From positions 6,262,001 to 6,326,000 of the forward strand of contig NZ_CP042912.1 in assembly GCF_008087665.1 (NCBI RefSeq): a DNA stretch of 64,000 bases, read 5' to 3'. Positions 1 through 64,000 of the stretch are shown here, in pieces (positions within the stretch are counted from its first letter, which is position 1; every line of letters begins with the position of its first letter). The notes beneath the pieces are model-generated. The model was not told where the DNA came from, ran no database searches, and saw nothing but the letters and a program-made list of their open reading frames with translations. The position numbers and the translations under genes were made by a program. The DNA comes from Mariniblastus fucicola (GTDB lineage: Bacteria > Planctomycetota > Planctomycetia > Pirellulales > Pirellulaceae).

Positions 1-2
1 AT

Positions 3-1064
3 CCAAATGGCAAACCGCCGACGAATCTTGACTGGCTCAACGGTCACGAAGGTCCAGACGGAAATTACCACTACCACGCCACGAAAACGTATCCCTACCT
101 CAACGGCGGATTCTACGGAGAAGTCACCGAACGCGAAGGCCAAGTCGACCCTCAACCACGAACAGCAGGAGTCCGGCCGGCGCTTCGCGGGCTCAGAGGC
201 GCAAGAATCAATGGCTACGAAAACCCGGAACCCGGTCGTCACATCGTACGATACGAAGTCAACGGCGAAGAACATTCGATTGACTACACCGTTGAAGAAA
301 ACGGATCGGCAACGTTCAAGTTCATTTCCCCCAACAGCACGACGACGGAAACCTATGAACCGCGGCAACGGGAGAATCGCCGTGGTGAAAGGAACAGTGA
401 TCGGGGCGCAAATTCGCCTGCGAACGAACCACGTGGCGAGCGAGGTCCTCGCAGAAACGGTCGAGGCAACGAAGGCGATTCGCTCGTGCGAGCTCTCGAT
501 TCCGATCGAAGCGGGGCGATCGAAGCAGACGAAATCGAAAAAGCTGCTTTGGCGTTGCAGTCAATGGACCGCAACGGCGATGGAGAGATCAGTCGCGAGG
601 AATTGCGTGGCGACGACGAAAGAGGCGAGAGACGCAGTCGACAACGTGGCGATGGTCAAGGCAGTCAACGCGATCGCGGGCGAGCAAACGGTTCACGCGG
701 TCCTCGGCCTGACGACGGACCACGCCAACCGTGGATTTTGGTGCACGCTGGAGAGATCGACCTCAATGCGGACAACGTCATTGCTCGCGATGAAATCGTC
801 GGTGAAGCCACGAAAGCTTTCGCCAGCTTCGATGTCAACAACGATGGCCAACTGAACACTGAGGAGCTTGGCATTCGCGGCGGATCAAAATCGGCAATGG
901 CTGGCTTTTTGAAAGGACATTCAAAAGAGATCGACCGCGATGGAAACGGCGTCCTTAGCAAAGCCGAAGTCATCAACAATGCCGAGAGAATGTTCAACAA
1001 AATGGACCGGGACAGTGACGACCAGATATCCGCAAGCGAAATGGAGGCTGCCAAACGTCGCTGA
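3..1064 (+). CDS. YHYH-domain / EF-hand protein (5' partial)
   Basis: The frame is open from the window edge to the TGA ending at 1064, so the start lies outside the window. Near its beginning it has a DGNYHYHAT motif followed by YPYLNGGFYG, which matches the YHYH domain of secreted proteins. The C-terminal half carries six EF-hand-type loops, starting at about nt 498 (DSDRSGAIEADE), 567 (DRNGDGEISREE), 759, 831, 933 and 1005 (DRDSDDQISASE). Loops 2 and 3 are separated by an Arg/Gly/Asp-rich linker. EF-hands bind calcium, and secreted EF-hand proteins are abundant in planctomycetes. The function of the YHYH domain is unknown to me. A GTG at 486 could be mistaken for the start, but the YHYH part is in the same frame upstream. 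Confidence 0.85.
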   Translation, partial: PNGKPPTNLDWLNGHEGPDGNYHYHATKTYPYLNGGFYGEVTEREGQVDPQPRTAGVRPALRGLRGARINGYENPEPGRHIVRYEVNGEEHSIDYTVEENGSATFKFISPNSTTTETYEPRQRENRRGERNSDRGANSPANEPRGERGPRRNGRGNEGDSLVRALDSDRSGAIEADEIEKAALALQSMDRNGDGEISREELRGDDERGERRSRQRGDGQGSQRDRGRANGSRGPRPDDGPRQPWILVHAGEIDLNADNVIARDEIVGEATKAFASFDVNNDGQLNTEELGIRGGSKSAMAGFLKGHSKEIDRDGNGVLSKAEVINNAERMFNKMDRDSDDQISASEMEAAKRR

Positions 1065-1246
1065 CCGAACGCGCTTCCCCAAGCCGCGAACTTGCGAGCA
1101 TTCATCCGCCGCAGCCACGACAGTGTAAATTCGCGTCGTGGCGACCGATGATCTTGCAAACTTCCGACGCCGCGTAAAAGATAGCCTTGGCGAAGGCAAC
1201 GATTGCTCATGCCTTTTGCCTTTGCATTACAGCACGAGTTTGCACC

Positions 1247-1987
1247 ATGTTTTCAAACACTCCCTTCCTCCAATCGCCCAAACTGATCTTTCACGGCACG
1301 TACCACAAAATGGGTACGGTTTGGATGATGCGAGTGCTGGAGAAAGTCGCCGCTCACTGGAAACTTTGCTTGCAAAAATCCAACGAACACGGCGACTCAT
1401 TGAACGCCGGCACGGATATCCTGTTCGCCAACCATTCGCATCTGGATCTGCAGCAGCTGGGTGACTTCGCGGGCTCGCACATGATCCGCGACCCACGGGA
1501 CTGCGTCGTGTCGGGATACTTCTATCACCTGTGGACCGAGGAAGCGTGGGCTCGTCAGCCACAGCCCCGTTTCGACGGTCGTTCCTACCAGCAACACCTC
1601 CAAAGCCTGAATCAATCCGATGGTTTGGCGGAAGAGATCAGGCAGTTTTGCCGCTACGCCAAAACCTATTCGTTGCGTGAATGGGACTATGACGACGAAC
1701 GAATTTTCGAAATCAAATATGAAGATCTGCTAGCCGATGAGCAGGCTGTTTTCACGAAGCTGTTCGAGCATTACGGATTCTCTGAGCGTGCGGTGCAGAA
1801 AGCCATTAAACTCGCGGAACAATGCAGTTTTGAGAAAGTCTCTGGGCGAGTCGTTGGACAATCGGACGCGAAAAGCCATCTCCGCAGCGGACGTCCCGGA
1901 CAGTGGAAAGATGTACTTTCGGAGCGACATCTTGAACTGATCGAAGACTCGTTTGGAGACTTGATCCGGCAGATGGGCTACATTTGA
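1247..1987 (+). CDS. Sulfotransferase family protein
   Basis: This is a 246-residue protein with the PAPS-binding signatures of cytosolic-type sulfotransferases. A 5'-phosphosulfate loop (GTYHKMGTVW) lies near residue 17, and a 3'-phosphate loop (RDPRDCVVSGYF) is central. The late RSGRPGQWKD motif corresponds to the family's conserved RKGxxGDWK region. It would transfer sulfate from PAPS to an acceptor that cannot be predicted. I chose the ATG at 1247 because the phosphosulfate loop follows closely; an in-frame ATG at 1187 would add 20 residues of poor similarity. It stands alone, about 70 bp before the YceI gene on the same strand. Confidence 0.85.
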   Translation: MFSNTPFLQSPKLIFHGTYHKMGTVWMMRVLEKVAAHWKLCLQKSNEHGDSLNAGTDILFANHSHLDLQQLGDFAGSHMIRDPRDCVVSGYFYHLWTEEAWARQPQPRFDGRSYQQHLQSLNQSDGLAEEIRQFCRYAKTYSLREWDYDDERIFEIKYEDLLADEQAVFTKLFEHYGFSERAVQKAIKLAEQCSFEKVSGRVVGQSDAKSHLRSGRPGQWKDVLSERHLELIEDSFGDLIRQMGYI

Positions 1988-2058
1988 CGTCGCCTTCGCG
2001 GTTCCCGCAGGCTGTAAAGAACAAACATGGATTACAAACAGAACAGACTGGAAGAATC

Positions 2059-2943
2059 ATGAAATCACGAATTCAACTCGCGTGGACGATTGCTGCACTT
2101 GTATCAATCTCATTCGCATCAGGACAGACGTTGGCTCAAGAAGCTGCGACGCCGGTGGCCGTTGAGTCGGTCGTTCTGCTGTCGCCCGAAAACTCAAACA
2201 TCAGCTTCGTAGGAATTCACGTTGGCGACGATCCCAAGCCACGACTCGGGGGGTTTGCAAACTTTCATGGCTACGTGAAAGTCGATCCGGCAGCCAAGTC
2301 GGTAACGGGAATGTACGTCGACATCCACATCGATTCCGTGTGGACCGAGTTTGCGAAACTGACCGGGCACTTGAAGAACGCTGACTTTTTCGAAGTCGAA
2401 AAGTTTCCCACATCCAGCTTCATCAGCACCAAAATTGAAGCGACCGAAGCGGGCAAGTGCACCGTGACCGGCGATCTGACGTTGCATGGCGAGACGAAGT
2501 CCATCTCCTTTCCAGCGACCTACAAATTCGAAAATGGTGGACTGATTTTCGCCAGCGAGTTCGAGCTTGATCGTTCCATGTTCGGCATGGATAAAATGCT
2601 CAGTGGCGTTGCGCCAATGGTTTCTCTAAAGTTCGAAGTCGGAACAAAGACGTCTCCCAAAGCAGAACAGGACGGTCACGGCGGCGGCAAGAAAAAGCAG
2701 TCCAACAACGCGACCGAGTTGAAGACTCAGAAGGTTTCGCTCAAGCTGCCGAACATGACTTGAAGCGGCTGTGAAGCTTCCGTGCGAAGCGATTTGAAGG
2801 CCGAAGGTATCGCCAAAATCGAAACGGATCTCGATGAGAACACTTGTGTGTTCGAAATCGCGGCTGATGCGGATCCGAAGGCAATGCTCGACAGGCTGGC
2901 CGAATCCAACAGCAAGATCAAGGACTGGAGCTTTATCGAATGA
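2059..2943 (+). CDS. YceI-HMA fusion protein, probable selenoprotein (Sec235 at TGA 2761-2763)
   Basis: Seen: residues 1-26 are a signal peptide. Residues from about 40 to 210 form a YceI-like lipocalin-fold domain (FANFHGYVKVD, NADFFEVEKFPTSSF, DLTLHGETKS). A His/Gly/Lys-rich linker follows. At residue 235 the frame meets TGA within NMT-TGA-SGCEASV and then stays open for 59 more codons to a TGA at 2941. The downstream part has the length and pattern of a complete HMA metal-binding domain. TGA replaces the first Cys of the family motif MTCxxC. Known: Sec commonly replaces Cys in CxxC motifs, and bacterial Sec insertion needs a hairpin just after UGA; one is present. Inferred: a 294-residue exported selenoprotein that binds a soft metal or does redox chemistry. 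The alternative is a truncated 234-residue YceI protein. Confidence 0.8.
2764..2800 (+). promoter_or_regulatory. Candidate bacterial SECIS hairpin after TGA 2761-2763
   Basis: A perfect 5-bp stem GCTTC/GAAGC (2776-2780 with 2786-2790) closes a five-base loop CGTGC (2781-2785). There are 17 nt between the TGA and the loop, and G is the second loop base. This fits the usual bacterial SECIS pattern of a short stem, a small apical loop with an early G, and a spacing of roughly 16-37 nt. The helix may extend through a GA bulge (GAA with TTT). Five base pairs alone could arise by chance, so support comes mainly from the coding frame it sits in. Confidence 0.6.
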
Positions 2944-2953
2944 AATCGCCGTA

Positions 2954-2976
2954 GCCACAATCGGCACCAATGTGGC
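2954..2976. terminator. Weak hairpin between convergent genes
   Basis: GCCACA (2954-2959) pairs with TGTGGC (2971-2976) across an 11-base loop in the short gap between the converging YceI-HMA and NRAMP-like genes. There is no T-tract, so its role as a terminator is only suggested by position. Confidence 0.25.
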
Positions 2977-2982
2977 ACGGGC

Positions 2983-4311
2983 TTAGCTGAGCGTCAGATA
3001 GATTCTCACCAGCGTGCGAAACGCCAGAACAATAACCACAGCGGCACCAACCCAATTGATCCACGTGAGAGTGCGAGGAACTGTTGGGCCGCCGGCTGTG
3101 GTTTTTGTATTGCCAAGGTAAATGAGGCTGGCGATCAGAATCGGGCCGCCCAACACGGTCATTGCCTGAGCAAAAATAATGAGCGGAACGCGGCCTTCCG
3201 ACGTCGTTCCAAGGGCCACGACCATTCCGATCAGCAGCGCTGCGACGGTGAAGGATTTTGTCCAAACCGAGTCCAGCGAGGCGTCCTTTCCGATGCCGTC
3301 GGCCAACAACGTTCCGCCCAGAACCGAATTCACCAGAAACGAACTGCTCGCGCCGGCCAACAATCCAATTGCGAACAACCATTTGGCTCCGGATCCAAAC
3401 AGCGGTTCCAGCTGAAGCGCCACATCGGCGGCGGATTTCAGTTCGCCTGGCTCGACTTGTCCTTTTAAAACCGTAGCGGACGTCAGCATGATCATCATCG
3501 CGACGCCAATCAGCACTGACGTTCCGGCGACCGAATCCAGAAATCCGTTCTGCAAATCTGACGTGCCCCAGCCTTTTTCGCGTACAAGGTAAGCCTGATA
3601 GAACGCGCCGGCGATCGAAAACGTGGTGGCCAACAATCCTTGAATCGTCAGCCAGGGATCGAAGAGTACTTTCTTGCCGTCGACTGAATTCTCAACGTCA
3701 ACGCTCGGAAGAAAGTTGGAACCCAAACCTTCTGGCAACGTCGGAACCAGCCCGGAGATTGCTTCCGAGATCGAAGGTTGTGCCATGACAAGGTTGGCGA
3801 CAAACCCCAACAACATCAAACCCATCATGAGCATCATGATTTGCTCAATGCGTTGATAGAGTCTCTTCATGCCGAACAGGCAAACACAGATCACACCGTT
3901 GAGCGCGACCAGAATGCCCAGCCGAGCCGTATCACTGAGCGGAGTCAAAGCTTCGATTCCGGCCAGCACGCCCAGGTTGTTGCCGAACTGAAAACAGGCC
4001 GCAATCAGAAAGACGGTCACGCCAGTCAACATCGCGACCGGGCGTCCCAGGCGATTCCCAAGTTCCGTCAGCGGCGATTCCTTGAGCCCGACACCGATGC
4101 GTGCTGCGGCGGCGATCGCGGCCAACATCAGGATTCCGGCGACGACCAAAACCCAAGCCATCGAGAACCCGAATTGACATCCGATTTTTGAGTTCGTCAA
4201 AATGCTGCCCGGCCCAAGTACGATGCAGGCGACGATAATCGCCGGGCCAATTTTCTGCTTGAGTTTCTGGAACATGGAACCTGCGTGCTGATTCAAGGTG
4301 GGCTCATTCAT
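2983..4311 (-). CDS. NRAMP-like transporter with non-canonical metal-site motifs
   Basis: This 442-residue polytopic membrane protein of about 11 helices has the general NRAMP/APC-fold pattern and length. The TM1 motif, DPGN in true Mn/Fe NRAMP proteins, reads GPGS at residues 33-36. The TM6 MPHN motif is replaced by AFYQ at about 236-239. The Asp, Asn, Met and His that normally coordinate the metal are therefore absent. Its start overlaps the end of nagA by 8 nt, indicating translational coupling in a nagB-nagA-transporter operon. It may carry a substrate other than Mn2+ or Fe2+; Mg2+ or an amino-sugar-related substrate is inference only. Confidence 0.75.
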   Translation of the reverse strand: MNEPTLNQHAGSMFQKLKQKIGPAIIVACIVLGPGSILTNSKIGCQFGFSMAWVLVVAGILMLAAIAAAARIGVGLKESPLTELGNRLGRPVAMLTGVTVFLIAACFQFGNNLGVLAGIEALTPLSDTARLGILVALNGVICVCLFGMKRLYQRIEQIMMLMMGLMLLGFVANLVMAQPSISEAISGLVPTLPEGLGSNFLPSVDVENSVDGKKVLFDPWLTIQGLLATTFSIAGAFYQAYLVREKGWGTSDLQNGFLDSVAGTSVLIGVAMMIMLTSATVLKGQVEPGELKSAADVALQLEPLFGSGAKWLFAIGLLAGASSSFLVNSVLGGTLLADGIGKDASLDSVWTKSFTVAALLIGMVVALGTTSEGRVPLIIFAQAMTVLGGPILIASLIYLGNTKTTAGGPTVPRTLTWINWVGAAVVIVLAFRTLVRIYLTLS

Positions 4312-5236
4312 TGGACGCTCCTCGTGTCGGAAACCCGATCAGTTTTCGCGAATTGGCGCTCGTTAGCTGAAGGATCTGCGACTCGCTGAGTCCAAGTTTC
4401 GATCGCAAGTTTGAAACCGCTGCGGGCATCGTAATCGCCGACCCCACCAAGTGCTCCCGATCGGCCGTCCACGTCGCCAACGACTCGTCGACATAAACTT
4501 TCTGGTCGCCCAACTGAAACGTCCCGCTGCCATTTCCAGCTGCCGAAATCGCGTCGGTGACAACGTAAGCCCGATCCAGTCCAGCGATCGCGAGAAAGTT
4601 TTTTAGTACGTGGCAAGGAACGTGAACGCCATCAGCGATCAGCCCGATTGCGATTCGGTCGGAAATCGAAAGGGCTCGCTGGATAATGTTGTCGTGACGA
4701 TCGAGCTTCTTGGGACACGCATTCCCGAGATGTGTGAATGCAGAGAGCCCCGCGTCGACTCCGGCGAGCAACTGCTCCAGCGACGCATCGGTGTGACCGG
4801 CCGACACCACGATGCCTTGAGCCGCCAGAAACCGGGTCAGTTTTTGATTCGAATCGTTTTCGGGCGCGAGAGTGACGAACTTCACCAATCCATCCGCCGC
4901 ATCCAACATGCTCTGCATCGAATCCACACACGCCGGCAGAACGTGCTGCGCCGGATGCGCCCCAACAAATCCGGGCTCGACGGAGATAAATGGCCCTTCG
5001 ACATGAATGCCAGCGATCGTTTCGGCGACCAAAGAATCTGTTTCGCGAATGGAGGCAATGTTGGCCAGCCGTTGTTTCATCTTTTCAAGATCGTCCGTGA
5101 TCACAGTGGCGAGAATGTGATCGACACCGTCCGAACGCAGATTTTGACAAGCCAGTTTCACGGACGCGGGGTCCAACTGATCGGCATTGAAGTCGACGCC
5201 GAAGCAACCGTTTACCTGTAAGTCAAAATATCCCAT
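4304..5236 (-). CDS. nagA: N-acetylglucosamine-6-phosphate deacetylase, compact form
   Basis: It deacetylates GlcNAc-6-phosphate to glucosamine-6-phosphate. The family motifs are present: DLQVNG (5-10), HVEGPF (78-83), GHTDA (147-151), THLGNA (168-173, usually THLFNA), DGVH (202-205) and the catalytic Asp in VTDAI (about 228). At 310 residues it is about 70 shorter than typical NagA. It begins almost directly at DLQVNG and ends soon after the last barrel helix, so both halves of the flanking beta-sandwich appear to be missing. It lies 24 bp downstream of nagB and overlaps the transporter gene. Cell-wall or chitin amino-sugar recycling is the likely role. Confidence 0.9.
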   Translation of the reverse strand: MGYFDLQVNGCFGVDFNADQLDPASVKLACQNLRSDGVDHILATVITDDLEKMKQRLANIASIRETDSLVAETIAGIHVEGPFISVEPGFVGAHPAQHVLPACVDSMQSMLDAADGLVKFVTLAPENDSNQKLTRFLAAQGIVVSAGHTDASLEQLLAGVDAGLSAFTHLGNACPKKLDRHDNIIQRALSISDRIAIGLIADGVHVPCHVLKNFLAIAGLDRAYVVTDAISAAGNGSGTFQLGDQKVYVDESLATWTADREHLVGSAITMPAAVSNLRSKLGLSESQILQLTSANSRKLIGFPTRGASNE

Positions 5237-5260
5237 GAGTGCTTTCTGCAGCGAACAGGC

Positions 5261-6001
5261 CTATTGATTTCGATCTGCCAATCGGCTTGCTGCGGCCTGA
5301 TCGAGGAACAGATTGACGTCGGGATGAGTCTGCAGAATTGACGCGGGAACCGAAGGCGAAACGTCACCTTCCACCGACTGCTGGACGGCTTGCGATTTTC
5401 GCTCATCGGGCACCGTGCAAACAATGTGCTTCGACTTGAGAATCTGCTTGACCGACATGCTGATCGCACGTGCAGGCACGGAATCCAGATCGGGAAACCA
5501 GCCTTCTCCCATTTGCTGTTCCCGACATGCCTGATCCAGATCGACGATCAAATACGGAGATTCGGTTTCGAAGTCGGCGGGCGGATCGTTGAACGCAAGA
5601 TGCCCGTTCTCGCCGATTCCGATGAACGCGACGTCGACCTGTGAATCCGAAATGATTTCGTTCAGCCGTTTGCATTCGGCTTCCGGATCCGATTCCCCAC
5701 TGACGTAGTGGAATTTTTTCAGTGGAACCTTGTCCACGAAACGTTCTTTGAGGTACTTGCGGAACGACGCCGGATGCTGGTCGTCGATGCCAAGATACTC
5801 GTCCAGGTGAAAGCCAGTCACTCGCGACCAATCGATCTCAGGTTGCTCGACCAGTGCCGACAACATTTCGAATTGCGAGCTGCCAGTGGCCACGATGATC
5901 GTCGCGTCGCCTGTTTTCAAAGCCTCTCGCAAAAGCTGAGCTCCCTGTTCGGCTGCTGCTTTGCCGGACTCTTCTTTCGCGTCGTGAACATTGATTTTCA
6001 T
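5261..6001 (-). CDS. nagB: Glucosamine-6-phosphate deaminase
   Basis: It converts glucosamine-6-phosphate to fructose-6-phosphate and ammonia, the step after NagA. The 246-residue length matches NagB. Visible motifs include the phosphate-binding ATGSSQ, the catalytic-region FHLDEY, and [13 protein letters not shown]. It is the first gene of a minus-strand operon with nagA and the NRAMP-like transporter. The 77-bp gap to the end of queE leaves room for its own promoter. Confidence 0.93.
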
Positions 6002-6078
6002 GCATCGGCACCTTGATATTTGTTAGCTATTGACGGTAATCACCGGCCAGAGAAAGTCTATCAACCAGCGTGGCGTTT

Positions 6079-6816
6079 CTAGGTCGCTCGCTTGTTGCCG
6101 TACCAGAAAATGTGCTGACGCGGACAGAAACTGAATCCACGATCATTGCAAAGCGGTTCCAGCCATTGGGCGCGATCGGCAAGCGTAGCGGCATCGATTC
6201 CTTCCGGCATTAGCAGCACCTTTGTGCGATCGATTTCGCCGACTTCAGCAAGGAACGATTCGATTTCTAAAACGTCGGTTTCGCAGGCGACAACAAATTT
6301 TAACTGATAGTCATGCCTGGCGACCAGTGACGCAACGACATCAGGACGATAGCGAGTGGCTTCATGTTTTGCCGCCCACTGCCCTGCCCTTTGCTCGGTC
6401 GGTTTTGAGTTGGAAAGCTTGGGGCTGATCGACATCAAATCACAATCGACCATTCGATCCAACGTACCCGCGGTTTCGATCGTGATGTGGAACGTGGCGT
6501 CAGCCAACGCCGCGCAAAGCGACTCAATCTCTTTCGCCAACATCGGTTCGCCGCCGGTAAGCACAACGTGAGCCGCCGGGCCATCAAACTGGTCTTCGAT
6601 TCCCGATCGCGAGGGCAAGGGACCAGATGCAGCCTGAGCAACCGAATCAACGACTTCCGAAACTGACTGTTGCGTTCCTTCGGGCTTCCACGAGGTGAAC
6701 GGAGTGTCGCAAAAATCGCAACGCAAATTACAGCCACTGGTGCGCACAAACACACTCGGCGTGCCTGTCAAACGCCCCTCGCCTTGGCGGGAAAGATAGA
6801 TTTCCGAAATCAGCAT
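6079..6816 (-). CDS. queE: 7-carboxy-7-deazaguanine synthase (radical SAM)
   Basis: QueE converts 6-carboxytetrahydropterin to 7-carboxy-7-deazaguanine in the queuosine/preQ0 pathway. It has the N-terminal signature IYLSRQGEG and the radical SAM cluster CNLRCDFC (Cys29, Cys33, Cys36) followed by DTPFTSW. A GGEP motif (LTGGEP) for SAM binding follows. The length of 245 residues is normal. It diverges from queF across a 297-bp gap holding a large palindrome, so the two queuosine genes may be co-regulated from that gap. Confidence 0.93.
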   Translation of the reverse strand: MLISEIYLSRQGEGRLTGTPSVFVRTSGCNLRCDFCDTPFTSWKPEGTQQSVSEVVDSVAQAASGPLPSRSGIEDQFDGPAAHVVLTGGEPMLAKEIESLCAALADATFHITIETAGTLDRMVDCDLMSISPKLSNSKPTEQRAGQWAAKHEATRYRPDVVASLVARHDYQLKFVVACETDVLEIESFLAEVGEIDRTKVLLMPEGIDAATLADRAQWLEPLCNDRGFSFCPRQHIFWYGNKRAT

Positions 6817-7113
6817 CTGGGCTGGGCTCAGTAATTGGGTAAGTTATCGTTTCGTTTATGAAATCATAACCCGAAGCGTAGCAGGAATTTGCATGAATGT
6901 CCGCTTGGGTTGACCATCTATCGTTTAACGGCAAGCCGTAGGCGACGGGGCGAATATGATTGCGGCACCGTCGCCTACGGCTTGCCGTTAAACAACCAGG
7001 ATGGCTCATGCAAAAACTGCCAAGCGACGTGCAGTTCGGCGCCTGCACCTCGCTTACGCTTCGGGTTATGATTTCCCGCTTACTGTCTAATCTGCTTCAA
7101 TTCAATACAGACC
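6817..7113. other. queE-queF divergent intergenic region
   Basis: This 297-bp non-coding gap must hold both promoters. It contains the 26-bp palindrome described separately. I looked for a preQ1 riboswitch pattern ahead of either gene and found no convincing one. Confidence 0.5.
6923..6993. repeat. Perfect 26-bp inverted repeat
   Basis: The arms at 6923-6948 and 6968-6993 are exact reverse complements around a 19-nt spacer. Each begins with GTTTAACGGCAAGCCGTAGG. As RNA it would be a very stable hairpin. A decayed relative lies at 54847-54900, and a different palindrome of similar style at 33646-33703. This suggests dispersed REP-like or MITE-like repeats and not a gene-specific regulator. 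Confidence 0.85.
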
Positions 7114-7473
7114 ATGTCCAAGAACTTTCATGAGATGCTCGATCCGATCGAGAACCCTGCTCCCGGCCGCGACTACACGATCGAAATCGTCTGCCCGGAG
7201 TTCACTTCTGTTTGTCCCAAAACTGGCCAGCCCGATTTTGGCGAACTGACTTTTGAGTATGTTCCAGATGCCTTGATCGTTGAATTGAAGAGCCTGAAAA
7301 TGTACCTGCAACAGTTTCGCAATGAAGGCATCTTTTACGAAAACGTCACGAATTCGATTTTCGACGACTTCGTGAACGTCGTGCAGCCGAAAACGGCGAA
7401 GCTGACCGCCCGCTTTACGCCTCGCGGCGGCATCCGGTCCATCATCACGGCAGAGTATTCGAAAGAAGCTTGA
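7114..7473 (+). CDS. queF: NADPH-dependent 7-cyano-7-deazaguanine reductase (type I)
   Basis: QueF reduces preQ0 to preQ1 in queuosine biosynthesis. The 119-residue length is that of the unimodular type I enzyme. FTSVCPKTGQPDFG contains the catalytic Cys, and the region ELKSLKMYLQQFRNEG is characteristic of the QueF family. It pairs with queE on the other side of the palindromic gap; queC and queD are not in the window. Confidence 0.93.
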   Translation: MSKNFHEMLDPIENPAPGRDYTIEIVCPEFTSVCPKTGQPDFGELTFEYVPDALIVELKSLKMYLQQFRNEGIFYENVTNSIFDDFVNVVQPKTAKLTARFTPRGGIRSIITAEYSKEA

Positions 7474-7561
7474 TCGTCGCGACAGATTCTTTCCGTCACA
7501 GATAGCAGACAAACAGTGCGTCGGCTGAAAGCCGTCCCGTCAACGAACTCAGGTAACCTCA

Positions 7562-8572
7562 ATGACTCAACCACAAATCGTCCTCAGCGGCTTCGGCGAC
7601 GAATCAGCCAACGATCGCACCATGGACCAACAGTTCTCTGCCATGTCAGCGATTGGACTGCGCTACATGTCGATCCGTTTCATCGACGCTGGCAACGGCA
7701 TCAAGAACGTGATGTCGCTTGACGACGCCGAAATCGCAACCGTCAAACAGAAACTTGACGAGTACGGATTGAAGATCGCCACGCTCGGTTCACCGATCGG
7801 AAAAGCGAAACTTTGCGATGTCGATGATGGCAACGGAGCCCCCTACAAGCCCTTCGATGCCTATCTGGAAGAGGACGTGAATCGAGCTTGTGATCTGGCC
7901 GAAGCGTTCGAGACCAAGCTGCTTCGCGGGTTCAGTTTCTATCACCCCAAAGGATCGAATCTGGAAGACCATTACGCTCAGGCCGTCGATCACGTCGGGA
8001 AAATTGCGGACGTTTGCAAATCGCGCGGGCTGATCTTTGGTTTGGAAGTCGAAGCCAATCTGATCGGACAGAACGGATCCGTTTTGGCCCGGATGCACGA
8101 AGCGATCAACAACGATGCATTGGTGACGATTTTTGATGGCGCTAACATCGTGATGCAGGGCTACACGGCGGATCAGGTTTACGATCAGTACGTTGAAATG
8201 AAGCCGGGGCTTGGCTGGATCCACGTCAAGGACTTTGCCAACCCAACGCCCGGCCAACTGATTGAACACGTTGACGAAGAAACGCTGAAGCAATTCGTGC
8301 CAGCCGACATTGGCGATTCGGGCCACTTGCGGATCATGAAGGACCTTGCCGAATTCATGCCGACGCTTCACGATCGAATGACCGCCCTTGGTGCTCCCGG
8401 TGTTTTCGCCGACATGGAACCGCACGTTCGCGGCGGTGGACAATTCGGCGGTTTCAGCGGTCCCGACGGGATGGGTGTGGCGCTGCGAGCATTCTGCAAA
8501 GTCTGTGACGAGGCGGGCGTCGGCTATCACTTGCGTGACTTTGAAGATCTGAAAGTCGATCGCGGCTATTAG
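7562..8572 (+). CDS. Sugar phosphate isomerase/epimerase-like TIM barrel protein
   Basis: This 336-residue protein is of the xylose-isomerase-like TIM-barrel (AP endonuclease 2) superfamily. Barrel-strand motifs such as LKIATLGSPIGK, GLEVEANL, TIFDGANI, WIHVKDF and the late HLRDFEDL are consistent with metal-binding Glu, Asp and His at strand ends. The family isomerises or epimerises sugars, and the exact substrate cannot be read from the sequence. The ATG at 7562 follows AGGT by a short spacer. No operon partner is evident. Confidence 0.75.
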   Translation: MTQPQIVLSGFGDESANDRTMDQQFSAMSAIGLRYMSIRFIDAGNGIKNVMSLDDAEIATVKQKLDEYGLKIATLGSPIGKAKLCDVDDGNGAPYKPFDAYLEEDVNRACDLAEAFETKLLRGFSFYHPKGSNLEDHYAQAVDHVGKIADVCKSRGLIFGLEVEANLIGQNGSVLARMHEAINNDALVTIFDGANIVMQGYTADQVYDQYVEMKPGLGWIHVKDFANPTPGQLIEHVDEETLKQFVPADIGDSGHLRIMKDLAEFMPTLHDRMTALGAPGVFADMEPHVRGGGQFGGFSGPDGMGVALRAFCKVCDEAGVGYHLRDFEDLKVDRGY

Positions 8573-8709
8573 GTTAGCGTTGGTTGCAGTTGAGGCTTCT
8601 GGCCGTCCGAGGTTTTCCCAGCTAGCAATTTCCGCATCTCTAGAGCTTTCTGGCGCCGATTCGTCTACAGTCCCGACCGAAAACTTCAGGGACACATTGG
8701 CACAGAAAT

Positions 8710-10737
8710 TTGCAGCCGGATTCAGAAAACCCGGACAAGCTGGTCGTCGTCGTTCACGGTGTGGGAGATCCGCAACCGGGTGAGACGCTGAGTCTCTTTA
8801 CGCGCTCGATTGCCGAAGAAGATCGGCCGCTCTACGAAGCTCAACAGACGTTGTGGCTGAACGAGAAACCCGATCTGTGCGAAACGGTGACTCAGGTGAA
8901 GACCTTTCCGGCTCACGTTCGACGTCTGAACTTCGACACAGGTTCGATTGAGCTGGTGGAAGCGTTTTGGGGAGACCTTTCCCAAGTGCGACGCGGCCCG
9001 ATCGGAGTCATCTGCGGGATGTTCCAGATTCTGTTTGGATTGAGATACGTGGCCTATGTTGCTGCCGATCAGCCCGGACTCGCGGCTCACTGGCTGAAGA
9101 AACTGGGGCTGATCAGCTCACGGATTCTGCACGGCCCGGTGATGGCTGTGGCTTTTTATCTGATGATTCTCACCCTGGCGGTTGTTGGAACACAAGTCAT
9201 GTGGCCGCAGTCGTATACCGGGATGCTGTGGACTCAGGTCGTCCTTTCGTGCTGCGCCGCGGTTGCATTTTTGGCCTCTCAGGTAGGAGGCAAAATCACA
9301 CGCAGCCGCGTCATCAAACGATTCTGGTTCTGGGTAAACATTACGACTGCGTTCGTCACCGGGCTGATGACGATCAAGCACATGATGATCGACTGGCACT
9401 CGACGGTCGCACAATATTCCGGCGCCCAGCTCCCCGGATTAATTTGGTACTGCCGTGTGCTTGTGGTGTTGCTGGGGCTGTTGTGGTTCGTGGAAACGCT
9501 GGTCGTCCTTGGTATGTTTGGCTGCTGGATCGTGGCCCGGTTCCATCCACGGGCGAATCGAGCCGCGCTCAACGTTGCGTTTCTGCTACCTGCCCTGGCG
9601 GTTGGCATTTGGGGTCAGTGCATGCCGCTGTTGTGGGTTTCAGCAAAAGAAGGAATCGTCAAACTGGTCGAACTGAAAAAGTTCGAAAAGCTTTTTGATG
9701 AAGCCATTCCGATGCTGGGAGTCCAGTTCATGATGGCGCTTGCGATGACCGCGATGACGGTAGGCCTGCTGGTTCAGTATTTGCGAAAACGTGCCGTGAT
9801 CAACTGCGACACGTGGAGTCAGGGCGATCGCGTTCCGAGGCTGCTGGTTCATCCGGCGTTGCAAATGACGCTGGGAATCTGCACGATCATCGGTGTCTCA
9901 TTGGTGATGTGGATTTCGATCGTCGAAAACAGCGGCTCTTCGTGGGAGTCTGATCGATTGAGCAATCTGATGGGCATGGCGAACAAGTACGCAATTGCTG
10001 TACTGATGCCCCTGGGCGGTATCGTCCTGTTTCTGCTGCCGAAGATGCGAGGCGTTTTTGACATCATTCTGGATGTTGTGAATCACTTTTACTTCCGGGC
10101 GACGCAGATCAAGGACGCGCTCGATGACGACGACGAGTTCGACATTCGCGAATCGACGTTCGAAGCCGGTACGCTTTACTTCTCGCGGCGCGACCAGATC
10201 CTGAAACGGATCAAAAGAATCCTGGCCCATTACCGTGACCAGTACGACCATCGACCGGATTTGGTGATGGTGGCGCACAGCCAGGGAACGGTCGATGTCA
10301 TTGAGACGTTGAACGATCCGGAAATGGACTGGTTGCGAAACAGCTTTGGCAAGATCACGCTGGTGACGATGGGTTCACCGGTGACGCATCTGTACCAGCA
10401 CTACTTCGGCCACTTCTACCCTCGCTTCACGGATCGATTCTGGAGCACGTTGCACCAGAACGTTGATCGCTGGGTGAACGTTTTTCGAGTGGATGACTTT
10501 GTCGGCCTGGACATCGACTTTGGCCACCTGCCGCAGACTCATCAGAAGTGCATCGAGATGGAAAGCGAGACAGGCCCGAATCAGTGCCAGCTTCACTTTG
10601 CACACTGCTCGAACCATCCGGTTGGAGCACGAGGACACGTAAAGTACTGGGCAGATATCGAAGTCCTCGAAATCCTGAAAGCCGAATTGGATATCGGCGT
10701 CGCCAATAGCGAGCAGTCGGCCTCGAAAGCCGCCTAG
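8710..10737 (+). CDS. Alpha/beta hydrolase-like protein split by a multi-TM domain
   Basis: This 675-residue protein has an N-terminal strand and oxyanion-type motif VVVHGVGDPQPGE (13-25). Several hydrophobic helices follow between about 98 and 445. The C-terminal part has the nucleophile elbow MVAHSQGT (Ser524), a later acidic stretch (DDFVGLDIDFG) and a late His. The hydrolase core therefore seems to be interrupted by a membrane domain, leaving the catalytic half in the cytosol. The substrate is unknown; a lipid is a guess. The start is TTG at 8710, since no ATG precedes the HGVGD motif. It overlaps the convergent small gene by 4 nt. Confidence 0.7.
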   Translation: MQPDSENPDKLVVVVHGVGDPQPGETLSLFTRSIAEEDRPLYEAQQTLWLNEKPDLCETVTQVKTFPAHVRRLNFDTGSIELVEAFWGDLSQVRRGPIGVICGMFQILFGLRYVAYVAADQPGLAAHWLKKLGLISSRILHGPVMAVAFYLMILTLAVVGTQVMWPQSYTGMLWTQVVLSCCAAVAFLASQVGGKITRSRVIKRFWFWVNITTAFVTGLMTIKHMMIDWHSTVAQYSGAQLPGLIWYCRVLVVLLGLLWFVETLVVLGMFGCWIVARFHPRANRAALNVAFLLPALAVGIWGQCMPLLWVSAKEGIVKLVELKKFEKLFDEAIPMLGVQFMMALAMTAMTVGLLVQYLRKRAVINCDTWSQGDRVPRLLVHPALQMTLGICTIIGVSLVMWISIVENSGSSWESDRLSNLMGMANKYAIAVLMPLGGIVLFLLPKMRGVFDIILDVVNHFYFRATQIKDALDDDDEFDIRESTFEAGTLYFSRRDQILKRIKRILAHYRDQYDHRPDLVMVAHSQGTVDVIETLNDPEMDWLRNSFGKITLVTMGSPVTHLYQHYFGHFYPRFTDRFWSTLHQNVDRWVNVFRVDDFVGLDIDFGHLPQTHQKCIEMESETGPNQCQLHFAHCSNHPVGARGHVKYWADIEVLEILKAELDIGVANSEQSASKAA

Positions 10738-11000
10738 CGTTCGCGCTTCTCATAGCCCAACGAGCAAATGACTGACAGCAGTTCTTCGTAAGTCACGAAT
10801 CGTCGGTGGTTTTCCAACTTGTACTGATCGACAGCGCGGCCAAGCTCAGCGGCGTCCATGGACAGGTCATTGTGCCCATCAGAAAACTGTCGCCGTTCCA
10901 GCCCTGTGCTCTTGCGCTGGCGACTTGGATCGCGACGATCGACAAAGCCAGCAAGTTGATCGGTTGACGATTGGGATTGAGGGAATTCTTGGGTCGTCAT
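10734..11000 (-). CDS. Small conserved-looking hypothetical protein
   Basis: This is an 88-residue protein without signal peptide or membrane segment. Its N-terminus is polar and probably disordered. The C-terminal part (ERRQFSDGHNDLS, then LGRAVDQYKLENHRRFVTYEELLSVICSLGY) looks like a compact helical domain. I do not recognise a family. It follows the CNNM pair on the same strand after a 164-bp gap and ends tail to tail with the hydrolase-like gene. Confidence 0.6.
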   Translation of the reverse strand: MTTQEFPQSQSSTDQLAGFVDRRDPSRQRKSTGLERRQFSDGHNDLSMDAAELGRAVDQYKLENHRRFVTYEELLSVICSLGYEKRER

Positions 11001-11164
11001 TTTGTGCAGCCAGAGAAAAAAGGAGAGAAGATATCTACACTACCTTTCTTTGTTCGGCCAACGCGTTCTGGTCGTCACAGCCCGTTCATGGGCGGTCGGA
11101 AAAGTGCTGCAAATGTTTTCCGTTTGGTCGGGTCGTAGCAGATATACACCGCGACAATCGGACA

Positions 11165-12163
11165 TTAGCGCCGTAGGGAACCAAGCTTTCCCTGCAGCAA
11201 TGGATCGGTTAATTGGTCGATCGACAGCAGACCGATCGGCTTACCAGACCGATTGACGACCAGTGCCAGCGTTTGGCGGCCGGCCTGCATTTGCATCAAA
11301 GCCTCTGCAACCAGTTCTGTCCCCTGAATCTTCGTAAGCGGCAGGATATCGCCGATCGATTCTTTGGATGCGGCATCATCATCGACATCCCGCAACAGAA
11401 CGTCGATCGTTCGGACGTACCCGATTACTTTTGTCGATCGACTCTCAACCACCGGCAGGTCCGGAAGCTGCTTTCGAACCGCGAGCTTTCGCGCGTCTGC
11501 CAGCGTGGCTGTTTCTTTTAGCACATTCGCTCTTCCGATCGGCGTGCAAACCTGGCTGACGGGCGTCGACGCAACCGATGCAAAGTTTTGGCTGAGCAAC
11601 CGTTGGGAAGGTTGCAGGATTCCGACCTCCTGACCTTCTTCGAACAGCTGACCCAGCTCTTTGCGAGCCAGCGTCAATCGCACTCGATCAGGCGACTGAC
11701 CCAGCGATTTTTCCAGCACGCGACTCAGCGCCCACAGGATCGCCACGGCCGGCGCGAACAGAGCAGAGAAGATCAACAGCAACGGACCGGCAAGCTTCAA
11801 CAAGCGGTTCGGTGCCTGGAAGAAAAGATTCTTTGGCAACAGCTCGCCATAGACGAACAACAATGGAGACATCAAAACAGGAGCCACCATTTCGAGAACG
11901 CCCGACGACGACACGCTGCGAGTCAGCAACACCATTGCCAAACTGGTCAGGTAGTTGGCGACGTTGTTTCCGATCAGTGTCGTGGCCACGAACAGCGACG
12001 GATTGTTGATCAACCACAACAGGCTTCTGGAAATCCGGTCGCCATCGAGGCTCGACAGCACCAAACGGAATCGACTGACGCGATAGAATCCCGTTTCGGT
12101 TCCGCTGAAAAATGCGCTCAGAAACACGCCCAGCAACAGCAAAAGTATCGAGAGCACGATCAT
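11165..12163 (-). CDS. CNNM-domain (DUF21) protein with CBS pair, short form
   Basis: This 332-residue protein has an N-terminal CNNM/DUF21 membrane domain (about 1-170; FFSGTETGFY, LIGNNVANYL, YGELLPKN) and a C-terminal CBS pair (about 190-330). It ends without the CorC_HlyC domain found in its upstream paralog. CNNM/CorB-type proteins take part in Mg2+ or other divalent cation export and sensing. Its start overlaps the end of the upstream paralog by 4 nt. The two may form a heterodimer; that is inference. Confidence 0.85.
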   Translation of the reverse strand: MIVLSILLLLLGVFLSAFFSGTETGFYRVSRFRLVLSSLDGDRISRSLLWLINNPSLFVATTLIGNNVANYLTSLAMVLLTRSVSSSGVLEMVAPVLMSPLLFVYGELLPKNLFFQAPNRLLKLAGPLLLIFSALFAPAVAILWALSRVLEKSLGQSPDRVRLTLARKELGQLFEEGQEVGILQPSQRLLSQNFASVASTPVSQVCTPIGRANVLKETATLADARKLAVRKQLPDLPVVESRSTKVIGYVRTIDVLLRDVDDDAASKESIGDILPLTKIQGTELVAEALMQMQAGRQTLALVVNRSGKPIGLLSIDQLTDPLLQGKLGSLRR

Positions 12164-13428
12164 GCATCGTCCTCCGTCGTCGGCCGCAACCTGAGTTCAA
12201 TCAGCAACCCGGACGGCGAATCCAAATCGATGACTTTCAGGTCAAACGGCCCCCACTGACACTCGTCGTCGGTCTCGCAAAGTTTCTGCAGCACTCCCTG
12301 CATTACGCCGCCGATCGTCACGTTGTCCGTTTCAGGAAGCTCGACTTGCAGCTGCTTTCCCAGCCGTCGCAGATTCATCATTCCAGCCACATGCCAGATC
12401 GAGTCATCAATTTTCGTGATCGGTTCTACATCGAGCAAACGCCGAGCCCGGCTGAGCGAATCCTGAAACACGGTTTCCAGAATGTCTTCGATCGTGAGGA
12501 CACCAATCGTGTCTCCGTATTCGTTGACCACGACGGTGACTTCGCGATGCCGCTGCGACATAAGCTCAAAGGCTTCGGAAACGGTCGCGCACCACGGGAG
12601 ATACTGAACGGGTTCGGCGAAGCGTTCGATTTCTTCGTCCGCGAGTTCGTATTGGTTGTCCAGGCGAATCGCATGAGAAACTTCCAGGGAATCGGGTTCC
12701 GAAACCAGCAAGTAACCGCTGGCTGGCAGTCCGTGTTTGACCAAATCCATTCGGCTCACCGGCGGTTGAAATGTCACGAACTGGGTTCGCGGACGCATCC
12801 ACTCATCGACGCGGATCGAAGACAGGGCCACGATGTTTCGCATCACCGTTTGTTCCTGCTTGATCAGGTCCGCGTTGTCAGCCGTGTGCTCGATGGCTTT
12901 CTCAAGGTCCGCGACTTCCATGTAGGATTCGGGTTCGAACCCCGGCCAGAAGATTCTGCGCGAAATCAGATTGACCGAACGCAACAGTGGCATGATCGGA
13001 TCGACAGCTCGGACCGCGAATGAAAGCGGAATGCTGAACGCGCTGGCCAGCCAACGGGGACGCAGAACCGCTACGTTCTTGGGCAGCATTTCGCTGAAGA
13101 AGATGATGGCCAGCAGCGACAGAATCGCAAACAGCACCGACGCACTTCGAGACTCGTTGGCTTCCAGGCGAATCACGATGATGGAGCTGATCGCAAAGTA
13201 AGCGATGTTGATGACCAGATTCCAGAACAGAATCGCCGACAGCAACCGCTCTGGCCGCTGCGAAAGCTTGAAAGCCATCTGCTCGCCAGCCGTTCCGTTC
13301 CGCATTTTTTCGCGAATTCGCGGACGAAGATAGAACAGGGCCGCTTCGCTGGCGGAGAAAAATCCGGAACCTGCCATCAGCAGGAGCATCGCAATCAACC
13401 ACGGAAGCAGTTCCAGCAGATTAGCCAT
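12160..13428 (-). CDS. CNNM/CBS/CorC_HlyC-domain transporter-like protein
   Basis: This 422-residue protein has a DUF21 membrane domain (FFSASEAALFYL, FFSEMLPKNVAVL), a CBS pair (about 205-340, with VVNEYGDTIGVLTIEDILE) and a C-terminal CorC_HlyC domain. This is the classic CorB/YfjD layout linked to Mg2+ homeostasis. I chose the ATG at 13428, which overlaps the end of the permease gene by 8 nt (ATGGCTAA). An ATG at 13470 would add 14 polar residues and a 50-nt overlap. Confidence 0.88.
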   Translation of the reverse strand: MANLLELLPWLIAMLLLMAGSGFFSASEAALFYLRPRIREKMRNGTAGEQMAFKLSQRPERLLSAILFWNLVINIAYFAISSIIVIRLEANESRSASVLFAILSLLAIIFFSEMLPKNVAVLRPRWLASAFSIPLSFAVRAVDPIMPLLRSVNLISRRIFWPGFEPESYMEVADLEKAIEHTADNADLIKQEQTVMRNIVALSSIRVDEWMRPRTQFVTFQPPVSRMDLVKHGLPASGYLLVSEPDSLEVSHAIRLDNQYELADEEIERFAEPVQYLPWCATVSEAFELMSQRHREVTVVVNEYGDTIGVLTIEDILETVFQDSLSRARRLLDVEPITKIDDSIWHVAGMMNLRRLGKQLQVELPETDNVTIGGVMQGVLQKLCETDDECQWGPFDLKVIDLDSPSGLLIELRLRPTTEDDA

Positions 13429-15427
13429 CCCCGGTCGCCCTGGCTCGTCCTGTCGAGACCAGCCATTCATTGAGTCGCGGCAGCATCATGGCAAACGTCG
13501 TGAAGCCATACGCCAGAACGATCACAATCAATACCGCGAGGTAGCTTTTAAGCACCGCGCCGGTAAACGAATAGAACATTGCCAACGGCAACAAACCCGA
13601 CGCGATCGCAATCGCCTTTGACGGCATGTTGTAACCCAACGTCACGAACAATCCGATCGCTCCTCCAATCAGGAACGCGAGGAAAGGCGCCAATTGGCCC
13701 TCGACGTTTCCGGTGAACGAAATCATCATCAGGATTGTCGTCACGACACCAAGCGACAGAAAGAACACGGTTCCCAGACTGGCACCGATCCCCTGACGGC
13801 TACTGTCATAGCTCATGCCGCAGTGGATCCCCAGCATCACCACGAAAACCTGGAGGGTTAAAAATCCGAGCGTCATAAAGACCAGATTCTCGGTCGTCAC
13901 CAAGCCGTGAAACCACAAATAGCCGGCCAACAGAATCGGCAGCAAAATCATGTCCGCCGAAATCGCCAGCACGCCGAACAGTTTTCCAAACAGAAACTCT
14001 TTCGGTGAAATGTCTGTTACACGAAGCAGGTCCAGGCTGCGACCGTCACGCTCGTTGGTGATCGAAGTCACTGCCAGGGCGTTCACCATCACCAAACTCA
14101 GCAACATGAACGGCATCAAAGGCTTGACCGTCATTGGAATCGAAGTTCCCGCATCGGCGACGACTTTAAAAGCTTCTCCCGAAGAAACCATCGAGTAGAG
14201 CGCGAACAGAACGCAGGCCGCCAACACCCAGAAAACGCCGCGAATGAACAGAATCTTTTTGCCGTAAGCCCAGGTTCTGACTTCCCGCCACAGCACCGGA
14301 TTGTCCCAGACGGTACGGGTCGCGGTGTTGGCATCACGCTGACGTGCATCGACGTGGCCCGTGCGAAATTTCTCCGAATCGCGAACGGCCTTTTTACCTG
14401 TATCGGCAGCACCAGCCTGGCCGGCCTCATCAACCAGCTTGCCGGTGTACATGTCGACTTTGACATCATCGTCGGAGCTTTTCTGTCCAACACGAACGTC
14501 GCGCGAAGGATTCCAACGGCGAACTTTCCAGATCGCGACCGCGGAGAGCAGAATCGACATCCCGGAAGCGATGGATAAAAACGGAATGACTTTCGCCAGC
14601 CATGTCGACGTCACCGTGGGGTGGCTGGCATGGATGACTGCTCGAAACGGATTGGCGGCTTCCGCGATCTGCAACCCCGAGTACCCGCCGATCGTGATGC
14701 CGGACAGAGCCAATGCTTCTGCTGTCCCGATCCAGAACACAATCGCCATCGCGACCAACGCCAAAGTTTGAAATGTCTTTTCTCGCCACAACGCGACGAT
14801 GGCTCCCAGACTACCGGCCGCCAATGCGGTCAGCGCCGTGACGGCGAAAGTCCAGCCGACTTGTGTGAACGACGTGCCGCCAAAGAGCACGATCAGCATA
14901 AAGATCGGCAGGCTGGTCAGTAGCAGCGCGGCGATGTACAGCAAACTTGAGAACAACTTTCCCAACACAAGTTCGCTGTTGGTCATGCGGCTCATCAACA
15001 GCAGAATCAGTGTTTCCTTGTCTTTCTCGATCGCGATATTGCTGGCAGCCTGAATCGCGGCCAGAAACATCAGCAGCGCCAATTGCAGCGGCGCGAGGAT
15101 CTGGAACATGATCGATCCAAATCGCGCCATATCGCCAACGTTCTGGATATCCTGAGTATTCGTCAGCAACAGCCAAGCCGTGCAGATCAGGACCAGCAGC
15201 GAGATTCCGTAGATCGTGCGAACGATAAAATGGCGAGGCCGTCGCGGTGCAACGACAGCTTCACGGGAAAAAATGGGTCCGATGAACAACCGCTGGATTC
15301 CTTGGAGACTGTAGAATGGAAGGGACGACGCACAATATAAACCATCGTCGCGATTTGGCCTGCCCTGAGGATAACTTTGGGCTAAAACCCGTGAAAATCC
15401 CGTCGATTGTGGGAATCGCGGTTTCAT
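13421..15427 (-). CDS. ABC-2 type transporter permease
   Basis: This membrane protein of up to 668 residues has two sets of helices separated by a charged cytoplasmic linker (about 310-375). Each half carries an ABC-2-like element: EKDKETLILLLMSRM and NERDGRSLDLLRVTDIS precede LxLGKL/FGKL segments, as in gliding/Nat-type permeases. It looks like a fused duplicated permease. No ATPase gene is adjacent; the nearest ABC ATPase is at 58.5-59.4 kb. The N-terminus is uncertain: the first roughly 45 residues look unlike a membrane protein, and conserved sequence seems to begin near FIGPIFSREAV. It heads the operon with the two CNNM genes. Confidence 0.8.
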   Translation of the reverse strand: MKPRFPQSTGFSRVLAQSYPQGRPNRDDGLYCASSLPFYSLQGIQRLFIGPIFSREAVVAPRRPRHFIVRTIYGISLLVLICTAWLLLTNTQDIQNVGDMARFGSIMFQILAPLQLALLMFLAAIQAASNIAIEKDKETLILLLMSRMTNSELVLGKLFSSLLYIAALLLTSLPIFMLIVLFGGTSFTQVGWTFAVTALTALAAGSLGAIVALWREKTFQTLALVAMAIVFWIGTAEALALSGITIGGYSGLQIAEAANPFRAVIHASHPTVTSTWLAKVIPFLSIASGMSILLSAVAIWKVRRWNPSRDVRVGQKSSDDDVKVDMYTGKLVDEAGQAGAADTGKKAVRDSEKFRTGHVDARQRDANTATRTVWDNPVLWREVRTWAYGKKILFIRGVFWVLAACVLFALYSMVSSGEAFKVVADAGTSIPMTVKPLMPFMLLSLVMVNALAVTSITNERDGRSLDLLRVTDISPKEFLFGKLFGVLAISADMILLPILLAGYLWFHGLVTTENLVFMTLGFLTLQVFVVMLGIHCGMSYDSSRQGIGASLGTVFFLSLGVVTTILMMISFTGNVEGQLAPFLAFLIGGAIGLFVTLGYNMPSKAIAIASGLLPLAMFYSFTGAVLKSYLAVLIVIVLAYGFTTFAMMLPRLNEWLVSTGRARATGDG

Positions 15428-15528
15428 TCAATAAAAGTATCATAGCGCGCATCGAATCTGTGTCCTACGCGTAACCGGACGACAGGTTCAGGCTCGGCTT
15501 CAGAATTTGGACTTCGGCAACGACGTTA

Positions 15529-16044
15529 ATGGACGCCACAAAACCCAATCAAATCGACATTGAGGCCGCCTACGAGCAGCACTCGGAATCGCTGCGTTGG
15601 TTTTTGGCTGGGGTGCTGCGGAATGAGACGCTGGTTGCGGATGCCCATCAGGCGACGTTTCTGAAGTTGATGCAACGCGGCGACAAACTGCGAAACGAGG
15701 CTTCGCTGAAGTCCTGGCTTTTCCAGGTTGCCTTCAATGAAGCGATGCTGGTGAAACGGAAAAGCCAAATGGCTCGCAAGCACAGCCTCAAGGTTGCGTG
15801 GCGAGTGGAAGCACTTCGTGACGGCGAAGGGTCCCCCGAAGAGCCTGCGTTGCGGGGCGAAGAAGTTGAGCAGGTCCGTACTGCTATCGAAGCACTGTCG
15901 TCCGACCAACAGTTGGTCGTTCGGAAAAGAATTTACGAAGGTTTGAAATTTCGCGAGATCGCCGAAGAGCTGGACGTGCCGCTGGGTACGATACTGGCCC
16001 GGATGCAAGCGGCTCTCAAGAAGCTGAGGCCTTTTTTTGAATAA
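15529..16044 (+). CDS. ECF-type RNA polymerase sigma factor
   Basis: This is a 171-residue sigma-70 family factor with region 2 (about 10-80; DAHQATFLKLMQ, LKSWLFQVAFNEA) and region 4 (about 115-168; ALSSDQQLVVRKRIYEGLKFREIAEEL, then a helix-turn-helix ending MQAALKKLR). It is planctomycete-like, of the group using GTILAR in the recognition helix. It overlaps or abuts the next gene, which has the layout of a membrane-bound anti-sigma factor, so the two probably form a sigma/anti-sigma pair. Confidence 0.88.
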   Translation: MDATKPNQIDIEAAYEQHSESLRWFLAGVLRNETLVADAHQATFLKLMQRGDKLRNEASLKSWLFQVAFNEAMLVKRKSQMARKHSLKVAWRVEALRDGEGSPEEPALRGEEVEQVRTAIEALSSDQQLVVRKRIYEGLKFREIAEELDVPLGTILARMQAALKKLRPFFE

Positions 16045-16090
16045 CGTCGCGACACCAAAAGCGGTCGCAATTTTGGATATCGAACCTGCC

Positions 16091-16576
16091 ATGAACAACC
16101 ATCCAAATCATGATGAACAGAGCTGGGATGTCTTTCGCTACGTCAGCTGTGAAATGTCGCCCGGCGAAGAAACGTATTTTGAGCAGTTGCTTGCCGAAGA
16201 CCAGAACCTTCGCGAAGAAGTCGCCAACATGGTTTTGACGATGGCCAGGGCTGACAAAGCCCATTTGGCTGTCAGATCGATTCCAGCCACTGCAAACGCC
16301 CGCGGGAACAGGCTGCGAGTTCGTCGCCTGATTGTTTCGGCCGCTGCACTGGCTCTGCTTGCGACCTTGGCGATCACGTTGACGCAGCAACCGGATAAGG
16401 CTCGATCGAATGCAGAATCCGTAGCGGCGGCCTGGGCCGAATCGATCAACGAAGAGGAGTTCGAACTGCCCGAACTGGAAGATGACTTTGAATTTGCATC
16501 GTTCGAGTTCGAAGGCGATGACGATTGGATCGTCGATGTCGTTACCGCTGCCAATGAAGAGTCTTCCATTAACTAG
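16091..16576 (+). CDS. Putative membrane-bound anti-sigma factor
   Basis: This 161-residue protein has a soluble N-terminal region (WDVFRYVSCEMSPGEETYFEQLL) like the sigma-binding anti-sigma domain of planctomycete ECF partners. One membrane helix follows (about 95-113; VSAAALALLATLAITL), then a very acidic C-terminal tail rich in Glu, Asp and Phe. There is no zinc-binding HxxxCxxC. The ATG at 16091 is preferred; a TTG at 16037 overlapping the sigma gene is possible. Position directly after the sigma gene is the main functional evidence. Confidence 0.7.
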   Translation: MNNHPNHDEQSWDVFRYVSCEMSPGEETYFEQLLAEDQNLREEVANMVLTMARADKAHLAVRSIPATANARGNRLRVRRLIVSAAALALLATLAITLTQQPDKARSNAESVAAAWAESINEEEFELPELEDDFEFASFEFEGDDDWIVDVVTAANEESSIN

Positions 16577-16602
16577 CCGTCCCTTCCACGACTTCCAAAA
16601 TC

Positions 16603-17187
16603 ATGAATCCTTCCAAGTTTGCGTTTAGTTGCTTGCTGGCCTTTTGTTTGACGATGCCGCTGTTTGGTCAGAACCAGACGTCGCCGGATAAAAAAACTGA
16701 AACGCAAAAGGTAAAATTCGACCTCAAGAAGCGTCGGATTGAGCAGCTTTACGCCTTCATGGACGAAAACCACCCGGAGCTAAAGCAGCTTCTACTGACG
16801 CTTGAAGACAAGAAAAAGTGGCAGTACAAGCAAGCAATGATGGGGCTCGACCGGGCAGTGAAGAAGCTCGAGAACATCAAGCAACGCAGTCCCAAGCGTT
16901 ACGAAATGGGATTGAAGCAGTGGAATATTGAGTCTCGAATCACGATGGCTGCCGCTCAGGTGAAACTGAAGGATAACGAAAAGAACCGCGACAAGCTGAA
17001 GTCACTGGTGACTCAGTTGGTGGATTTTCATCTGGAACGGATGAAGAGTGACAAGGAGCAAGTCATCAGCCGCCTCAAGCAGCTTGAAAAACGGATCGCG
17101 GACGCGGAATCCAATCGCGAAGAGGCAATCGAGAAGCGAGTCAAATCGGCAACCCGGCGCAGCAAAAAAGCCAAAAAGTCCCAATAG
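16603..17187 (+). CDS. Secreted Lys-rich coiled-coil protein, third gene of the ECF operon
   Basis: This 194-residue protein has an N-terminal signal peptide (about 1-22, ending LFGQ) and is then almost entirely charged helix: KKRRIEQLYAFMDENHPELKQ, later QVISRLKQLEKRIADAE. The Lys/Arg-rich C-terminus is probably disordered. It recalls small periplasmic helical stress proteins of the CpxP type, but I see no diagnostic motif. It sits 26 bp after the anti-sigma-like gene, so it may be a target or modulator of that system. Confidence 0.7.
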   Translation: MNPSKFAFSCLLAFCLTMPLFGQNQTSPDKKTETQKVKFDLKKRRIEQLYAFMDENHPELKQLLLTLEDKKKWQYKQAMMGLDRAVKKLENIKQRSPKRYEMGLKQWNIESRITMAAAQVKLKDNEKNRDKLKSLVTQLVDFHLERMKSDKEQVISRLKQLEKRIADAESNREEAIEKRVKSATRRSKKAKKSQ

Positions 17188-17297
17188 GCCACGACCAGCA
17201 TCTCCAACCATTCAGCCCGTTGCGTTCACAGGCTGGAAGCCGATGCCATCTCTGGCTTATGATTGACGGTTTGCTCTCGTCAAATATTCAGACCGCC

Positions 17298-18056
17298 ATG
17301 AAACTTGTCTCCTGGAACGTCAACGGCATCCGCGCCTGCATCAAGAAAGGATTCCGCGAGTTTGTCGAATCCGAACAACCGGACTTTCTCTGTCTGCAGG
17401 AAACCAAAGCTCACGAAGAGCAACTGGATCTCGAATGGGTTCACGATCTTGGCTACCACACTTCCTTCAACGACGCTGTCAAAAAGGGCTATAGCGGAAC
17501 GGCGATCTGGAGCAAAATCAAACCCAAGAAAGTTGTGCTCGGACTTGGTATCGAAGAGCACGATCAGGAAGGCCGCGTCGTTACTGCGTCCTACGATGAC
17601 TTTCATCTCGTGACGGTCTATACGCCGAACGCGCAACGCGGGTTGAAGCGAATCGACTATCGCATGGAGTGGGACGAAGCGTTTCTGGCGTACGTCAAGA
17701 AACTCAACCGCCGCAAGCCGGTCATCTTTTGCGGCGACATCAATTGCGCTCACAAAGAGATCGATCTTGCGAACCCGAAAGCCAACAAAAAGAACGCGGG
17801 TTTTTCAGAACAGGAACGTGCCGGCGTCGACCGAATCGCAGAGTCGGGCTTTCTGGATTCGTTTCGCCAGTTCGACGACGGCCCGGGGAATTATTCCTGG
17901 TGGACCATGCGAACCAATGCCCGCGAGCGAAACATCGGCTGGCGGCTGGATTACTTTTGGGTCGCCAGCAAGTTTTGGGACCGCGTCGAATCGGCTGCAA
18001 TCCGGACTGACATTTTTGGCTCCGACCATTGCCCCGTCGAACTGGAAATTTCCTAG
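17298..18056 (+). CDS. xth: Exodeoxyribonuclease III (AP endonuclease)
   Basis: This 252-residue endonuclease/exonuclease/phosphatase-fold enzyme removes abasic-site lesions in base excision repair. Diagnostic motifs include KLVSWNVNGIRA at the start, CLQETKA, YSGTAIWSK, RIDYRMEWD, GDINCAHKEIDL (catalytic Asp and Asn), WRLDYF and the terminal SDHCPVE. The ATG at 17298 places the Mg-binding Asn immediately after the start, as in the family. It stands alone on the strand. Confidence 0.95.
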   Translation: MKLVSWNVNGIRACIKKGFREFVESEQPDFLCLQETKAHEEQLDLEWVHDLGYHTSFNDAVKKGYSGTAIWSKIKPKKVVLGLGIEEHDQEGRVVTASYDDFHLVTVYTPNAQRGLKRIDYRMEWDEAFLAYVKKLNRRKPVIFCGDINCAHKEIDLANPKANKKNAGFSEQERAGVDRIAESGFLDSFRQFDDGPGNYSWWTMRTNARERNIGWRLDYFWVASKFWDRVESAAIRTDIFGSDHCPVELEIS

Positions 18057-18341
18057 CCAGAAGTTTTCATCAAGGAAGACACAGGCTTTCATGCTGTGGT
18101 CCGCGTCGGACTGCGCCCGTCCGATTGTGAGATCAGGACACACGCCCGAAAAACATCGGGCCAACTGTCAAAACGACCCGTCGGCCTGTCCGGTCCACCA
18201 AAAAACCAGCAATATCCTTACGCTCCGAACGAATAACAGATTCTGAGCCTGATCGGTCGGCTTGCGATTTGCCAATCCCTGTAGCGGGTCGAAAGAAGGT
18301 AAAATGACTACTGTCCTCACATTTTTCGACCCACCCATCCT

Positions 18342-19898
18342 ATGAAGCCAGGCAAAACGTTCTCCGGACTGATGCTGATCGTCGTCGCAGCCTGCATCGG
18401 CTTTGCGCTGATTTTTCTGCCCGGCTGGATCATCGACAACTACAAAACAATCAACGCTTTCGGGGCGTGGGCTGGGGTCGCCTACCTCGTCGCCGTTGGT
18501 ATCGGAGCAACACTGCTGCTCGGCAGCACCATCTGGACGGTCTGGAAATTATGGGGCGCGTCAATCGCCAAACGCCGCAAGCGCGAGCGACGTAATAGAA
18601 ACCCCAGCGAACTTTCGAGCGCTCAAAAAGATTTCGAGATCGATGAGAATCTCAAACAGATCAGCGAACTGAAGGACCGAGCTGGTGATGATCCGGAGCT
18701 CGCCAAACAGCTCGATCCGCTGCTCAAGGAGATCGAATACAAACGCGAATCGCTGGAACTTGAGATCGTTGCCTTCGGCACCATCTCCAGCGGAAAATCT
18801 TCGGTGCTGAACCTGTTAGCCGGAAACGATTCCTTTGCGACCGACATCCGTGGCGGGACGACGGTGACGCGAAACGAAATCCCGTGGCCGACGAACGACA
18901 AAGTCACGCTTGTTGACACGCCCGGACTCGGTGAAGTCGACGGAGAAGACCACGTGGCGATCGCCGCGGAAGCCGCCAAAGACGCCGATCTCGTTTTGGT
19001 GGTCGTCGATGGCCCGCTGCGACAGAGCGAACATGACTTGCTGGATCAACTCGGCAGTATGGAGAAACGCGTCATCATTTGCCTGAACAAATCTGACTGG
19101 TTCAACCAGGATGATCGCGAAAAACTCATGGGTCAAATCCGGCGACAGACCGCTGACTTTGTCGAAGACGATGACGTGGTTTCGATTCAGGCTCAAATCG
19201 GCGAACGAGTTCGCAAACGAATCATGGCTGACGGGACGACGACCGAAGAGACCGTCGAAATCCCCGCCGACATCGAACCTCTGGCCAAACGAATGGTGGA
19301 GATCGTTCGCAAGGACGGCAAAGACCTGCTCATGGCGAACGTTTTACTTCAGTCCCGTGGCCTGGTTGAAAAAGCACGCGATCGCGTACAAAAGCAGGTC
19401 GACGACAAGGCTTGGGACATCGTCGAAAAGTACATGTGGGGCGCCGGTGGCGTTGCCGCGTTGAGCCCTTTTCCCGTCGTGGATCTGATCGCGGGTTCGG
19501 CGATTTCGACAAAGATGATTATGGATTTGGCCGACGTTTACAATCAGAAAGTCGACCTCGACATGGCCAGAACGTGGCTGGCCGAGATGGGCAAGAACCT
19601 TGTCGCTTTCCTGGGCGCTCAGGGCGCCGCCGTCGCGATCGCAGCGGTGACTTCTTCGCTAATCAAAACGGTTCCGTTTGCGGGAACGTTTGCTGGCGGA
19701 GTTTTGCAGGGCGCCGTTCAGGCTTTGATCACAAAGTGGATTGGCTCTGTGTTTATCGAGTATTTTCGCAACGAGATGCGAACTCCCGAAGGCGGATTGG
19801 CTGGACTGGCCCGCCGCGAATGGGAAAAAGTCATGGCCGTGGACGAGCTTCGCAAACTGGTCCAGACCGCGCGTTCGAAACTGAGCGATGAATCGTAG
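18342..19898 (+). CDS. Membrane-anchored GTPase with DUF697-like C-terminal domain
   Basis: This 518-residue protein has two N-terminal helices (about 10-31 and 43-70), a basic stretch, then a GTPase domain: G1 GTISSGKS (146-153), G2 GGTTVT (171-176), G3 DTPG (192-195) and G4 NKSD (249-252). The C-terminal hydrophobic region (about 370-470) resembles DUF697/YcjF. Such dynamin-like or Era-like GTPases act at membranes; the precise role is unknown. It is followed after 49 bp by a second GTPase gene of the same type that lacks the N-terminal helices. The two probably work together. Confidence 0.85.
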   Translation: MKPGKTFSGLMLIVVAACIGFALIFLPGWIIDNYKTINAFGAWAGVAYLVAVGIGATLLLGSTIWTVWKLWGASIAKRRKRERRNRNPSELSSAQKDFEIDENLKQISELKDRAGDDPELAKQLDPLLKEIEYKRESLELEIVAFGTISSGKSSVLNLLAGNDSFATDIRGGTTVTRNEIPWPTNDKVTLVDTPGLGEVDGEDHVAIAAEAAKDADLVLVVVDGPLRQSEHDLLDQLGSMEKRVIICLNKSDWFNQDDREKLMGQIRRQTADFVEDDDVVSIQAQIGERVRKRIMADGTTTEETVEIPADIEPLAKRMVEIVRKDGKDLLMANVLLQSRGLVEKARDRVQKQVDDKAWDIVEKYMWGAGGVAALSPFPVVDLIAGSAISTKMIMDLADVYNQKVDLDMARTWLAEMGKNLVAFLGAQGAAVAIAAVTSSLIKTVPFAGTFAGGVLQGAVQALITKWIGSVFIEYFRNEMRTPEGGLAGLARREWEKVMAVDELRKLVQTARSKLSDES

Positions 19899-19947
19899 AC
19901 GCCGCCCACCAGTCGTGACTCATTGAGTTCCCTCACCAACATACAAA

Positions 19948-21318
19948 ATGTCAAATCCAACCGCACAATCTGAACCTTCCGTCGAGGACCCGAACTACGT
20001 GGAAGCCGTCAAGTCGGTTGAATCCACGCTGTCGAAACTTCGCGGGTGTTCGGATTCCGAACGTGAACAGCTTCAAAAAGAACTCTCTGGCCTGACCGAG
20101 ATGTACGACAAGGTCACCAACGGCCGTGTCGAGATCGTGATTTTTGGTGAAATCAGCACCGGCAAGTCCGCGATGATCAACGCGCTGATCGGCAGAGCCG
20201 TCGCGGAAGTCGACATTCAGGGTGGCTGGACAAAAGAAGTCTGGGGCACCGAGTGGGATGGGTCGGGCTATCGAATTCCCGGCTTTCAGTCTTCCGAAAT
20301 CGTGGTCGTCGACACGCCTGGCATAAACGAAGTCGGCGGTCAGGATCGAGCGGAGCTTGCGGAAACGACGGCTCGCCGAGCGGACCTGATTCTGTTTGTC
20401 ACCGATTCGGATTTGAACGAAACGGAGTACGCAGCCCTGGTTGAACTGGCCGCAGTGCAGAAGCCCATGATTCTGGTCTTCAACAAGTGCGACCTGTACA
20501 ACGACGAAGACCTCGCCAAGGTCACCGATCTGTTGAAAGGCCGTTTGGAAGGACTGATTCCCGCTGAGCATTTCGTTCGCACGTCGGCAGATCCGCGAGA
20601 AATCGAATACGTCATCGAGAAAGAAGACGGCAGCACCGAATCGGAATGGCGCAAGCCGGAACCGGACGTTGGCGAGCTGAAATCGCTGATCCTGACAACG
20701 CTGGAGAAGGAAGGACTCGGGCTGATCGCGCTCAACGCTGCAATGTATGCAGCTGACAAGTCCGACAAGATCGCGTCGATGCGAATCAAGATGCGAAATA
20801 CACGAGCTGACCAGGTGATCTGGAGCATGGCGGCAACTAAAGCCGTGGTGGTCGCTGCGAATCCGCTTCCGTTTTTTGATGTTATCGGCGGCTACACGAT
20901 CGATGCCTTGATGATGGTCACGCTGTCGAAAGTTTACGGCCTGGAGTTCAACATGAGCCAGGCTCGTGGGCTTTCGAAAACTCTGGCTGCCGCCGGCGGC
21001 GTCTATGCACTTGGCGAACTGGCGAACTACGGATCCAGCCTGTTCAAGGGCATGACGTTTGGACTGGGGACCGTGTTGACGATGATCCCTCAAGGTGCCG
21101 CCGCAGGATTCACCTCCTACGTCATCGGCCAGGCCGCCAAGCGGTACTTCGAACAGGGCGGATCGTGGGGAAGCGACTCTCCGAAATCCGTGGTTCAGGA
21201 CATCCTCAATTCAACGGACCGGGATTCTGTTGTGAGCCATTTGAAGTCGGCGATTAGCGAGAAACTGAATCTCAATCGCCACGCCGACGACGAGAAAAAA
21301 GGCTGGTTCGGCTGGTAG
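19948..21318 (+). CDS. GTPase with DUF697-like C-terminal domain, partner of the previous gene
   Basis: This 456-residue protein starts with a soluble helical region (1-58). The GTPase domain follows: G1 GEISTGKS (67-74), G3 DTPG (122-125) and G4 NKCD (179-182). The C-terminal half has hydrophobic stretches (NPLPFFDVIGGYTIDALMM, then GGVYALGELANYG) like DUF697. G2 (GGWTKEVWG) differs from its neighbour. The tandem arrangement suggests duplication and joint function, perhaps in membrane remodelling. Confidence 0.85.
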   Translation: MSNPTAQSEPSVEDPNYVEAVKSVESTLSKLRGCSDSEREQLQKELSGLTEMYDKVTNGRVEIVIFGEISTGKSAMINALIGRAVAEVDIQGGWTKEVWGTEWDGSGYRIPGFQSSEIVVVDTPGINEVGGQDRAELAETTARRADLILFVTDSDLNETEYAALVELAAVQKPMILVFNKCDLYNDEDLAKVTDLLKGRLEGLIPAEHFVRTSADPREIEYVIEKEDGSTESEWRKPEPDVGELKSLILTTLEKEGLGLIALNAAMYAADKSDKIASMRIKMRNTRADQVIWSMAATKAVVVAANPLPFFDVIGGYTIDALMMVTLSKVYGLEFNMSQARGLSKTLAAAGGVYALGELANYGSSLFKGMTFGLGTVLTMIPQGAAAGFTSYVIGQAAKRYFEQGGSWGSDSPKSVVQDILNSTDRDSVVSHLKSAISEKLNLNRHADDEKKGWFGW

Positions 21319-21408
21319 GTAGCTTGCAACGCGTATTCACGGCTTTCACCGCTTTCAAACTGTGATCTGGACAGCGGACGATTTCTGGGCCTGTTTTCGA
21401 TCGGATCG

Positions 21409-24400
21409 CTACGCTGTCAAAGTTGCTTCGCCATGTTCGGCACCGCGATACAACAGATAGTAGACCACCGGAATCACGATCAACGTGAATAATGTCGAGG
21501 TCAGAATCCCAAAGATCACTGCCCAGGCAAGCCCGGAGAAAACTGGATCCAACGTGATCACCCAGTTGCCCAACAACGTCGTACCGGCGGTTAGCAAAAT
21601 CGGTCTGGTCCTCACCGCCACGCTACGAACAATCGACTCTTCCAGCGACAAACCTTCTGCTTGACCGTAGTGAATGAAGTCGACCAGCACGACCGAGTTG
21701 CGGACCACAATTCCGGCCAAAGCGATCATGCCGATCATCGCTGTTGCTGTAAAGAACACAGGATTCGCATAGCCGCCGATCAGTTCGGCACGATTCAGAT
21801 TCAACACCCAAAATCCGGGCATAATTCCGATCAGAGTCAGCGGAATCGCCAGCATGATCACGATCGGCAGCAGTCGCGAACCGGTTTGAAACATCAGCAA
21901 CATGAAGATCGCAAACAACGCGGCCGCGAACGCCAGCCCAAGATCGCGGAACACGTCCAGCGTAATTTTCCACTCGCCTTCCCCGTTCCACTTCACTTCA
22001 TATTCATCCGCCACATTCCACTCGACACCACCTCCGGGCGAAAGCCAGGTTCTCTCTGACGTTGGCCGCGATTCTTTGTCCGAAACGCCAACCATTTCAG
22101 ATCGGTCCAACTCCATGTCCATGATCGCATCGGCTGGCGGACGACCGGCGACTTCTCCGTAAACGTACATCACCTGTTTCAGGTTCTTGCGATAGATCGT
22201 TTTGTCTTCCAGCTGTTCTACAAATAGGCCCAGACCACCAAGCTGAACCAGATTCCCGGTCCGGCCCTGCACGTAGATTTCTTTCAGGTCATCAATCGCC
22301 GAACGTTTGTATCGCGGCAGGCGAAGCACGATTGGCAAAGGCGCGACTTCGTATTCGTTCCGCATCACCGCGCTGCGATCGCCACCGAGCGCCATCTGCA
22401 AAGTTCGATTGATGTCAGCAGTCGAAACTCCGGAAAGCGCTGCTTTGGGTTTGTCGGTTTCGAAGACCCAACGCACCTGATCCGATTCGGAGCTCAGATC
22501 AACGTCCACAATTCCAGGCTCTTTCGCCATTCGATCGCGGACGATTTCGGCGGAACGAATCAGCTCGGCGTAGTTTCCTTCTGCGGGCCCGTAGACTTCG
22601 GCCGTGATCGTCGACATCACCGGAGGGCCTGGCGGAACTTCGACGACTTTGACTTCGGCACCCCAGCGGTCTCCGATCTCGGTCAGCCGATCGCGGAGTC
22701 GCAACACGATTTCGTGAGACTGATGTTGGCGAACTTCCTTCGCTGCCAAATTCACGCGAATGTCCGCTTGGAACGGTTGGTTTCTAAGGAAGTAATGTCG
22801 CACCATGCCGTTGAAGTCCATCGGCGACGGTTGGCCAGATAAGATCTCATAATCGCGAACTTCGGCGACTCCGGACAGGAATGCAGCGACGTCGCGGGCG
22901 GCGTTGTCGGTCTGATCGAGCGTCGAAGATTCCGGCATGTCGATCACGATCTGGAACTCGTTTTTGTTGTCGTAGGGCAACATCTTCAGCGGCACCAGTC
23001 GCAGCGCCGGCAGGAACATGGCTCCGACCAGCAACAACAGCGTCACTCCCAATGCGGCAGCGGAAAGCACGGGGCTCTTGAGCGTCGGGCGCAAGAACTT
23101 GTCACTCAATCGATACAGGAACCCACGCGTCGGATCAAATTCTTCTTCATGGTCACCGTCAAGCATGAATCGCATCGCCACCATCGCCAACCAGGGCGTC
23201 ACAAGAAACGCAACGACGGTCGACAGCGTTACCGTCAACGGCACGTTCAGCGCCATCGGACCCATGTAGGGTCCCATCATGCCGGTGATAAATGACAGCG
23301 GCAAAAAGCTGGCGATGATCGCCAGCGTCGACATAATCAACGCCGGGCGGACTTCCTGAATCGCCAACATAACACTGCGTCGCGCCGGAGCGACTCGCAT
23401 GGAAAAGTAGCGGGCAATATTCTCCACGTCGGTAATGGGATCGTCGACCAACAGGCCCAACGCCAGAATCAGCGCGAACATCGTCACGCGGTTGATCGTG
23501 TAGCCGAGCCCCAGATTCACGGCCAGAGTCAGGCTGTAGCAAACCGGAATCGCGAGCGCCACCACCAGTGCGGCTCGCCAGCCGATGGTCAATCCGATCA
23601 AGCCCACGACCGTGATTACTGCGATCACGAGGCCTTCCACCAGTTCGTTGACTTTCTCGTTGGCCGTTTCGCCATAGTCGCGAGTGATTCGATGGTGAAC
23701 TCCATGAGGCAACATCGCTGGCGAAAGCTCTTCCAATCGCTGCTCCACTTTTTTGGCGACGGAAACCGCGTTGCTGCCCTTGCGTTTGGCGACCGCGATG
23801 TGAACCGCGGGGAAAAGCCCGTCGGCGTCATCGGACTGTGGCAACGAACCGGAATCCGATTCAGCAGGACCGAATCCGATCCAACTGTATCCAACCGGTT
23901 CGGCTGGGCCGTCAATGATATCGGCAACATCTTTCAGATAGACCGGACGGTCTTCGACGACCTGGACGACCAGATTCTCAAGCTCGCCGACGTCACGGAA
24001 GATGGTTCCCGATTCAACGACGAAAGATTGATTCTGTTGTTCGAAATTTCCAATGCGCGAGTGCAGGTTGCTGACCTGTAGCGCGTTCGAAATCTGAATC
24101 GCCGACGTTTGCCGCGACGCCATTCGCTGCGTGTCGAGTTCGACGCGAATTTCGCGAGGCCGACCGCCAACAACCCAGACTCGATTGGTGTCGGGAATGG
24201 CCTGCAGCTCATTTTGCATCTCCTGTGCGATACGATGCAGTTCGTGGTCTCCGTACTGATCGATCGCGTCGCTCCACAACGTCACAATGACGATCGGAAC
24301 GTCGTCAATTTCGACGGGCTTCACCATCCAACTGGAGACGCTCTGCGGAATCTGGTCCGCATTGGAGTCGACTTTGTTGTATAGCTTCACCAGCGAATCT

Positions 24401-24765
24401 TCACGATCTTCGCCGACGTAGAAACGTACCGTCACGACGGCGCTTCCGCTTTGCGACATCGAGTACACGTACTCCACGCCGTCGATTTGATACAGCAATT
24501 TCTCTAACGGCTGAGTGACCTGACGTTCGACTTCTTCCGCCGAAAGTCCGGGCGCTTCAATCATGACATCCGCCATCGGGACGATGATTTGTGGCTCTTC
24601 TTCCCGCGGCGTCAGCACCAGGGCCACGCCGCCGATGATCAGCGAAACAACCGTGAACAGGATCGCGATGTCGCCTCGGAGAAAGACGGCGACGAGTCGT
24701 GTCAGCAGTGGCAATTCTTCGTGGCCGTCGGAATCCAATAAGCCAGTTTCATTCGTAGCACTCAA
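21409..24765 (-). CDS. RND-family efflux transporter permease
   Basis: This 1118-residue inner-membrane pump of the AcrB/HAE-HME superfamily has TM1 at about 33-52, a first periplasmic porter half, a helix cluster with the TM4 proton-relay pair in GLLVDDPITDVENI (Asp441-Asp442), a second porter half and a C-terminal helix cluster (VIMLAIPLTLIG, VVRNSVVLVDFI). It is slightly longer than usual (about 1050). It overlaps the end of the adaptor gene by 4 nt. The substrate cannot be deduced, but the operon contains two thioredoxins and a probable Sec-containing membrane peptide, which points to a thiol-reactive or metal(loid) cargo. Confidence 0.92.
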   Translation of the reverse strand: MSATNETGLLDSDGHEELPLLTRLVAVFLRGDIAILFTVVSLIIGGVALVLTPREEEPQIIVPMADVMIEAPGLSAEEVERQVTQPLEKLLYQIDGVEYVYSMSQSGSAVVTVRFYVGEDREDSLVKLYNKVDSNADQIPQSVSSWMVKPVEIDDVPIVIVTLWSDAIDQYGDHELHRIAQEMQNELQAIPDTNRVWVVGGRPREIRVELDTQRMASRQTSAIQISNALQVSNLHSRIGNFEQQNQSFVVESGTIFRDVGELENLVVQVVEDRPVYLKDVADIIDGPAEPVGYSWIGFGPAESDSGSLPQSDDADGLFPAVHIAVAKRKGSNAVSVAKKVEQRLEELSPAMLPHGVHHRITRDYGETANEKVNELVEGLVIAVITVVGLIGLTIGWRAALVVALAIPVCYSLTLAVNLGLGYTINRVTMFALILALGLLVDDPITDVENIARYFSMRVAPARRSVMLAIQEVRPALIMSTLAIIASFLPLSFITGMMGPYMGPMALNVPLTVTLSTVVAFLVTPWLAMVAMRFMLDGDHEEEFDPTRGFLYRLSDKFLRPTLKSPVLSAAALGVTLLLLVGAMFLPALRLVPLKMLPYDNKNEFQIVIDMPESSTLDQTDNAARDVAAFLSGVAEVRDYEILSGQPSPMDFNGMVRHYFLRNQPFQADIRVNLAAKEVRQHQSHEIVLRLRDRLTEIGDRWGAEVKVVEVPPGPPVMSTITAEVYGPAEGNYAELIRSAEIVRDRMAKEPGIVDVDLSSESDQVRWVFETDKPKAALSGVSTADINRTLQMALGGDRSAVMRNEYEVAPLPIVLRLPRYKRSAIDDLKEIYVQGRTGNLVQLGGLGLFVEQLEDKTIYRKNLKQVMYVYGEVAGRPPADAIMDMELDRSEMVGVSDKESRPTSERTWLSPGGGVEWNVADEYEVKWNGEGEWKITLDVFRDLGLAFAAALFAIFMLLMFQTGSRLLPIVIMLAIPLTLIGIMPGFWVLNLNRAELIGGYANPVFFTATAMIGMIALAGIVVRNSVVLVDFIHYGQAEGLSLEESIVRSVAVRTRPILLTAGTTLLGNWVITLDPVFSGLAWAVIFGILTSTLFTLIVIPVVYYLLYRGAEHGEATLTA

Positions 24766-25862
24766 GGGGAAGTTCCTTTGACGACAACTTTTTCATCCGC
24801 GTTGACGCCGCTGAGCACCTCGACGCGTCCCGGCATTCCCAGCCTGCCAGTCTTGATCAATCGTCGTTGTAGAGAGCCGTCTTCCATCACCACGTCAACA
24901 AATTCCAACTGACCGATTCGACGAATTGCATCGGTCGCGAGGCAAAGATGGCGACGGGCGCCTGCCGGAATCTGCAACCGACCGTACATGCCTTCGTAAA
25001 GATCATCATTGCGTGGCAAACTGGCTTTCACCAGAAACGAACGGCTCGCCGCATCGGCCTGAGGCACGACTTCGTCAATCGTCGCTTCGAAACTCTGGTC
25101 AATTGAATCCACATGCACGCTTAGAACCTGACCGACTTTCAGCTTAACCGCCAAACCTTCGGGAACGGGTGTTTCCAGCCGCAGTGACTGCGAATCGTAA
25201 AGCGTCAGAATGGGCTGTCCGGGTTGAGTCGTGTCGCCGGGTTCGGCATTTCGATCCACGATGCGACCGGACTTTGGCGCGACAATCCTGGAATAGGAGA
25301 GAAAGACTTCGGCTTCTTTAACGGCCTGTTGAGCCCGTCGTTCGTTGGCTGTCGCGACCTTCAAGTTTCGCTCCGACACTTCATATTCCTGTCGCGAAAC
25401 CGCATCGGATCGAAATAGCCGACGGTTTCGCTCGAAGTCACTTTCGGCTTCGCCGCGTGAAGCCTGTGCGCCGGAGAGGCTTTCCCGAGCCTGGTTCAGC
25501 CGCGCGTTGAGCTCTTGCGTGTTGAGCGTCACCAGCAGATCACCCTGACTTACAAAGTCCCCTGCAGCGACATGGATTTGCTCAATCGTTGCCAGGACTT
25601 TGGAAGAAACAACGCTGCGGTTGGCGGCTTTCAACGTACCAACGGCTTCCTGAATGTAGTCTTTGGTGACTTCGTGTACGACGTCCGTGGACTGACTGCC
25701 AACGGTGCGGACGATCGGATGGGATTCGCCGGGCGGAATCTTTTCAGTAAAGACGCCCGAGATCCAGGCAATAACAAAAGTCAAACCGACCAGCCCAAGG
25801 ATGATCGGAATGACCCTGAAGAGCATTTTTCCGAAGCCCGACATTCGTTTCGCGACGCTCAT
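24762..25862 (-). CDS. RND efflux periplasmic adaptor (HlyD/MFP family)
   Basis: This 366-residue membrane-fusion protein has an N-terminal membrane anchor (about 13-36; VIPIILGLVGLTFVIAW), lipoyl-like halves (VVSSKVLATIEQIHVAAGDFVSQGD and VAPKSGRIVDRNAEPGDTTQ regions), an intervening alpha-hairpin (about 105-175) and beta-barrel domains. It bridges the RND pump to an outer-membrane channel. Its start codon overlaps the thioredoxin stop (TAATG) and its end overlaps the pump gene, so all are translationally coupled. The giant TolC-like gene at 42.4 kb is one possible outer-membrane partner. Confidence 0.9.
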   Translation of the reverse strand: MSVAKRMSGFGKMLFRVIPIILGLVGLTFVIAWISGVFTEKIPPGESHPIVRTVGSQSTDVVHEVTKDYIQEAVGTLKAANRSVVSSKVLATIEQIHVAAGDFVSQGDLLVTLNTQELNARLNQARESLSGAQASRGEAESDFERNRRLFRSDAVSRQEYEVSERNLKVATANERRAQQAVKEAEVFLSYSRIVAPKSGRIVDRNAEPGDTTQPGQPILTLYDSQSLRLETPVPEGLAVKLKVGQVLSVHVDSIDQSFEATIDEVVPQADAASRSFLVKASLPRNDDLYEGMYGRLQIPAGARRHLCLATDAIRRIGQLEFVDVVMEDGSLQRRLIKTGRLGMPGRVEVLSGVNADEKVVVKGTSP

Positions 25863-26206
25863 TACGGCGCGACCTTTCCTGAGTCAACCCATTTGGCAAG
25901 CTCGGTACGCAACGCGTCCTCTTGCGGCAATCCGGCGAACTGCCCCACATTGACGCCATTGTCCATGAAGACGACCGTGGGAAGGCCCGTCACTTTGAAG
26001 CGAGTCGAAAGTTCCGGTTCTTCGTCACTGTCGACTTTGACGAACTTGATTTTGCCTTCGAACTCTCCGGCCAAACGATCGAGGATCGGACCGAGTGCGC
26101 GGCAGGGCGGACACCACGATGCATAGAAATCGATCAGCACGGGAATGTCGCTTTGGAGGACTTCGGCTTCAAACTGTTTGCCGTCAACCTGTTTAACTTT
26201 TGACAT
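25862..26206 (-). CDS. Thioredoxin
   Basis: This 114-residue canonical thioredoxin has the active site WCPPC at residues 31-35 (WCGPC in housekeeping thioredoxin) and the cis-proline segment GLPTVVFM. No signal peptide is seen, so it should be cytoplasmic. It lies between a second thioredoxin-like gene and the RND adaptor, with a 1-nt overlap to the latter. Co-transcription with efflux genes suggests it delivers reducing equivalents to the system and is not a general housekeeping thioredoxin. Confidence 0.9.
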   Translation of the reverse strand: MSKVKQVDGKQFEAEVLQSDIPVLIDFYASWCPPCRALGPILDRLAGEFEGKIKFVKVDSDEEPELSTRFKVTGLPTVVFMDNGVNVGQFAGLPQEDALRTELAKWVDSGKVAP

Positions 26207-26269
26207 GATAGTTCCTGACTAGAGAAGATGGGTTCCGTTGTATTTCTTGAGCCTACATCGAGGTGGTTC

Positions 26270-26626
26270 TTACGTGTTGCTGTTTTGCCGAACACCAACT
26301 ACAGCGATCCACTTCTGCAGGCGTTCTCGGATCTCTGACTCCTGTAGCTCCCCGAGATAGAAGCCTTCATCCTTGCTGTGATCAACGAGAGCCAATGCGG
26401 GCAGCTGATGCGGATCAAAATAGTCGGCAAGCGAAGACTCCTCGCTCACGTTGACTTTGACAAACTTGATCTGCCCTTTGAATTCGTCCGCCAGTCTTTC
26501 GACGATGGCTTCCAGTTTTTCACATGGAGCGCAACAGCCCTTTCGCAATTCGACGACGACTGGAATTTCGCTGTCCAAAACTTCTGGCGCAAATCGATTG
26601 CGACTGATACTGATTACTTTTGCCAT
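26270..26626 (-). CDS. Thioredoxin-like protein with CCAPC active site
   Basis: This 118-residue thioredoxin-fold protein, similar in length and pattern to the next gene, has the conserved Trp before the CxxC replaced by Cys: KGCCAPCEKL (Cys31, Cys32, Cys35). The cis-Pro region is HQLPALALV. The extra Cys could form a persulfide, a metal site or an alternative disulfide. The gene starts inside the end of the preceding TGA-containing small gene (14-nt overlap), so translation of the two is probably coupled. No signal peptide is seen. Confidence 0.85.
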   Translation of the reverse strand: MAKVISISRNRFAPEVLDSEIPVVVELRKGCCAPCEKLEAIVERLADEFKGQIKFVKVNVSEESSLADYFDPHQLPALALVDHSKDEGFYLGELQESEIRERLQKWIAVVGVRQNSNT

Positions 26627-26829
26627 GTTTCTGGCTCCGAGGTTGATCGTGACGAGTCTTTCGTCCCGGTTTCGATGTTGTCTGAATGTTCTGAAGCGTC
26701 TGGTTTTTCAGCCGAACTCGGCTTGCATGCACCGCTCATTCAGGTCTCGATTCCGAAACGTGGAAGGATGAAGGCCTGTAACGCAATCCATGCGCCAACG
26801 ATGCCCAGCATCAATAAAAAGTTGCTCAT
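26614..26829 (-). CDS. Small membrane protein with U-MSGAC motif, probable selenoprotein (TGA 26742-26740)
   Basis: Read on the minus strand from the ATG at 26829, which follows an AGGAG site by a normal spacing. The frame gives one membrane helix (about 4-24; MLGIVGAWIALQAFILP) and then GIET-TGA-MSGACKP, and continues as a Ser/Glu-rich tail to a TAA at 26616-26614, inside the start of the thioredoxin-like gene. With Sec the product is 71 residues with Sec30 and Cys35. Without readthrough it would be a 29-residue peptide. An upstream ATG at 26859 is less likely. The hairpin after the TGA fits a bacterial SECIS. The membrane-edge U-x4-C motif beside two thioredoxins suggests a selenol/thiol redox or metal-capture role (inference). 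I do not recognise the family. Confidence 0.65.
26710..26739 (-). promoter_or_regulatory. Candidate bacterial SECIS hairpin after TGA 26742-26740
   Basis: On the minus strand AGCCG (26723-26719) pairs perfectly with CGGCT (26714-26710) around the four-base loop AGTT (26718-26715). G is the second loop base, and 21 nt separate the TGA from the loop. Spacing, loop size and early loop G fit the bacterial SECIS pattern. The stem is only 5 bp, so it is suggestive and not decisive alone. Confidence 0.55.
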
Positions 26830-27294
26830 GGCTCCGGTCTCCTGGTTGGTAATTTTCATGGTTCGCCTCGCTGTGAAGCAGATTTTCGGCGACGGTTGCC
26901 GCTGTTAATATCCAATACATGTGCAATGGCCGTGCCACTACATCTAACAATCTCGATATTTGGATATATTTGAATTAAGCCGTCTTTTCCTGAGGGAAAT
27001 GGAACCTACTGGCTCAAAATAGTCCGCAGTGCATTGGAAACGACCTGCCAAATCGTCGTTTCACGCACGCGGAATGAGCCAGAATCGACCACGCGCGAGC
27101 GAAGCCGCACGCCTGGTTTCGCGGTTGAGCTAGAGCTGAGCCCAAGAACGGATTCGCGTCGCAGAGCACGGCGTTCGAACTAAACAGGCTCGCATGACGC
27201 ACGTTTCGAACAGATGCCTGGCACCGCGTCAAAATCGTGTCGGCTCGCAAAGGACGGCAACGGCGAGGGGCAAGACGTTGTTCACCACAAAACT
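26830..27294. other. Non-coding region upstream of the Sec/thioredoxin/RND operon
   Basis: This 465-bp gap lies between the start of the operon and the end of the cytochrome gene, both on the minus strand. An AT-rich patch at 26955-26976 (TATTTGGATATATTTGAAT) contains the repeated element ATATTTG, as in ArsR-family operators, 125 bp before the first start codon. No regulator gene is adjacent. The remainder (27000-27290) shows no convincing coding frame. Confidence 0.4.
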
Positions 27295-28962
27295 TTATTC
27301 GCCGTCACCGTGCTTGATCGTTGGCCAATACTTGTCCCACCCGTCTTCGGCTTCGGCGTAGTCCGGACTGTTGTCGAGGTCATGACACTCGTAGCAAGTG
27401 CGAGCTTTGGCTTCTGCGATCGTCACGCGAACCTGAAGCCGCAACTTGTCCTGCAAGGCCTGATCCGTCGCATCGTTCTCGGCTTGCACGTGGCCTGATC
27501 CGGGACCGTGACAATTTTCGCAACCGTTGCCGTGCAGCAAAACGTCTTTCTTCAGGTCGATGTATCCCGTTTCATACGGATAGTAGTTCTGCGGATTCCA
27601 ACCGGTCACGTGACAGCTGACACACTCGGGATCAAAGTGACGTTTCACCCAGGTGCGCTCTCCCGGATCGGTCAGATCTGCAGTCGCCTTGGCGTGCGGT
27701 CCGCCGTCACCATCGATACCGTCTTTCCAGATGTCGTACTCTTCGTCATGACAATCGCGGCAAGCTTGTGAGCCGACGAACTTGTAACCGCTGGGGTGGA
27801 GTCGAGGTTTAATGTCTTCGAGAGATCCACCCTGCCACAGCGCTTTCAGTTCGTTCTGGTATTCGAGGAAGACTTCTTTCACCGGTGGCGAGTCTTTGAA
27901 GCTGGCATCGAGTGCCACACGTTGATACTTGATCGCTTTGGAACCGTCTCCGCCAAAGTCGACTCCCACGACGCCGACGTACATGCCTTTGACACCGCAC
28001 TGAATCATTTGAGAAACGCGTCCGTTGCCCAACGCGATGGCTTCTGGCTTGAGCGTCGGGTCTCCAGCACCGCCTGCGGTTACGACCAGATCAAACACGG
28101 GAAACCTCATCGCCAACATCTTGCAGCTCTCAGGTTCGGACTGAATCATCAGCACTTTGAAATCACAGGCTGCAAACTTTGGATTCCCAACAACAGCGGC
28201 GATCGCAGCGGCAGGCATCTCCAGGGAGAAATCTTCATTGCCACCTGAAGCCATGGCTTTCTTGACATGTTCGGCTCCAATCACCGACGCGACACCAATC
28301 GTCTTGCCGTTCTTTTCGATCACTTGAAAAGGCGTGATGGACGGGTCGCCTTCGAAGAGTTTCATGTTCGCGCTAGTGAAAGGAGTCTCTGTCCTGCCAG
28401 CTTCTTCCATCGACAACAGCATATCGACGCCGCCCGCCTTCATGTCATCCACACCCATACCGATCACGTCATAGTTCATGATCTGGGCGATCGATTTGTA
28501 GGCCGTTTTCATTTTGATCGAAGGCTGCTGACCAAAGCGGCGGATCATGTTGCCGGCATCGACGGTCACCGGATCGAAGCCTTTTGATTTGAGCAAATTC
28601 AGGCACGTATGCCGTCGCAGCAAACCGCCCTTTTGGTTCGTCAGTCCGGTGCACCCACAGGGTTCGATGTAGCCGTGAAGGCGTCCCGTGACAAACAGCG
28701 TCAAGTCAGGAATTTCCCAACCCTCGACCAGTTTGGCTGCGGCGTATGAGTCGTCGGCGCTGGCATCCGAGTCCTGCCCGCCCGGAGCTTCGGCTTGCCC
28801 CAAACCGAGAATTGAAATCGGCGATCGCAAAATGGATCCAATCAGCGATGACGGGTTCTCGCACCCGAGCACGAAAATGCAAACAGAGGCGAACAAGATC
28901 GCCGTCGCAGCGCGGAAAAATCGAAGCGGCAACGTTGCCATATTGGGTCGGACAGAGTTCAT
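27295..28962 (-). CDS. Tetraheme cytochrome c lipoprotein with 5'-nucleotidase-like domain
   Basis: This is a 555-residue lipoprotein from the ATG at 28962, with signal and lipobox VLGC (Cys34). Residues about 85-380 resemble a metallophosphoesterase/5'-nucleotidase domain, but the metal-binding motifs are degenerate: TGRLHG in place of DxHG, VDAGN in place of DxGD, and MGVDDM in place of GNHExD. The C-terminal part has four CxxCH heme sites at about 401, 447, 481 and 523, in cytochrome c554-like spacing. It is likely exported and anchored in a membrane, with an electron-transfer or oxidoreductase role. Earlier in-frame ATGs exist, but only this start leaves a normal lipoprotein signal. Confidence 0.85.
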   Translation of the reverse strand: MNSVRPNMATLPLRFFRAATAILFASVCIFVLGCENPSSLIGSILRSPISILGLGQAEAPGGQDSDASADDSYAAAKLVEGWEIPDLTLFVTGRLHGYIEPCGCTGLTNQKGGLLRRHTCLNLLKSKGFDPVTVDAGNMIRRFGQQPSIKMKTAYKSIAQIMNYDVIGMGVDDMKAGGVDMLLSMEEAGRTETPFTSANMKLFEGDPSITPFQVIEKNGKTIGVASVIGAEHVKKAMASGGNEDFSLEMPAAAIAAVVGNPKFAACDFKVLMIQSEPESCKMLAMRFPVFDLVVTAGGAGDPTLKPEAIALGNGRVSQMIQCGVKGMYVGVVGVDFGGDGSKAIKYQRVALDASFKDSPPVKEVFLEYQNELKALWQGGSLEDIKPRLHPSGYKFVGSQACRDCHDEEYDIWKDGIDGDGGPHAKATADLTDPGERTWVKRHFDPECVSCHVTGWNPQNYYPYETGYIDLKKDVLLHGNGCENCHGPGSGHVQAENDATDQALQDKLRLQVRVTIAEAKARTCYECHDLDNSPDYAEAEDGWDKYWPTIKHGDGE

Positions 28963-29139
28963 CGTTTCCTCATTGAACGGGACGATCGCAACCATAGCCG
29001 TTTCCCGATTTTCGGTAAACGGCAGCCGGAGCGGCAACGTCGATTTGAACACAGTACCGCCGCATCGGAGACGTGAAACCGAATACACGAACATCGAAAC
29101 CTGCTGATGCCCATCAATGTCCAACGAATTCCGCTAGCA

Positions 29140-30195
29140 TCAAATTTGATAGTCGATCAAACCTTCGGAGTCATCCGGTTGCTGATTCTTCATCCGCAAG
29201 CTGGGCGTCTTCATCGTAACCGTCGTGCCAGGGGAGACGCTGCGGGTGATCCACACGCTGGACCCGATGATTGAACCATCGCCGACGACTGTTCTTCCGC
29301 CAAGCACCGTCGCGTTCGCGTAGATGATGACGTTGTCTTCGAGAGTCGGATGGCGTTTGGTGCCGCGAACGAGCTCTCCGCGTTCGTCTTTGTCGAAACT
29401 GAGTGCCCCCAGGGTCACACCCTGATAGATTTTCACGTTCTTGCCGATCTCGCAAGTCTCACCAATCACGACGCCGGTTCCGTGGTCGATAAAAAAGTAG
29501 TCGCCGATCGTCGCGCCCGGATGGATGTCGATCCCCGTTTCGCTGTGCGACCACTCCGCCATCATTCGCGGCAGGAAGGGAACATCGAGCAAGTACAATT
29601 CGTGAGCCATGCGGTGGATCGTAACGGCGTTGAGTCCCGGATAGCACAGGATGACTTCATCGAAATTTCGACACGCCGGATCTCCGTCGTAGGCCGCTTG
29701 AACGTCTTTCATTAGCGACTCGCGAATCGCCGGCAACGTTTCCAGAAACTTCTGCGTGAAATGGCGACTGTGTTCGTCAAGGTTCTCAATGAGCTGTTTT
29801 GATCTTTCGATCGCGTCGGCTTCCTCGCAACCGTGTTGCTTCATCGCGATGCACGATTGGGCGTCTCGTAGAATGCAGCGACGAACCAGCTGGTACAGTG
29901 CTTCGCCGACATCCGAGACTTCGATTCGCAACCGTTCGCGGACGACTTCGCGAGAATGTTCGACCGCGCAAAAAACCGGATAGACGATCGCCTTGAGCCG
30001 CAGGATCAGATCGACAACATTGTCATAGTCCGGGACTGGAGAGGCGACGGTGGTGTCGCTGGTAAAGACGAGCGAGTCAACGATCGAGTCTGCGATCCGA
30101 TTGGAAGTTTCGGTTTCAATTTTCAGTGACGTGTCGACTTCGTCACAGTGTTTCTCGGCTTGCATGTGGTTTTTCGAGTTGAGCCGCTGGGCCAT
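29140..30195 (-). CDS. cysE: Serine O-acetyltransferase
   Basis: It makes O-acetylserine from serine and acetyl-CoA, the first step of cysteine synthesis. The C-terminal half is a left-handed beta-helix with hexapeptide repeats and the CysE signature: MAEWSHSETGIDIHPGA, FIDHGTGVVIGE, IYQGVTLGALSF, and GTKRHPTLEDNV. The long N-terminal helical region (about 1-180) matches the EpsC/SAT extended form. The ATG at 30195 (351 residues) is preferred to one at 30354, which adds 53 residues of no family character; 30165 is also possible. The gene precedes the cytochrome gene by about 177 bp. Confidence 0.88.
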   Translation of the reverse strand: MAQRLNSKNHMQAEKHCDEVDTSLKIETETSNRIADSIVDSLVFTSDTTVASPVPDYDNVVDLILRLKAIVYPVFCAVEHSREVVRERLRIEVSDVGEALYQLVRRCILRDAQSCIAMKQHGCEEADAIERSKQLIENLDEHSRHFTQKFLETLPAIRESLMKDVQAAYDGDPACRNFDEVILCYPGLNAVTIHRMAHELYLLDVPFLPRMMAEWSHSETGIDIHPGATIGDYFFIDHGTGVVIGETCEIGKNVKIYQGVTLGALSFDKDERGELVRGTKRHPTLEDNVIIYANATVLGGRTVVGDGSIIGSSVWITRSVSPGTTVTMKTPSLRMKNQQPDDSEGLIDYQI

Positions 30196-30625
30196 TTCGC
30201 GTTGGTTTGATGAACCGACATCGTATCGTTGACCAAGGTTCGCCGTCCACCCTGACCTCGCCACCGCGAACTTTGTAGGCTTCCGCCAATCCCGCGTTTT
30301 GGCGGATAAAAACGAGCCGACGGCACGTTGAATGCTGCAGTCCAACGGCGACAAATTTGACGAGCGGACGGGACACCATCGAATTTGCGTCGGGCAGAAT
30401 TAACGAGAATCGCGATGCCCATACGGAAAGCCGCGAAAGTTGCCAGCGTCTATCAGCGTCTATAAAAAGAGGCACTGTTCGCTGACCGCCGCAGTTCAAT
30501 GGGCTGCTGACATTCCAAGTTCGACATTCGAACCGATCGGTGGTCTATTGCTCTTAATGAGTCGCACTGGCGATACGTGCCGCCACAAACTTTCGTTTTG
30601 ACACCCTTTGTTCTGACTTCGGACC
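30196..30625. other. Divergent intergenic region between cysE and the permease gene
   Basis: This 430-bp region must contain both promoters. It holds a direct repeat AGCGTCTAT at about 30446-30464 and a perfect palindrome TTCGA-cat-TCGAA at 30520-30532, which could be an operator. I see no convincing gene or RNA in it. Confidence 0.4.
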
Positions 30626-31876
30626 ATGCCAGACTTTCCAAACCTTGCCTTTGAGTTCACGATTCGTTGCTGGGCGACGCTATGTGAACTTTCTCCCTGG
30701 CTTCTGTTCGGCATGTTCATCTCAGGAGTCCTACACGTTGCCGTTCCCAAAAACCTGGTGCGACGTCGCTTTCGAGGATTCAGTGGAGTCGTCCAATCCG
30801 TGTTGCTGGGCGTTCCCTTGCCGCTGTGTTCTTGCGGCGTCATTCCGGCAGGGATTGGATTGAAGAATGACGGAGCGAGCGACGGTGCTTCGGTCGGGTT
30901 TCTGATCAGCACGCCACAAACGGGAATCGATTCCATTCTGGTGAGTGCTTCTTTTTTCGGTTGGCCGTTTGCGATCTTTAAAATGGCGACCGCTGCCGTG
31001 ACTGGCGTCGTTGGCGGCTGGTTGGCGGATGCGACTGGAGGTGATCTGGATGAAGTCGAAGCATCCGAATTGTCGATCGTGGATTCACGTGTTGGAAATT
31101 CGAAGACGGTTTGGTGGAGAGAACTTTGGTCGCATGCGATCGAAGTGCTGCAATCGATCTGGCTGTGGTTGCTGATCGGAGTCGCCATCTCCGCATTGAT
31201 TGGAACGTTTGGTTTTGAACATTTGATCAAACGGGTCGGCGATGCCGGGCTGCTTCCGGCAATGCTGCTGATGTTGCTAATTTCAATTCCGCTGTACGTT
31301 TGCGCGACCGCATCGGTGCCGATTGCGGCGGCTCTGGTGCAGTCCGGATTGCCCCCAGCGGTCGCGCTGGTATTTCTGATGGCCGGTCCGGCAACCAACG
31401 TGACGACCATGGGGGCCATTCGACAACGGTTTGGCTGGCGCGTGATGGGAATTTACCTGAGCACGCTGATCGTCGGCAGTTTTCTGGCCGCATTTTTGTT
31501 CGATTGGGTTTTGGACGCGACAGTCGCTACGGGCGATGCACACGTTCATGACCACCAGAACTGGCTGTCGATCGTCAGCGCTATCGTCGTCCTGTTGTTG
31601 ATCGGCCAGATCGTTGCGAAGCGTTATCTGATACCAAAACAAATCAGGAACGACTCAACCATCGAATTGTCTGTTTCCGGCATGCACTGCGGCAGTTGCG
31701 TAAGCCGCATCGAGACCGCGGTTGAAAACATGCCGAATGTAGACTCCGTCCGAGTCGACCTGGGACAAGGCATCGCAAGCGTTAACGGCGGTGCCTCGGT
31801 TGAGCAAATCGCTACGGTGATCGAAGATCTGGGTTTTAGTGTCGATCCAACGACGGGAGAAAATCATGGGCAGTGA
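30626..31876 (+). CDS. PF03773-type metal permease with C-terminal HMA domain
   Basis: This 416-residue membrane protein has two blocks of helices of the permease family that includes ArsP and SO_0444. The family motif LPLCSCGVIPAG contains Cys68-x-Cys70. A His-rich loop (DAHVHDH) precedes the last helices. The C-terminal 75 residues are a heavy-metal-associated domain with GMHCGSC (Cys355, Cys358). SO_0444-like members export metal(loid)s. The fused HMA domain implies soft-metal delivery or sensing. It overlaps slyX by 11 nt. The HMA domain here keeps both Cys, unlike the TGA-containing one at 2.76 kb. Confidence 0.85.
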   Translation: MPDFPNLAFEFTIRCWATLCELSPWLLFGMFISGVLHVAVPKNLVRRRFRGFSGVVQSVLLGVPLPLCSCGVIPAGIGLKNDGASDGASVGFLISTPQTGIDSILVSASFFGWPFAIFKMATAAVTGVVGGWLADATGGDLDEVEASELSIVDSRVGNSKTVWWRELWSHAIEVLQSIWLWLLIGVAISALIGTFGFEHLIKRVGDAGLLPAMLLMLLISIPLYVCATASVPIAAALVQSGLPPAVALVFLMAGPATNVTTMGAIRQRFGWRVMGIYLSTLIVGSFLAAFLFDWVLDATVATGDAHVHDHQNWLSIVSAIVVLLLIGQIVAKRYLIPKQIRNDSTIELSVSGMHCGSCVSRIETAVENMPNVDSVRVDLGQGIASVNGGASVEQIATVIEDLGFSVDPTTGENHGQ

Positions 31877-32087
31877 GTCTCGCACCGATCGCGAACGCAT
31901 CGTGGATTCTGAAATTGCGCTCACGCATTTGCAGGCTGACTATGAATCGCTTAACGAAGTCGTTCTTCAGCAGCAAAAGCTGATCGAGAAACTTTCGGCC
32001 AAAGTTCAGCAACTCGAATCGAAACTTGATTCCAGCTCCGATCCCGAAGTCCGCGACCCGGAGTCCGAGCGTCCTCCGCATTACTAG
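31866..32087 (+). CDS. slyX: SlyX-family coiled-coil protein
   Basis: This 73-residue protein has the central heptad region (SEIALTHLQADYESLNEVV, then LIEKLSAKVQQLESKL) and the C-terminal PPHY ending typical of SlyX. Its function is poorly defined. The ATG at 31866 overlaps the permease end. Its TAG stop (32085-32087) lies inside the CTAG target site of the adjacent IS element, and the target duplication keeps the stop codon intact. Confidence 0.85.
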   Translation: MGSESRTDRERIVDSEIALTHLQADYESLNEVVLQQQKLIEKLSAKVQQLESKLDSSSDPEVRDPESERPPHY

Positions 32088-33620
32088 TACTACAGCGCTA
32101 GGTTGAATCCCAATAGCATCGTTTGATTTTGCTTACTTTGATGCCAATTCTCCGGAGTTTTTGGCGTGTTCTCTTGGTGTGTGATCGTGTTGCTTTTGCG
32201 TTTCGTTGTTGGTGGTACTGAATCGTAGCGGCAACCCGGTCCAGTAGCGCCGACGATGCCCGCCCCTTAAGCCACCAAGTCTGGACCAGTGCCGATACGG
32301 CGTCGTGAACCTGATAGACGGTGAACCCTGATTTTTTTTCCCCCGAGCTTTTCTCGCATCTTCGTCAAGAACAGGTAGCTTACGCACGACAGAATCATGT
32401 GTCGTTTGAGCCCGAGATACTTCCGGCCCTCCCAGGCGTCGAGTCCAATGTCCTGCTTTTGATCCTGGAAGCAACGTTCGACATGCCAGCGGCTGAAGGC
32501 AACGAGCAACAACTTTTGAACGCTTGTTGCAGCCGGCGCGTTGCTGAGAAAGTACTTGATTTCATCCGGCTTGAGTGGGTTACGAGCCACCAACAAGTGC
32601 CAACGCTTGCTCGAAACACACTTGCCGTCAGGACGATAGATCATCGCATGCTTGACTTCCCAGACCATGGGACCTTTATCTCCATCTTTGACGCGATAAC
32701 GCTCCCATGACTGATTCGTGAACCGCGTGGATTCTTCCAGCAGTTTGCGAAACGGCTGAGCTTTGGGATTGTCTTTGGCAACTCGCGCACCTTTTTGCGG
32801 CCGACCACGACACGGATCTTTGGGAGGATGTTGGAGCCCGGGTTTCTTGATCCAGCCGGTCATTGAAACCGGAACCTCGCCGATGAATAACTGTGCTTTG
32901 GCATCAAGAGCTCGTAAAAACGGGCCTTTGGAGCCGTAGCCTTCGTCAAAGGTGATCCACTCAAACTCCAGACCGTTGGACAGCGCGCGATCGTAAAGCT
33001 CCAGTGCGATCTTCCACTTTGGCTGATACACCATTTCGTCGGGGATCCCGGCAACGCGACAACGCTCGCGATCTTCAGACCAGCTCTCAGGAAGGAACAA
33101 CTCACCATCAAGCAAGCAGTGAAAGTCATCCTGAGCAAAAGCAAGATGAACCGTCACCATGCAGTTATCGGTCTTGCCAACCTTGCCACACCACTGACGC
33201 TGAACGCCAGGCGTCTTGGTGCCTTTCTTGACATCGCTCGTTTCGTCAAACACGCCGATGGCACGCTTGCTACCGCGCTCCGTTGCCACCATCTGTTGCA
33301 GACGATCTCGCACGGCGTCTTCATTCCATGCGTATTGAGCAAGAAACTCCTGAAGCGTGCGAACGGGAACTCCGGCAGCCAGTGCAATGGGCTCAACACT
33401 CTTGCGAGCAAGGTTTGATAGCTGACCCTGAACATACGTTGGCATATGAGCACGGGTATCTTTTCGACTAAAACAATCTGAGAACCGATTCAGAAAACGT
33501 GTCAAAGCTGGTTTCATCTGACGAATCCAAGTACCATCCATCAAAGCACCTCCTTGTGCATGAACGATATAGAATCCCAAATTTCAACTCATTCTCAAAT
33601 ATCAACCTAGCGCTGTAGTA
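32088..33620 (-). mobile_element. IS701-family insertion sequence, complete
   Basis: This 1533-bp element is bounded by 19-bp perfect terminal inverted repeats beginning TACTACAGCGCTAGG (32088-32106 and 33602-33620). It is flanked by a 4-bp direct repeat CTAG (32084-32087 and 33621-33624), and CTAG-like 4-bp duplications are usual for this family. It carries one intact transposase gene on the minus strand. Perfect repeats and an open frame suggest recent insertion and probable activity. Confidence 0.9.
32267..33541 (-). CDS. IS701-family transposase (DDE)
   Basis: This 424-residue transposase has family motifs: the first catalytic Asp in GVFDETSDVKKG, followed by GVQRQWCGKVGKTDNC; the second Asp in WITFDEGYG; and the Glu in HVERCFQDQKQDIGLD. 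The start ATG at 33541 has a strong GGAGG site just upstream; a longer frame from 33580 lacks this. The gene appears intact. Confidence 0.92.
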   Translation of the reverse strand: MDGTWIRQMKPALTRFLNRFSDCFSRKDTRAHMPTYVQGQLSNLARKSVEPIALAAGVPVRTLQEFLAQYAWNEDAVRDRLQQMVATERGSKRAIGVFDETSDVKKGTKTPGVQRQWCGKVGKTDNCMVTVHLAFAQDDFHCLLDGELFLPESWSEDRERCRVAGIPDEMVYQPKWKIALELYDRALSNGLEFEWITFDEGYGSKGPFLRALDAKAQLFIGEVPVSMTGWIKKPGLQHPPKDPCRGRPQKGARVAKDNPKAQPFRKLLEESTRFTNQSWERYRVKDGDKGPMVWEVKHAMIYRPDGKCVSSKRWHLLVARNPLKPDEIKYFLSNAPAATSVQKLLLVAFSRWHVERCFQDQKQDIGLDAWEGRKYLGLKRHMILSCVSYLFLTKMREKLGGKKIRVHRLSGSRRRIGTGPDLVA

Positions 33621-33623
33621 CTA

Positions 33624-33754
33624 GGCACTGTTTGGTAAATGTGAGCGGCAAGGCGCTAGCCGCCGTTGCGTTGCGCCTTTTAACGGCGGCTAGCGCCTTG
33701 CCGATCATGTTTGGCCGCGTTGATGACATGAAAATCAATTTGTCAAACAGTGCC
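33624..33754. mobile_element. MITE-like element with short terminal inverted repeats
   Basis: GGCACTGTTTGgtAAA at 33624-33639 is mirrored at 33739-33754, with 11 perfect outer pairs. The roughly 131-bp interval has no gene but contains a 22-bp perfect palindrome at its core. This is the layout of a non-autonomous transposable repeat. The IS701-type element has inserted right at its left end, sharing the CTAG base. Confidence 0.6.
33646..33703. repeat. Perfect 22-bp inverted repeat
   Basis: The arms 33646-33667 (CGGCAAGGCGCTAGCCGCCG...) and 33682-33703 are exact reverse complements around a 14-nt loop. It forms the core of the MITE-like element and resembles in style the palindrome between queE and queF. 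Confidence 0.85.
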
Positions 33755-33997
33755 CAACAGGCGGCCCGTCACGGCCGACGGCTGACGTCAAGATGGAGCC
33801 CAATGCCTGAAACGGCGAGGCATCTCCGGTGCCAGCACGAGTGCGTAGGCGCGTGGCGATAGGGCAACGCCGGCACTCAAATCAAAACTTTTATTCTATA
33901 TTTTGAATCCGGTTTTCAATCTCTCTCGAATGCACATCCACTGAGGCAAGTTGTCTCGGATTACCCCTGCAATTCGAAGAAAACGAAGAGAGAACCG
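33755..33997. other. Leader region of the FAS1-sigma-anti-sigma operon
   Basis: With the MITE-like element this makes a 377-bp gene-free stretch. It includes an AT-rich segment at 33884-33905 followed by an imperfect operator-like repeat TTGAA-N7-TTCAA (33903-33919). The operon promoter is probably here, possibly read by the sigma factor the operon encodes. I cannot assign -35 and -10 boxes. Confidence 0.35.
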
Positions 33998-34990
33998 ATG
34001 AAAACCAAAACACTCTGCTACGCAGCCTGTGCTGCCCTTTTGTTCGCTGGCGTTTCTGTGGCTCAGCAATGCCCGAACTCACAGCAACACTCGCAAACCG
34101 TTGCCGTATACGTCTCGCATCAGGAACCAGCCGAGCAGGCTCAAGCGGACATCGTTGACACTGCAGTGGCGGCTGGATCTTTCAAAACGCTCGTCGCCGC
34201 AGCCAAAGCCGCTGGACTGGTCGACACACTCAAAAGCAAAGGCCCGCTGACGATTCTTGCCCCAACCGATGACGCGTTTTCAAAATTGCCTGAAGGCACC
34301 GTGGAGAACCTGCTCAAGGAAGAAAACCGTGAGCAACTGAAACAGATCCTCACGTACCACGTCATCGCGGGCAACGTAAAATCAACTGACGTTGTAAAAC
34401 TCAAAGAAGCCAAAACGGCGATGGGTGAGAAGATCAAGATCACTGTCAAAGGTGACACAGTGATGTTCAACGAATCAAAATTGCTTAAAGCCGACATCGC
34501 GTGCAGCAACGGCGTGATCCATGTGATTGACAGCGTTCTGATCCCCGGCCAGGACAGCGGGACGGAAACGTCGCAAAAGAAAGACATCGTCGACACAGCC
34601 GTTGGAGCTGGAAAATTCAACACGCTGGTAGCTGCCGTCAAAGCTGCCGGACTGGTCGAAACGCTCAAGGGCGAAGGACCGTTCACTGTGTTTGCTCCGA
34701 CCGACGAAGCTTTCAAAAAAATCCCTGCGGAAACTTTGGAGATGCTTTTGAAGCCTGAAAACAAGGAAAAACTGCAGGCGATTCTGACTTACCACGTCGT
34801 TTCCGGTGACGTTCGTGCCGCCGACGTCGTTAAGCTTCAGAAAGCAAAAACGGTAAACGGTCAGGAAGTGGACATCAAAGTCACCGACGAAAATGGTGTC
34901 ATGATAGACGGTGCCAAGGTTATCAAAACCGACATCGAATGTGGCAACGGAGTTATCCATGTCATCGACACGGTCATCATGCCTGAGTAG
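33998..34990 (+). CDS. Secreted protein with two fasciclin (FAS1) domains
   Basis: This 330-residue protein has a signal peptide (1-22, cleavage near SVAQQ) and two tandem FAS1 domains (about 48-185 and 192-330). The copies are very alike: both start DIVDTAV and contain [13 protein letters not shown], APTDxAF and YHVxxGxV, and end [10 protein letters not shown]. FAS1 domains mediate adhesion at the cell surface. It is the first gene of an operon with an ECF sigma factor and an RskA-type anti-sigma factor, the same partner set as in the mycobacterial SigK system. Confidence 0.92.
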
Positions 34991-35053
34991 TCAGCAAACG
35001 AACGATCGATAGTCGTGACGGATGTTTCACAAATCAAATGTCGGAACAAAACC

Positions 35054-35716
35054 ATGGCTGTCGATCTGAATTTGCCTTCTACCACAAGCAGCACCTTGAA
35101 GAAAAAAGCGGCTCAATTGGGACGTCGAACGTTGAACTCTGATCCCCCAGTTCTCCCGGATGTCGCAACCGGCAAGCCAGAAGCGATCGCGGCATGTCTC
35201 GATCGCTATGGCGGGCTGGTCTGGTCGCTTGCGAGGCGCAACTGCCCGGACGAGCAAACGGCAGAAGACGCCGTCCAGGATATCTTTGTCAAAATCTGGC
35301 AAGTCGCTGATCGCTTTGACGCAAACCTTGCTTCGGAAGCCACCTTTATCGCCATGATTGCTCGCCGTCGACTGATTGATCTTTATCGAAAACGAAAGCC
35401 AGAGCGTGCCGTCGCAATCGATTCAGAAACGCTTGATCGCCAGCAGGACTCACAGCGAGACGCCGCCAGTCGCGCCGAATTGAACGACGACGCGAGACAG
35501 GCTGAAAATTTTCTGAGGGAACTTCCTCAACAGCAACAACACGTGATTCGCTTGAGTGTTTACGATGGGCTTTCGCATTCGCGAATTGCGGAAGCGACCG
35601 GTTTGGCACTGGGAACCGTCAAGACCCACATTCGTCGTGGGTTGGGCGAGTTGCAACGACGGCTATTCGCTGCCGGTGCCAGAGACGCCAGCCTCCCGAC
35701 CGACGGAGGTGCATGA
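35054..35716 (+). CDS. ECF RNA polymerase sigma factor (SigK-like)
   Basis: This 220-residue sigma factor has region 2 with LARRNCPDEQTAEDAVQDIF and FIAMIARRRLIDLYRKRK, and region 4 with QQHVIRLSVYDGLSHSRIAE and GTVKTHIRRGL. The length and motifs resemble SigK/RpoE-type factors. The ATG at 35054 is preferred; a GTG at 35015 is possible. It overlaps the anti-sigma gene by 4 nt (ATGA) and follows the FAS1 gene by 63 bp. Confidence 0.9.
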   Translation: MAVDLNLPSTTSSTLKKKAAQLGRRTLNSDPPVLPDVATGKPEAIAACLDRYGGLVWSLARRNCPDEQTAEDAVQDIFVKIWQVADRFDANLASEATFIAMIARRRLIDLYRKRKPERAVAIDSETLDRQQDSQRDAASRAELNDDARQAENFLRELPQQQQHVIRLSVYDGLSHSRIAEATGLALGTVKTHIRRGLGELQRRLFAAGARDASLPTDGGA

Positions 35717-36603
35717 TGATTGACAGCGTGATGACTTCCGAAGAATTTCCACAATGGTTTGTTGACCTGTTGGTCCTGCGAGCAACCGACAAGCTTGACG
35801 CGGATCAGCAGCGACAGTTTGACCAGTTCGTGGACGAACATCCTGATCGCGATCGCATTGAACTCGAGGCGGAGAAGTACGAACTTACGGCCGCGGCGAT
35901 CGAGATGGGTCTGGAAAACGTCGTGAACGTTGACTCAGAGAGCGCGATGAACTCGATGCCCGAAGCGTTGCGGAAGAAAGTTCTCGAAGGCGCGAAACGG
36001 CACTTCGAAGCAATGCCTGCAACGTCTGAAGTAGCTGCTCCGAAAACACCAACAGTGAGCCGCGCTCCCGAAGCCGGTTTGACGTCACGAGAAGCGTTGG
36101 CCTGGCTGGCCGCAGCAGCCGCGGTCGTATTGTTGCTGACGGGTTGGAACCCTTTCGCCGCACCGACGGCAGTTGTTGACAATGGAAGTGCGATTGAAAA
36201 TCGGACTCCAACGGTCGAAGAACAACTGGCTGATTTTTTGAGCGGTGAGGAAGCGGATTTGGTTCGCGTGGATTGGACGCCAACTGACAAAGACTCCGAT
36301 GCTTCCGGTGAAGTCGTGTGGCGAGATTCAGCGCAGCAGGGCTTTATGGTTTTCGATGGATTGCGGCCAAACGATCCGGCTCAGAGTCAGTATCAGCTGT
36401 GGATTTTTGACAGCCAGACAGGAGACAAGCATCCGATCGACGGCGGCGTGTTCGATGTCGCGGCGGGACAGAAGACGATTGTCCCGATAGATGCCCGGAT
36501 TCCGGTTGCGGACGTTTCGATGTTCGCGATCACCGAGGAAAAACCTGGCGGTGTCGTTGTCTCGGATCGAGAACGGCTGCCTTTGTTGGCGAAAGTTAAT
36601 TAG
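35713..36603 (+). CDS. Anti-sigma factor, RskA-type
   Basis: This 296-residue protein has a cytoplasmic N-terminal sigma-binding region (DLLVLRATDKLDADQQRQFDQF), one membrane helix at about 127-143 (ALAWLAAAAAVVLLLTGW), and a periplasmic RskA-C-like domain (YQLWIFDSQTGDKHPIDGGVFDV, then VSMFAITEEKPGGV). RskA proteins hold SigK at the membrane and release it by regulated proteolysis. A rhomboid protease gene lies at 47.7 kb, but no functional link is shown. It is translationally coupled to the sigma gene. Confidence 0.9.
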   Translation: MMIDSVMTSEEFPQWFVDLLVLRATDKLDADQQRQFDQFVDEHPDRDRIELEAEKYELTAAAIEMGLENVVNVDSESAMNSMPEALRKKVLEGAKRHFEAMPATSEVAAPKTPTVSRAPEAGLTSREALAWLAAAAAVVLLLTGWNPFAAPTAVVDNGSAIENRTPTVEEQLADFLSGEEADLVRVDWTPTDKDSDASGEVVWRDSAQQGFMVFDGLRPNDPAQSQYQLWIFDSQTGDKHPIDGGVFDVAAGQKTIVPIDARIPVADVSMFAITEEKPGGVVVSDRERLPLLAKVN

Positions 36604-36787
36604 CCGATTGGCTCAGGCGGTTTCAAGTAGGTCAGGCTGTCCCAGCCTGACACCTAGAACATACGAGTCTGGGACAGACTCGCCTACTACTGGGACAGAC
36701 TCGCCTACTGTGGGATCGAGCCAGATTCTGCCTACTGTGACAGAATGTTCGCTTCGATTTCGTGAACATCACGATAAACTATCGGAA
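36604..36787. repeat. Hairpin and tandem repeats between anti-sigma gene and ctaA
   Basis: GTCAGGCT-gtccc-AGCCTGAC at 36631-36651 and GAGTCT-gggac-AGACTC at about 36665-36681 are perfect hairpins whose loops are complementary to each other. A 21-bp unit (CTGGGACAGACTCGCCTACT) is repeated at 36669-36689 and 36690-36710, with a decayed third copy ending near 36738. They may act as terminator or mRNA-stability elements for the operon. Confidence 0.7.
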
Positions 36788-37903
36788 ATGTTGAAAACGC
36801 CACCACAACCCAATACCGACGCCGACCAAAATTCGGACGTCGAAACTACGCAGACGACATCGCGGCAGAAACGTTCGACGATGCCACATCGCGTTGCCGT
36901 GCTGCTGACGATCATCGTCTTTCCCCTGATCTGGTTTGGCGGATTGGTCACGTCGTGGGATGCCGGGATGGCGGTTCCCGACTGGCCGGGAACATTCGGC
37001 TACAACATGTTTGCGTATCCGATCTCGACCTGGTTTTTTGGACCATGGGATCTTTTCGTCGAGCACGGACATCGGCTATTGGCTTCCTTGTCAGGGCTGA
37101 TTGCAATCGCACTAATGTGGTTCACGTTCCGACGTGACTCGCGTTGGTGGGTTCGCTGGTATTCCGTGGCTCTGTTTTTACTGGTTGGATTTCAAGGATT
37201 GCTTGGCGGGATCCGTGTGCTGTCAGCAAAAGGAAAACTCGGTGACTTTGACGTATTCTTCAGTGACCGCACGATCGCCAAGATTCATGGCTGTGTCGGA
37301 CCGGCGTTTTTCCTTCTTGTTGTCGGGTTCTGCGTTGTGACCTCGCGATGGTGGTTTGCGCAAGAAACTTTTCGCGACAAAGGCAAGTCCTCCCGTTCGT
37401 TCACTTCGACGTGGCCAACATTGATGTTGGTAGCGGCATATTGCCAGTTGGTCGTCGGAGCGTTTCTGCGACACATTTCCGAAGCAGCTTCGCCGTCCCA
37501 TTTTCAGGGCCTGGTCGTTTTGCATGTACTGATTGCAATCAGCCTGGTCGTCGGGACTTTCGTCCAGGCAATTGCCGTCGCCCGCGCGAATCGTCGTGAG
37601 CCAGCAAGTCGAGCGTTGGTATGGTCGATGCGTTTGCTCGTGCTGGCGATCCTTGTTCAATTTTCGCTCGGAGTCGGAACGTGGGTCGTGAAGTTCGGCT
37701 GGCCTGTCTGGTTTGCGGACATGGAGTTTGCTGCCGGATTCGTTGTGCCTGAAAAAAGCATGTTCCAGATGAATTTGGTCACGGCTCACGTGGCGGTCGG
37801 ATCCCTGATCCTCGCATTGTGGACCGTGCAGGTATTTCGGGCTCATCGGCTGTTTGCTCCAGCGATGCTCGGGACGCGGGGCAAACCACGACTCGAAACG
37901 TGA
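36788..37903 (+). CDS. ctaA: Heme A synthase
   Basis: This 371-residue membrane protein of the COX15/CtaA family oxidises heme O to heme A for cytochrome oxidase. It has about eight helices with the expected conserved His residues: FVEHGHRLLASL, KIHGCVG, FLRHISEAASPSHFQGLVVLH and VTAHVAVGS. The early TSWDAGMAVPDWPGTFG segment is typical of the family. The ATG at 36788 begins a polar tail before the first helix. It opens a plus-strand oxidase-assembly block. Confidence 0.9.
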   Translation: MLKTPPQPNTDADQNSDVETTQTTSRQKRSTMPHRVAVLLTIIVFPLIWFGGLVTSWDAGMAVPDWPGTFGYNMFAYPISTWFFGPWDLFVEHGHRLLASLSGLIAIALMWFTFRRDSRWWVRWYSVALFLLVGFQGLLGGIRVLSAKGKLGDFDVFFSDRTIAKIHGCVGPAFFLLVVGFCVVTSRWWFAQETFRDKGKSSRSFTSTWPTLMLVAAYCQLVVGAFLRHISEAASPSHFQGLVVLHVLIAISLVVGTFVQAIAVARANRREPASRALVWSMRLLVLAILVQFSLGVGTWVVKFGWPVWFADMEFAAGFVVPEKSMFQMNLVTAHVAVGSLILALWTVQVFRAHRLFAPAMLGTRGKPRLET

Positions 37904-38070
37904 TGCAAAATCTGCGTTGCAGCTGACCGCACGTCGATGACGATGTTTCCTGATCGCGATGCGACACTATTGTCGCAGTTAAAACCACAAACTGACTTTT
38001 CAAAGCCAACACCGCAGATGACAATGGCCGGGCCTCACCGAGGCCTCCACCAAATTTCTTCAAAGCCCTG

Positions 38071-39033
38071 ATGTCTGCACCTATCGAAACTGAAAAATCA
38101 TCTGGTCAAGCCGGGAGCGATCCGTCGATCGGGACCAATCGGCCCGGCAAAGCTGATTCAGACTCCGAGAGTCGCATGTCGGCGTTTGTTGAGCTGACCA
38201 AGATGCGGATTTCGATCATGGTGGTGCTGACATTCGTCGTCGCAGCCATCGTCTCGCAGCCTCAGTTTATCGACCCGTGGATTATGTTATGGGGCACGGT
38301 TGGCTGTTTGCTGATTTGCTTTAGCGGCAACGCGATGAACATGTATGTCGAGCGAAAGACAGACTCGCTGATGCCGCGAACCGCTGGTCGCCCGTTGCCA
38401 GCGGACAAACTGACTTCGATCGAAGTTCTGATTTTCGGCGCGGCAACGTTTGTCGCCAGCACGGCAATTTTTTGGAATCTCGTCAATTGGCAGACCGCGG
38501 TCTGTGCTGCCGTGAACTGGATCGTGTATGTGATCGTTTACACGCCTCTGAAACGAAAAACCTGGTTCAACACAGAAATTGGAGCCGTCGCTGGCGCCCT
38601 CCCGGTGATCATGGGAGCTCTTGCAACAACCGAAACGGTGCCGCTGGTTGCGTGGGCGTTTTTTGGTGTCCTGGTGTTCTGGCAGTTTCCGCACTTTATG
38701 GCGATCGCCTGGAAGTACCGGCACGAATACAAAGCTGGCGGGTTACAAATGTTGACCGTCGTTGATCCCAGCGGAAAACGGGCAGGCTTCAAATCAGTAG
38801 TGACCTGTGTGCTGCTAATTTTGTGCAGCCTGATTCCTGTTGTGGAAGTTCGTACCATCTTCCACGTCATTTTGTTGGTGACGATTTCGTTGATCGTTGG
38901 GGCACCTTATTTGAAAGCTTCGATTGGATTCAACGCGGACCCGAACGACATCACGGCAAAAAAGCTGATGCGTTCCTCACTGCTGTACTTGCCGCTTTAC
39001 ATGGCCGGATTGTTAATCGTCTATCTGACCTGA
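38071..39033 (+). CDS. ctaB: Protoheme IX farnesyltransferase (heme O synthase)
   Basis: This 320-residue UbiA-family prenyltransferase adds a farnesyl group to heme B, giving heme O, the substrate of CtaA. The first polyprenyl-binding motif is [20 protein letters not shown] and the second is [15 protein letters not shown], followed by [11 protein letters not shown] polar N-terminus (1-40) precedes [13 protein letters not shown]. The stop is 1 bp before the start of the COX3-like gene. Confidence 0.93.
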
Positions 39034-39034
39034 C

Positions 39035-40315
39035 ATGACCTCGACCGTTGAAGAAAACCGATTCCGGCGCGATCTGCGTGGGCACACCTTTCGGTACCAG
39101 CCAGCCGTTTCGATGTCGCGCGGCAGGCTAGCGATGTGGATATTCCTGTCGTCGGAACTTATCTTCTTCCTCGTTTTGATTTGCACCTACCTTGGGTTGC
39201 GTTTCAACGATCACGATGCCGCCTGGCCGACGCCTGATCAGGTGCACCTAAGCCAATGGCTCGGGGCTTTAAGCGTTTTCCTACTGATTTGCTCCAGCAT
39301 GGCAATCGTGTTGGCTCGCAAAGCTGCCCGACGAAACGATACGTCCAAGTCCAAACGTTGGACGTTGCTTGTTCTGATTTTAGGAGCCGCATTCGTAGGC
39401 ATCGCTGGCGTCGAATACGCTTCGAAGTTCAAACGAGGCGTCCATCCGGCGTCTCCGCAAAGTTTGATCTACGACCGGGCGGATCTGGCTTGGCTTTCAG
39501 GTCTCAAACAGGACGTTCGATCGCAAATTCGAATTCTGGAGGACAGCGAGAAGAATGCTTCCAATCAGGAACGGCTTGAGAATCTGTTCCTGATCCAAAC
39601 CGGCATGGTGCAGTGGACAGAATCCAATGTCGGCCGGTCGGGCGATCCGAACTTGCGGAGCCTGGCGTTGGTTTCGTTGGCCAGTCAAATCTATCCGGAG
39701 AGTTTTTCGCGTGAGCAATTGCAGCGAATCGAGCAGTACGCCCGCAACGAAAAAGCAGAAACTGAATCAGCACTTGTAGATTTGGAGCAGCGATTGGAGG
39801 AAGCCAATGATACGCTGCGAAAGCTGCAGAAAGAAATTGGAATCCTCAGCCAGCTGACCAAAGACCTCGCGAATAAAGCGAATCAACTCAGTGCGGAAAA
39901 CGGTGAAGCCGACGATGCCGAAAAGCGATTGGCTGTCGTCATTAAGCAGGCGACAGACACAACGGCAACGATCACGGCGCTTACAGGCAATGTGCCGCGG
40001 CTTCGCAACCGCGTTCAGGCCTACCAAGAACTGAATTTGCTCGATGTAGCGAATAACGCGAATCGCGGCATCAACTACGACCATGATCTGAAACTGCCAA
40101 TTGTCATTCCCGGCGGCAATGCCTGGGCTGACACTTACTTTCTGCTCACCGGTTGCCATGCTGTTCACGTGTCGATCGGCATGATCGCGATTATTTTGAT
40201 GCTGCCGGTGACATTGAACAAACTGAACTGCGGAATGATCGGCAACGTAGCCATACACTGGCACTTTGCCACGGTGGTTTGGATGTTTTTGTTTCCGCTG
40301 CTGTACTTGTTTTGA
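39035..40315 (+). CDS. Cytochrome c oxidase subunit III-like protein with coiled-coil insertion
   Basis: This 426-residue protein has three helices (about 33-54, 76-95, 109-127) and a C-terminal pair (366-392, 404-425) containing the COX3 signatures [15 protein letters not shown] and [17 protein letters not shown]. Between them, residues about 130-355 form a large polar insertion with a strong coiled coil (about 225-320, rich in Leu, Glu and Lys). COX3 is normally 200-260 residues without such an insert. The gene lies in the ctaA-ctaB block; oxidase subunits I and II are not in the window. Confidence 0.85.
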
Positions 40316-40411
40316 CTTTTCCCAATTCAAATCCTGCTTGTTTCCCTGGTGGTCGATCGAATCGAACACCCATTCAACCGGACCTCACTGGAGCCGAAAG
40401 CTCTCACTGAC

Positions 40412-41755
40412 ATGAACATAGTAAAAGACTCATCGCCAAAAGAAACGTCACCGAAAGAAACGTCACCGAAGCGCGGCCCCAACATGCTTGTGCTGGGAGC
40501 GTTGGCGGTTCTGGCATGTACTTTTCTCGGCATCGCTGTGGTCATTGGTTTGATGACGACGAAAGCTCCCATTGCTGGCTCAGGCAATTCGAACACCGGT
40601 CCTGAACCGAGCGCGGACAATCCGCCAGGCGCTGTGATCGTGGATGTCCCGTGGGATCACCTGCACCACATCGACAGCTTCGAAATGAAGAATCAAGACG
40701 GCGAAAAGTTCAGCACGGCTCAGTTCAGCGGCGAAAAGCCCTATCTCGTGAGCTTCTTCTTCGCCAGCTGCCCCAGTATTTGTCGCGACTTGAACAAACA
40801 GGTGGCAAGCCTGAACGAGCAACTCAAGAAAGAAGACGTTGCGTTCGTGACCATCACGGTGGATCCCGATCGAGACACGCCGGAAGTTCTGTCCGAGTAC
40901 GCTCAGGGCTTTGACGCAGTCTCGCCAAGGTGGACTTTTCTGACCGGACAGCAATACAAAATCAAACAGGTTGGCGAACAGATGTTTCGCGTCGAAGTCG
41001 TCGACATGGCGAACCACACCGACAACATTATGCTGGTCGACAAATGGGGAAAGTATCGCGACAGGTTCAAGTGGGACGATCCGTACGACATGAAGCGACT
41101 GGTCAACGTGGTCAAGGAAGTCGCTGCCGAAACGAAACCGCCGCTTGGCAAAACGGTGCGGACTCGCAACGCGATGGTTGGCCGCGAACCGATCGACTTG
41201 AGCACGGTTCAGTATTTGCGCGAGTTCCATCTCTACACCAGCGAAGAGAAACCTTTTTTCTCGCGTGACCTGACCGGTGAAGTCTGGATTGCAAACTTCT
41301 TTTTCACCTCGTGCCCGACGATCTGCAAACTACAAAGCAAATACATCGAAGGCCTGCAAAACCGGCTTGGTGAACATCCGACCAAACTGGTTAGCATCAC
41401 AACGGATCCCGTGACAGACATTCCTGCGACGTTGCGTGAGTACGCCAGAGACCACAACGCCGATCCGGACCGGTGGATATTTTTGACTGGAAATGAGAAA
41501 GTCATTCCTCGCGTCGGGTCTGAGTTTTTCAGTGCGATGGGTGGAGTGGGTCATCATTCGACAGAACTGTTTGTCGTCGACAAATGGGGCAACGTTCGCG
41601 GTCGATTCGACTGGCAAGACGCGGCTCAGGAAGTCGAGATGTTAAGCTTGGTCGATTCGCTGTGGAACGAATCCCGTCCGCCGGGTGAATTCAAACGCAT
41701 CGATGGCGGTTCAAAGCAGGATGAATCTGAATTTGAAGAAGAAGACGATGAGTAA
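40412..41755 (+). CDS. Tandem-SCO copper chaperone (two SCO1/SenC domains)
   Basis: This 447-residue membrane-anchored protein has a TM helix at about 25-49 and two SCO1/SenC thioredoxin-fold domains. Domain 1 has CPSIC (Cys120, Cys124) and His202 in ANHTDN. Domain 2 has CPTIC (Cys301, Cys305) and GHHSTEL (His381/382). Both therefore keep the Cu-binding CxxxC plus His. SCO proteins metallate the CuA site of oxidase subunit II. Fusion of two complete domains is unusual. The ATG at 40412 is preferred to an upstream GTG at 40349. It overlaps the DUF420 gene by 8 nt. Confidence 0.88.
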   Translation: MNIVKDSSPKETSPKETSPKRGPNMLVLGALAVLACTFLGIAVVIGLMTTKAPIAGSGNSNTGPEPSADNPPGAVIVDVPWDHLHHIDSFEMKNQDGEKFSTAQFSGEKPYLVSFFFASCPSICRDLNKQVASLNEQLKKEDVAFVTITVDPDRDTPEVLSEYAQGFDAVSPRWTFLTGQQYKIKQVGEQMFRVEVVDMANHTDNIMLVDKWGKYRDRFKWDDPYDMKRLVNVVKEVAAETKPPLGKTVRTRNAMVGREPIDLSTVQYLREFHLYTSEEKPFFSRDLTGEVWIANFFFTSCPTICKLQSKYIEGLQNRLGEHPTKLVSITTDPVTDIPATLREYARDHNADPDRWIFLTGNEKVIPRVGSEFFSAMGGVGHHSTELFVVDKWGNVRGRFDWQDAAQEVEMLSLVDSLWNESRPPGEFKRIDGGSKQDESEFEEEDDE

Positions 41756-42290
41756 CGATATACCTGCTGAAAACTTGCCGCTTGCCCGCAAGCTGTATCC
41801 AATCGCCTGGGTCCTGACCGTTGCGGTCCTGGGACTGGTTGCCGTGATGCATGAAATCAAACTGGACATCGGCATGGAGCTGAACTTCCTGCCGCCGATT
41901 CACGCGATCCTGAACTCGATGGTCGCTGTGCTGTTGATCTCTTCATTGGCAATGATCAAACAGGGTAACGTCAAAGGGCACCAAGGCGCGATCACCGCGG
42001 CAATGGTGTGCTCGGCCATGTTCCTGCTGTGCTACGTCGCGTATCACTTCACGACGCCAGGAACGGCGTACGGTGGAGAAGGCACCATTCGCTACGTCTA
42101 TTTCGCGCTGCTGATTTCGCACATCGTTTTGGCCGCCGTTAGTTTTCCGTTGATCCTGTTCACCTGGATTTTTGGATTCACCGGACAGATCAAACGCCAC
42201 AGGAAGTTTTCAAAGATCACATTCCCCATGTGGCTGTATGTTGCCGTGACCGGGCCTGTTTGCTATGTCATGCTGCGGCCATACTATTAG
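41748..42290 (+). CDS. DUF420 (CtaM-like) membrane protein
   Basis: This 180-residue protein has four or five helices and DUF420 features: NFLPPIHAILNS, KGHQGAITAAM, FLLCYVAYHF, and the late TGPVCYVMLRPYY. CtaM, a DUF420 protein, is needed for heme A-containing oxidase maturation in Firmicutes. It fits at the end of the oxidase-assembly block. The start at 41748 overlaps the SCO gene (ATGAGTAA). Confidence 0.9.
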   Translation: MSNDIPAENLPLARKLYPIAWVLTVAVLGLVAVMHEIKLDIGMELNFLPPIHAILNSMVAVLLISSLAMIKQGNVKGHQGAITAAMVCSAMFLLCYVAYHFTTPGTAYGGEGTIRYVYFALLISHIVLAAVSFPLILFTWIFGFTGQIKRHRKFSKITFPMWLYVAVTGPVCYVMLRPYY

Positions 42291-42355
42291 GCACGCAACG
42301 TCGGGTCCGAACAAACTGAACTTCCACGCGGCACCTCGCGCTACATCCCGAACGC

Positions 42356-45300
42356 CTAGCGTGTCAGGATGCTGGCCTCTGCCTTGATGGCCTGCCGAAC
42401 CGGTTCCTTTGGCTCTTCGACTTTCAACTGAAAGGCTCGTTCCAACGATGAATTCGGAGAGACCAAACCAACCGTTCCGATACCGGATACTCCGGTTGCT
42501 GATCCAGCATCTGTCGATGCCGTTATTGGCGAACCGATCAGCCGTAGTTTTTCCGATGGTCCTGCGTTGCCGCGTTGAAACGGATCAAGGTAACCAGTTC
42601 GCGTTGAATTCACGGTGGAAGCCTGAATCGTTGGCTTGGACTGGATCGGCGGAAAGTTCGAAACATCAAAATCGGACACCGAAACCTGATCGTCTTCCAG
42701 CACAGTTTGAAATCCAGATGTAGGTTTGGCATTCGCCCTGGCCGTCACGGGCTTTGAGGCTTTCGTTCGCACATCACTTTTCCCCAGCGGCGAAAGCTCC
42801 ATCGCGGGTTCGACAACAGGTGCTTCAAACGTCTGCGAAGCTACTGGCTCCCGAGGAGCAACAGGCTGGATCGGGTTCGCGTCGTACTCAATCGAGTTCA
42901 TTGAGTTCACGTTCGAGTTCGAATCGTCGCCGCCCGGAGGAGACATCACGGTTTCCGACTCCACGACTTCGCCTTCGTAAAATTCTTCGACGTACGTCTG
43001 AGCCTGTTGCAAACCGCAGCAGAAACGTTCGTTTTCCGCCACGCCTTCACGAGCCGCGACCCGCAAGCCGATGGTTTCATCGATCTCGCCCGGATCCACC
43101 CACTCAAACATTGGATCAAGCTCCATGGTTCCCATATCGAAATCCAGACTACGACGCAAAACTTCGTACTCGGTCCACAAACCAAGGTATCGATTTTGAG
43201 CACTGGTCAGGCCCTGAATCGCACCGGTCAGGTTTCGAGCAGTAACATCACTGAGCGTACTATCCTGTCCGGGAGCCGGAGGCTGGACCAGACGTGCCCG
43301 GGCAAGCTGAACGGCCTTGATGTTGACCTGAATGTTTTGACGGTTGAGCTCAAACAGCAACTTGTCCTGATTGATATTTCGAATCGTCTGTCGCAAGCTC
43401 TGGCTGATCGCGTCTTCGAAACGGTAGTAGCTACGCCGAGCCTGCTGGTAGGAAATCTGGGCCTGGCGATACGCATTGCGTTCGCTTTGGCGGACAATCG
43501 GAGCGTCAAAGCGGAATCCGGCTCTCAGGTTTCCGTCTTCGTAGCGAATGCGGAACGGATTATCGGCTCCGGCATTTCCAATCTCACCAGTCAACACGAG
43601 GTCCACTTGAGCCTCCAGTTGATCAGCGAAAAACTCAATTTGTCGCCAACGATCAACGAGCGATCCTCTGGCGTTCATCCAGTCGCGACGCAGGCAGCGA
43701 GCCGTCTCGAACGCCTGATCAGAATCGATATCAACGTTGGTAATTTCGATTGAGTTGGTTCGAGCCGTTGACTGCAACAGCGCCATCTCAAGCACGATTC
43801 CGTCGACCTCGGTCAGCAAATCAGGAATCCGTTTGGCGAAATCACGTTCGAGTTTTTCGTAGAACTCTGACCCGCTCAACCCTGACTGGTCACCGTTCTT
43901 GATACGGGCAATTCGCTCATCAATTTCAGCGATGATTCCGTCAAGTTTTGCAATCAGTGAACGTTCATTGTTTTCATTTTCAAGCTGATACTCCAGAATC
44001 TGGCTGGTCGGCACAGACTCTTCAGTAAAGACCAGCGTTTCCACCTGCGACTCCAGTCGTCCGGCCTCAATGTCATCCTTCACGGACTCCAGATAGCTCA
44101 GACGTTCGCTGCGAACTTCGCCCAGTCGCTTGATGTCTTCGGCGACGCGCTTTCGATCCTCGTCTTTAATCGAAGCGACCAACTGACGCGCCTGCATCAT
44201 GTAGGGAAGCAAAGCCTTCAGCTGTCGATCAAGGTTCTGGTTCTCAATGTCCACATCCTCGCCACCCTCTTCCTGCAAGCGGGCGTCGCGATAGAGCTGT
44301 CGCACGGTCGAGCCGAACTCGACAACGGAATCGCTGATTTCGTCGCGAAGCGCTTTGACTGCTTCGATGCGTTCCGGGAACGTATCGTCGATCAGCTTGA
44401 ATCCGTCGAGGAATGGGTCTTCGATAACAACGTCGACGTCCGGCGGCAAACCAATCAGGACCTTGAATCGGTCCAGCGAATCCTTGTAGGTAATGCGGGA
44501 ATTGAGCAAGGACTCCTGTTGGCCGTAAACGCTGGATTCGAATTGAGCAACCTGCAACGAGTCAATCCGGTCGCGTTCGAAAAGCTCACGGAACTGTTTC
44601 AGCAGCGACTCGAACTGAGCCACGCTGAACTCAAGGTTTTTGATTTGTTGTTTCTGCTGCAGCAGTCCCAGGTATCCTCCAACATTGGAACCCGCGAGTC
44701 CCGGTTGGTTCAAAAAGGAACTGGTCGTTTGAGACGGCCCTGCTCCAGCGTCACGCCCCGTTGCGATCTCAAGGTAGAAACCGCGACGGAATCGTTCCAA
44801 CTGCCGAACGTTCGCCAACAAAGTTCGCTCTGCCTGAGTCAGGCTTTCCATGATTCGTTCACGTCCCGCTCCACGGAGCAACGGCTGGATCACGGAAAAG
44901 TTAATCAGCGAGTTGGCTGACGTTGTGTTGTTGCCAGAGAATTCCCACAAAATCGTGTTAGCCAAACCAACAACGAAGTTCGCGCCAGTGATGCCCAATC
45001 GCCTGGCTGACAATCCGCCACCGTTTACGCCCAGCGAATTTTCCACGGTCGTTGACGACGAACCCGTTCCAGTTTGAAACCGTCCACGACCGGTCAGGAA
45101 CGAATTGAATCCGGAGAACAATTGCGAATCAAAACCGAAACGCTGGATCGAAACTTCGAGCGCGGAAAGATAAAGTGTCTCCCGTTGCTGCTGCAAATCC
45201 GGACTGTGGATCAAAGCCATTCGATACGCATCGGACAGCGACAGAACAACCTGTCCTTTTTCGTTAACCGGCAAGTATTGTCGCCAAGTTGGGTTTTCGA

Positions 45301-45667
45301 CTTCTTCGATGTCCCCGTTGGCGTGCCAATGCGGATAGCCAGGCTTCCCGTCGACCGTGTGCATCAGCTTGTGAGCTGCGGGATCGTCTGGAGGAATCGG
45401 CGGATGGTCGGCCGAGAACGGATCAAACATCCGCGACATCGGATCGATGTGAACATCACCAGTGGCGGAATTCCATCGACTACCGAGCTTCTCCGTCACC
45501 AGACGTCGAGCTTCAGCGTCGGCTTGGCGGCGATAGAATCCGCGATGGCAGCCGGCGATCATTACCAACTGAGCGGAGCAAATAGAAAACAGGATGGCCA
45601 ATGCGATTGCGCGGTTTCTACGTGCGCAGCCTGAGCCAGGCGTTGTCTGTGTGTGGGTCTGGGACAC
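42356..45667 (-). CDS. Giant TolC-like outer-membrane efflux lipoprotein
   Basis: This 1103-residue lipoprotein has signal and lipobox MIAGC (Cys40). Long helical regions typical of outer-membrane factor (OEP/TolC) proteins appear on both sides: SDAYRMALIHSPDLQQQRETLY with QPLLRGAGRER early, and RNAYRQAQISYQQARRSYYR with the LxxAQNRYLGLWTEYEVL repeat late. The usual family length is 450-500; the extra length lies in a roughly 250-residue Glu-rich coiled region (about 440-650) and a disordered Pro/Ser/Val-rich C-terminus. It could be the exit duct for the RND pump at 21-25 kb, though no gene adjacency shows this. Confidence 0.82.
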   Translation of the reverse strand: MSQTHTQTTPGSGCARRNRAIALAILFSICSAQLVMIAGCHRGFYRRQADAEARRLVTEKLGSRWNSATGDVHIDPMSRMFDPFSADHPPIPPDDPAAHKLMHTVDGKPGYPHWHANGDIEEVENPTWRQYLPVNEKGQVVLSLSDAYRMALIHSPDLQQQRETLYLSALEVSIQRFGFDSQLFSGFNSFLTGRGRFQTGTGSSSTTVENSLGVNGGGLSARRLGITGANFVVGLANTILWEFSGNNTTSANSLINFSVIQPLLRGAGRERIMESLTQAERTLLANVRQLERFRRGFYLEIATGRDAGAGPSQTTSSFLNQPGLAGSNVGGYLGLLQQKQQIKNLEFSVAQFESLLKQFRELFERDRIDSLQVAQFESSVYGQQESLLNSRITYKDSLDRFKVLIGLPPDVDVVIEDPFLDGFKLIDDTFPERIEAVKALRDEISDSVVEFGSTVRQLYRDARLQEEGGEDVDIENQNLDRQLKALLPYMMQARQLVASIKDEDRKRVAEDIKRLGEVRSERLSYLESVKDDIEAGRLESQVETLVFTEESVPTSQILEYQLENENNERSLIAKLDGIIAEIDERIARIKNGDQSGLSGSEFYEKLERDFAKRIPDLLTEVDGIVLEMALLQSTARTNSIEITNVDIDSDQAFETARCLRRDWMNARGSLVDRWRQIEFFADQLEAQVDLVLTGEIGNAGADNPFRIRYEDGNLRAGFRFDAPIVRQSERNAYRQAQISYQQARRSYYRFEDAISQSLRQTIRNINQDKLLFELNRQNIQVNIKAVQLARARLVQPPAPGQDSTLSDVTARNLTGAIQGLTSAQNRYLGLWTEYEVLRRSLDFDMGTMELDPMFEWVDPGEIDETIGLRVAAREGVAENERFCCGLQQAQTYVEEFYEGEVVESETVMSPPGGDDSNSNVNSMNSIEYDANPIQPVAPREPVASQTFEAPVVEPAMELSPLGKSDVRTKASKPVTARANAKPTSGFQTVLEDDQVSVSDFDVSNFPPIQSKPTIQASTVNSTRTGYLDPFQRGNAGPSEKLRLIGSPITASTDAGSATGVSGIGTVGLVSPNSSLERAFQLKVEEPKEPVRQAIKAEASILTR

Positions 45668-46100
45668 AGCGGTTCCTTGGTTGTACCTCGGTAAGCTTCA
45701 CTTGTCGGGAGTGAAGCCGTTGGAATTGGCACCAGATCGACGGAGTGCGGGTTCCGTTGACGCTACGGCCTAAACCCGAGATTTCGGGTCATTCCGTTGA
45801 TACCAATACATGGATATTTATCGGTATTCGGGGTTTTTCAGCCACGAACTTAAACCGTTTGTCCGCTTTGGGAAGAATCACACAAAGCCGCCAAGCAATG
45901 GCAAGCATTTGGTGCATTTACGCCGATAGCAAAACTTGACAGAGAAATTGCCCAATTTATCATCGAATCAACGCCTTGCCCGGTAATTTGCATTCCAGGC
46001 GGACTCGGCGGACGTACTATAGAGAGCCGGCTTGCCGCCACGTTATGCAACGAAAAGGCACCGAGAACGCCCTTTTACCTGACCAGATTTCACTCGCATC
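45668..46100. other. Divergent intergenic region between TolC-like gene and membrane protein gene
   Basis: This 433-bp gap shows no coding frame of note. Towards the plus-strand gene it contains a promoter-like pair, annotated separately. The remainder is unremarkable. Confidence 0.4.
45936..45963 (+). promoter_or_regulatory. Candidate sigma-70 promoter
   Basis: A perfect -35 box TTGACA (45936-45941) is followed after 16 bp by TATCAT (45958-45963) as the -10 box. It points to the gene starting at 46101, leaving a leader of about 130 nt. Confidence 0.45.
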
Positions 46101-47624
46101 ATGATCCTATACGCCGTACTTGGACTGCTCTTTATCGCGATGATCGTTCTTGCGGTTCTCTCTGCGAAGAAAGATTGGCACTGGCTAAATCCCGTTCTTC
46201 TTGTTTTCATCTTTCTTGCCGGATCAGCGGCAATGATCGCGATGGCTCAGACGCTTCACCTGCGTCGGACGGCACTGAAGAAGCTCAACACGGCGGAACA
46301 GCGAGTGGCCACCGCTGAAAAGAATCGCCAGGAAATGATCTTCGGCGACATCAGCTCTGCCGAGTACGGACCGAATTCTTTGCGCGGCCTTAGCCAACAA
46401 GTCGAATTGATGCAGCTTGGTCGCGGTCGCGAATGGAGTGGAGGCACTGTCGAAAACGTCGACGGCGAAATCAAGTTCACCTTCCCGACCGAACAGCCGG
46501 AAAACGAAGACGCAAACATGTCGTTGAATGACGTCGAGCTATTCGCATTTGCAAACGACGCGCAAAACAGACCTGTATCTTTTGTTGGCAAGTTTCTGGT
46601 TGTCGAGCAAACTCCCAAAGAACTGTTCTTGAAGATTTCGGTTCCGATCGCGAACTGGGACGAGTACCGAGCGCCCAAGGCGGCAACGTGGACTTTGTTC
46701 GAGCGAATGCCTTTCGACAAGCACGGCATTTTCCGCGACCTGTATCGTCACTTGTTCCCCGAGGAAGCTTCTTTGGCAGCAAGCGATTTTAACATTGGAA
46801 AATTCCGCCAGTTCCTGACGACCAACGAGTTCGCGATTCCCGCTGCGAAACTTGGCATGGATCCGGCCAGCCCGGAATACGAACGGCTGATCGACGAAGT
46901 CTCTTTCGACGGACTGTCGCTCGGTACCATTGATGCGTGGGTGGACAAAGCCCCTAATCGTCAGAGTGAAAGATTCGAGCCGACACCAGCAGAAGTCTTC
47001 ATCCGCTACAAGTTCACCGGCAACTCAAACGAAACCTATACGGTCGACGACAAGACCGGAAAACTGGACACCGACGGTACTTTCTCCGTTCAAGGTCACG
47101 CGGTCGATCCGCTGCTACACCTTTCGCCCGGTTCTGAATCACGCGATGTATCTTTCCGCAAGGACGACATCGTGGAAATCGACCAGCGAACGGCTGAGGG
47201 TTACCAACGTCCGGACGGAACTCAAGTGCCGCCATTTGTGGATCGCGAACCAAATGTCGTTGTGGAGGATCGAATCTTCCGTCGCAAACTGGTGGACTTT
47301 CCCTACGAGATGACGAATCTCTACAACCGTGGATTTCAGGCTGAGACCGATCAACAACGTCTCGCAAGCAACAACGAAGTCCAGGATACCGCTCTGCAGG
47401 ATTTGCTGAAGCAGCAGCAGGAACGGACGCGTGAAAAGATTGCAATCGAGAACGACAACAATCTGCTGAGAAACGACCTCGACCGCGTTTCTGCAATCCT
47501 TCAGCAACGTGACCAGCAGGTTGCAGAAAATGCTCGCAGAATCGAGTCGCTTGAGATGAAGCTCGAAGAACTGCGCCGCAGCATCGAATTGCGAGCCCAG
47601 TCGATCAGCTCGTCTTCCCGCTAG
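46101..47624 (+). CDS. Membrane-anchored protein with C-terminal coiled coil, unknown function
   Basis: This 507-residue protein has two N-terminal helices (about 3-22 and 29-51), a short coiled coil (55-75), and a mainly beta soluble domain (about 80-400; NWDEYRAPKAATWTLFERMPFDKHG). The C-terminal coiled coil (about 420-500; LLKQQQERTREKIAIE, then RIESLEMKLEELRRS) is rich in Gln, Glu and Arg. I do not recognise a family. The layout suggests an envelope scaffold or adaptor. Confidence 0.75.
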   Translation: MILYAVLGLLFIAMIVLAVLSAKKDWHWLNPVLLVFIFLAGSAAMIAMAQTLHLRRTALKKLNTAEQRVATAEKNRQEMIFGDISSAEYGPNSLRGLSQQVELMQLGRGREWSGGTVENVDGEIKFTFPTEQPENEDANMSLNDVELFAFANDAQNRPVSFVGKFLVVEQTPKELFLKISVPIANWDEYRAPKAATWTLFERMPFDKHGIFRDLYRHLFPEEASLAASDFNIGKFRQFLTTNEFAIPAAKLGMDPASPEYERLIDEVSFDGLSLGTIDAWVDKAPNRQSERFEPTPAEVFIRYKFTGNSNETYTVDDKTGKLDTDGTFSVQGHAVDPLLHLSPGSESRDVSFRKDDIVEIDQRTAEGYQRPDGTQVPPFVDREPNVVVEDRIFRRKLVDFPYEMTNLYNRGFQAETDQQRLASNNEVQDTALQDLLKQQQERTREKIAIENDNNLLRNDLDRVSAILQQRDQQVAENARRIESLEMKLEELRRSIELRAQSISSSSR

Positions 47625-47742
47625 AGTGGATTGCTTCCCCAGTCGGCTTGTCTTTCGCGATCATTGATCCGATAAATGTAGTGGCAGAGTTGCGCTTATC
47701 CGAAGCGTCAACTCATACACCAGTCACGACAAGGTGCGATTG

Positions 47743-48624
47743 ATGGGTTTTGAGGATCGACAATACACGCGCGAAGACTCCATGTTCGGTGGCGACCGAA
47801 CCGGACTGGCTCAGTTCTCCATCGTTGCGATTCTGATCGCGATCAACTTCATCGTCTGGATCGCTGATACGTTCTCGCCGGTGGTTGTGAAAATCCCGGA
47901 AGCCGGCGTTTACGTTCACTGGGTCAGCAGCTGGTTGCGGCTTGACACAGGGCGTCCGTGGATGATCTGGACGTTTCTGACCTACGGCTTCACACATGCC
48001 TCGATTGAGTCGAGCATCTGGCACATCATTTTCAACATGTTCGTGCTGTTCATGTTTGGACGACCGGTTGCGGAGCGTTTGGGACGATACGAATTTTTGA
48101 GGTTCTATCTGTCAGCAATCGTCTTCGCGGGCCTGGCGTTTTTCTTTTGGTATCTGATCATCGGCGAGCGAGGCTCCTGTGTTGGCGCGTCCGGTGCGAC
48201 GATGGCAGTTCTGATTCTGTTCATTCTTTGGTACCCACATCAGAAGCTCTATCTGATGGGCGTGGTTGAAGTTCCGGCCTGGCTGATGGGGGCTGGAGTG
48301 ATTGGCTACGATCTGTTGCGAGCGTTTTCTCCAAACTCAGAGGTCGCCTGGCAGGCTCATCTGGGCGGTGCACTTTTTGCGTGGCTGTATCTGCACTTTG
48401 AGTGGAATTTTCGCTGGATGGGTAGCTTGACCGAGTGGATTCCAAAGCGGAAAGGGAATTTGAACATCTACAACCCGGACACACGTTCGACGAAGTCCGA
48501 TCAGCTTCGCGTAGAAGGCGACAGGATCCTTGCCAAAATCAGTGAAGAGGGTGAGGAGAGTCTGTCTCGCAAAGAGCGTAAGACGCTTGAGAAGTACAGC
48601 AAGATGCTTCGCAGCGAAAAATAG
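47743..48624 (+). CDS. Rhomboid-family intramembrane serine protease
   Basis: This 293-residue membrane protease has the catalytic Ser in GASGATM and the His in AHLGGALFAWLY; WHIIFNMFVLFMFG contributes the conserved His/Asn region of the second helix. The C-terminal roughly 70 residues form a charged cytoplasmic tail (SRKERKTLEKYSKML), like the zinc-less tail of GlpG-type bacterial rhomboids with an added coil. The ATG at 47743 is preferred over an adjacent GTG at 47734. Confidence 0.9.
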   Translation: MGFEDRQYTREDSMFGGDRTGLAQFSIVAILIAINFIVWIADTFSPVVVKIPEAGVYVHWVSSWLRLDTGRPWMIWTFLTYGFTHASIESSIWHIIFNMFVLFMFGRPVAERLGRYEFLRFYLSAIVFAGLAFFFWYLIIGERGSCVGASGATMAVLILFILWYPHQKLYLMGVVEVPAWLMGAGVIGYDLLRAFSPNSEVAWQAHLGGALFAWLYLHFEWNFRWMGSLTEWIPKRKGNLNIYNPDTRSTKSDQLRVEGDRILAKISEEGEESLSRKERKTLEKYSKMLRSEK

Positions 48625-48748
48625 GGTCGCGAATCGTGTATAAAGAATCTTCGACCAGCTCAACTCAGGCCTGATCTCGCACGACTGCGACTCGTTGGGA
48701 GTTCTCCCAATGGAGGCCACTCACGGATTCGGTCCCAGCGAGCACTCA

Positions 48749-50251
48749 ATGAAGATCAAATTCATTCTTCCCGCCCTGACGGAATCCGAGAGTCCATTTT
48801 GGCGTCCCATCAAGTACTCGCTGTTTCCTCCGCTGGGGTTGGCGACAATGGCAGCCTACTGCTCGCCCGATGATGAGGTCGAGCTTGTTGACCAGCATGT
48901 TCAAAAGCTGAGCCTTGACGACCAGCCGGACATCGTCGCAATTCAGGTGTATATCACCAACGCATATCGAGCCTATCGAATCGCCGATCACTATCGCAGC
49001 AAGGGCTGTTTCGTGATTCTCGGCGGGCTGCATGTGACGTCATTGCCGCACGAAGCCGAACCTCACGCTGACGTTCTGTTTCTGGGTCCTGCCGAAGAAT
49101 CGTTCCCTCGCTTTCTGGACGACTATCGCAATGGCAACCCCGCAACGCGATATGTATCGCGCGACCGGACGCTGATCGGTGTCCCCAGAATCAGACGCGA
49201 TCTGATCCAGCGTCGACTTTACCTCGTGCCCAATTCGCTGGTAGTGACTCGCGGTTGTCCACACCACTGCGAGTTCTGTTACAAGGATGCGTTCTTCGAA
49301 GGAGGCAAGTCGTTCTATACGCAACACGTTGACGATGCGCTTGCCGAAATCGATCGCCTGCCGGGCCGACATCTATACTTTCTGGACGACCATTTGCTCG
49401 GCCATCAAAAGTTCGCTCGGGAGCTGTTCGCGGGTATGACCGGGATGAACCGTGTCTTTCAGGGAGCCGCGACGGTCGATTCTATTCTTCACGGAGATCT
49501 GATCGAGAAAGCCGCCGAGGCCGGAATGCGAAGCATCTTTGTCGGTTTCGAAAGTCTTGATGCCCGCAATCTGCGACAAAGCAACAAACGCCAGAACCTT
49601 GATCGTGATTACGAACGCGTCACAAAGCGACTTCACGATCTGGGAATTATGATCAACGGAAGCTTCGTTTTCGGACTCGACGGAGACGACACGACCGTCT
49701 TCCAACGAACCGTTGATTGGGCAGTTGAAACGGGAATCACGACCGCGACTTTTCACGTCGCCACGCCCTATCCGGGGACGGCGTTCTATTCGGAGATGGA
49801 ACAGGCAGGACGATTGATGTCGGATAACTGGGACCTTTATGACACGCGTCATGTCGTCTTCGAGCCGAAACGTATGACGGCCAGCGAGCTCAAGTCAGGC
49901 TACGACCAGGCCTATCGGGATTTCTACCGCTGGACTGCAATCACGAAAGCTTCAATGTTCCACGGAACGGTCAAACATCGGCTCAAGCACTTTTTCTATG
50001 CGTCTGGTTGGAAGAAATTCGAACCGCTGTGGAACCTGGTCATTCAAATGAAGCGGCTCAACTTGATGACGCCTCTGTTGGAAGCGATTCTCTCAAGAGT
50101 CTCCCGAGGGAACCTGTCAGGCACCACGGAAGAGCCCGCATCGAGCGCGATGGCAGCCGGATCAACGGACAGGCACCCGGGAAATCGCTTGCCAGTCATC
50201 GATTCGCCGCTGGTTCCAGCAGAGAACGCCTCGCAGAATCGAGCTTCATGA
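48749..50251 (+). CDS. B12-binding-domain radical SAM protein
   Basis: This 500-residue protein has an N-terminal cobalamin-binding-like Rossmann domain (about 1-125; SLFPPLGLATMAAYC, VILGGLHVTSLP, EAEPHADVLFLGPAE). A radical SAM domain follows with RGCPHHCEFC (Cys170, Cys174, Cys177) and later GFESLDARNL. The family includes methyltransferases such as hopanoid C-3 methylase HpnR and many of unknown substrate. The last roughly 60 residues look disordered. The ATG at 48749 is chosen because the B12 domain starts there. Confidence 0.87.
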   Translation: MKIKFILPALTESESPFWRPIKYSLFPPLGLATMAAYCSPDDEVELVDQHVQKLSLDDQPDIVAIQVYITNAYRAYRIADHYRSKGCFVILGGLHVTSLPHEAEPHADVLFLGPAEESFPRFLDDYRNGNPATRYVSRDRTLIGVPRIRRDLIQRRLYLVPNSLVVTRGCPHHCEFCYKDAFFEGGKSFYTQHVDDALAEIDRLPGRHLYFLDDHLLGHQKFARELFAGMTGMNRVFQGAATVDSILHGDLIEKAAEAGMRSIFVGFESLDARNLRQSNKRQNLDRDYERVTKRLHDLGIMINGSFVFGLDGDDTTVFQRTVDWAVETGITTATFHVATPYPGTAFYSEMEQAGRLMSDNWDLYDTRHVVFEPKRMTASELKSGYDQAYRDFYRWTAITKASMFHGTVKHRLKHFFYASGWKKFEPLWNLVIQMKRLNLMTPLLEAILSRVSRGNLSGTTEEPASSAMAAGSTDRHPGNRLPVIDSPLVPAENASQNRAS

Positions 50252-50374
50252 CAGCATAAAGGCTTCGGGCGGATCTCGAATTGGATTTTCGACCCCGATT
50301 TCATCTGGCAGTGGGACTTCTTTCGAGGCCGTGCTAAAATTGACGCTTTCCATCCAGCTCCCCATCGCTATCTC

Positions 50375-51415
50375 ATGTCAGAAACATCGACCGCCCCGCA
50401 ACTTGAAAACTGGACCCGTCAGCAAGTCGTCGAACTGTTCGAGCTGCCGTTTAACGAATTGCTTTTTCAGGCAATGACCGTTCACCGGCAAAACCACGAA
50501 CCCAACACGGTTCAATTGAGCACGTTGCTGAGTATCAAAACCGGTGCCTGCCCGGAAGACTGTGCTTATTGCCCACAGAGTGCTCGATACAAGACCGGAC
50601 TGAAGACCGAAAAGCTGATGCCGCTTGAGCAGATCGTTGCCGCCGCGACTCGAGCCAAGGAAAACGGCGCCAGTCGCTTCTGCATGGGCGCCGCGTGGCG
50701 CAGTCCGAAGGATTCCGACATCGATCAGGTCTCTGCGGCGATCCGCGCGGTCAAGGATCTTGGGCTGGAAACCTGCGCGACTCTGGGCATGCTCAAGGAA
50801 AAACACGCAGAAGCACTGCAGGAATCTGGGCTGGATTACTACAACCACAACCTGGATACCTCGCCGGAATTTTATGGCGACATTATCTCGACGCGGACCT
50901 ATCAGGATCGCCTGGATACACTCGAAAACGTCCGCCACGCGGGCATGAAAGTCTGCTGCGGTGGAATCGTGGGTATGGGAGAAGACGTCGACGATCGAGC
51001 CGGGTTGCTGGTTACGCTGGCGAACCTGGACCCGCAACCGGAGAGCGTGCCGATCAACAACCTGGTCAAAGTCGCGGGCACTCCGATGGCCGAAAACGAA
51101 GACCTTGATCCATTCGAGTTCGTTCGCACGATCGCAGTCGCCAGAATTTTGATGCCGAAATCGTACGTGCGGCTTTCTGCGGGACGAGAGCAGATGAGCG
51201 ACGAACTTCAGGCGTTGTGTTTCCTCGCAGGAGCCAACTCAATTTTCTACGGCGACAAGTTGCTGACAACCGGAAACGCGGCGACCGATCGCGATCGACA
51301 ACTGTTCGCTCGGCTCGGACTTAAGTCGCTCGGTGGTCAATTTGAAGTCGCACAATCAGAGCAGTCAGCGGAAGCTTGCGAATCGCCCAAGGGATGCTCA
51401 AGCTGTGAAGCTTGA
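50375..51415 (+). CDS. bioB: Biotin synthase
   Basis: This 346-residue radical SAM enzyme inserts sulfur into dethiobiotin. The [4Fe-4S] motif CPEDCAYC (Cys59, Cys63, Cys66) and the BioB signatures [24 protein letters not shown]-like [11 protein letters not shown], and RLSAGREQM, which holds the [2Fe-2S] cluster Arg, are all present. The Cys-rich C-terminus (KGCSSCEA) is unusual and might bind metal. It is the only biotin gene in the window. Confidence 0.95.
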
Positions 51416-51463
51416 GCCGTTGTTGGGCCGAGAGTACGACATCAAGACGTGCCTCTCTTCACA

Positions 51464-51482
51464 GGACTTTCAGTTTAAGTCC
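51464..51482. terminator. Possible bidirectional hairpin
   Basis: GGACTT (51464-51469) pairs with AAGTCC (51477-51482) around a seven-base loop, in the gap between the converging bioB and DUF4912 genes. A T-tract is absent, so support is mainly positional. Confidence 0.3.
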
Positions 51483-51505
51483 GCTGCCAACGATTAACGT
51501 CGCGG

Positions 51506-52630
51506 CTATTCGACTTCGTCGATATCCCGAGTCAGCGGTTCCATGACTTTGGTGTTCCGCTCGATCGCCAGCACCGTTGTTCGTTGCTCGGTACCGTCTC
51601 GACTGGATGCGATTACCGGTAGCACCTGACGTCGATCCGGAAGATCCATCTTGAGCACAAACGTTCCGTCGGTTTCAACATGCACCGGTTCGCCACCGAC
51701 GGAAACGCTGGCTTGCGGATCCGTCGATCCGTGAACGATCATGTGAGCGTCCACCTGAAATTCGAATCGGCGGGACGTTGGATAAATCGCAGAACCAAGT
51801 CGCTGGAATGCAGGAATGTGCATCGGCTGTCGTGATTTTTCCTCAAAAACAGCTCGCAAGTCTGCAGACGCAAGGTTCGGATCGTTGCCGCCGCTGAGCG
51901 AATAGTATCGTTGAGCATCATTGGTGATGTCGTTCCAGGTACAGTCCGACGCTTCACTCGCCTTGGGCATCGCGATCTCGTTGCTTTTCGCGATCAGATG
52001 AAATCGACCTGATTCGCCGCAGAGGTAACCGATTACAACCCGGAAATTACTGTTCTGTGTTTTGATGTTGATGAACCAGTTGTTGACGCCACCGTGAACA
52101 GGAATCTCTTCCACAATTTCTTCGACAGCGTTTGTGTTTCCTTCGTTCGAAATTTCCAACAACCGAAGCACCGGTTTTGCTGCATGCCATTTTCCTGCAA
52201 AAGCGGCCCGAGCGCGACTGACTGAAGATCGGGTGATCTCCCAATAAGCCTGAACCCAGAACGGATCGCGGACCACCAGAACGATGCGATCTTTTTCAGG
52301 AGCCGTGTGACTGCGACGAGCTTCCATGATCCTGGCAAGATCCTTGAGCTGTTCTTCCTGTTCGCGTTGTGCTCGAATCTTTTTCGCGATGGCTGAATCG
52401 GATCCCGTCGAACGATCCCCACGGCGAGAACGCGACGTTGACTTTGAAGCCGGAGAAGCAACCGATGCGGCTTTCTTCTTTTTGGATTTCCCGCTCTTTT
52501 TGGCGTGCTCAAGAATGGCGCCAATTAACTGAGCCTTTCTCATCGAATGCCAACCGGGGATGCCTTGCTTGCGGGCAAGTTGAGCGAGCTCTTTTGATTT
52601 CTGAGACTGCAATGATGCTGCGGTGATCAA
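51506..52630 (-). CDS. DUF4912 protein with Rho-N/SAP-like N-terminus
   Basis: This 374-residue protein begins with a short helical Rho_N/SAP-like motif (1-45; KSKELAQLARKQGIPGWHSMRKAQLIGAI, typical for nucleic-acid binding). A basic linker follows (KSKKKKAAS, RSRRGDRS), then a DUF4912 domain (about 110-250; VVRDPFWVQAYWEI, NNWFINI, FRVVIGYL). A C-terminal beta-rich part has HGSTDPQASVSVGGEPV and TDGTFVLKMDLPD. Its function is unknown. It ends 90 bp from bioB and is convergent with it. Confidence 0.85.
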   Translation of the reverse strand: MITAASLQSQKSKELAQLARKQGIPGWHSMRKAQLIGAILEHAKKSGKSKKKKAASVASPASKSTSRSRRGDRSTGSDSAIAKKIRAQREQEEQLKDLARIMEARRSHTAPEKDRIVLVVRDPFWVQAYWEITRSSVSRARAAFAGKWHAAKPVLRLLEISNEGNTNAVEEIVEEIPVHGGVNNWFINIKTQNSNFRVVIGYLCGESGRFHLIAKSNEIAMPKASEASDCTWNDITNDAQRYYSLSGGNDPNLASADLRAVFEEKSRQPMHIPAFQRLGSAIYPTSRRFEFQVDAHMIVHGSTDPQASVSVGGEPVHVETDGTFVLKMDLPDRRQVLPVIASSRDGTEQRTTVLAIERNTKVMEPLTRDIDEVE

Positions 52631-53076
52631 GATTTTCTCCGAGAAGTTGGACCGTCAGACGGAAGTGGTCTAACGACGAAACCATCAGCGAATCCATGGC
52701 TGATAGGCCGTGTTATTCAAAATCGGATCCCTACCGATTCACGTACCAGCCCATGCAGCGAACACAATGGCTGGATTTTGCGGAGAGCAGCAAGCGCAAC
52801 GAGTGAGAACCAATTCCGTGGAATTGGCCAAAGCCCATAACATCTGCTTATTCCCACCCGCCGTTATCATTAATTTTACTGTTCGATCAGGTAACAAGCA
52901 AACTAAATCCCCCCGAACAGGTGGATTGCATTTCGAGAATCTTTTCGGCGTGTCAAACCTTGGCAATCAGCAGCACTTTGCGGGCGGAAGCTTGCAACTG
53001 CCTACCGGTCGAAATGGCGGTTAAGTCTGCAACACGCGCACGGCAGTTGCCGAGCAGCAGACTTTTGGTCAGCAAC
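52631..53076. other. Non-coding gap between DUF4912 and TPR genes
   Basis: This 446-bp gap shows only spurious open frames on both strands, such as a 104-codon plus frame at 52710-53024 with no start context or family character. No repeats or RNA-like structure were noticed. The DUF4912 promoter probably lies near 52640-52750. Confidence 0.4.
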
Positions 53077-54069
53077 TTACTCGCGTGACGCGACTTTGGT
53101 GGGTGACGTCGATCGAAGGTCATCCAACAGTCCTGCCAGTTGAGGCTCGCCGGGAAATCGATCGTTGGCGACGGTGAGTGTGCGAAGCGCATTCGTTTGC
53201 CGTCCGGAGAGAATCTGTAACCGGGCAAGCGTCGTAAACACTTCGCTTGAAACATCGCTCCTGTCCGCCGCGCGAGTTAGTACTTCGATCGCGGAACTGT
53301 TTTGATCAAGCTGATAGAGCGCTGCGCTTTTCGCAAGGATGGCGGATTCAGGTTGTCGATCCAACGGATACTTTTCCAACAACTGTTCAACCGCAGAAAG
53401 TGCTCGCAGCGGATCGCCAAGACTTTGATACGCCTCCACGATCTCAAGCTGAACGTCTTCGCGCGACCCGTCGATGCCGAGTGACTTTTGAAAGTCTCCC
53501 AACGCAGTTTGATGGTTGCCTCGCGCGGCGTGGATTCTTCCGCGCAGCAACCACGCCGAAGCCAATCGGTGGTTGTCAGAAAGTGCTCTGTCGACCTGTC
53601 TTTGAGCTGCAATCAGCTGACCGTCGGCGAGGTAGTATTCACCAAGTTCGACCTGAAGTTCAGGGTCGGAATTGGATACTTCGACCGCTCGCTGCATGAC
53701 TTCGATTGCTTGTGAAAGCTCGCCTTGCTGAAAATGAGTTCGTGCCAGGTTGGCGGCCATACGGTGGTCGCGCGGCATCTGCGAAGAGGCTTTTGCGAAA
53801 CACTCGCGGGCATCTTCGACCGCTCCACGGCGGAAGGCTTCGATGCCGTTGCCAGACCACTGTCGTGCGGCAGCAGCACGCGTTCGCATCGTTTGGCTGA
53901 ACGGAGCAATCGTCTGACAGCCGGAAAAAAAGAGGCTGGCAATCAACAACGTCGTCGCCACCAAAACCGCGTGCGGGCGATCCGGTTGACACTGGTTCGA
54001 TAAAGGAAGGAAGTAGCGCAAGCGATCTGAAACGTTGGAAGGAGAACCGCGAGACGTTATCAGAGTCAA
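53077..54069 (-). CDS. TPR-repeat lipoprotein
   Basis: This protein of up to 330 residues has a signal/lipobox FSGC (Cys51) preceded by an unusually long roughly 30-residue N-tail. About six TPR-like helical pairs follow (HRMAANLARTHFQQGELSQAIEVMQRAVEV, SAWLLRGRIHAARGNHQTALGDFQKSL). TPR lipoproteins act as protein-interaction scaffolds in the envelope. The next gene on the strand is 45 bp upstream. Confidence 0.85.
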   Translation of the reverse strand: MTLITSRGSPSNVSDRLRYFLPLSNQCQPDRPHAVLVATTLLIASLFFSGCQTIAPFSQTMRTRAAAARQWSGNGIEAFRRGAVEDARECFAKASSQMPRDHRMAANLARTHFQQGELSQAIEVMQRAVEVSNSDPELQVELGEYYLADGQLIAAQRQVDRALSDNHRLASAWLLRGRIHAARGNHQTALGDFQKSLGIDGSREDVQLEIVEAYQSLGDPLRALSAVEQLLEKYPLDRQPESAILAKSAALYQLDQNSSAIEVLTRAADRSDVSSEVFTTLARLQILSGRQTNALRTLTVANDRFPGEPQLAGLLDDLRSTSPTKVASRE

Positions 54070-54114
54070 CGTTGGGGCTCCACCTCGGAATCAAACCGGA
54101 TGCCCCGCTAGCGA

Positions 54115-54558
54115 TCAGGTCGGCTGTTCCAGTGATTGCATCAGCGTCGTCGAAATCGCCCGAAACACCATCTCCTGTGCGTCGAAATCTCGGTCTTCGC
54201 ACTGATACCAGAGCAACAGCGTATAGCCCGGAGTGCTGTAAACCTGCAGCTTGATGCGGACCAGAAAATCCAGACAGAAGAACAATGCTCCAAACGCCTT
54301 GCCTTCGAATTCGTCGAAATCAATCGATTCGGTAGACATCTCGAGGTCTTCGTAGCTTTCGCGCAGCGTATCGAAAGCCTCGTCCAGAATCGCATCGCCA
54401 TCGGCATCGGCGGGATGCAAATGCACTGACCAGAGTACGTGTCCGCCAGGCGATTCAAGCGAAATCGCACGCGGCAAGGGCTCGTCCGGCGCATCGGTCA
54501 GCGTCCAGTTTTCCGGATACTGAAACTTGAGTTCGTTCTGTTGATAGATTGCTGTCAT
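54115..54558 (-). CDS. Hypothetical small protein, possibly in an operon with the TPR gene
   Basis: This 147-residue soluble protein looks like a single alpha/beta domain (LKFQYPENWTLTDAP, ISLESPGGHVLWSVHLHP). The pattern resembles PsbP/DUF1795-like domains, but this is only an impression. It lies 45 bp upstream of the TPR lipoprotein gene on the same strand, so the two may be co-transcribed. Confidence 0.65.
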   Translation of the reverse strand: MTAIYQQNELKFQYPENWTLTDAPDEPLPRAISLESPGGHVLWSVHLHPADADGDAILDEAFDTLRESYEDLEMSTESIDFDEFEGKAFGALFFCLDFLVRIKLQVYSTPGYTLLLWYQCEDRDFDAQEMVFRAISTTLMQSLEQPT

Positions 54559-54925
54559 GATTCGAGAAGGCGTCTGCGTTTCGTGTCGAATGTAAATCGT
54601 ACATGGTAAGAATTACAAACGAAACGATTTTGAACAGACTTCGTACGAGGTATTCCGCGATTTTGGGTGAAAGAAAAAGGTTGCGTCTTTGGCACACGAA
54701 ATGCTCTTCCATTCCTTCGACAAATTGACCTTCATCGCAGGTTCCATCGTGACCCATCCGGGCAGTCCATCAGACAATGGACTACACCAATTCAAGACTT
54801 GGTCATCGCTCCGCTCACGAGGAATTGTAGGTTACCGTCAAACGCTTAATGGCCAGCCGAAGGCGACTTGCTGACGTTGTCGTCTCGGCTCGCCGTTGAT
54901 CGCGATGGCTGAACGGCCGTACGGC
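54559..54925. other. Non-coding gap with a decayed palindrome
   Basis: This 367-bp region between two minus-strand genes has no convincing coding frame. Near its right end lies a degenerate copy of the queE-queF palindrome (54847-54900). Confidence 0.45.
54847..54900. repeat. Degenerate relative of the 26-bp palindrome
   Basis: TTAATGGCCAGCCGAAGGCG at the left and CGGCTCGCCGTTGA at the right form imperfect inverted arms. They match the queE-queF repeat at most positions but carry several changes, consistent with an older copy of the same dispersed element. Confidence 0.55.
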
Positions 54926-57900
54926 TTAGTAGATACCATTCCAGGATTTGGGCAAATAGTCTTCGAAGCATCTGAAGAACGGTATCGAATTTTCCAGCTC
55001 AAGGTACAGCGGGGAATCACCTTCGGACCATCGATACTCTTCCCCGGAACGCCACGCGGCGAGCACTGCTTCGAGCACTTTCTTATCCTGTTCCGAGCAC
55101 TTCGAAAGTAGACTTTCGGCAACGTCAGACGCTGTCTCGAAATCACCGGTCCGGGCCATCTCCATTGCCTTGAAGAGATCAACGATCCAAATCTGCCTGT
55201 CTTCATAGCCGGCTCGGCAAAACTTTCCTTCCTCGATCTTCGCCCGTACCGATTCGTCTGGCGAACAATATTTCAACCACTCCAGCCGTGAACTGGCCCA
55301 GTGGCAGGAGTTGACATAGTTTTGGCTGTCGGCACGGCCAAACATCCTTGTTATATCCTCGTGATCGCCATCGGCTGCGATCAAGTACCACTGCAAGGCT
55401 TCCGCAGCGTCGCCCTGTCGGTCGTGGCAGTCGCCCAAAAAGAATGCTGCTTCAGGTTCTGCAAACCCATTTTCGATAGCCGTGAGATAGAGCTCGATCG
55501 CTTTCTCAGTGTCGCCAGTCATGTGGGCTGCATGCGCGTACCAGAATGAAGCCCACCTGTCGGTTGGGTCTTCTTCAGATTCGATTTTGTAGTACTTCAG
55601 CAGCTCCTGTCCGCCAGCACGGATCGGCGGAGGAGGAACGTTCCAGCTTTCGAGGCGAATACCAGACACGCTAACTTTGCCGCGACCTTTTCGAGACCAA
55701 GGCTGGCATATCTCGAATGTATCCCAGGCCCCAACGATATCTTTACTGGTCGACCGACAGACAAATCGATCGTTCCAATAGGCTTCGAAGTACCCGGGAG
55801 CAATTCGCAAACGCATCTGATTGGGCTCGTTTTTAACTTCCGTCTCGAAGTAGTAAATGGCAGCTCTGGTGTCTCGCCAACCGAACGAAAACTGTCCTAT
55901 TTCCCGAAAGTGGCCAGACTTCGTTTTCTTGGTCCGATACAAACGATTGAACCCAAACGTAAACGGAGCCCCGTCGAAATTCATCGCGGTTACTGACGGT
56001 GTAAAGTGAGTCGCCAATCCCTTGTGTCCGGTGTCGTAAGGAAACTTGAGATCGAATTCGATCACCTTGGATTTACCTTTTGAGTTTACAAGGCTCCGCA
56101 GCGACATGTGTTTCAATGAGTCCACTGTGTCAATCGACACCGAGCTGTTTGACTCTCTGGTGAACTGAGACCTGTCATCACAAGCCCAGAAAGAGAGCGA
56201 TTCGTCGAACGGCATGATCGCGCTCATTCCGAGCGCAAATTCACTTTCAAACTGCAGCTTGTCACGAATGGTTCGAAGCCAGTTGACTGCGTACTCGTTC
56301 TCAATTTGTTCCATTAACTCAGAACATTGATCCACGATTTCCGATTTTTGCTCAGCAGTAACTTCTTCCTCGCTCGCAGTCGCAATCTCCTGAATTTTCT
56401 GGCACTCTTCCGCCTTCTCACTACAAAGTGCGAATGCCTTGCCGCGAAGCAATCCGTACGAACCAACCCGCATCAGTGCCAACGCTGCAATATCGGCATC
56501 GTCGCCGAGCTGTTCGAAACCGTCACATGCCAATTCATGCAATCCACCCCTCGCCGCAGCGATCACCTTAAGTGTCAGCAGATAATTTTCTTCGCGTTTG
56601 GCAAGGTTGATTCCCTGGTCCAACGGATGATTGATCATCCCATCGAATGCCTTAACCGCACATTTTGCGACCTCGGGTTTGGCCATGAAAGTTTCCGATA
56701 GTCCCTGGTTCACATATCGAAAAACAATGTCGTAGAACAAGCTCATGACAGTTGGGACTTGCGTGTCGTAGCGTTCTTTGTCGACGTGGGTCTTGGCAAA
56801 TTCAAACATTTCCTTCACCGATCCACCCCATTGTGGCACCAGTGAAAACAACTTGGCTTCATAAGCCGGCATGTAATCGATTTGCCCAGCGATCGCTTTT
56901 TCGAACCAGTAGTCTTCTGATTCTTCGTTGTGGCCTGTCATGCTGATCCGGATCAACTCGGCCGCCGATTCCGGAAACATTGGATTGATCTCGTAAGCAC
57001 GCTCGAATTCTTCAGCCGCGATTTTCTGATACTGTTCGAACGGTTTCCAGTTTTCCTTTGGAACCGTATGAGCAAAACCGCTTCCACGCCAACGCCACGC
57101 CAACCGATTGCTGATTCGCCCTTTGCACATCGAACGCAACCAGACCGGGAGATGAGTCTCGGAAGAGATTTCTCTCATAAACTCGGTCATCAAGTCCCAT
57201 TCACGCTGCCATTTCAATTCATTTATAAGCTCATTGACCATTCGATAGGCATTTCGATGATCCTCCGGGCCGGCACGAAAATCATGTTTTAACCAGTACA
57301 ACACAGAAAGGTAATACTGAGCCAGGTTGCGACCGGGGGTTTCGTCAATCAGACATTTCGGGCCGTTCCTGACGTTCGCCCCGTGCACTTTGACCGCAAA
57401 CCTTGATGGATAATTTGACTGACGAAGCCGGTTCGCAGACTTACGAAAATACACACTCGCATCTTTGAATTTTCTGTTTGCCGCGCTCGCCAAACCCAGG
57501 GCATACAGCAGCAATGGGTCTTCAGATATTCCATCGAATTCGGTTTCGATCGCGATGAGTTCTGCGAGCGTGTCAGGCCAAAATTCTGGTTCGACCGGCG
57601 AAATGTTTGTCGCATTGATGTTACGAAACAGCTGCTCGGCCCGTTGCTGAACCTCAGCGTCGACATTGTCGAATGTCAGTGTTGCGAAATGATCAATCCC
57701 GACACCATGAAACTTTACAAGTTGCTGACAGAATTCGTCAGTTCCGACAGGCTTGGCCGAATACTCTGGCTCGTCATTTGACGGATCGGTGGCGGAACGC
57801 ACCGGCTTCCACGATCTTTCTTTGCCTTCCTGCACTGCATAGTTGACATCAAGTCGGGATCGCATCGTGAAGAAAACAGATTCCTTGATTTCAGACCCGC

Positions 57901-58177
57901 CTTTGGTCTTGATATTGTGCAGCATATCCACAATTTCCTTGGGAAAGTCCTTCCTTTCCATCAAGCGGTCGACAGAAAGCATTTTGGCGGGAGGAGCTTT
58001 TTTGGCGGGAGCAGCTTTTTTCGCAGGCGGCTTTTTCTGGTCCGAGTCAGACGACTTTGTGGCTGTGGCTCCACCTTGCTGCGGTGAAGATTTTTTGACA
58101 ACCGATTCCCGGGAATCACATCCGAAGGTCATCAAAAGAAGGAAGCAAACTACGAATCCGCGAAACGCATTTTTCAT
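54926..58177 (-). CDS. Very large lipoprotein with TPR/Sel1-like and beta-sandwich regions
   Basis: This 1083-residue protein has a signal peptide and lipobox TFGC (Cys20). A Lys/Ala/Pro-rich repeat follows (KKAAPAKKAPPAK), then a long mainly helical region with tetratricopeptide-like pairs. A beta-sandwich domain lies at about 650-850 (IEFDLKFPYDTGHKG, FEAYWNDRFVCRST), resembling DUF1583-type planctomycete proteins. A Sel1/TPR-like stretch (WYAHAAHMTGDTEKAIELYLTAIENG) closes the protein. Its role is unknown. The ATG at 58177 is preferred over one at 58192 because it starts the signal peptide. Confidence 0.8.
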   Translation of the reverse strand: MKNAFRGFVVCFLLLMTFGCDSRESVVKKSSPQQGGATATKSSDSDQKKPPAKKAAPAKKAPPAKMLSVDRLMERKDFPKEIVDMLHNIKTKGGSEIKESVFFTMRSRLDVNYAVQEGKERSWKPVRSATDPSNDEPEYSAKPVGTDEFCQQLVKFHGVGIDHFATLTFDNVDAEVQQRAEQLFRNINATNISPVEPEFWPDTLAELIAIETEFDGISEDPLLLYALGLASAANRKFKDASVYFRKSANRLRQSNYPSRFAVKVHGANVRNGPKCLIDETPGRNLAQYYLSVLYWLKHDFRAGPEDHRNAYRMVNELINELKWQREWDLMTEFMREISSETHLPVWLRSMCKGRISNRLAWRWRGSGFAHTVPKENWKPFEQYQKIAAEEFERAYEINPMFPESAAELIRISMTGHNEESEDYWFEKAIAGQIDYMPAYEAKLFSLVPQWGGSVKEMFEFAKTHVDKERYDTQVPTVMSLFYDIVFRYVNQGLSETFMAKPEVAKCAVKAFDGMINHPLDQGINLAKREENYLLTLKVIAAARGGLHELACDGFEQLGDDADIAALALMRVGSYGLLRGKAFALCSEKAEECQKIQEIATASEEEVTAEQKSEIVDQCSELMEQIENEYAVNWLRTIRDKLQFESEFALGMSAIMPFDESLSFWACDDRSQFTRESNSSVSIDTVDSLKHMSLRSLVNSKGKSKVIEFDLKFPYDTGHKGLATHFTPSVTAMNFDGAPFTFGFNRLYRTKKTKSGHFREIGQFSFGWRDTRAAIYYFETEVKNEPNQMRLRIAPGYFEAYWNDRFVCRSTSKDIVGAWDTFEICQPWSRKGRGKVSVSGIRLESWNVPPPPIRAGGQELLKYYKIESEEDPTDRWASFWYAHAAHMTGDTEKAIELYLTAIENGFAEPEAAFFLGDCHDRQGDAAEALQWYLIAADGDHEDITRMFGRADSQNYVNSCHWASSRLEWLKYCSPDESVRAKIEEGKFCRAGYEDRQIWIVDLFKAMEMARTGDFETASDVAESLLSKCSEQDKKVLEAVLAAWRSGEEYRWSEGDSPLYLELENSIPFFRCFEDYLPKSWNGIY

Positions 58178-58324
58178 CGGGCACGATTCCATCGAGTATT
58201 CAGCTGAGTAGAAAACAGTTCTCGCTGATTAGAACTCGCCAAATCGGTCGGAGCAAACACGGGCCGCGGCTTGAAACCGCAACCATTTTCCATCCGCTTT
58301 TCTCGTCGGCGAATTGGCTCGGAA

Positions 58325-58486
58325 ATGACCGAAGTTATCGGGCAAGAATTTTTTTGGCTCCCGAGATTACCGACGGCAGACATCGCATTCGTGATGGCTG
58401 GCTTCGACCATTCCGAAGAAGGCAGAGAGATGGTTGAAGCCGTGTCGGCGCTCTGCAGAAAAGCCAAACGAGATTTCGCAAACTAG
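58325..58486 (+). CDS. Possible small protein, low confidence
   Basis: This short plus-strand frame (53 residues from ATG 58325, or 71 from 58271) lies between the large lipoprotein gene and the ABC ATPase gene and overlaps the latter's end by 4 nt. The segment IAFVMAGFDHSEEGREMVEAVSALCRKAKRD could form a helix pair. No family is recognised and an opposite-strand frame also exists, so it may be non-coding. Confidence 0.3.
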   Translation: MTEVIGQEFFWLPRLPTADIAFVMAGFDHSEEGREMVEAVSALCRKAKRDFAN

Positions 58487-59421
58487 AAGTTCGCGCCGGT
58501 GCCCTTGGTCAGCGCCATGAACGCGGACTCAAGATCGATGTCCTCTTCGCAGAACAGGTTCAGTTTGAACCCTTCACCGATGAGCGCGGTTGGGATCTCG
58601 GAATAGTCCTCTGCAGACTCCACCAATGTCACCACCAAATGCCCGTCACCCTGTCGGACGCTGTCGACGATGGCGTTGCCTTCGAGCAGTTTCGAAGCAC
58701 GCTCGTGATCGTCAACGCCAACGTGCAACACGATTCGATCGCGGACTTGCTTCATCAATTCAGAGACTTCCGCAGAGATACTCATCACGCCGCGGTCAAT
58801 GATGCCGACCTTGTTACAAATATCATAAAGCTCGGGCAAAATGTGGCTGGAGACGATGATGGTCTTTCCCGTTTGCCCCAGTCGGCGCAACAAGTTTCGC
58901 ATTTCGATTCGGGCACGCGGGTCCAAGCCACTGAGCGGCTCATCGAGCAGCAAAACTTGCGGATCGTGCAGCAGGACTCTGGCCAATCCAAGCCGCTGGG
59001 TTTGCCCGCGACTGAGTGTATTGGCGAAAGCATCACGTTTGAAATCGAGGTCAACGATTTCCAACATCTCGTTGCATTTTTTCCGCCGCGCGGGCCCTTT
59101 GATGCGATACGCCGCTGCGAAAAACTCAAGGTACTCGATGACTTTCATGTCGTCATAGACGCCGAAAAAGTCAGGCATATAGCCGACAAGCCGGCGGATC
59201 TCACGGGGCTCGTTGTAGATCGAGTGATTGCAAACGTAGGCCTCTCCCCAGGATGGCTCAAGCAGAGTCGCGATGATTCGCATCGTCGTCGTCTTGCCAG
59301 CACCATTGGGACCGATGAAGCCGAAAAGGTCACCCTGCTCAAGGTTCATCTCGATGCCGTTGATCGCGTAGAGTTCGCCGTATTTCTTGGTCAGGTTTTC
59401 AGTCTTGATCATGGCTGGCAC
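58483..59421 (-). CDS. ABC transporter ATP-binding protein
   Basis: This 312-residue ATPase has Walker A GPNGAGKT (37-44), a degenerate signature LSRGQ (136-140, LSGGQ in most), Walker B VLLLDE (156-161) and the H-loop in SSHILPE. It belongs to the CcmA/NatA-like type with a C-terminal extension (about 225-312). It lies downstream of a membrane protein gene on the same strand, with a 68-bp gap. The start may be ATG 59421 or 59412. Confidence 0.92.
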   Translation of the reverse strand: MPAMIKTENLTKKYGELYAINGIEMNLEQGDLFGFIGPNGAGKTTTMRIIATLLEPSWGEAYVCNHSIYNEPREIRRLVGYMPDFFGVYDDMKVIEYLEFFAAAYRIKGPARRKKCNEMLEIVDLDFKRDAFANTLSRGQTQRLGLARVLLHDPQVLLLDEPLSGLDPRARIEMRNLLRRLGQTGKTIIVSSHILPELYDICNKVGIIDRGVMSISAEVSELMKQVRDRIVLHVGVDDHERASKLLEGNAIVDSVRQGDGHLVVTLVESAEDYSEIPTALIGEGFKLNLFCEEDIDLESAFMALTKGTGANF

Positions 59422-59489
59422 GCTTGGTTTGACGCTCCAACTGGAGCACGGGTTGGGTTTCGAATCTTCGTTGTCGTGTCTGGTTATCG

Positions 59490-61730
59490 TTAGTCGTTTT
59501 TCTGTTCAACCGGTAGCAGGACCCTGACCATCGTTAGCGAAGAATCATAAAATTCGTCAGCGTTTTTTCCATCGATTTCGATCGTCGAGACTCGATCCTC
59601 AAGTCGGCCGACAACGATCGCCCGGTCCATCAAACTCTGTGGCGTCATCTCGATGAAATCATGGTACGAGTGGGAAAGCCCGGTGTAGCTCGAACCTCCC
59701 GAGCTGTGATAGAACATCATCATCTGCATGATTCGGCTCAGATTCACATCGCGCGGATCCCAGGCAACGCTTTGGCTTTTGTTCTTGTCATCTTCACGGC
59801 GGTTTCGGCGCGTCAGATAGCTACGAACCGTTTTCTCAACCGTCTCTGATCCGATATCAATGTCGCCATCAGCAGGAATCGACTTGCCGACGACATAGAC
59901 CAGTCCTCTGTAGAACACACGACAGTCTTTTAGCGGCACGTCGAAAGGATTGGTAAACGTTCCCTCCAATCGATCAGTCATTCTCAGGCGACTGGTGATG
60001 CGGCCGTCGAACCTGCCGTTCCACTGACCGAATAGCGGACGAGTCGAAGACACTTGCAGCTCAACGCTTTTCATGTCGACACTCAGCTCAGTCGGATTCG
60101 ACTGCATCGGAATCAGTTTCTGAACGTAGCCGGTTCGATACAGCCCCGGATTCGCCCGGTTGAGCATCCCGCCGAGCCCATCGCCAGGCAGCCCAAGCCA
60201 CGTCAGCCGGGAAGACTCAAGGACAAGGTCGCGATCGGAAGCAACGTCGCCAGCTTCCAAGCTCAGGTCCACCGTGCGTCCGTTCGGGCTGTAGAGATTC
60301 GCCCAAGCCGTGGTACGAACGTGGTCGCTGATCGAATCGATGTCGATCAGTTCCACCTGGTTCAGCTGAATCGTTGCCGGACGACTGGCCTTGGCCGCGT
60401 ACCATGCGATTCCACAAAACAACGCGGCAAGCAAAGGAAACGTAACCCAGGTCAGCTCATGTTTCTTGAAGACGCGTCCGACCAGAAACCAGTCTCCAAC
60501 TCCGATGCACAGGATGTACAACGCGATCAAAAATGCGATCAGGGCAAAGGGAATGAAACGCAAACTCGTGAACCGTTCCAGCGGGACTTTCATTTGTCCG
60601 ACGAGGTCATCATAGCCGGAATGTCTGACTGCCAAACCGGCTCCCGATCGTGCATCATTGGTTGACTGAGTGCTTTCGTCGCCAGTTCTCAACTTCATCA
60701 CGCTCTGCATGAAACGGCTGCTGGCTTTCCAGTTGCGAAACTGTTCCTTCGTAGGATCAAACGCCACAAAGGTAATTTCTCCCAACCCCAAAGCACGCCG
60801 GATGATCAGCGGCACACTGCCCTGCCCCAAAGCGACGCGGCCGTTGGCGTTTTCGATTTTCAAAACCTTCATCGTGTCGCTACGCAAAAGGTAAGGCTCT
60901 TTGCTGCTGCAAAATTCTTCCAAACGGCGACTGGAATCGAGCTCTGCAGCGCCGACCACAGTTCCCGGAGAAAATCTTTCAAGCAGTCCGCCAGATTGAA
61001 ATAGCGAACCCTGGTCTGCTGCGGACACGATGACAAAGTTGCCTCCGTTGCGAACCCAGGTTTCAATAGCATCCAGTGAATCTGCGTTCGCCCGCGAGAT
61101 CCACTGACTGTCGTTGGCCAACAAAATCAGTGATTCACAGCTTTCATACGCGATCCCAATTTGCGGTAAATCGATTAACGACTCAATCGACGCAACCCGA
61201 TCGTCATCGGTAACGCCGCCGGCAAACGCTGCGCTGAAACTTGGCGCGATCGATGCTGCACCTTTCGGTTCGGGCTCCACACAGGCCAACAAACGGCTTG
61301 TGGCGGGCAGCAATTTCATAAACGAATTATTGTCTTTGAGAATCTGCGTGCTAACGGAATCAAGGACTTCGCCATTGTCGTCCAGAAGCTCAAAAGACGC
61401 ATCGCCATACGTCCGACCGAACTGCATGACTCCCTGAAATCCATTTTCAGTTTTCACCAGCGGACCGACGATGGAACTGGGCGTATCGTCGCCATCGAGC
61501 ACATTGACTCGAAACTGAGTCGCGTTTTCCGCAGACGTGCGTCCAGTAATTTTGAACTGAACGGGGACCCAATGTCCTAGCTTTGCATAGCCGCCGACAC
61601 CGACGGATACTTCAATCGGAGATTCCTGGACTTCGTCGGCCGCCAGAGAACTGCTGAACGCGAGGAACGCGAGCAGGCTCAAAATCACAATCCGACCGAT
61701 GGCAAACTTGAATTGCGAAAGCTGAGGCAT
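59490..61730 (-). CDS. Exported/membrane protein, probable partner of the ABC ATPase
   Basis: This 746-residue protein has a signal peptide (about 1-31, ending SSLAAD) and a beta-rich periplasmic part (about 35-155). An alpha/beta segment (WVRNGGNFVIVSAADQG; about 215-245) resembles the GATase-like fold of GldG-type ABC partners. Two or three membrane helices follow at about 405-460 (FALIAFLIALYILCIGVG, FPLLAALFCGIAWYA), then another soluble region. No specific family is certain. The ATG at 61730 is preferred over 61868 because the signal peptide starts there. An exporter or envelope role with the downstream ATPase is inferred from adjacency. Confidence 0.75.
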   Translation of the reverse strand: MPQLSQFKFAIGRIVILSLLAFLAFSSSLAADEVQESPIEVSVGVGGYAKLGHWVPVQFKITGRTSAENATQFRVNVLDGDDTPSSIVGPLVKTENGFQGVMQFGRTYGDASFELLDDNGEVLDSVSTQILKDNNSFMKLLPATSRLLACVEPEPKGAASIAPSFSAAFAGGVTDDDRVASIESLIDLPQIGIAYESCESLILLANDSQWISRANADSLDAIETWVRNGGNFVIVSAADQGSLFQSGGLLERFSPGTVVGAAELDSSRRLEEFCSSKEPYLLRSDTMKVLKIENANGRVALGQGSVPLIIRRALGLGEITFVAFDPTKEQFRNWKASSRFMQSVMKLRTGDESTQSTNDARSGAGLAVRHSGYDDLVGQMKVPLERFTSLRFIPFALIAFLIALYILCIGVGDWFLVGRVFKKHELTWVTFPLLAALFCGIAWYAAKASRPATIQLNQVELIDIDSISDHVRTTAWANLYSPNGRTVDLSLEAGDVASDRDLVLESSRLTWLGLPGDGLGGMLNRANPGLYRTGYVQKLIPMQSNPTELSVDMKSVELQVSSTRPLFGQWNGRFDGRITSRLRMTDRLEGTFTNPFDVPLKDCRVFYRGLVYVVGKSIPADGDIDIGSETVEKTVRSYLTRRNRREDDKNKSQSVAWDPRDVNLSRIMQMMMFYHSSGGSSYTGLSHSYHDFIEMTPQSLMDRAIVVGRLEDRVSTIEIDGKNADEFYDSSLTMVRVLLPVEQKND

Positions 61731-61876
61731 GAATCGGCGGTTGAAGGCGGAGAAAATGTTCGTTAGGCAGGAGCGATATGATAGTTTACTCGGCAGATTT
61801 CGACCATTACCGCATTCTCGTCCTACGGCCACAAAACCGAACGGTTCGCCCCTTCCAATCGGTAGCACCGGCTCAT

Positions 61877-62233
61877 TCAGGGCTTCTCAGCGTCCGGGCA
61901 ATCGCAGACCAAATTTCCGCAGCCCGGACAGCCTTCGCCGTATTTCGCCGCCAACGCTTCAGATAAATCCACGTCCACGATATTTGCGATCGTCGCCAGC
62001 CATGCGATCACGTCGGCAAACTCCGTTTTTAGATTGGATTCGACCTTGGCCAGTTTCGTTTTTGAGTTTTCGTCGGCGGGGTCGGCCTGGCGCAGCTGCT
62101 CTACCTGACGCAGATCCGACGCCAGCTCGCCAAGCTCTTCTGCCAGCCACATGTACGTTCCGGAAACGCCTCGCGCGACGTCTTTCTCGTAGTACATCGT
62201 GCGGATCAGATTTTGAAAGTCTCGCAAGTCCAT
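61877..62233 (-). CDS. MazG-like nucleotide pyrophosphohydrolase with Cys-rich tail
   Basis: This 118-residue protein has an all-alpha NTP pyrophosphatase (MazG/PRA-PH) fold with metal-binding WLAEELGELASDL and EFADVIAWLATIAN. These match the ExxE and ExxD helices of the family. The C-terminus has CPGCGNLVCDC, a possible zinc site not part of the minimal family. Such enzymes clear non-canonical or excess NTPs. The gene is 6 bp downstream of the Rieske gene on the same strand. Confidence 0.88.
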   Translation of the reverse strand: MDLRDFQNLIRTMYYEKDVARGVSGTYMWLAEELGELASDLRQVEQLRQADPADENSKTKLAKVESNLKTEFADVIAWLATIANIVDVDLSEALAAKYGEGCPGCGNLVCDCPDAEKP

Positions 62234-62239
62234 GGCTGC

Positions 62240-62584
62240 TCAGTGAGTCAGGTCGTCTTCGGATTTCGGCGTCGGTTCTGTGGTAACTTCGATGCGATCT
62301 TCAACCACTCGGACCTCGAACCTGTCCGTTTTAAGCCTTCGATTATCGCACCAAGAGCCGTCTCGAATATCGAATCGCCAGGCGTGCCACGGACAGGCCA
62401 CGGTCGAATCTTCCAGGTGCCCATCGGCCAGTGACGCGCCCATATGGGGACACATGTCGTCAATCGCGAAAAACGTCCCGTCGTCATTGAAGATCGCAAT
62501 CACGCGCTCGCCAACTTCAAACGCTTTGCCCTTGCCGACGGGAATGTCGTCGACATGAGCTACCGAAACAAACTCAGCCATCAC
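62240..62584 (-). CDS. Rieske [2Fe-2S] ferredoxin-like protein
   Basis: This 114-residue soluble Rieske protein has cluster motifs CPHMGA and CPWHAW. It has the NirD/biphenyl-dioxygenase ferredoxin size and lacks a membrane anchor, so it is a soluble electron carrier. It abuts the DUF6263-like gene directly and is followed by the MazG-like gene, but shared transcription need not mean shared function. The first two codons are both ATG. Confidence 0.92.
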   Translation of the reverse strand: MMAEFVSVAHVDDIPVGKGKAFEVGERVIAIFNDDGTFFAIDDMCPHMGASLADGHLEDSTVACPWHAWRFDIRDGSWCDNRRLKTDRFEVRVVEDRIEVTTEPTPKSEDDLTH

Positions 62585-63589
62585 TTACTTTCTGGTCACC
62601 GTCATCCGGTTCGTTACGTTGGTGGTCGTTTTCACTTTGTCCTCGCGATACGCAACCAGCGTTTTGATTTCGCTGGCGATCGAACTGGAAGTCAACGTTC
62701 CGGTTTCGCGATCGAACTTGATCTGACCTCCGCCTGTAAAGCCAGTCAACTCCAAAGGACTGGTCAGCTCGCTACCTGCCGGTGTATCCGTGAAGGGAGC
62801 TTGCGTCAGTGAAACCGCGACCTCAATAGTGGCTTCGGTGTCTGTCATCGATTTTAAAGTTGATTTGATGGTTCGATCAAACGTAAACGTTCGTCGATCG
62901 TTGGCGGTCATCTTGATTGCCGTTTCGTCGCTCCAGGATTCGCCCTGCTCAACGGATTCGCCCGGCAACGTAAATGCCGAGTCCGAGACGAGCTTTCCCA
63001 TTGCTGCACCAGAAAAAACACGCCGAAGCGCCGAAGTTTCTGGTAACTGCCCTACGACTGTCGCAACGTCAGGGCCCGGAGTGACGGAAACGATTTCTCC
63101 AGCCGACGTCATGACGACCACGAATTTCAGCCCAACTAGCGTCTCGAGTTCCTTGATGGCGTCGCGTGAAAAACCGCGGAGTCGTTCTTCGCTGGCGGTG
63201 TCTACGTCCACCAGCTTTTTGATTCCCGCCCCGGGAGTTCCGGTTTTGATGCGAATTCGATCGATGGTTTGCTCGATCGTGGCCGTGCCATCGTCAGCCA
63301 CCTTGGTCACGTTCCAGCCAACGCCCAGAATCAGTTCGCTTTCCAAAGTCCGGTCGCGAGCATCAATGCGAGTTTGTACTTTTTGCGATTGCTCAAATTG
63401 AACCGTGAACGAATCGCCCGTGGAAAATTTCCACGCGAGAGTCGCTTTTTCCTGTGCCTGAACGCTGGTTGCAAAACTCAGCACCGCCAACATCAGCAGG
63501 ATTTGGAATCTGTTGAAGCTGAGCTCCAGAGCACGAAACTTGAATCGCTCATGCGTTGTGGACGAGATTGTTCTCATGGTATTTTTCAT
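62585..63589 (-). CDS. Secreted protein, DUF6263-like
   Basis: This protein of up to 334 residues has an N-terminal signal/anchor (ILLMLAVLSFATSVQAQ) and a beta-rich body of the planctomycete DUF6263 type (LAWKFSTGDSFTVQFEQSQ, GTATIEQTIDRIRI, GQIKFDRETGTL). Function unknown. The ATG at 63589 overlaps the upstream gene's stop (ATGA); one at 63577 is also possible. It is translationally coupled with the UPF0173 gene and abuts the Rieske gene. Confidence 0.75.
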   Translation of the reverse strand: MKNTMRTISSTTHERFKFRALELSFNRFQILLMLAVLSFATSVQAQEKATLAWKFSTGDSFTVQFEQSQKVQTRIDARDRTLESELILGVGWNVTKVADDGTATIEQTIDRIRIKTGTPGAGIKKLVDVDTASEERLRGFSRDAIKELETLVGLKFVVVMTSAGEIVSVTPGPDVATVVGQLPETSALRRVFSGAAMGKLVSDSAFTLPGESVEQGESWSDETAIKMTANDRRTFTFDRTIKSTLKSMTDTEATIEVAVSLTQAPFTDTPAGSELTSPLELTGFTGGGQIKFDRETGTLTSSSIASEIKTLVAYREDKVKTTTNVTNRMTVTRK

Positions 63590-64000
63590 TGGACCGAATA
63601 ACTTTCGCCGACTGCCAACACGATCGGCTTCGCTTTCGTGCGGGACTGAACCAGTTTCGACCACGCCTCGGCATCCTGCTCGATGGGAGGCCACGTATTG
63701 TAGTGCGATGGCAGGACAGCTTTCGGTTTGAGCAAATCCACAGCCGTCACACTGTCCTCTGGCCCCATCGTGAACAAATCACCAATTGGAAGCACCGCTG
63801 CGTCCAGGCCAACAGCGCCGATCAATTGCATGTCCGAAAACAGTGCTGTGTCACAGGCAAAGTACAGTTTTGTATCGCCGACTTTTAAGAGAAACCCGGC
63901 CGCAACACCGCCGTAGCTTCCGTCGGGCAATCCTGAACTGTGGATCGCCGGAACCATCTTCACTTTCCCGAACGGCAGATCGACTGCGCCGCCGATGTTC
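63586..64000 (-). CDS. UPF0173 metal-dependent hydrolase (partial at window end)
   Basis: The C-terminal part of a metallo-beta-lactamase-fold hydrolase runs off the window end. It reads NIGGAVDLPFGKVKMVPAIHSSG, then FACDTALFSDMQLIG, PIGDLFTMGPEDSV and LPSHYNTWPPIEQD, which match the UPF0173/YtkL family including metal-binding His and Asp. The N-terminal HxHxDH metal-binding motif lies outside the window. Confidence 0.9.
   Translation of the reverse strand, partial: NIGGAVDLPFGKVKMVPAIHSSGLPDGSYGGVAAGFLLKVGDTKLYFACDTALFSDMQLIGAVGLDAAVLPIGDLFTMGPEDSVTAVDLLKPKAVLPSHYNTWPPIEQDAEAWSKLVQSRTKAKPIVLAVGESYSVQ

Follow-up and report, generated by a model that had tools for sequence, protein, structure and literature searches.

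The question raised by this locus is whether a TGA codon within an otherwise continuous frame marks the end of a YceI protein or is read as selenocysteine (Sec), and what such a residue might do in an HMA domain. The window (the whole 64,000-nucleotide stretch that was analysed, positions 6262001-6326000 of the single 6.57 Mb contig of Mariniblastus fucicola) carries on its forward strand, at 2059-2943, a candidate YceI-HMA selenoprotein gene of 294 residues that closes with a TGA stop at 2941-2943. The sole internal TGA of this frame is codon 235 (2761-2763), the predicted Sec235, and reading across it gives PNMTUSGCEASVRSDL, in which U occupies the first Cys position of the MxCxxC motif (MTUSGC); the second metal-motif Cys, Cys238 (TGT, 2770-2772), is invariant in a 32-row alignment. 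Frame and translation thus agree with the sequence-only reading, which had placed the TGA exactly at the first Cys of the HMA motif. Taken as a whole, the data are best explained by an exported selenoprotein with a Sec235/Cys238 soft-metal site, an account that we consider likely.

The genome appears equipped for the insertion of Sec. A tRNA-Sec scores 70.1 bits, above the cut-off (SeC, anticodon tca, by ARAGORN), and SelA (555.4 bits), SelB (355.7 bits) and SelD (265.1 bits) all exceed their curated cut-offs; the Sec pathway, the absence of which would have counted against the selenoprotein proposed from the sequence, is therefore present. Among 14 control genomes the cut-offs were passed by tRNA-Sec in five, SelB in two, SelA in one and SelD in two, which makes the tRNA-Sec model, passed by more of the controls (5/14) than any other, the least specific of these markers. 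Moreover, a second candidate selenoprotein is found on the reverse strand (L209, G000:C1:3928300-3930800): the frame is FdhA-like, its only TGA falls in ATUHAPTVAGL, and its best stretch scores 148.6 bits, under the TIGR01553 cut-off of 814.2. That a special tRNA inserts Cys, Trp or some other residue at the UGA is the least probable alternative, next to negligible: UGA-reading tRNAs of other kinds do occur in some bacteria, but the tRNA-Sec with SelA, SelB and SelD, the UGA in ATUHAPT of the FdhA-like frame and the conservation of the SECIS hairpin described below all speak against it.

The same codon recurs in relatives. The window protein was matched in 93 of 147 related genomes, and 48 of the matches, from 33 of the 147 genomes, span residue 235 with exactly one TGA; nine of the 48 are YceI fusions, the window's own included, the other eight being 43-62% identical to the window protein. 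At the loci examined, which include all 48 and L047 (a duplicate of L019), the motif carries U in 49 and Cys in three (L152, L161 and L172), while L173 has no site; L241 and L250, whose reading is odd or degraded, are also left out of the counts. Two fusions, L246 and L248 (recognized by eye from the YceI tail), and two Cys forms, L242 and L243, were added later. The sequence-only reading had pointed to a Cys codon in homologs, and an aligned Cys at the Sec position is indeed found in these five (L152, L161, L172, L242 and L243). Homologs run full length with one TGA and, instead of all ending before the HMA part, an outcome that would have spoken against a selenoprotein, many continue through it with the same TGA; the presence of the codon in so many different genomes also rules out a local error of sequencing. 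Two stop-free YceI matches that reach the HMA region, L026 and L027, resembled Cys fusions; of these, L027 was rejected, as it consists of YceI and EF-hands according to Pfam. Another YceI relative, L037, has a different C-terminal part, which contains CPVC.

Comparison of family and phylum-wide match counts indicates that the Sec form is concentrated in Pirellulaceae. Within the family, 54 of 241 genomes gave an HMA match at 1e-12. The 77 matches comprise 68 with one TGA, one with a TGA and a TAG, one with two TGA codons and seven with no stop; in 49 of the 241 genomes one or more of the matches carry exactly one TGA. In a phylum-wide draw of 392 genomes, 17 gave a match at 1e-9, with TGA in two (that of M. 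fucicola itself and G457) and no stop in 15. For named genomes, in which 80 loci were kept of 406 relatives, the listed ranges cover residue 235 in L047 only, and three stretches of viral contigs fit a pattern, with no relative among them. SelA is above its cut-off in 28 of the 33 TGA genomes versus 61 of the 114 others (one-sided Fisher p 7.7e-4, relatedness ignored), and SelB is above its cut-off in G003, G019, G022 and G116, among the five exceptions. G004 (80% complete) has Sec-type HMA genes, yet its SelA, SelB and tRNA-Sec all score under the cut-off. A Cys form is found in G080 (99% complete), where SelB and tRNA-Sec are not above cut-off and SelA reaches 259.9 of the 267.9 bits needed. 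Cys forms also occur in G056 and G075, both with the Sec pathway; thus, Cys is not restricted to genomes lacking the pathway.

The TGA could be an ordinary stop, with a YceI protein ending there and the HMA part either untranslated or a separate gene. TGA is a stop in table 11 and the first ORF terminates at it, so that standard gene calling would presumably omit the HMA part. Coding sequence and frame are, however, conserved past the codon. When the fusions are compared, divergence after the TGA falls mostly at third codon positions, much as in the YceI part, with 15, 12 and 30 differences at the three positions for L017/L018 (dN 0.27, dS 1.70) and 18, 13 and 29 for L017/L019 (dN 0.33, dS 1.35), dS being inestimable in many pairs for the YceI part and in one pair for the HMA part. 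Downstream of the TGA the amino-acid identity to L018, L019 and L020 is 54-61%. Judged by these substitutions, the sequence after the TGA is under constraint at the protein level. Nor would a separate gene have a start codon ahead of the second Cys, because AGC and GGC alone lie between the TGA and the TGT at 2770-2772, with no ATG, GTG or TTG, as had been noted from the sequence. The coding conservation past the TGA and the missing start led us to reject the ordinary stop and the separate gene, and the covariation of the hairpin and the occurrence of the identical TGA in lipoproteins without YceI (both discussed below) also weigh against termination, which we regard as highly improbable. No conserved operon partner emerged when the surroundings of the window gene and of eight other fusions were compared for ORFs of 90 aa or more: the YceI ORF alone is common to the loci, with three further clusters common to the close pair L207/L208 and one to L204/L205, and no metal-resistance neighbour conserved across the fusions was found. 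Since the window and the other fusions have no common neighbours, it is for its own sake that the fused frame is kept.

A hairpin lies downstream of the UGA at 2776-2790 (GCUUC-CGUGC-GAAGC; + strand), in which a 5-bp stem (2776-2780 with 2786-2790) closes a 5-nt loop, CGUGC, beginning 17 nt after the UGA. The bSECIS model, as given in the accessible part of PMC13188914, has a stem of 4-16 bp, a loop of 3-9 nt with a G in the first two loop positions and a distance of 16-37 nt from the UGA, and the hairpin lies within these limits for stem, loop, G and spacing. Its folding energy as a single sequence is unremarkable (z -1.04; 32 of 200 shuffles fold equally well), and it is the comparison across relatives, not the energy, that places it far beyond chance. 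With the registers fixed at 44-46, 39 of the 42 distinct Sec sites form a stem of 5 bp or more, whereas synonymous resampling (n=2000) gave 7.2 such sites on average and never more than 16. In the 30 sites that fit register 44 best, a selection by register that favours structure (the remaining 12 fit register 45 or 46 better), 98% of the cells pair and both sides are changed in 26 cells. Covariation scores 0.559 here; shuffled alignments give 0.174, with none of 500 reaching the observed value, and sliding the register gives 0.03-0.17. RNAalifold recovers the same five pairs. When later sites and register 54 are added, 52 of 53 distinct sites pass (11.2 expected, maximum 21), L149 being the one site without the stem; the 39/42 test is the cleaner of the two, because register 54 was added after inspection of L148 and L166. 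The five Cys sites, in turn, lack it, reaching 2, 4, 4, 2 and 1 bp. In a free-register scan, two of them, L161 and L172, have 4-bp stems at distances of 33 and 37 nt; a mere hairpin is therefore not diagnostic, whereas the fixed register is. By register and covariation in relatives, then, the 5-bp hairpin with a G-containing loop at SECIS distance that was first seen in the sequence is, on this comparative evidence, a bSECIS.

Several lines agree, namely the TGA itself, the exchange of Cys and Sec among homologs, the SECIS, the coding constraint and the Sec machinery, and for this reason Sec insertion is favoured; we regard the predicted reading of the UGA at 2761-2763 as Sec as almost certain. 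SelB and Sec-tRNA would decode the codon, directed by the hairpin at 2776-2790, and Sec235 would put its selenolate where the HMA metal site has its first Cys, giving UxxC.

The predicted protein would begin with a probable signal peptide (2059-2139, residues 1-27, the end set by eye), a hydrophobic N-terminus that runs to TLAQ and is helical at 3-20 in the model. It is followed by a YceI domain (2179-2640, residues 41-194; PF04264, 105.6 bits against a cut-off of 23.7), by a linker modelled at low confidence (2641-2721, residues 195-221, with GHGGGKKKQ; pLDDT under 50 at 208-220), which is variable in the alignment, and by the HMA domain (2722-2940, residues 222-294), a strand-helix-strand-strand-helix arrangement in the model. 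With the TGA written as X, Pfam HMA (PF00403) scores 27.1 bits, above the cut-off of 24.8, and with Cys in its place 35.8 bits, spanning residues 228-271; the suggestion that an HMA-like domain is coded on to 2943 is thus upheld. AlphaFold2, run on an 8-row alignment (mean pLDDT 79, pTM 0.60), predicts a barrel and a separate ferredoxin-like HMA fold in which residue 235 directly precedes the first helix (236-248). The best 15 Foldseek matches are YceI, BcnA/BcnB and polyisoprenoid-binding structures, and match 16 is oxidised MerP (1osd; E 3.5e-3, TM 0.71 by target). A profile of 32 Sec-HMA domains searched against PDB sequences matches the HMA domains of Cu-ATPases and MerP, and the residues surrounding the motif in the Sec-HMA domains are those of metal chaperones. 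In a six-frame search of the genome the window HMA scores 27.3 bits. Elsewhere in the window, at 30626-31876, a predicted membrane permease has a C-terminal HMA domain (60.1 bits) with MHCGSC and no TGA, and an ORF at 32267-33580 (- strand) resembles what we take to be an insertion-element transposase.

The Sec-HMA domain occurs in several settings: YceI fusions, short lipoproteins, proteins with a signal peptide and a charged, probably helical domain, and a four-HMA frame, with signal peptides and lipoboxes assigned by eye or from a simple pattern. In the L135-type proteins the additional N-terminal domain, called helical by eye, has no Pfam match above cut-off, and that of L148 has a sub-threshold match to LTXXQ (18.1 versus 24.3 bits). 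In a tree of 51 domains over 76 columns the nine YceI fusions group together, with support of only 84/80. The fusion belongs to a family of apparently exported HMA selenoproteins concentrated in Pirellulaceae. The four-HMA frame, L240 (G568:C92, 1234-2586), has 450 codons and a lipobox-like start; each HMA domain has a TGA in MTUGGC followed by a hairpin of 6-8 bp, and Pfam, with X at each TGA, recovers four HMA stretches (81.3 bits). It also carries a Cys-rich insert, GDCCASKKACCKAC, and the DNA identity among its repeats, 72-81%, shows that they are not recent copies. L240, a single frame from one assembly of a single genome (G568, 87% complete), is a predicted four-Sec protein. The same genome contains an HMA fragment (L250, G568:C275, - strand) that may be decaying: its motif has the U but carries Arg where the second Cys would be, and a stop comes early.

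What might the site do? Sec235 and Cys238 probably bind a soft metal, for example Hg(II) or Cu(I), to capture it or pass it on, in the way that MerP or CopZ/Atx1 use two thiols, and the YceI barrel, from a family that binds isoprenoid-like ligands (title of 1wub), may bind a ligand or act as an anchor within the envelope. On this reading the protein would present a selenolate/thiolate soft-metal site in the envelope, its export, its metal and the role of YceI being inferences. The main rival to metal binding is a redox role, in which Sec is inserted and UxxC forms an envelope redox centre working by selenenylsulfide, thiol-disulfide or peroxide chemistry, with metal not the substrate. The part of PMC13188914 available deems most uncharacterised selenoproteins probably redox proteins and relates UxxC to redox functions. 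The fold here, however, is HMA and not thioredoxin-like, the residues flanking the motif match those of metal chaperones, and the tandem HMA domains of L240 resemble a metal array; we consider the redox role possible but rather unlikely. Soft-metal binding is favoured because of the HMA fold and motif, the export-like proteins and the four sites in one relative, and is probably the main role of Sec235/Cys238.

Sec in HMA-type proteins is precedented, in a UxxU protein, a ZntA-type ATPase and a metagenomic MerP. NF041115 (UxxU_metal_bind) is likewise a selenoprotein, small, HMA-like and metal-binding, with Sec at the place of CxxC, and is termed a 'putative mercuric reductase' in reviews; it has two Sec (UxxU, by its table entry in PMC13188914), whereas the window protein combines a single Sec with a YceI domain and, at 16.7 bits against a cut-off of 95, is not a member. 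The UxxC cation ATPase (ZntA-type), by its entry in the same table, also has UxxC in a metal-transport protein but is a membrane ATPase, and Pfam finds no ATPase domain in the window protein; it is listed with the UxxU metal-binding protein in PMC13188914 and likewise in the part of PMC9312934 available. MerP (TIGR02052) is similarly an exported HMA protein, and no solved single-domain HMA came closer in the fold search than its structure 1osd. The window protein, read with Cys, scores 23.4 bits against a cut-off of 92.55 and is not a member; it differs by its YceI fusion and by the lack of mer operon neighbours at the locus. The GOS survey table lists a MerP selenoprotein with two sequences (PMC2398784), compared here by that table entry. 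NF045683 (MerT_CopZ_Se) is a selenoprotein that also has a CopZ-like part but is fused to a MerT-like part, and the window protein, at 19.7 bits against a cut-off of 375, is not a member; indeed, it lies under every NCBIfam cut-off. The N-terminal domain matches the YceI family (PF04264; polyisoprenoid-binding TT1927b, E. coli YceI) by sequence and structure, and the window protein adds a C-terminal Sec-HMA domain. Of the 119 selenoprotein families or subfamilies listed by a 2026 review (PMC13188914), no YceI or small single-Sec HMA entry was seen in the part of its table available, and nothing relevant was found in the accessible part of PMC12013277. A paper on planctomycete genomes reports selenoproteins (PMC4807772, as seen in part), and a member may be among the selenoprotein candidates for two planctomycetes in its S9 Table. 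In the open-licence literature, to which our search was confined, supplements such as that table lying outside its scope, no description of a YceI-HMA Sec fusion or of a four-Sec array was found.

We propose, as an idea that stands in even balance, that the fusion represents a portable envelope Sec-HMA module of Pirellulaceae in which the role of Sec is to bind metal rather than to do redox chemistry, that is, a selenolate soft-metal trap. Sec is discussed mostly as a redox residue, and here it would lie in a well-understood metal-ligand site. If true, the four Sec of L240 would exceed the two to three of the small multi-Sec subset in the part of the review available (PMC13188914), and the frame makes one ask how many SECIS events a single bacterial mRNA can accommodate. 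Moreover, since the domain is small and has natural Cys counterparts, the contribution of selenium to metal binding would be directly measurable.
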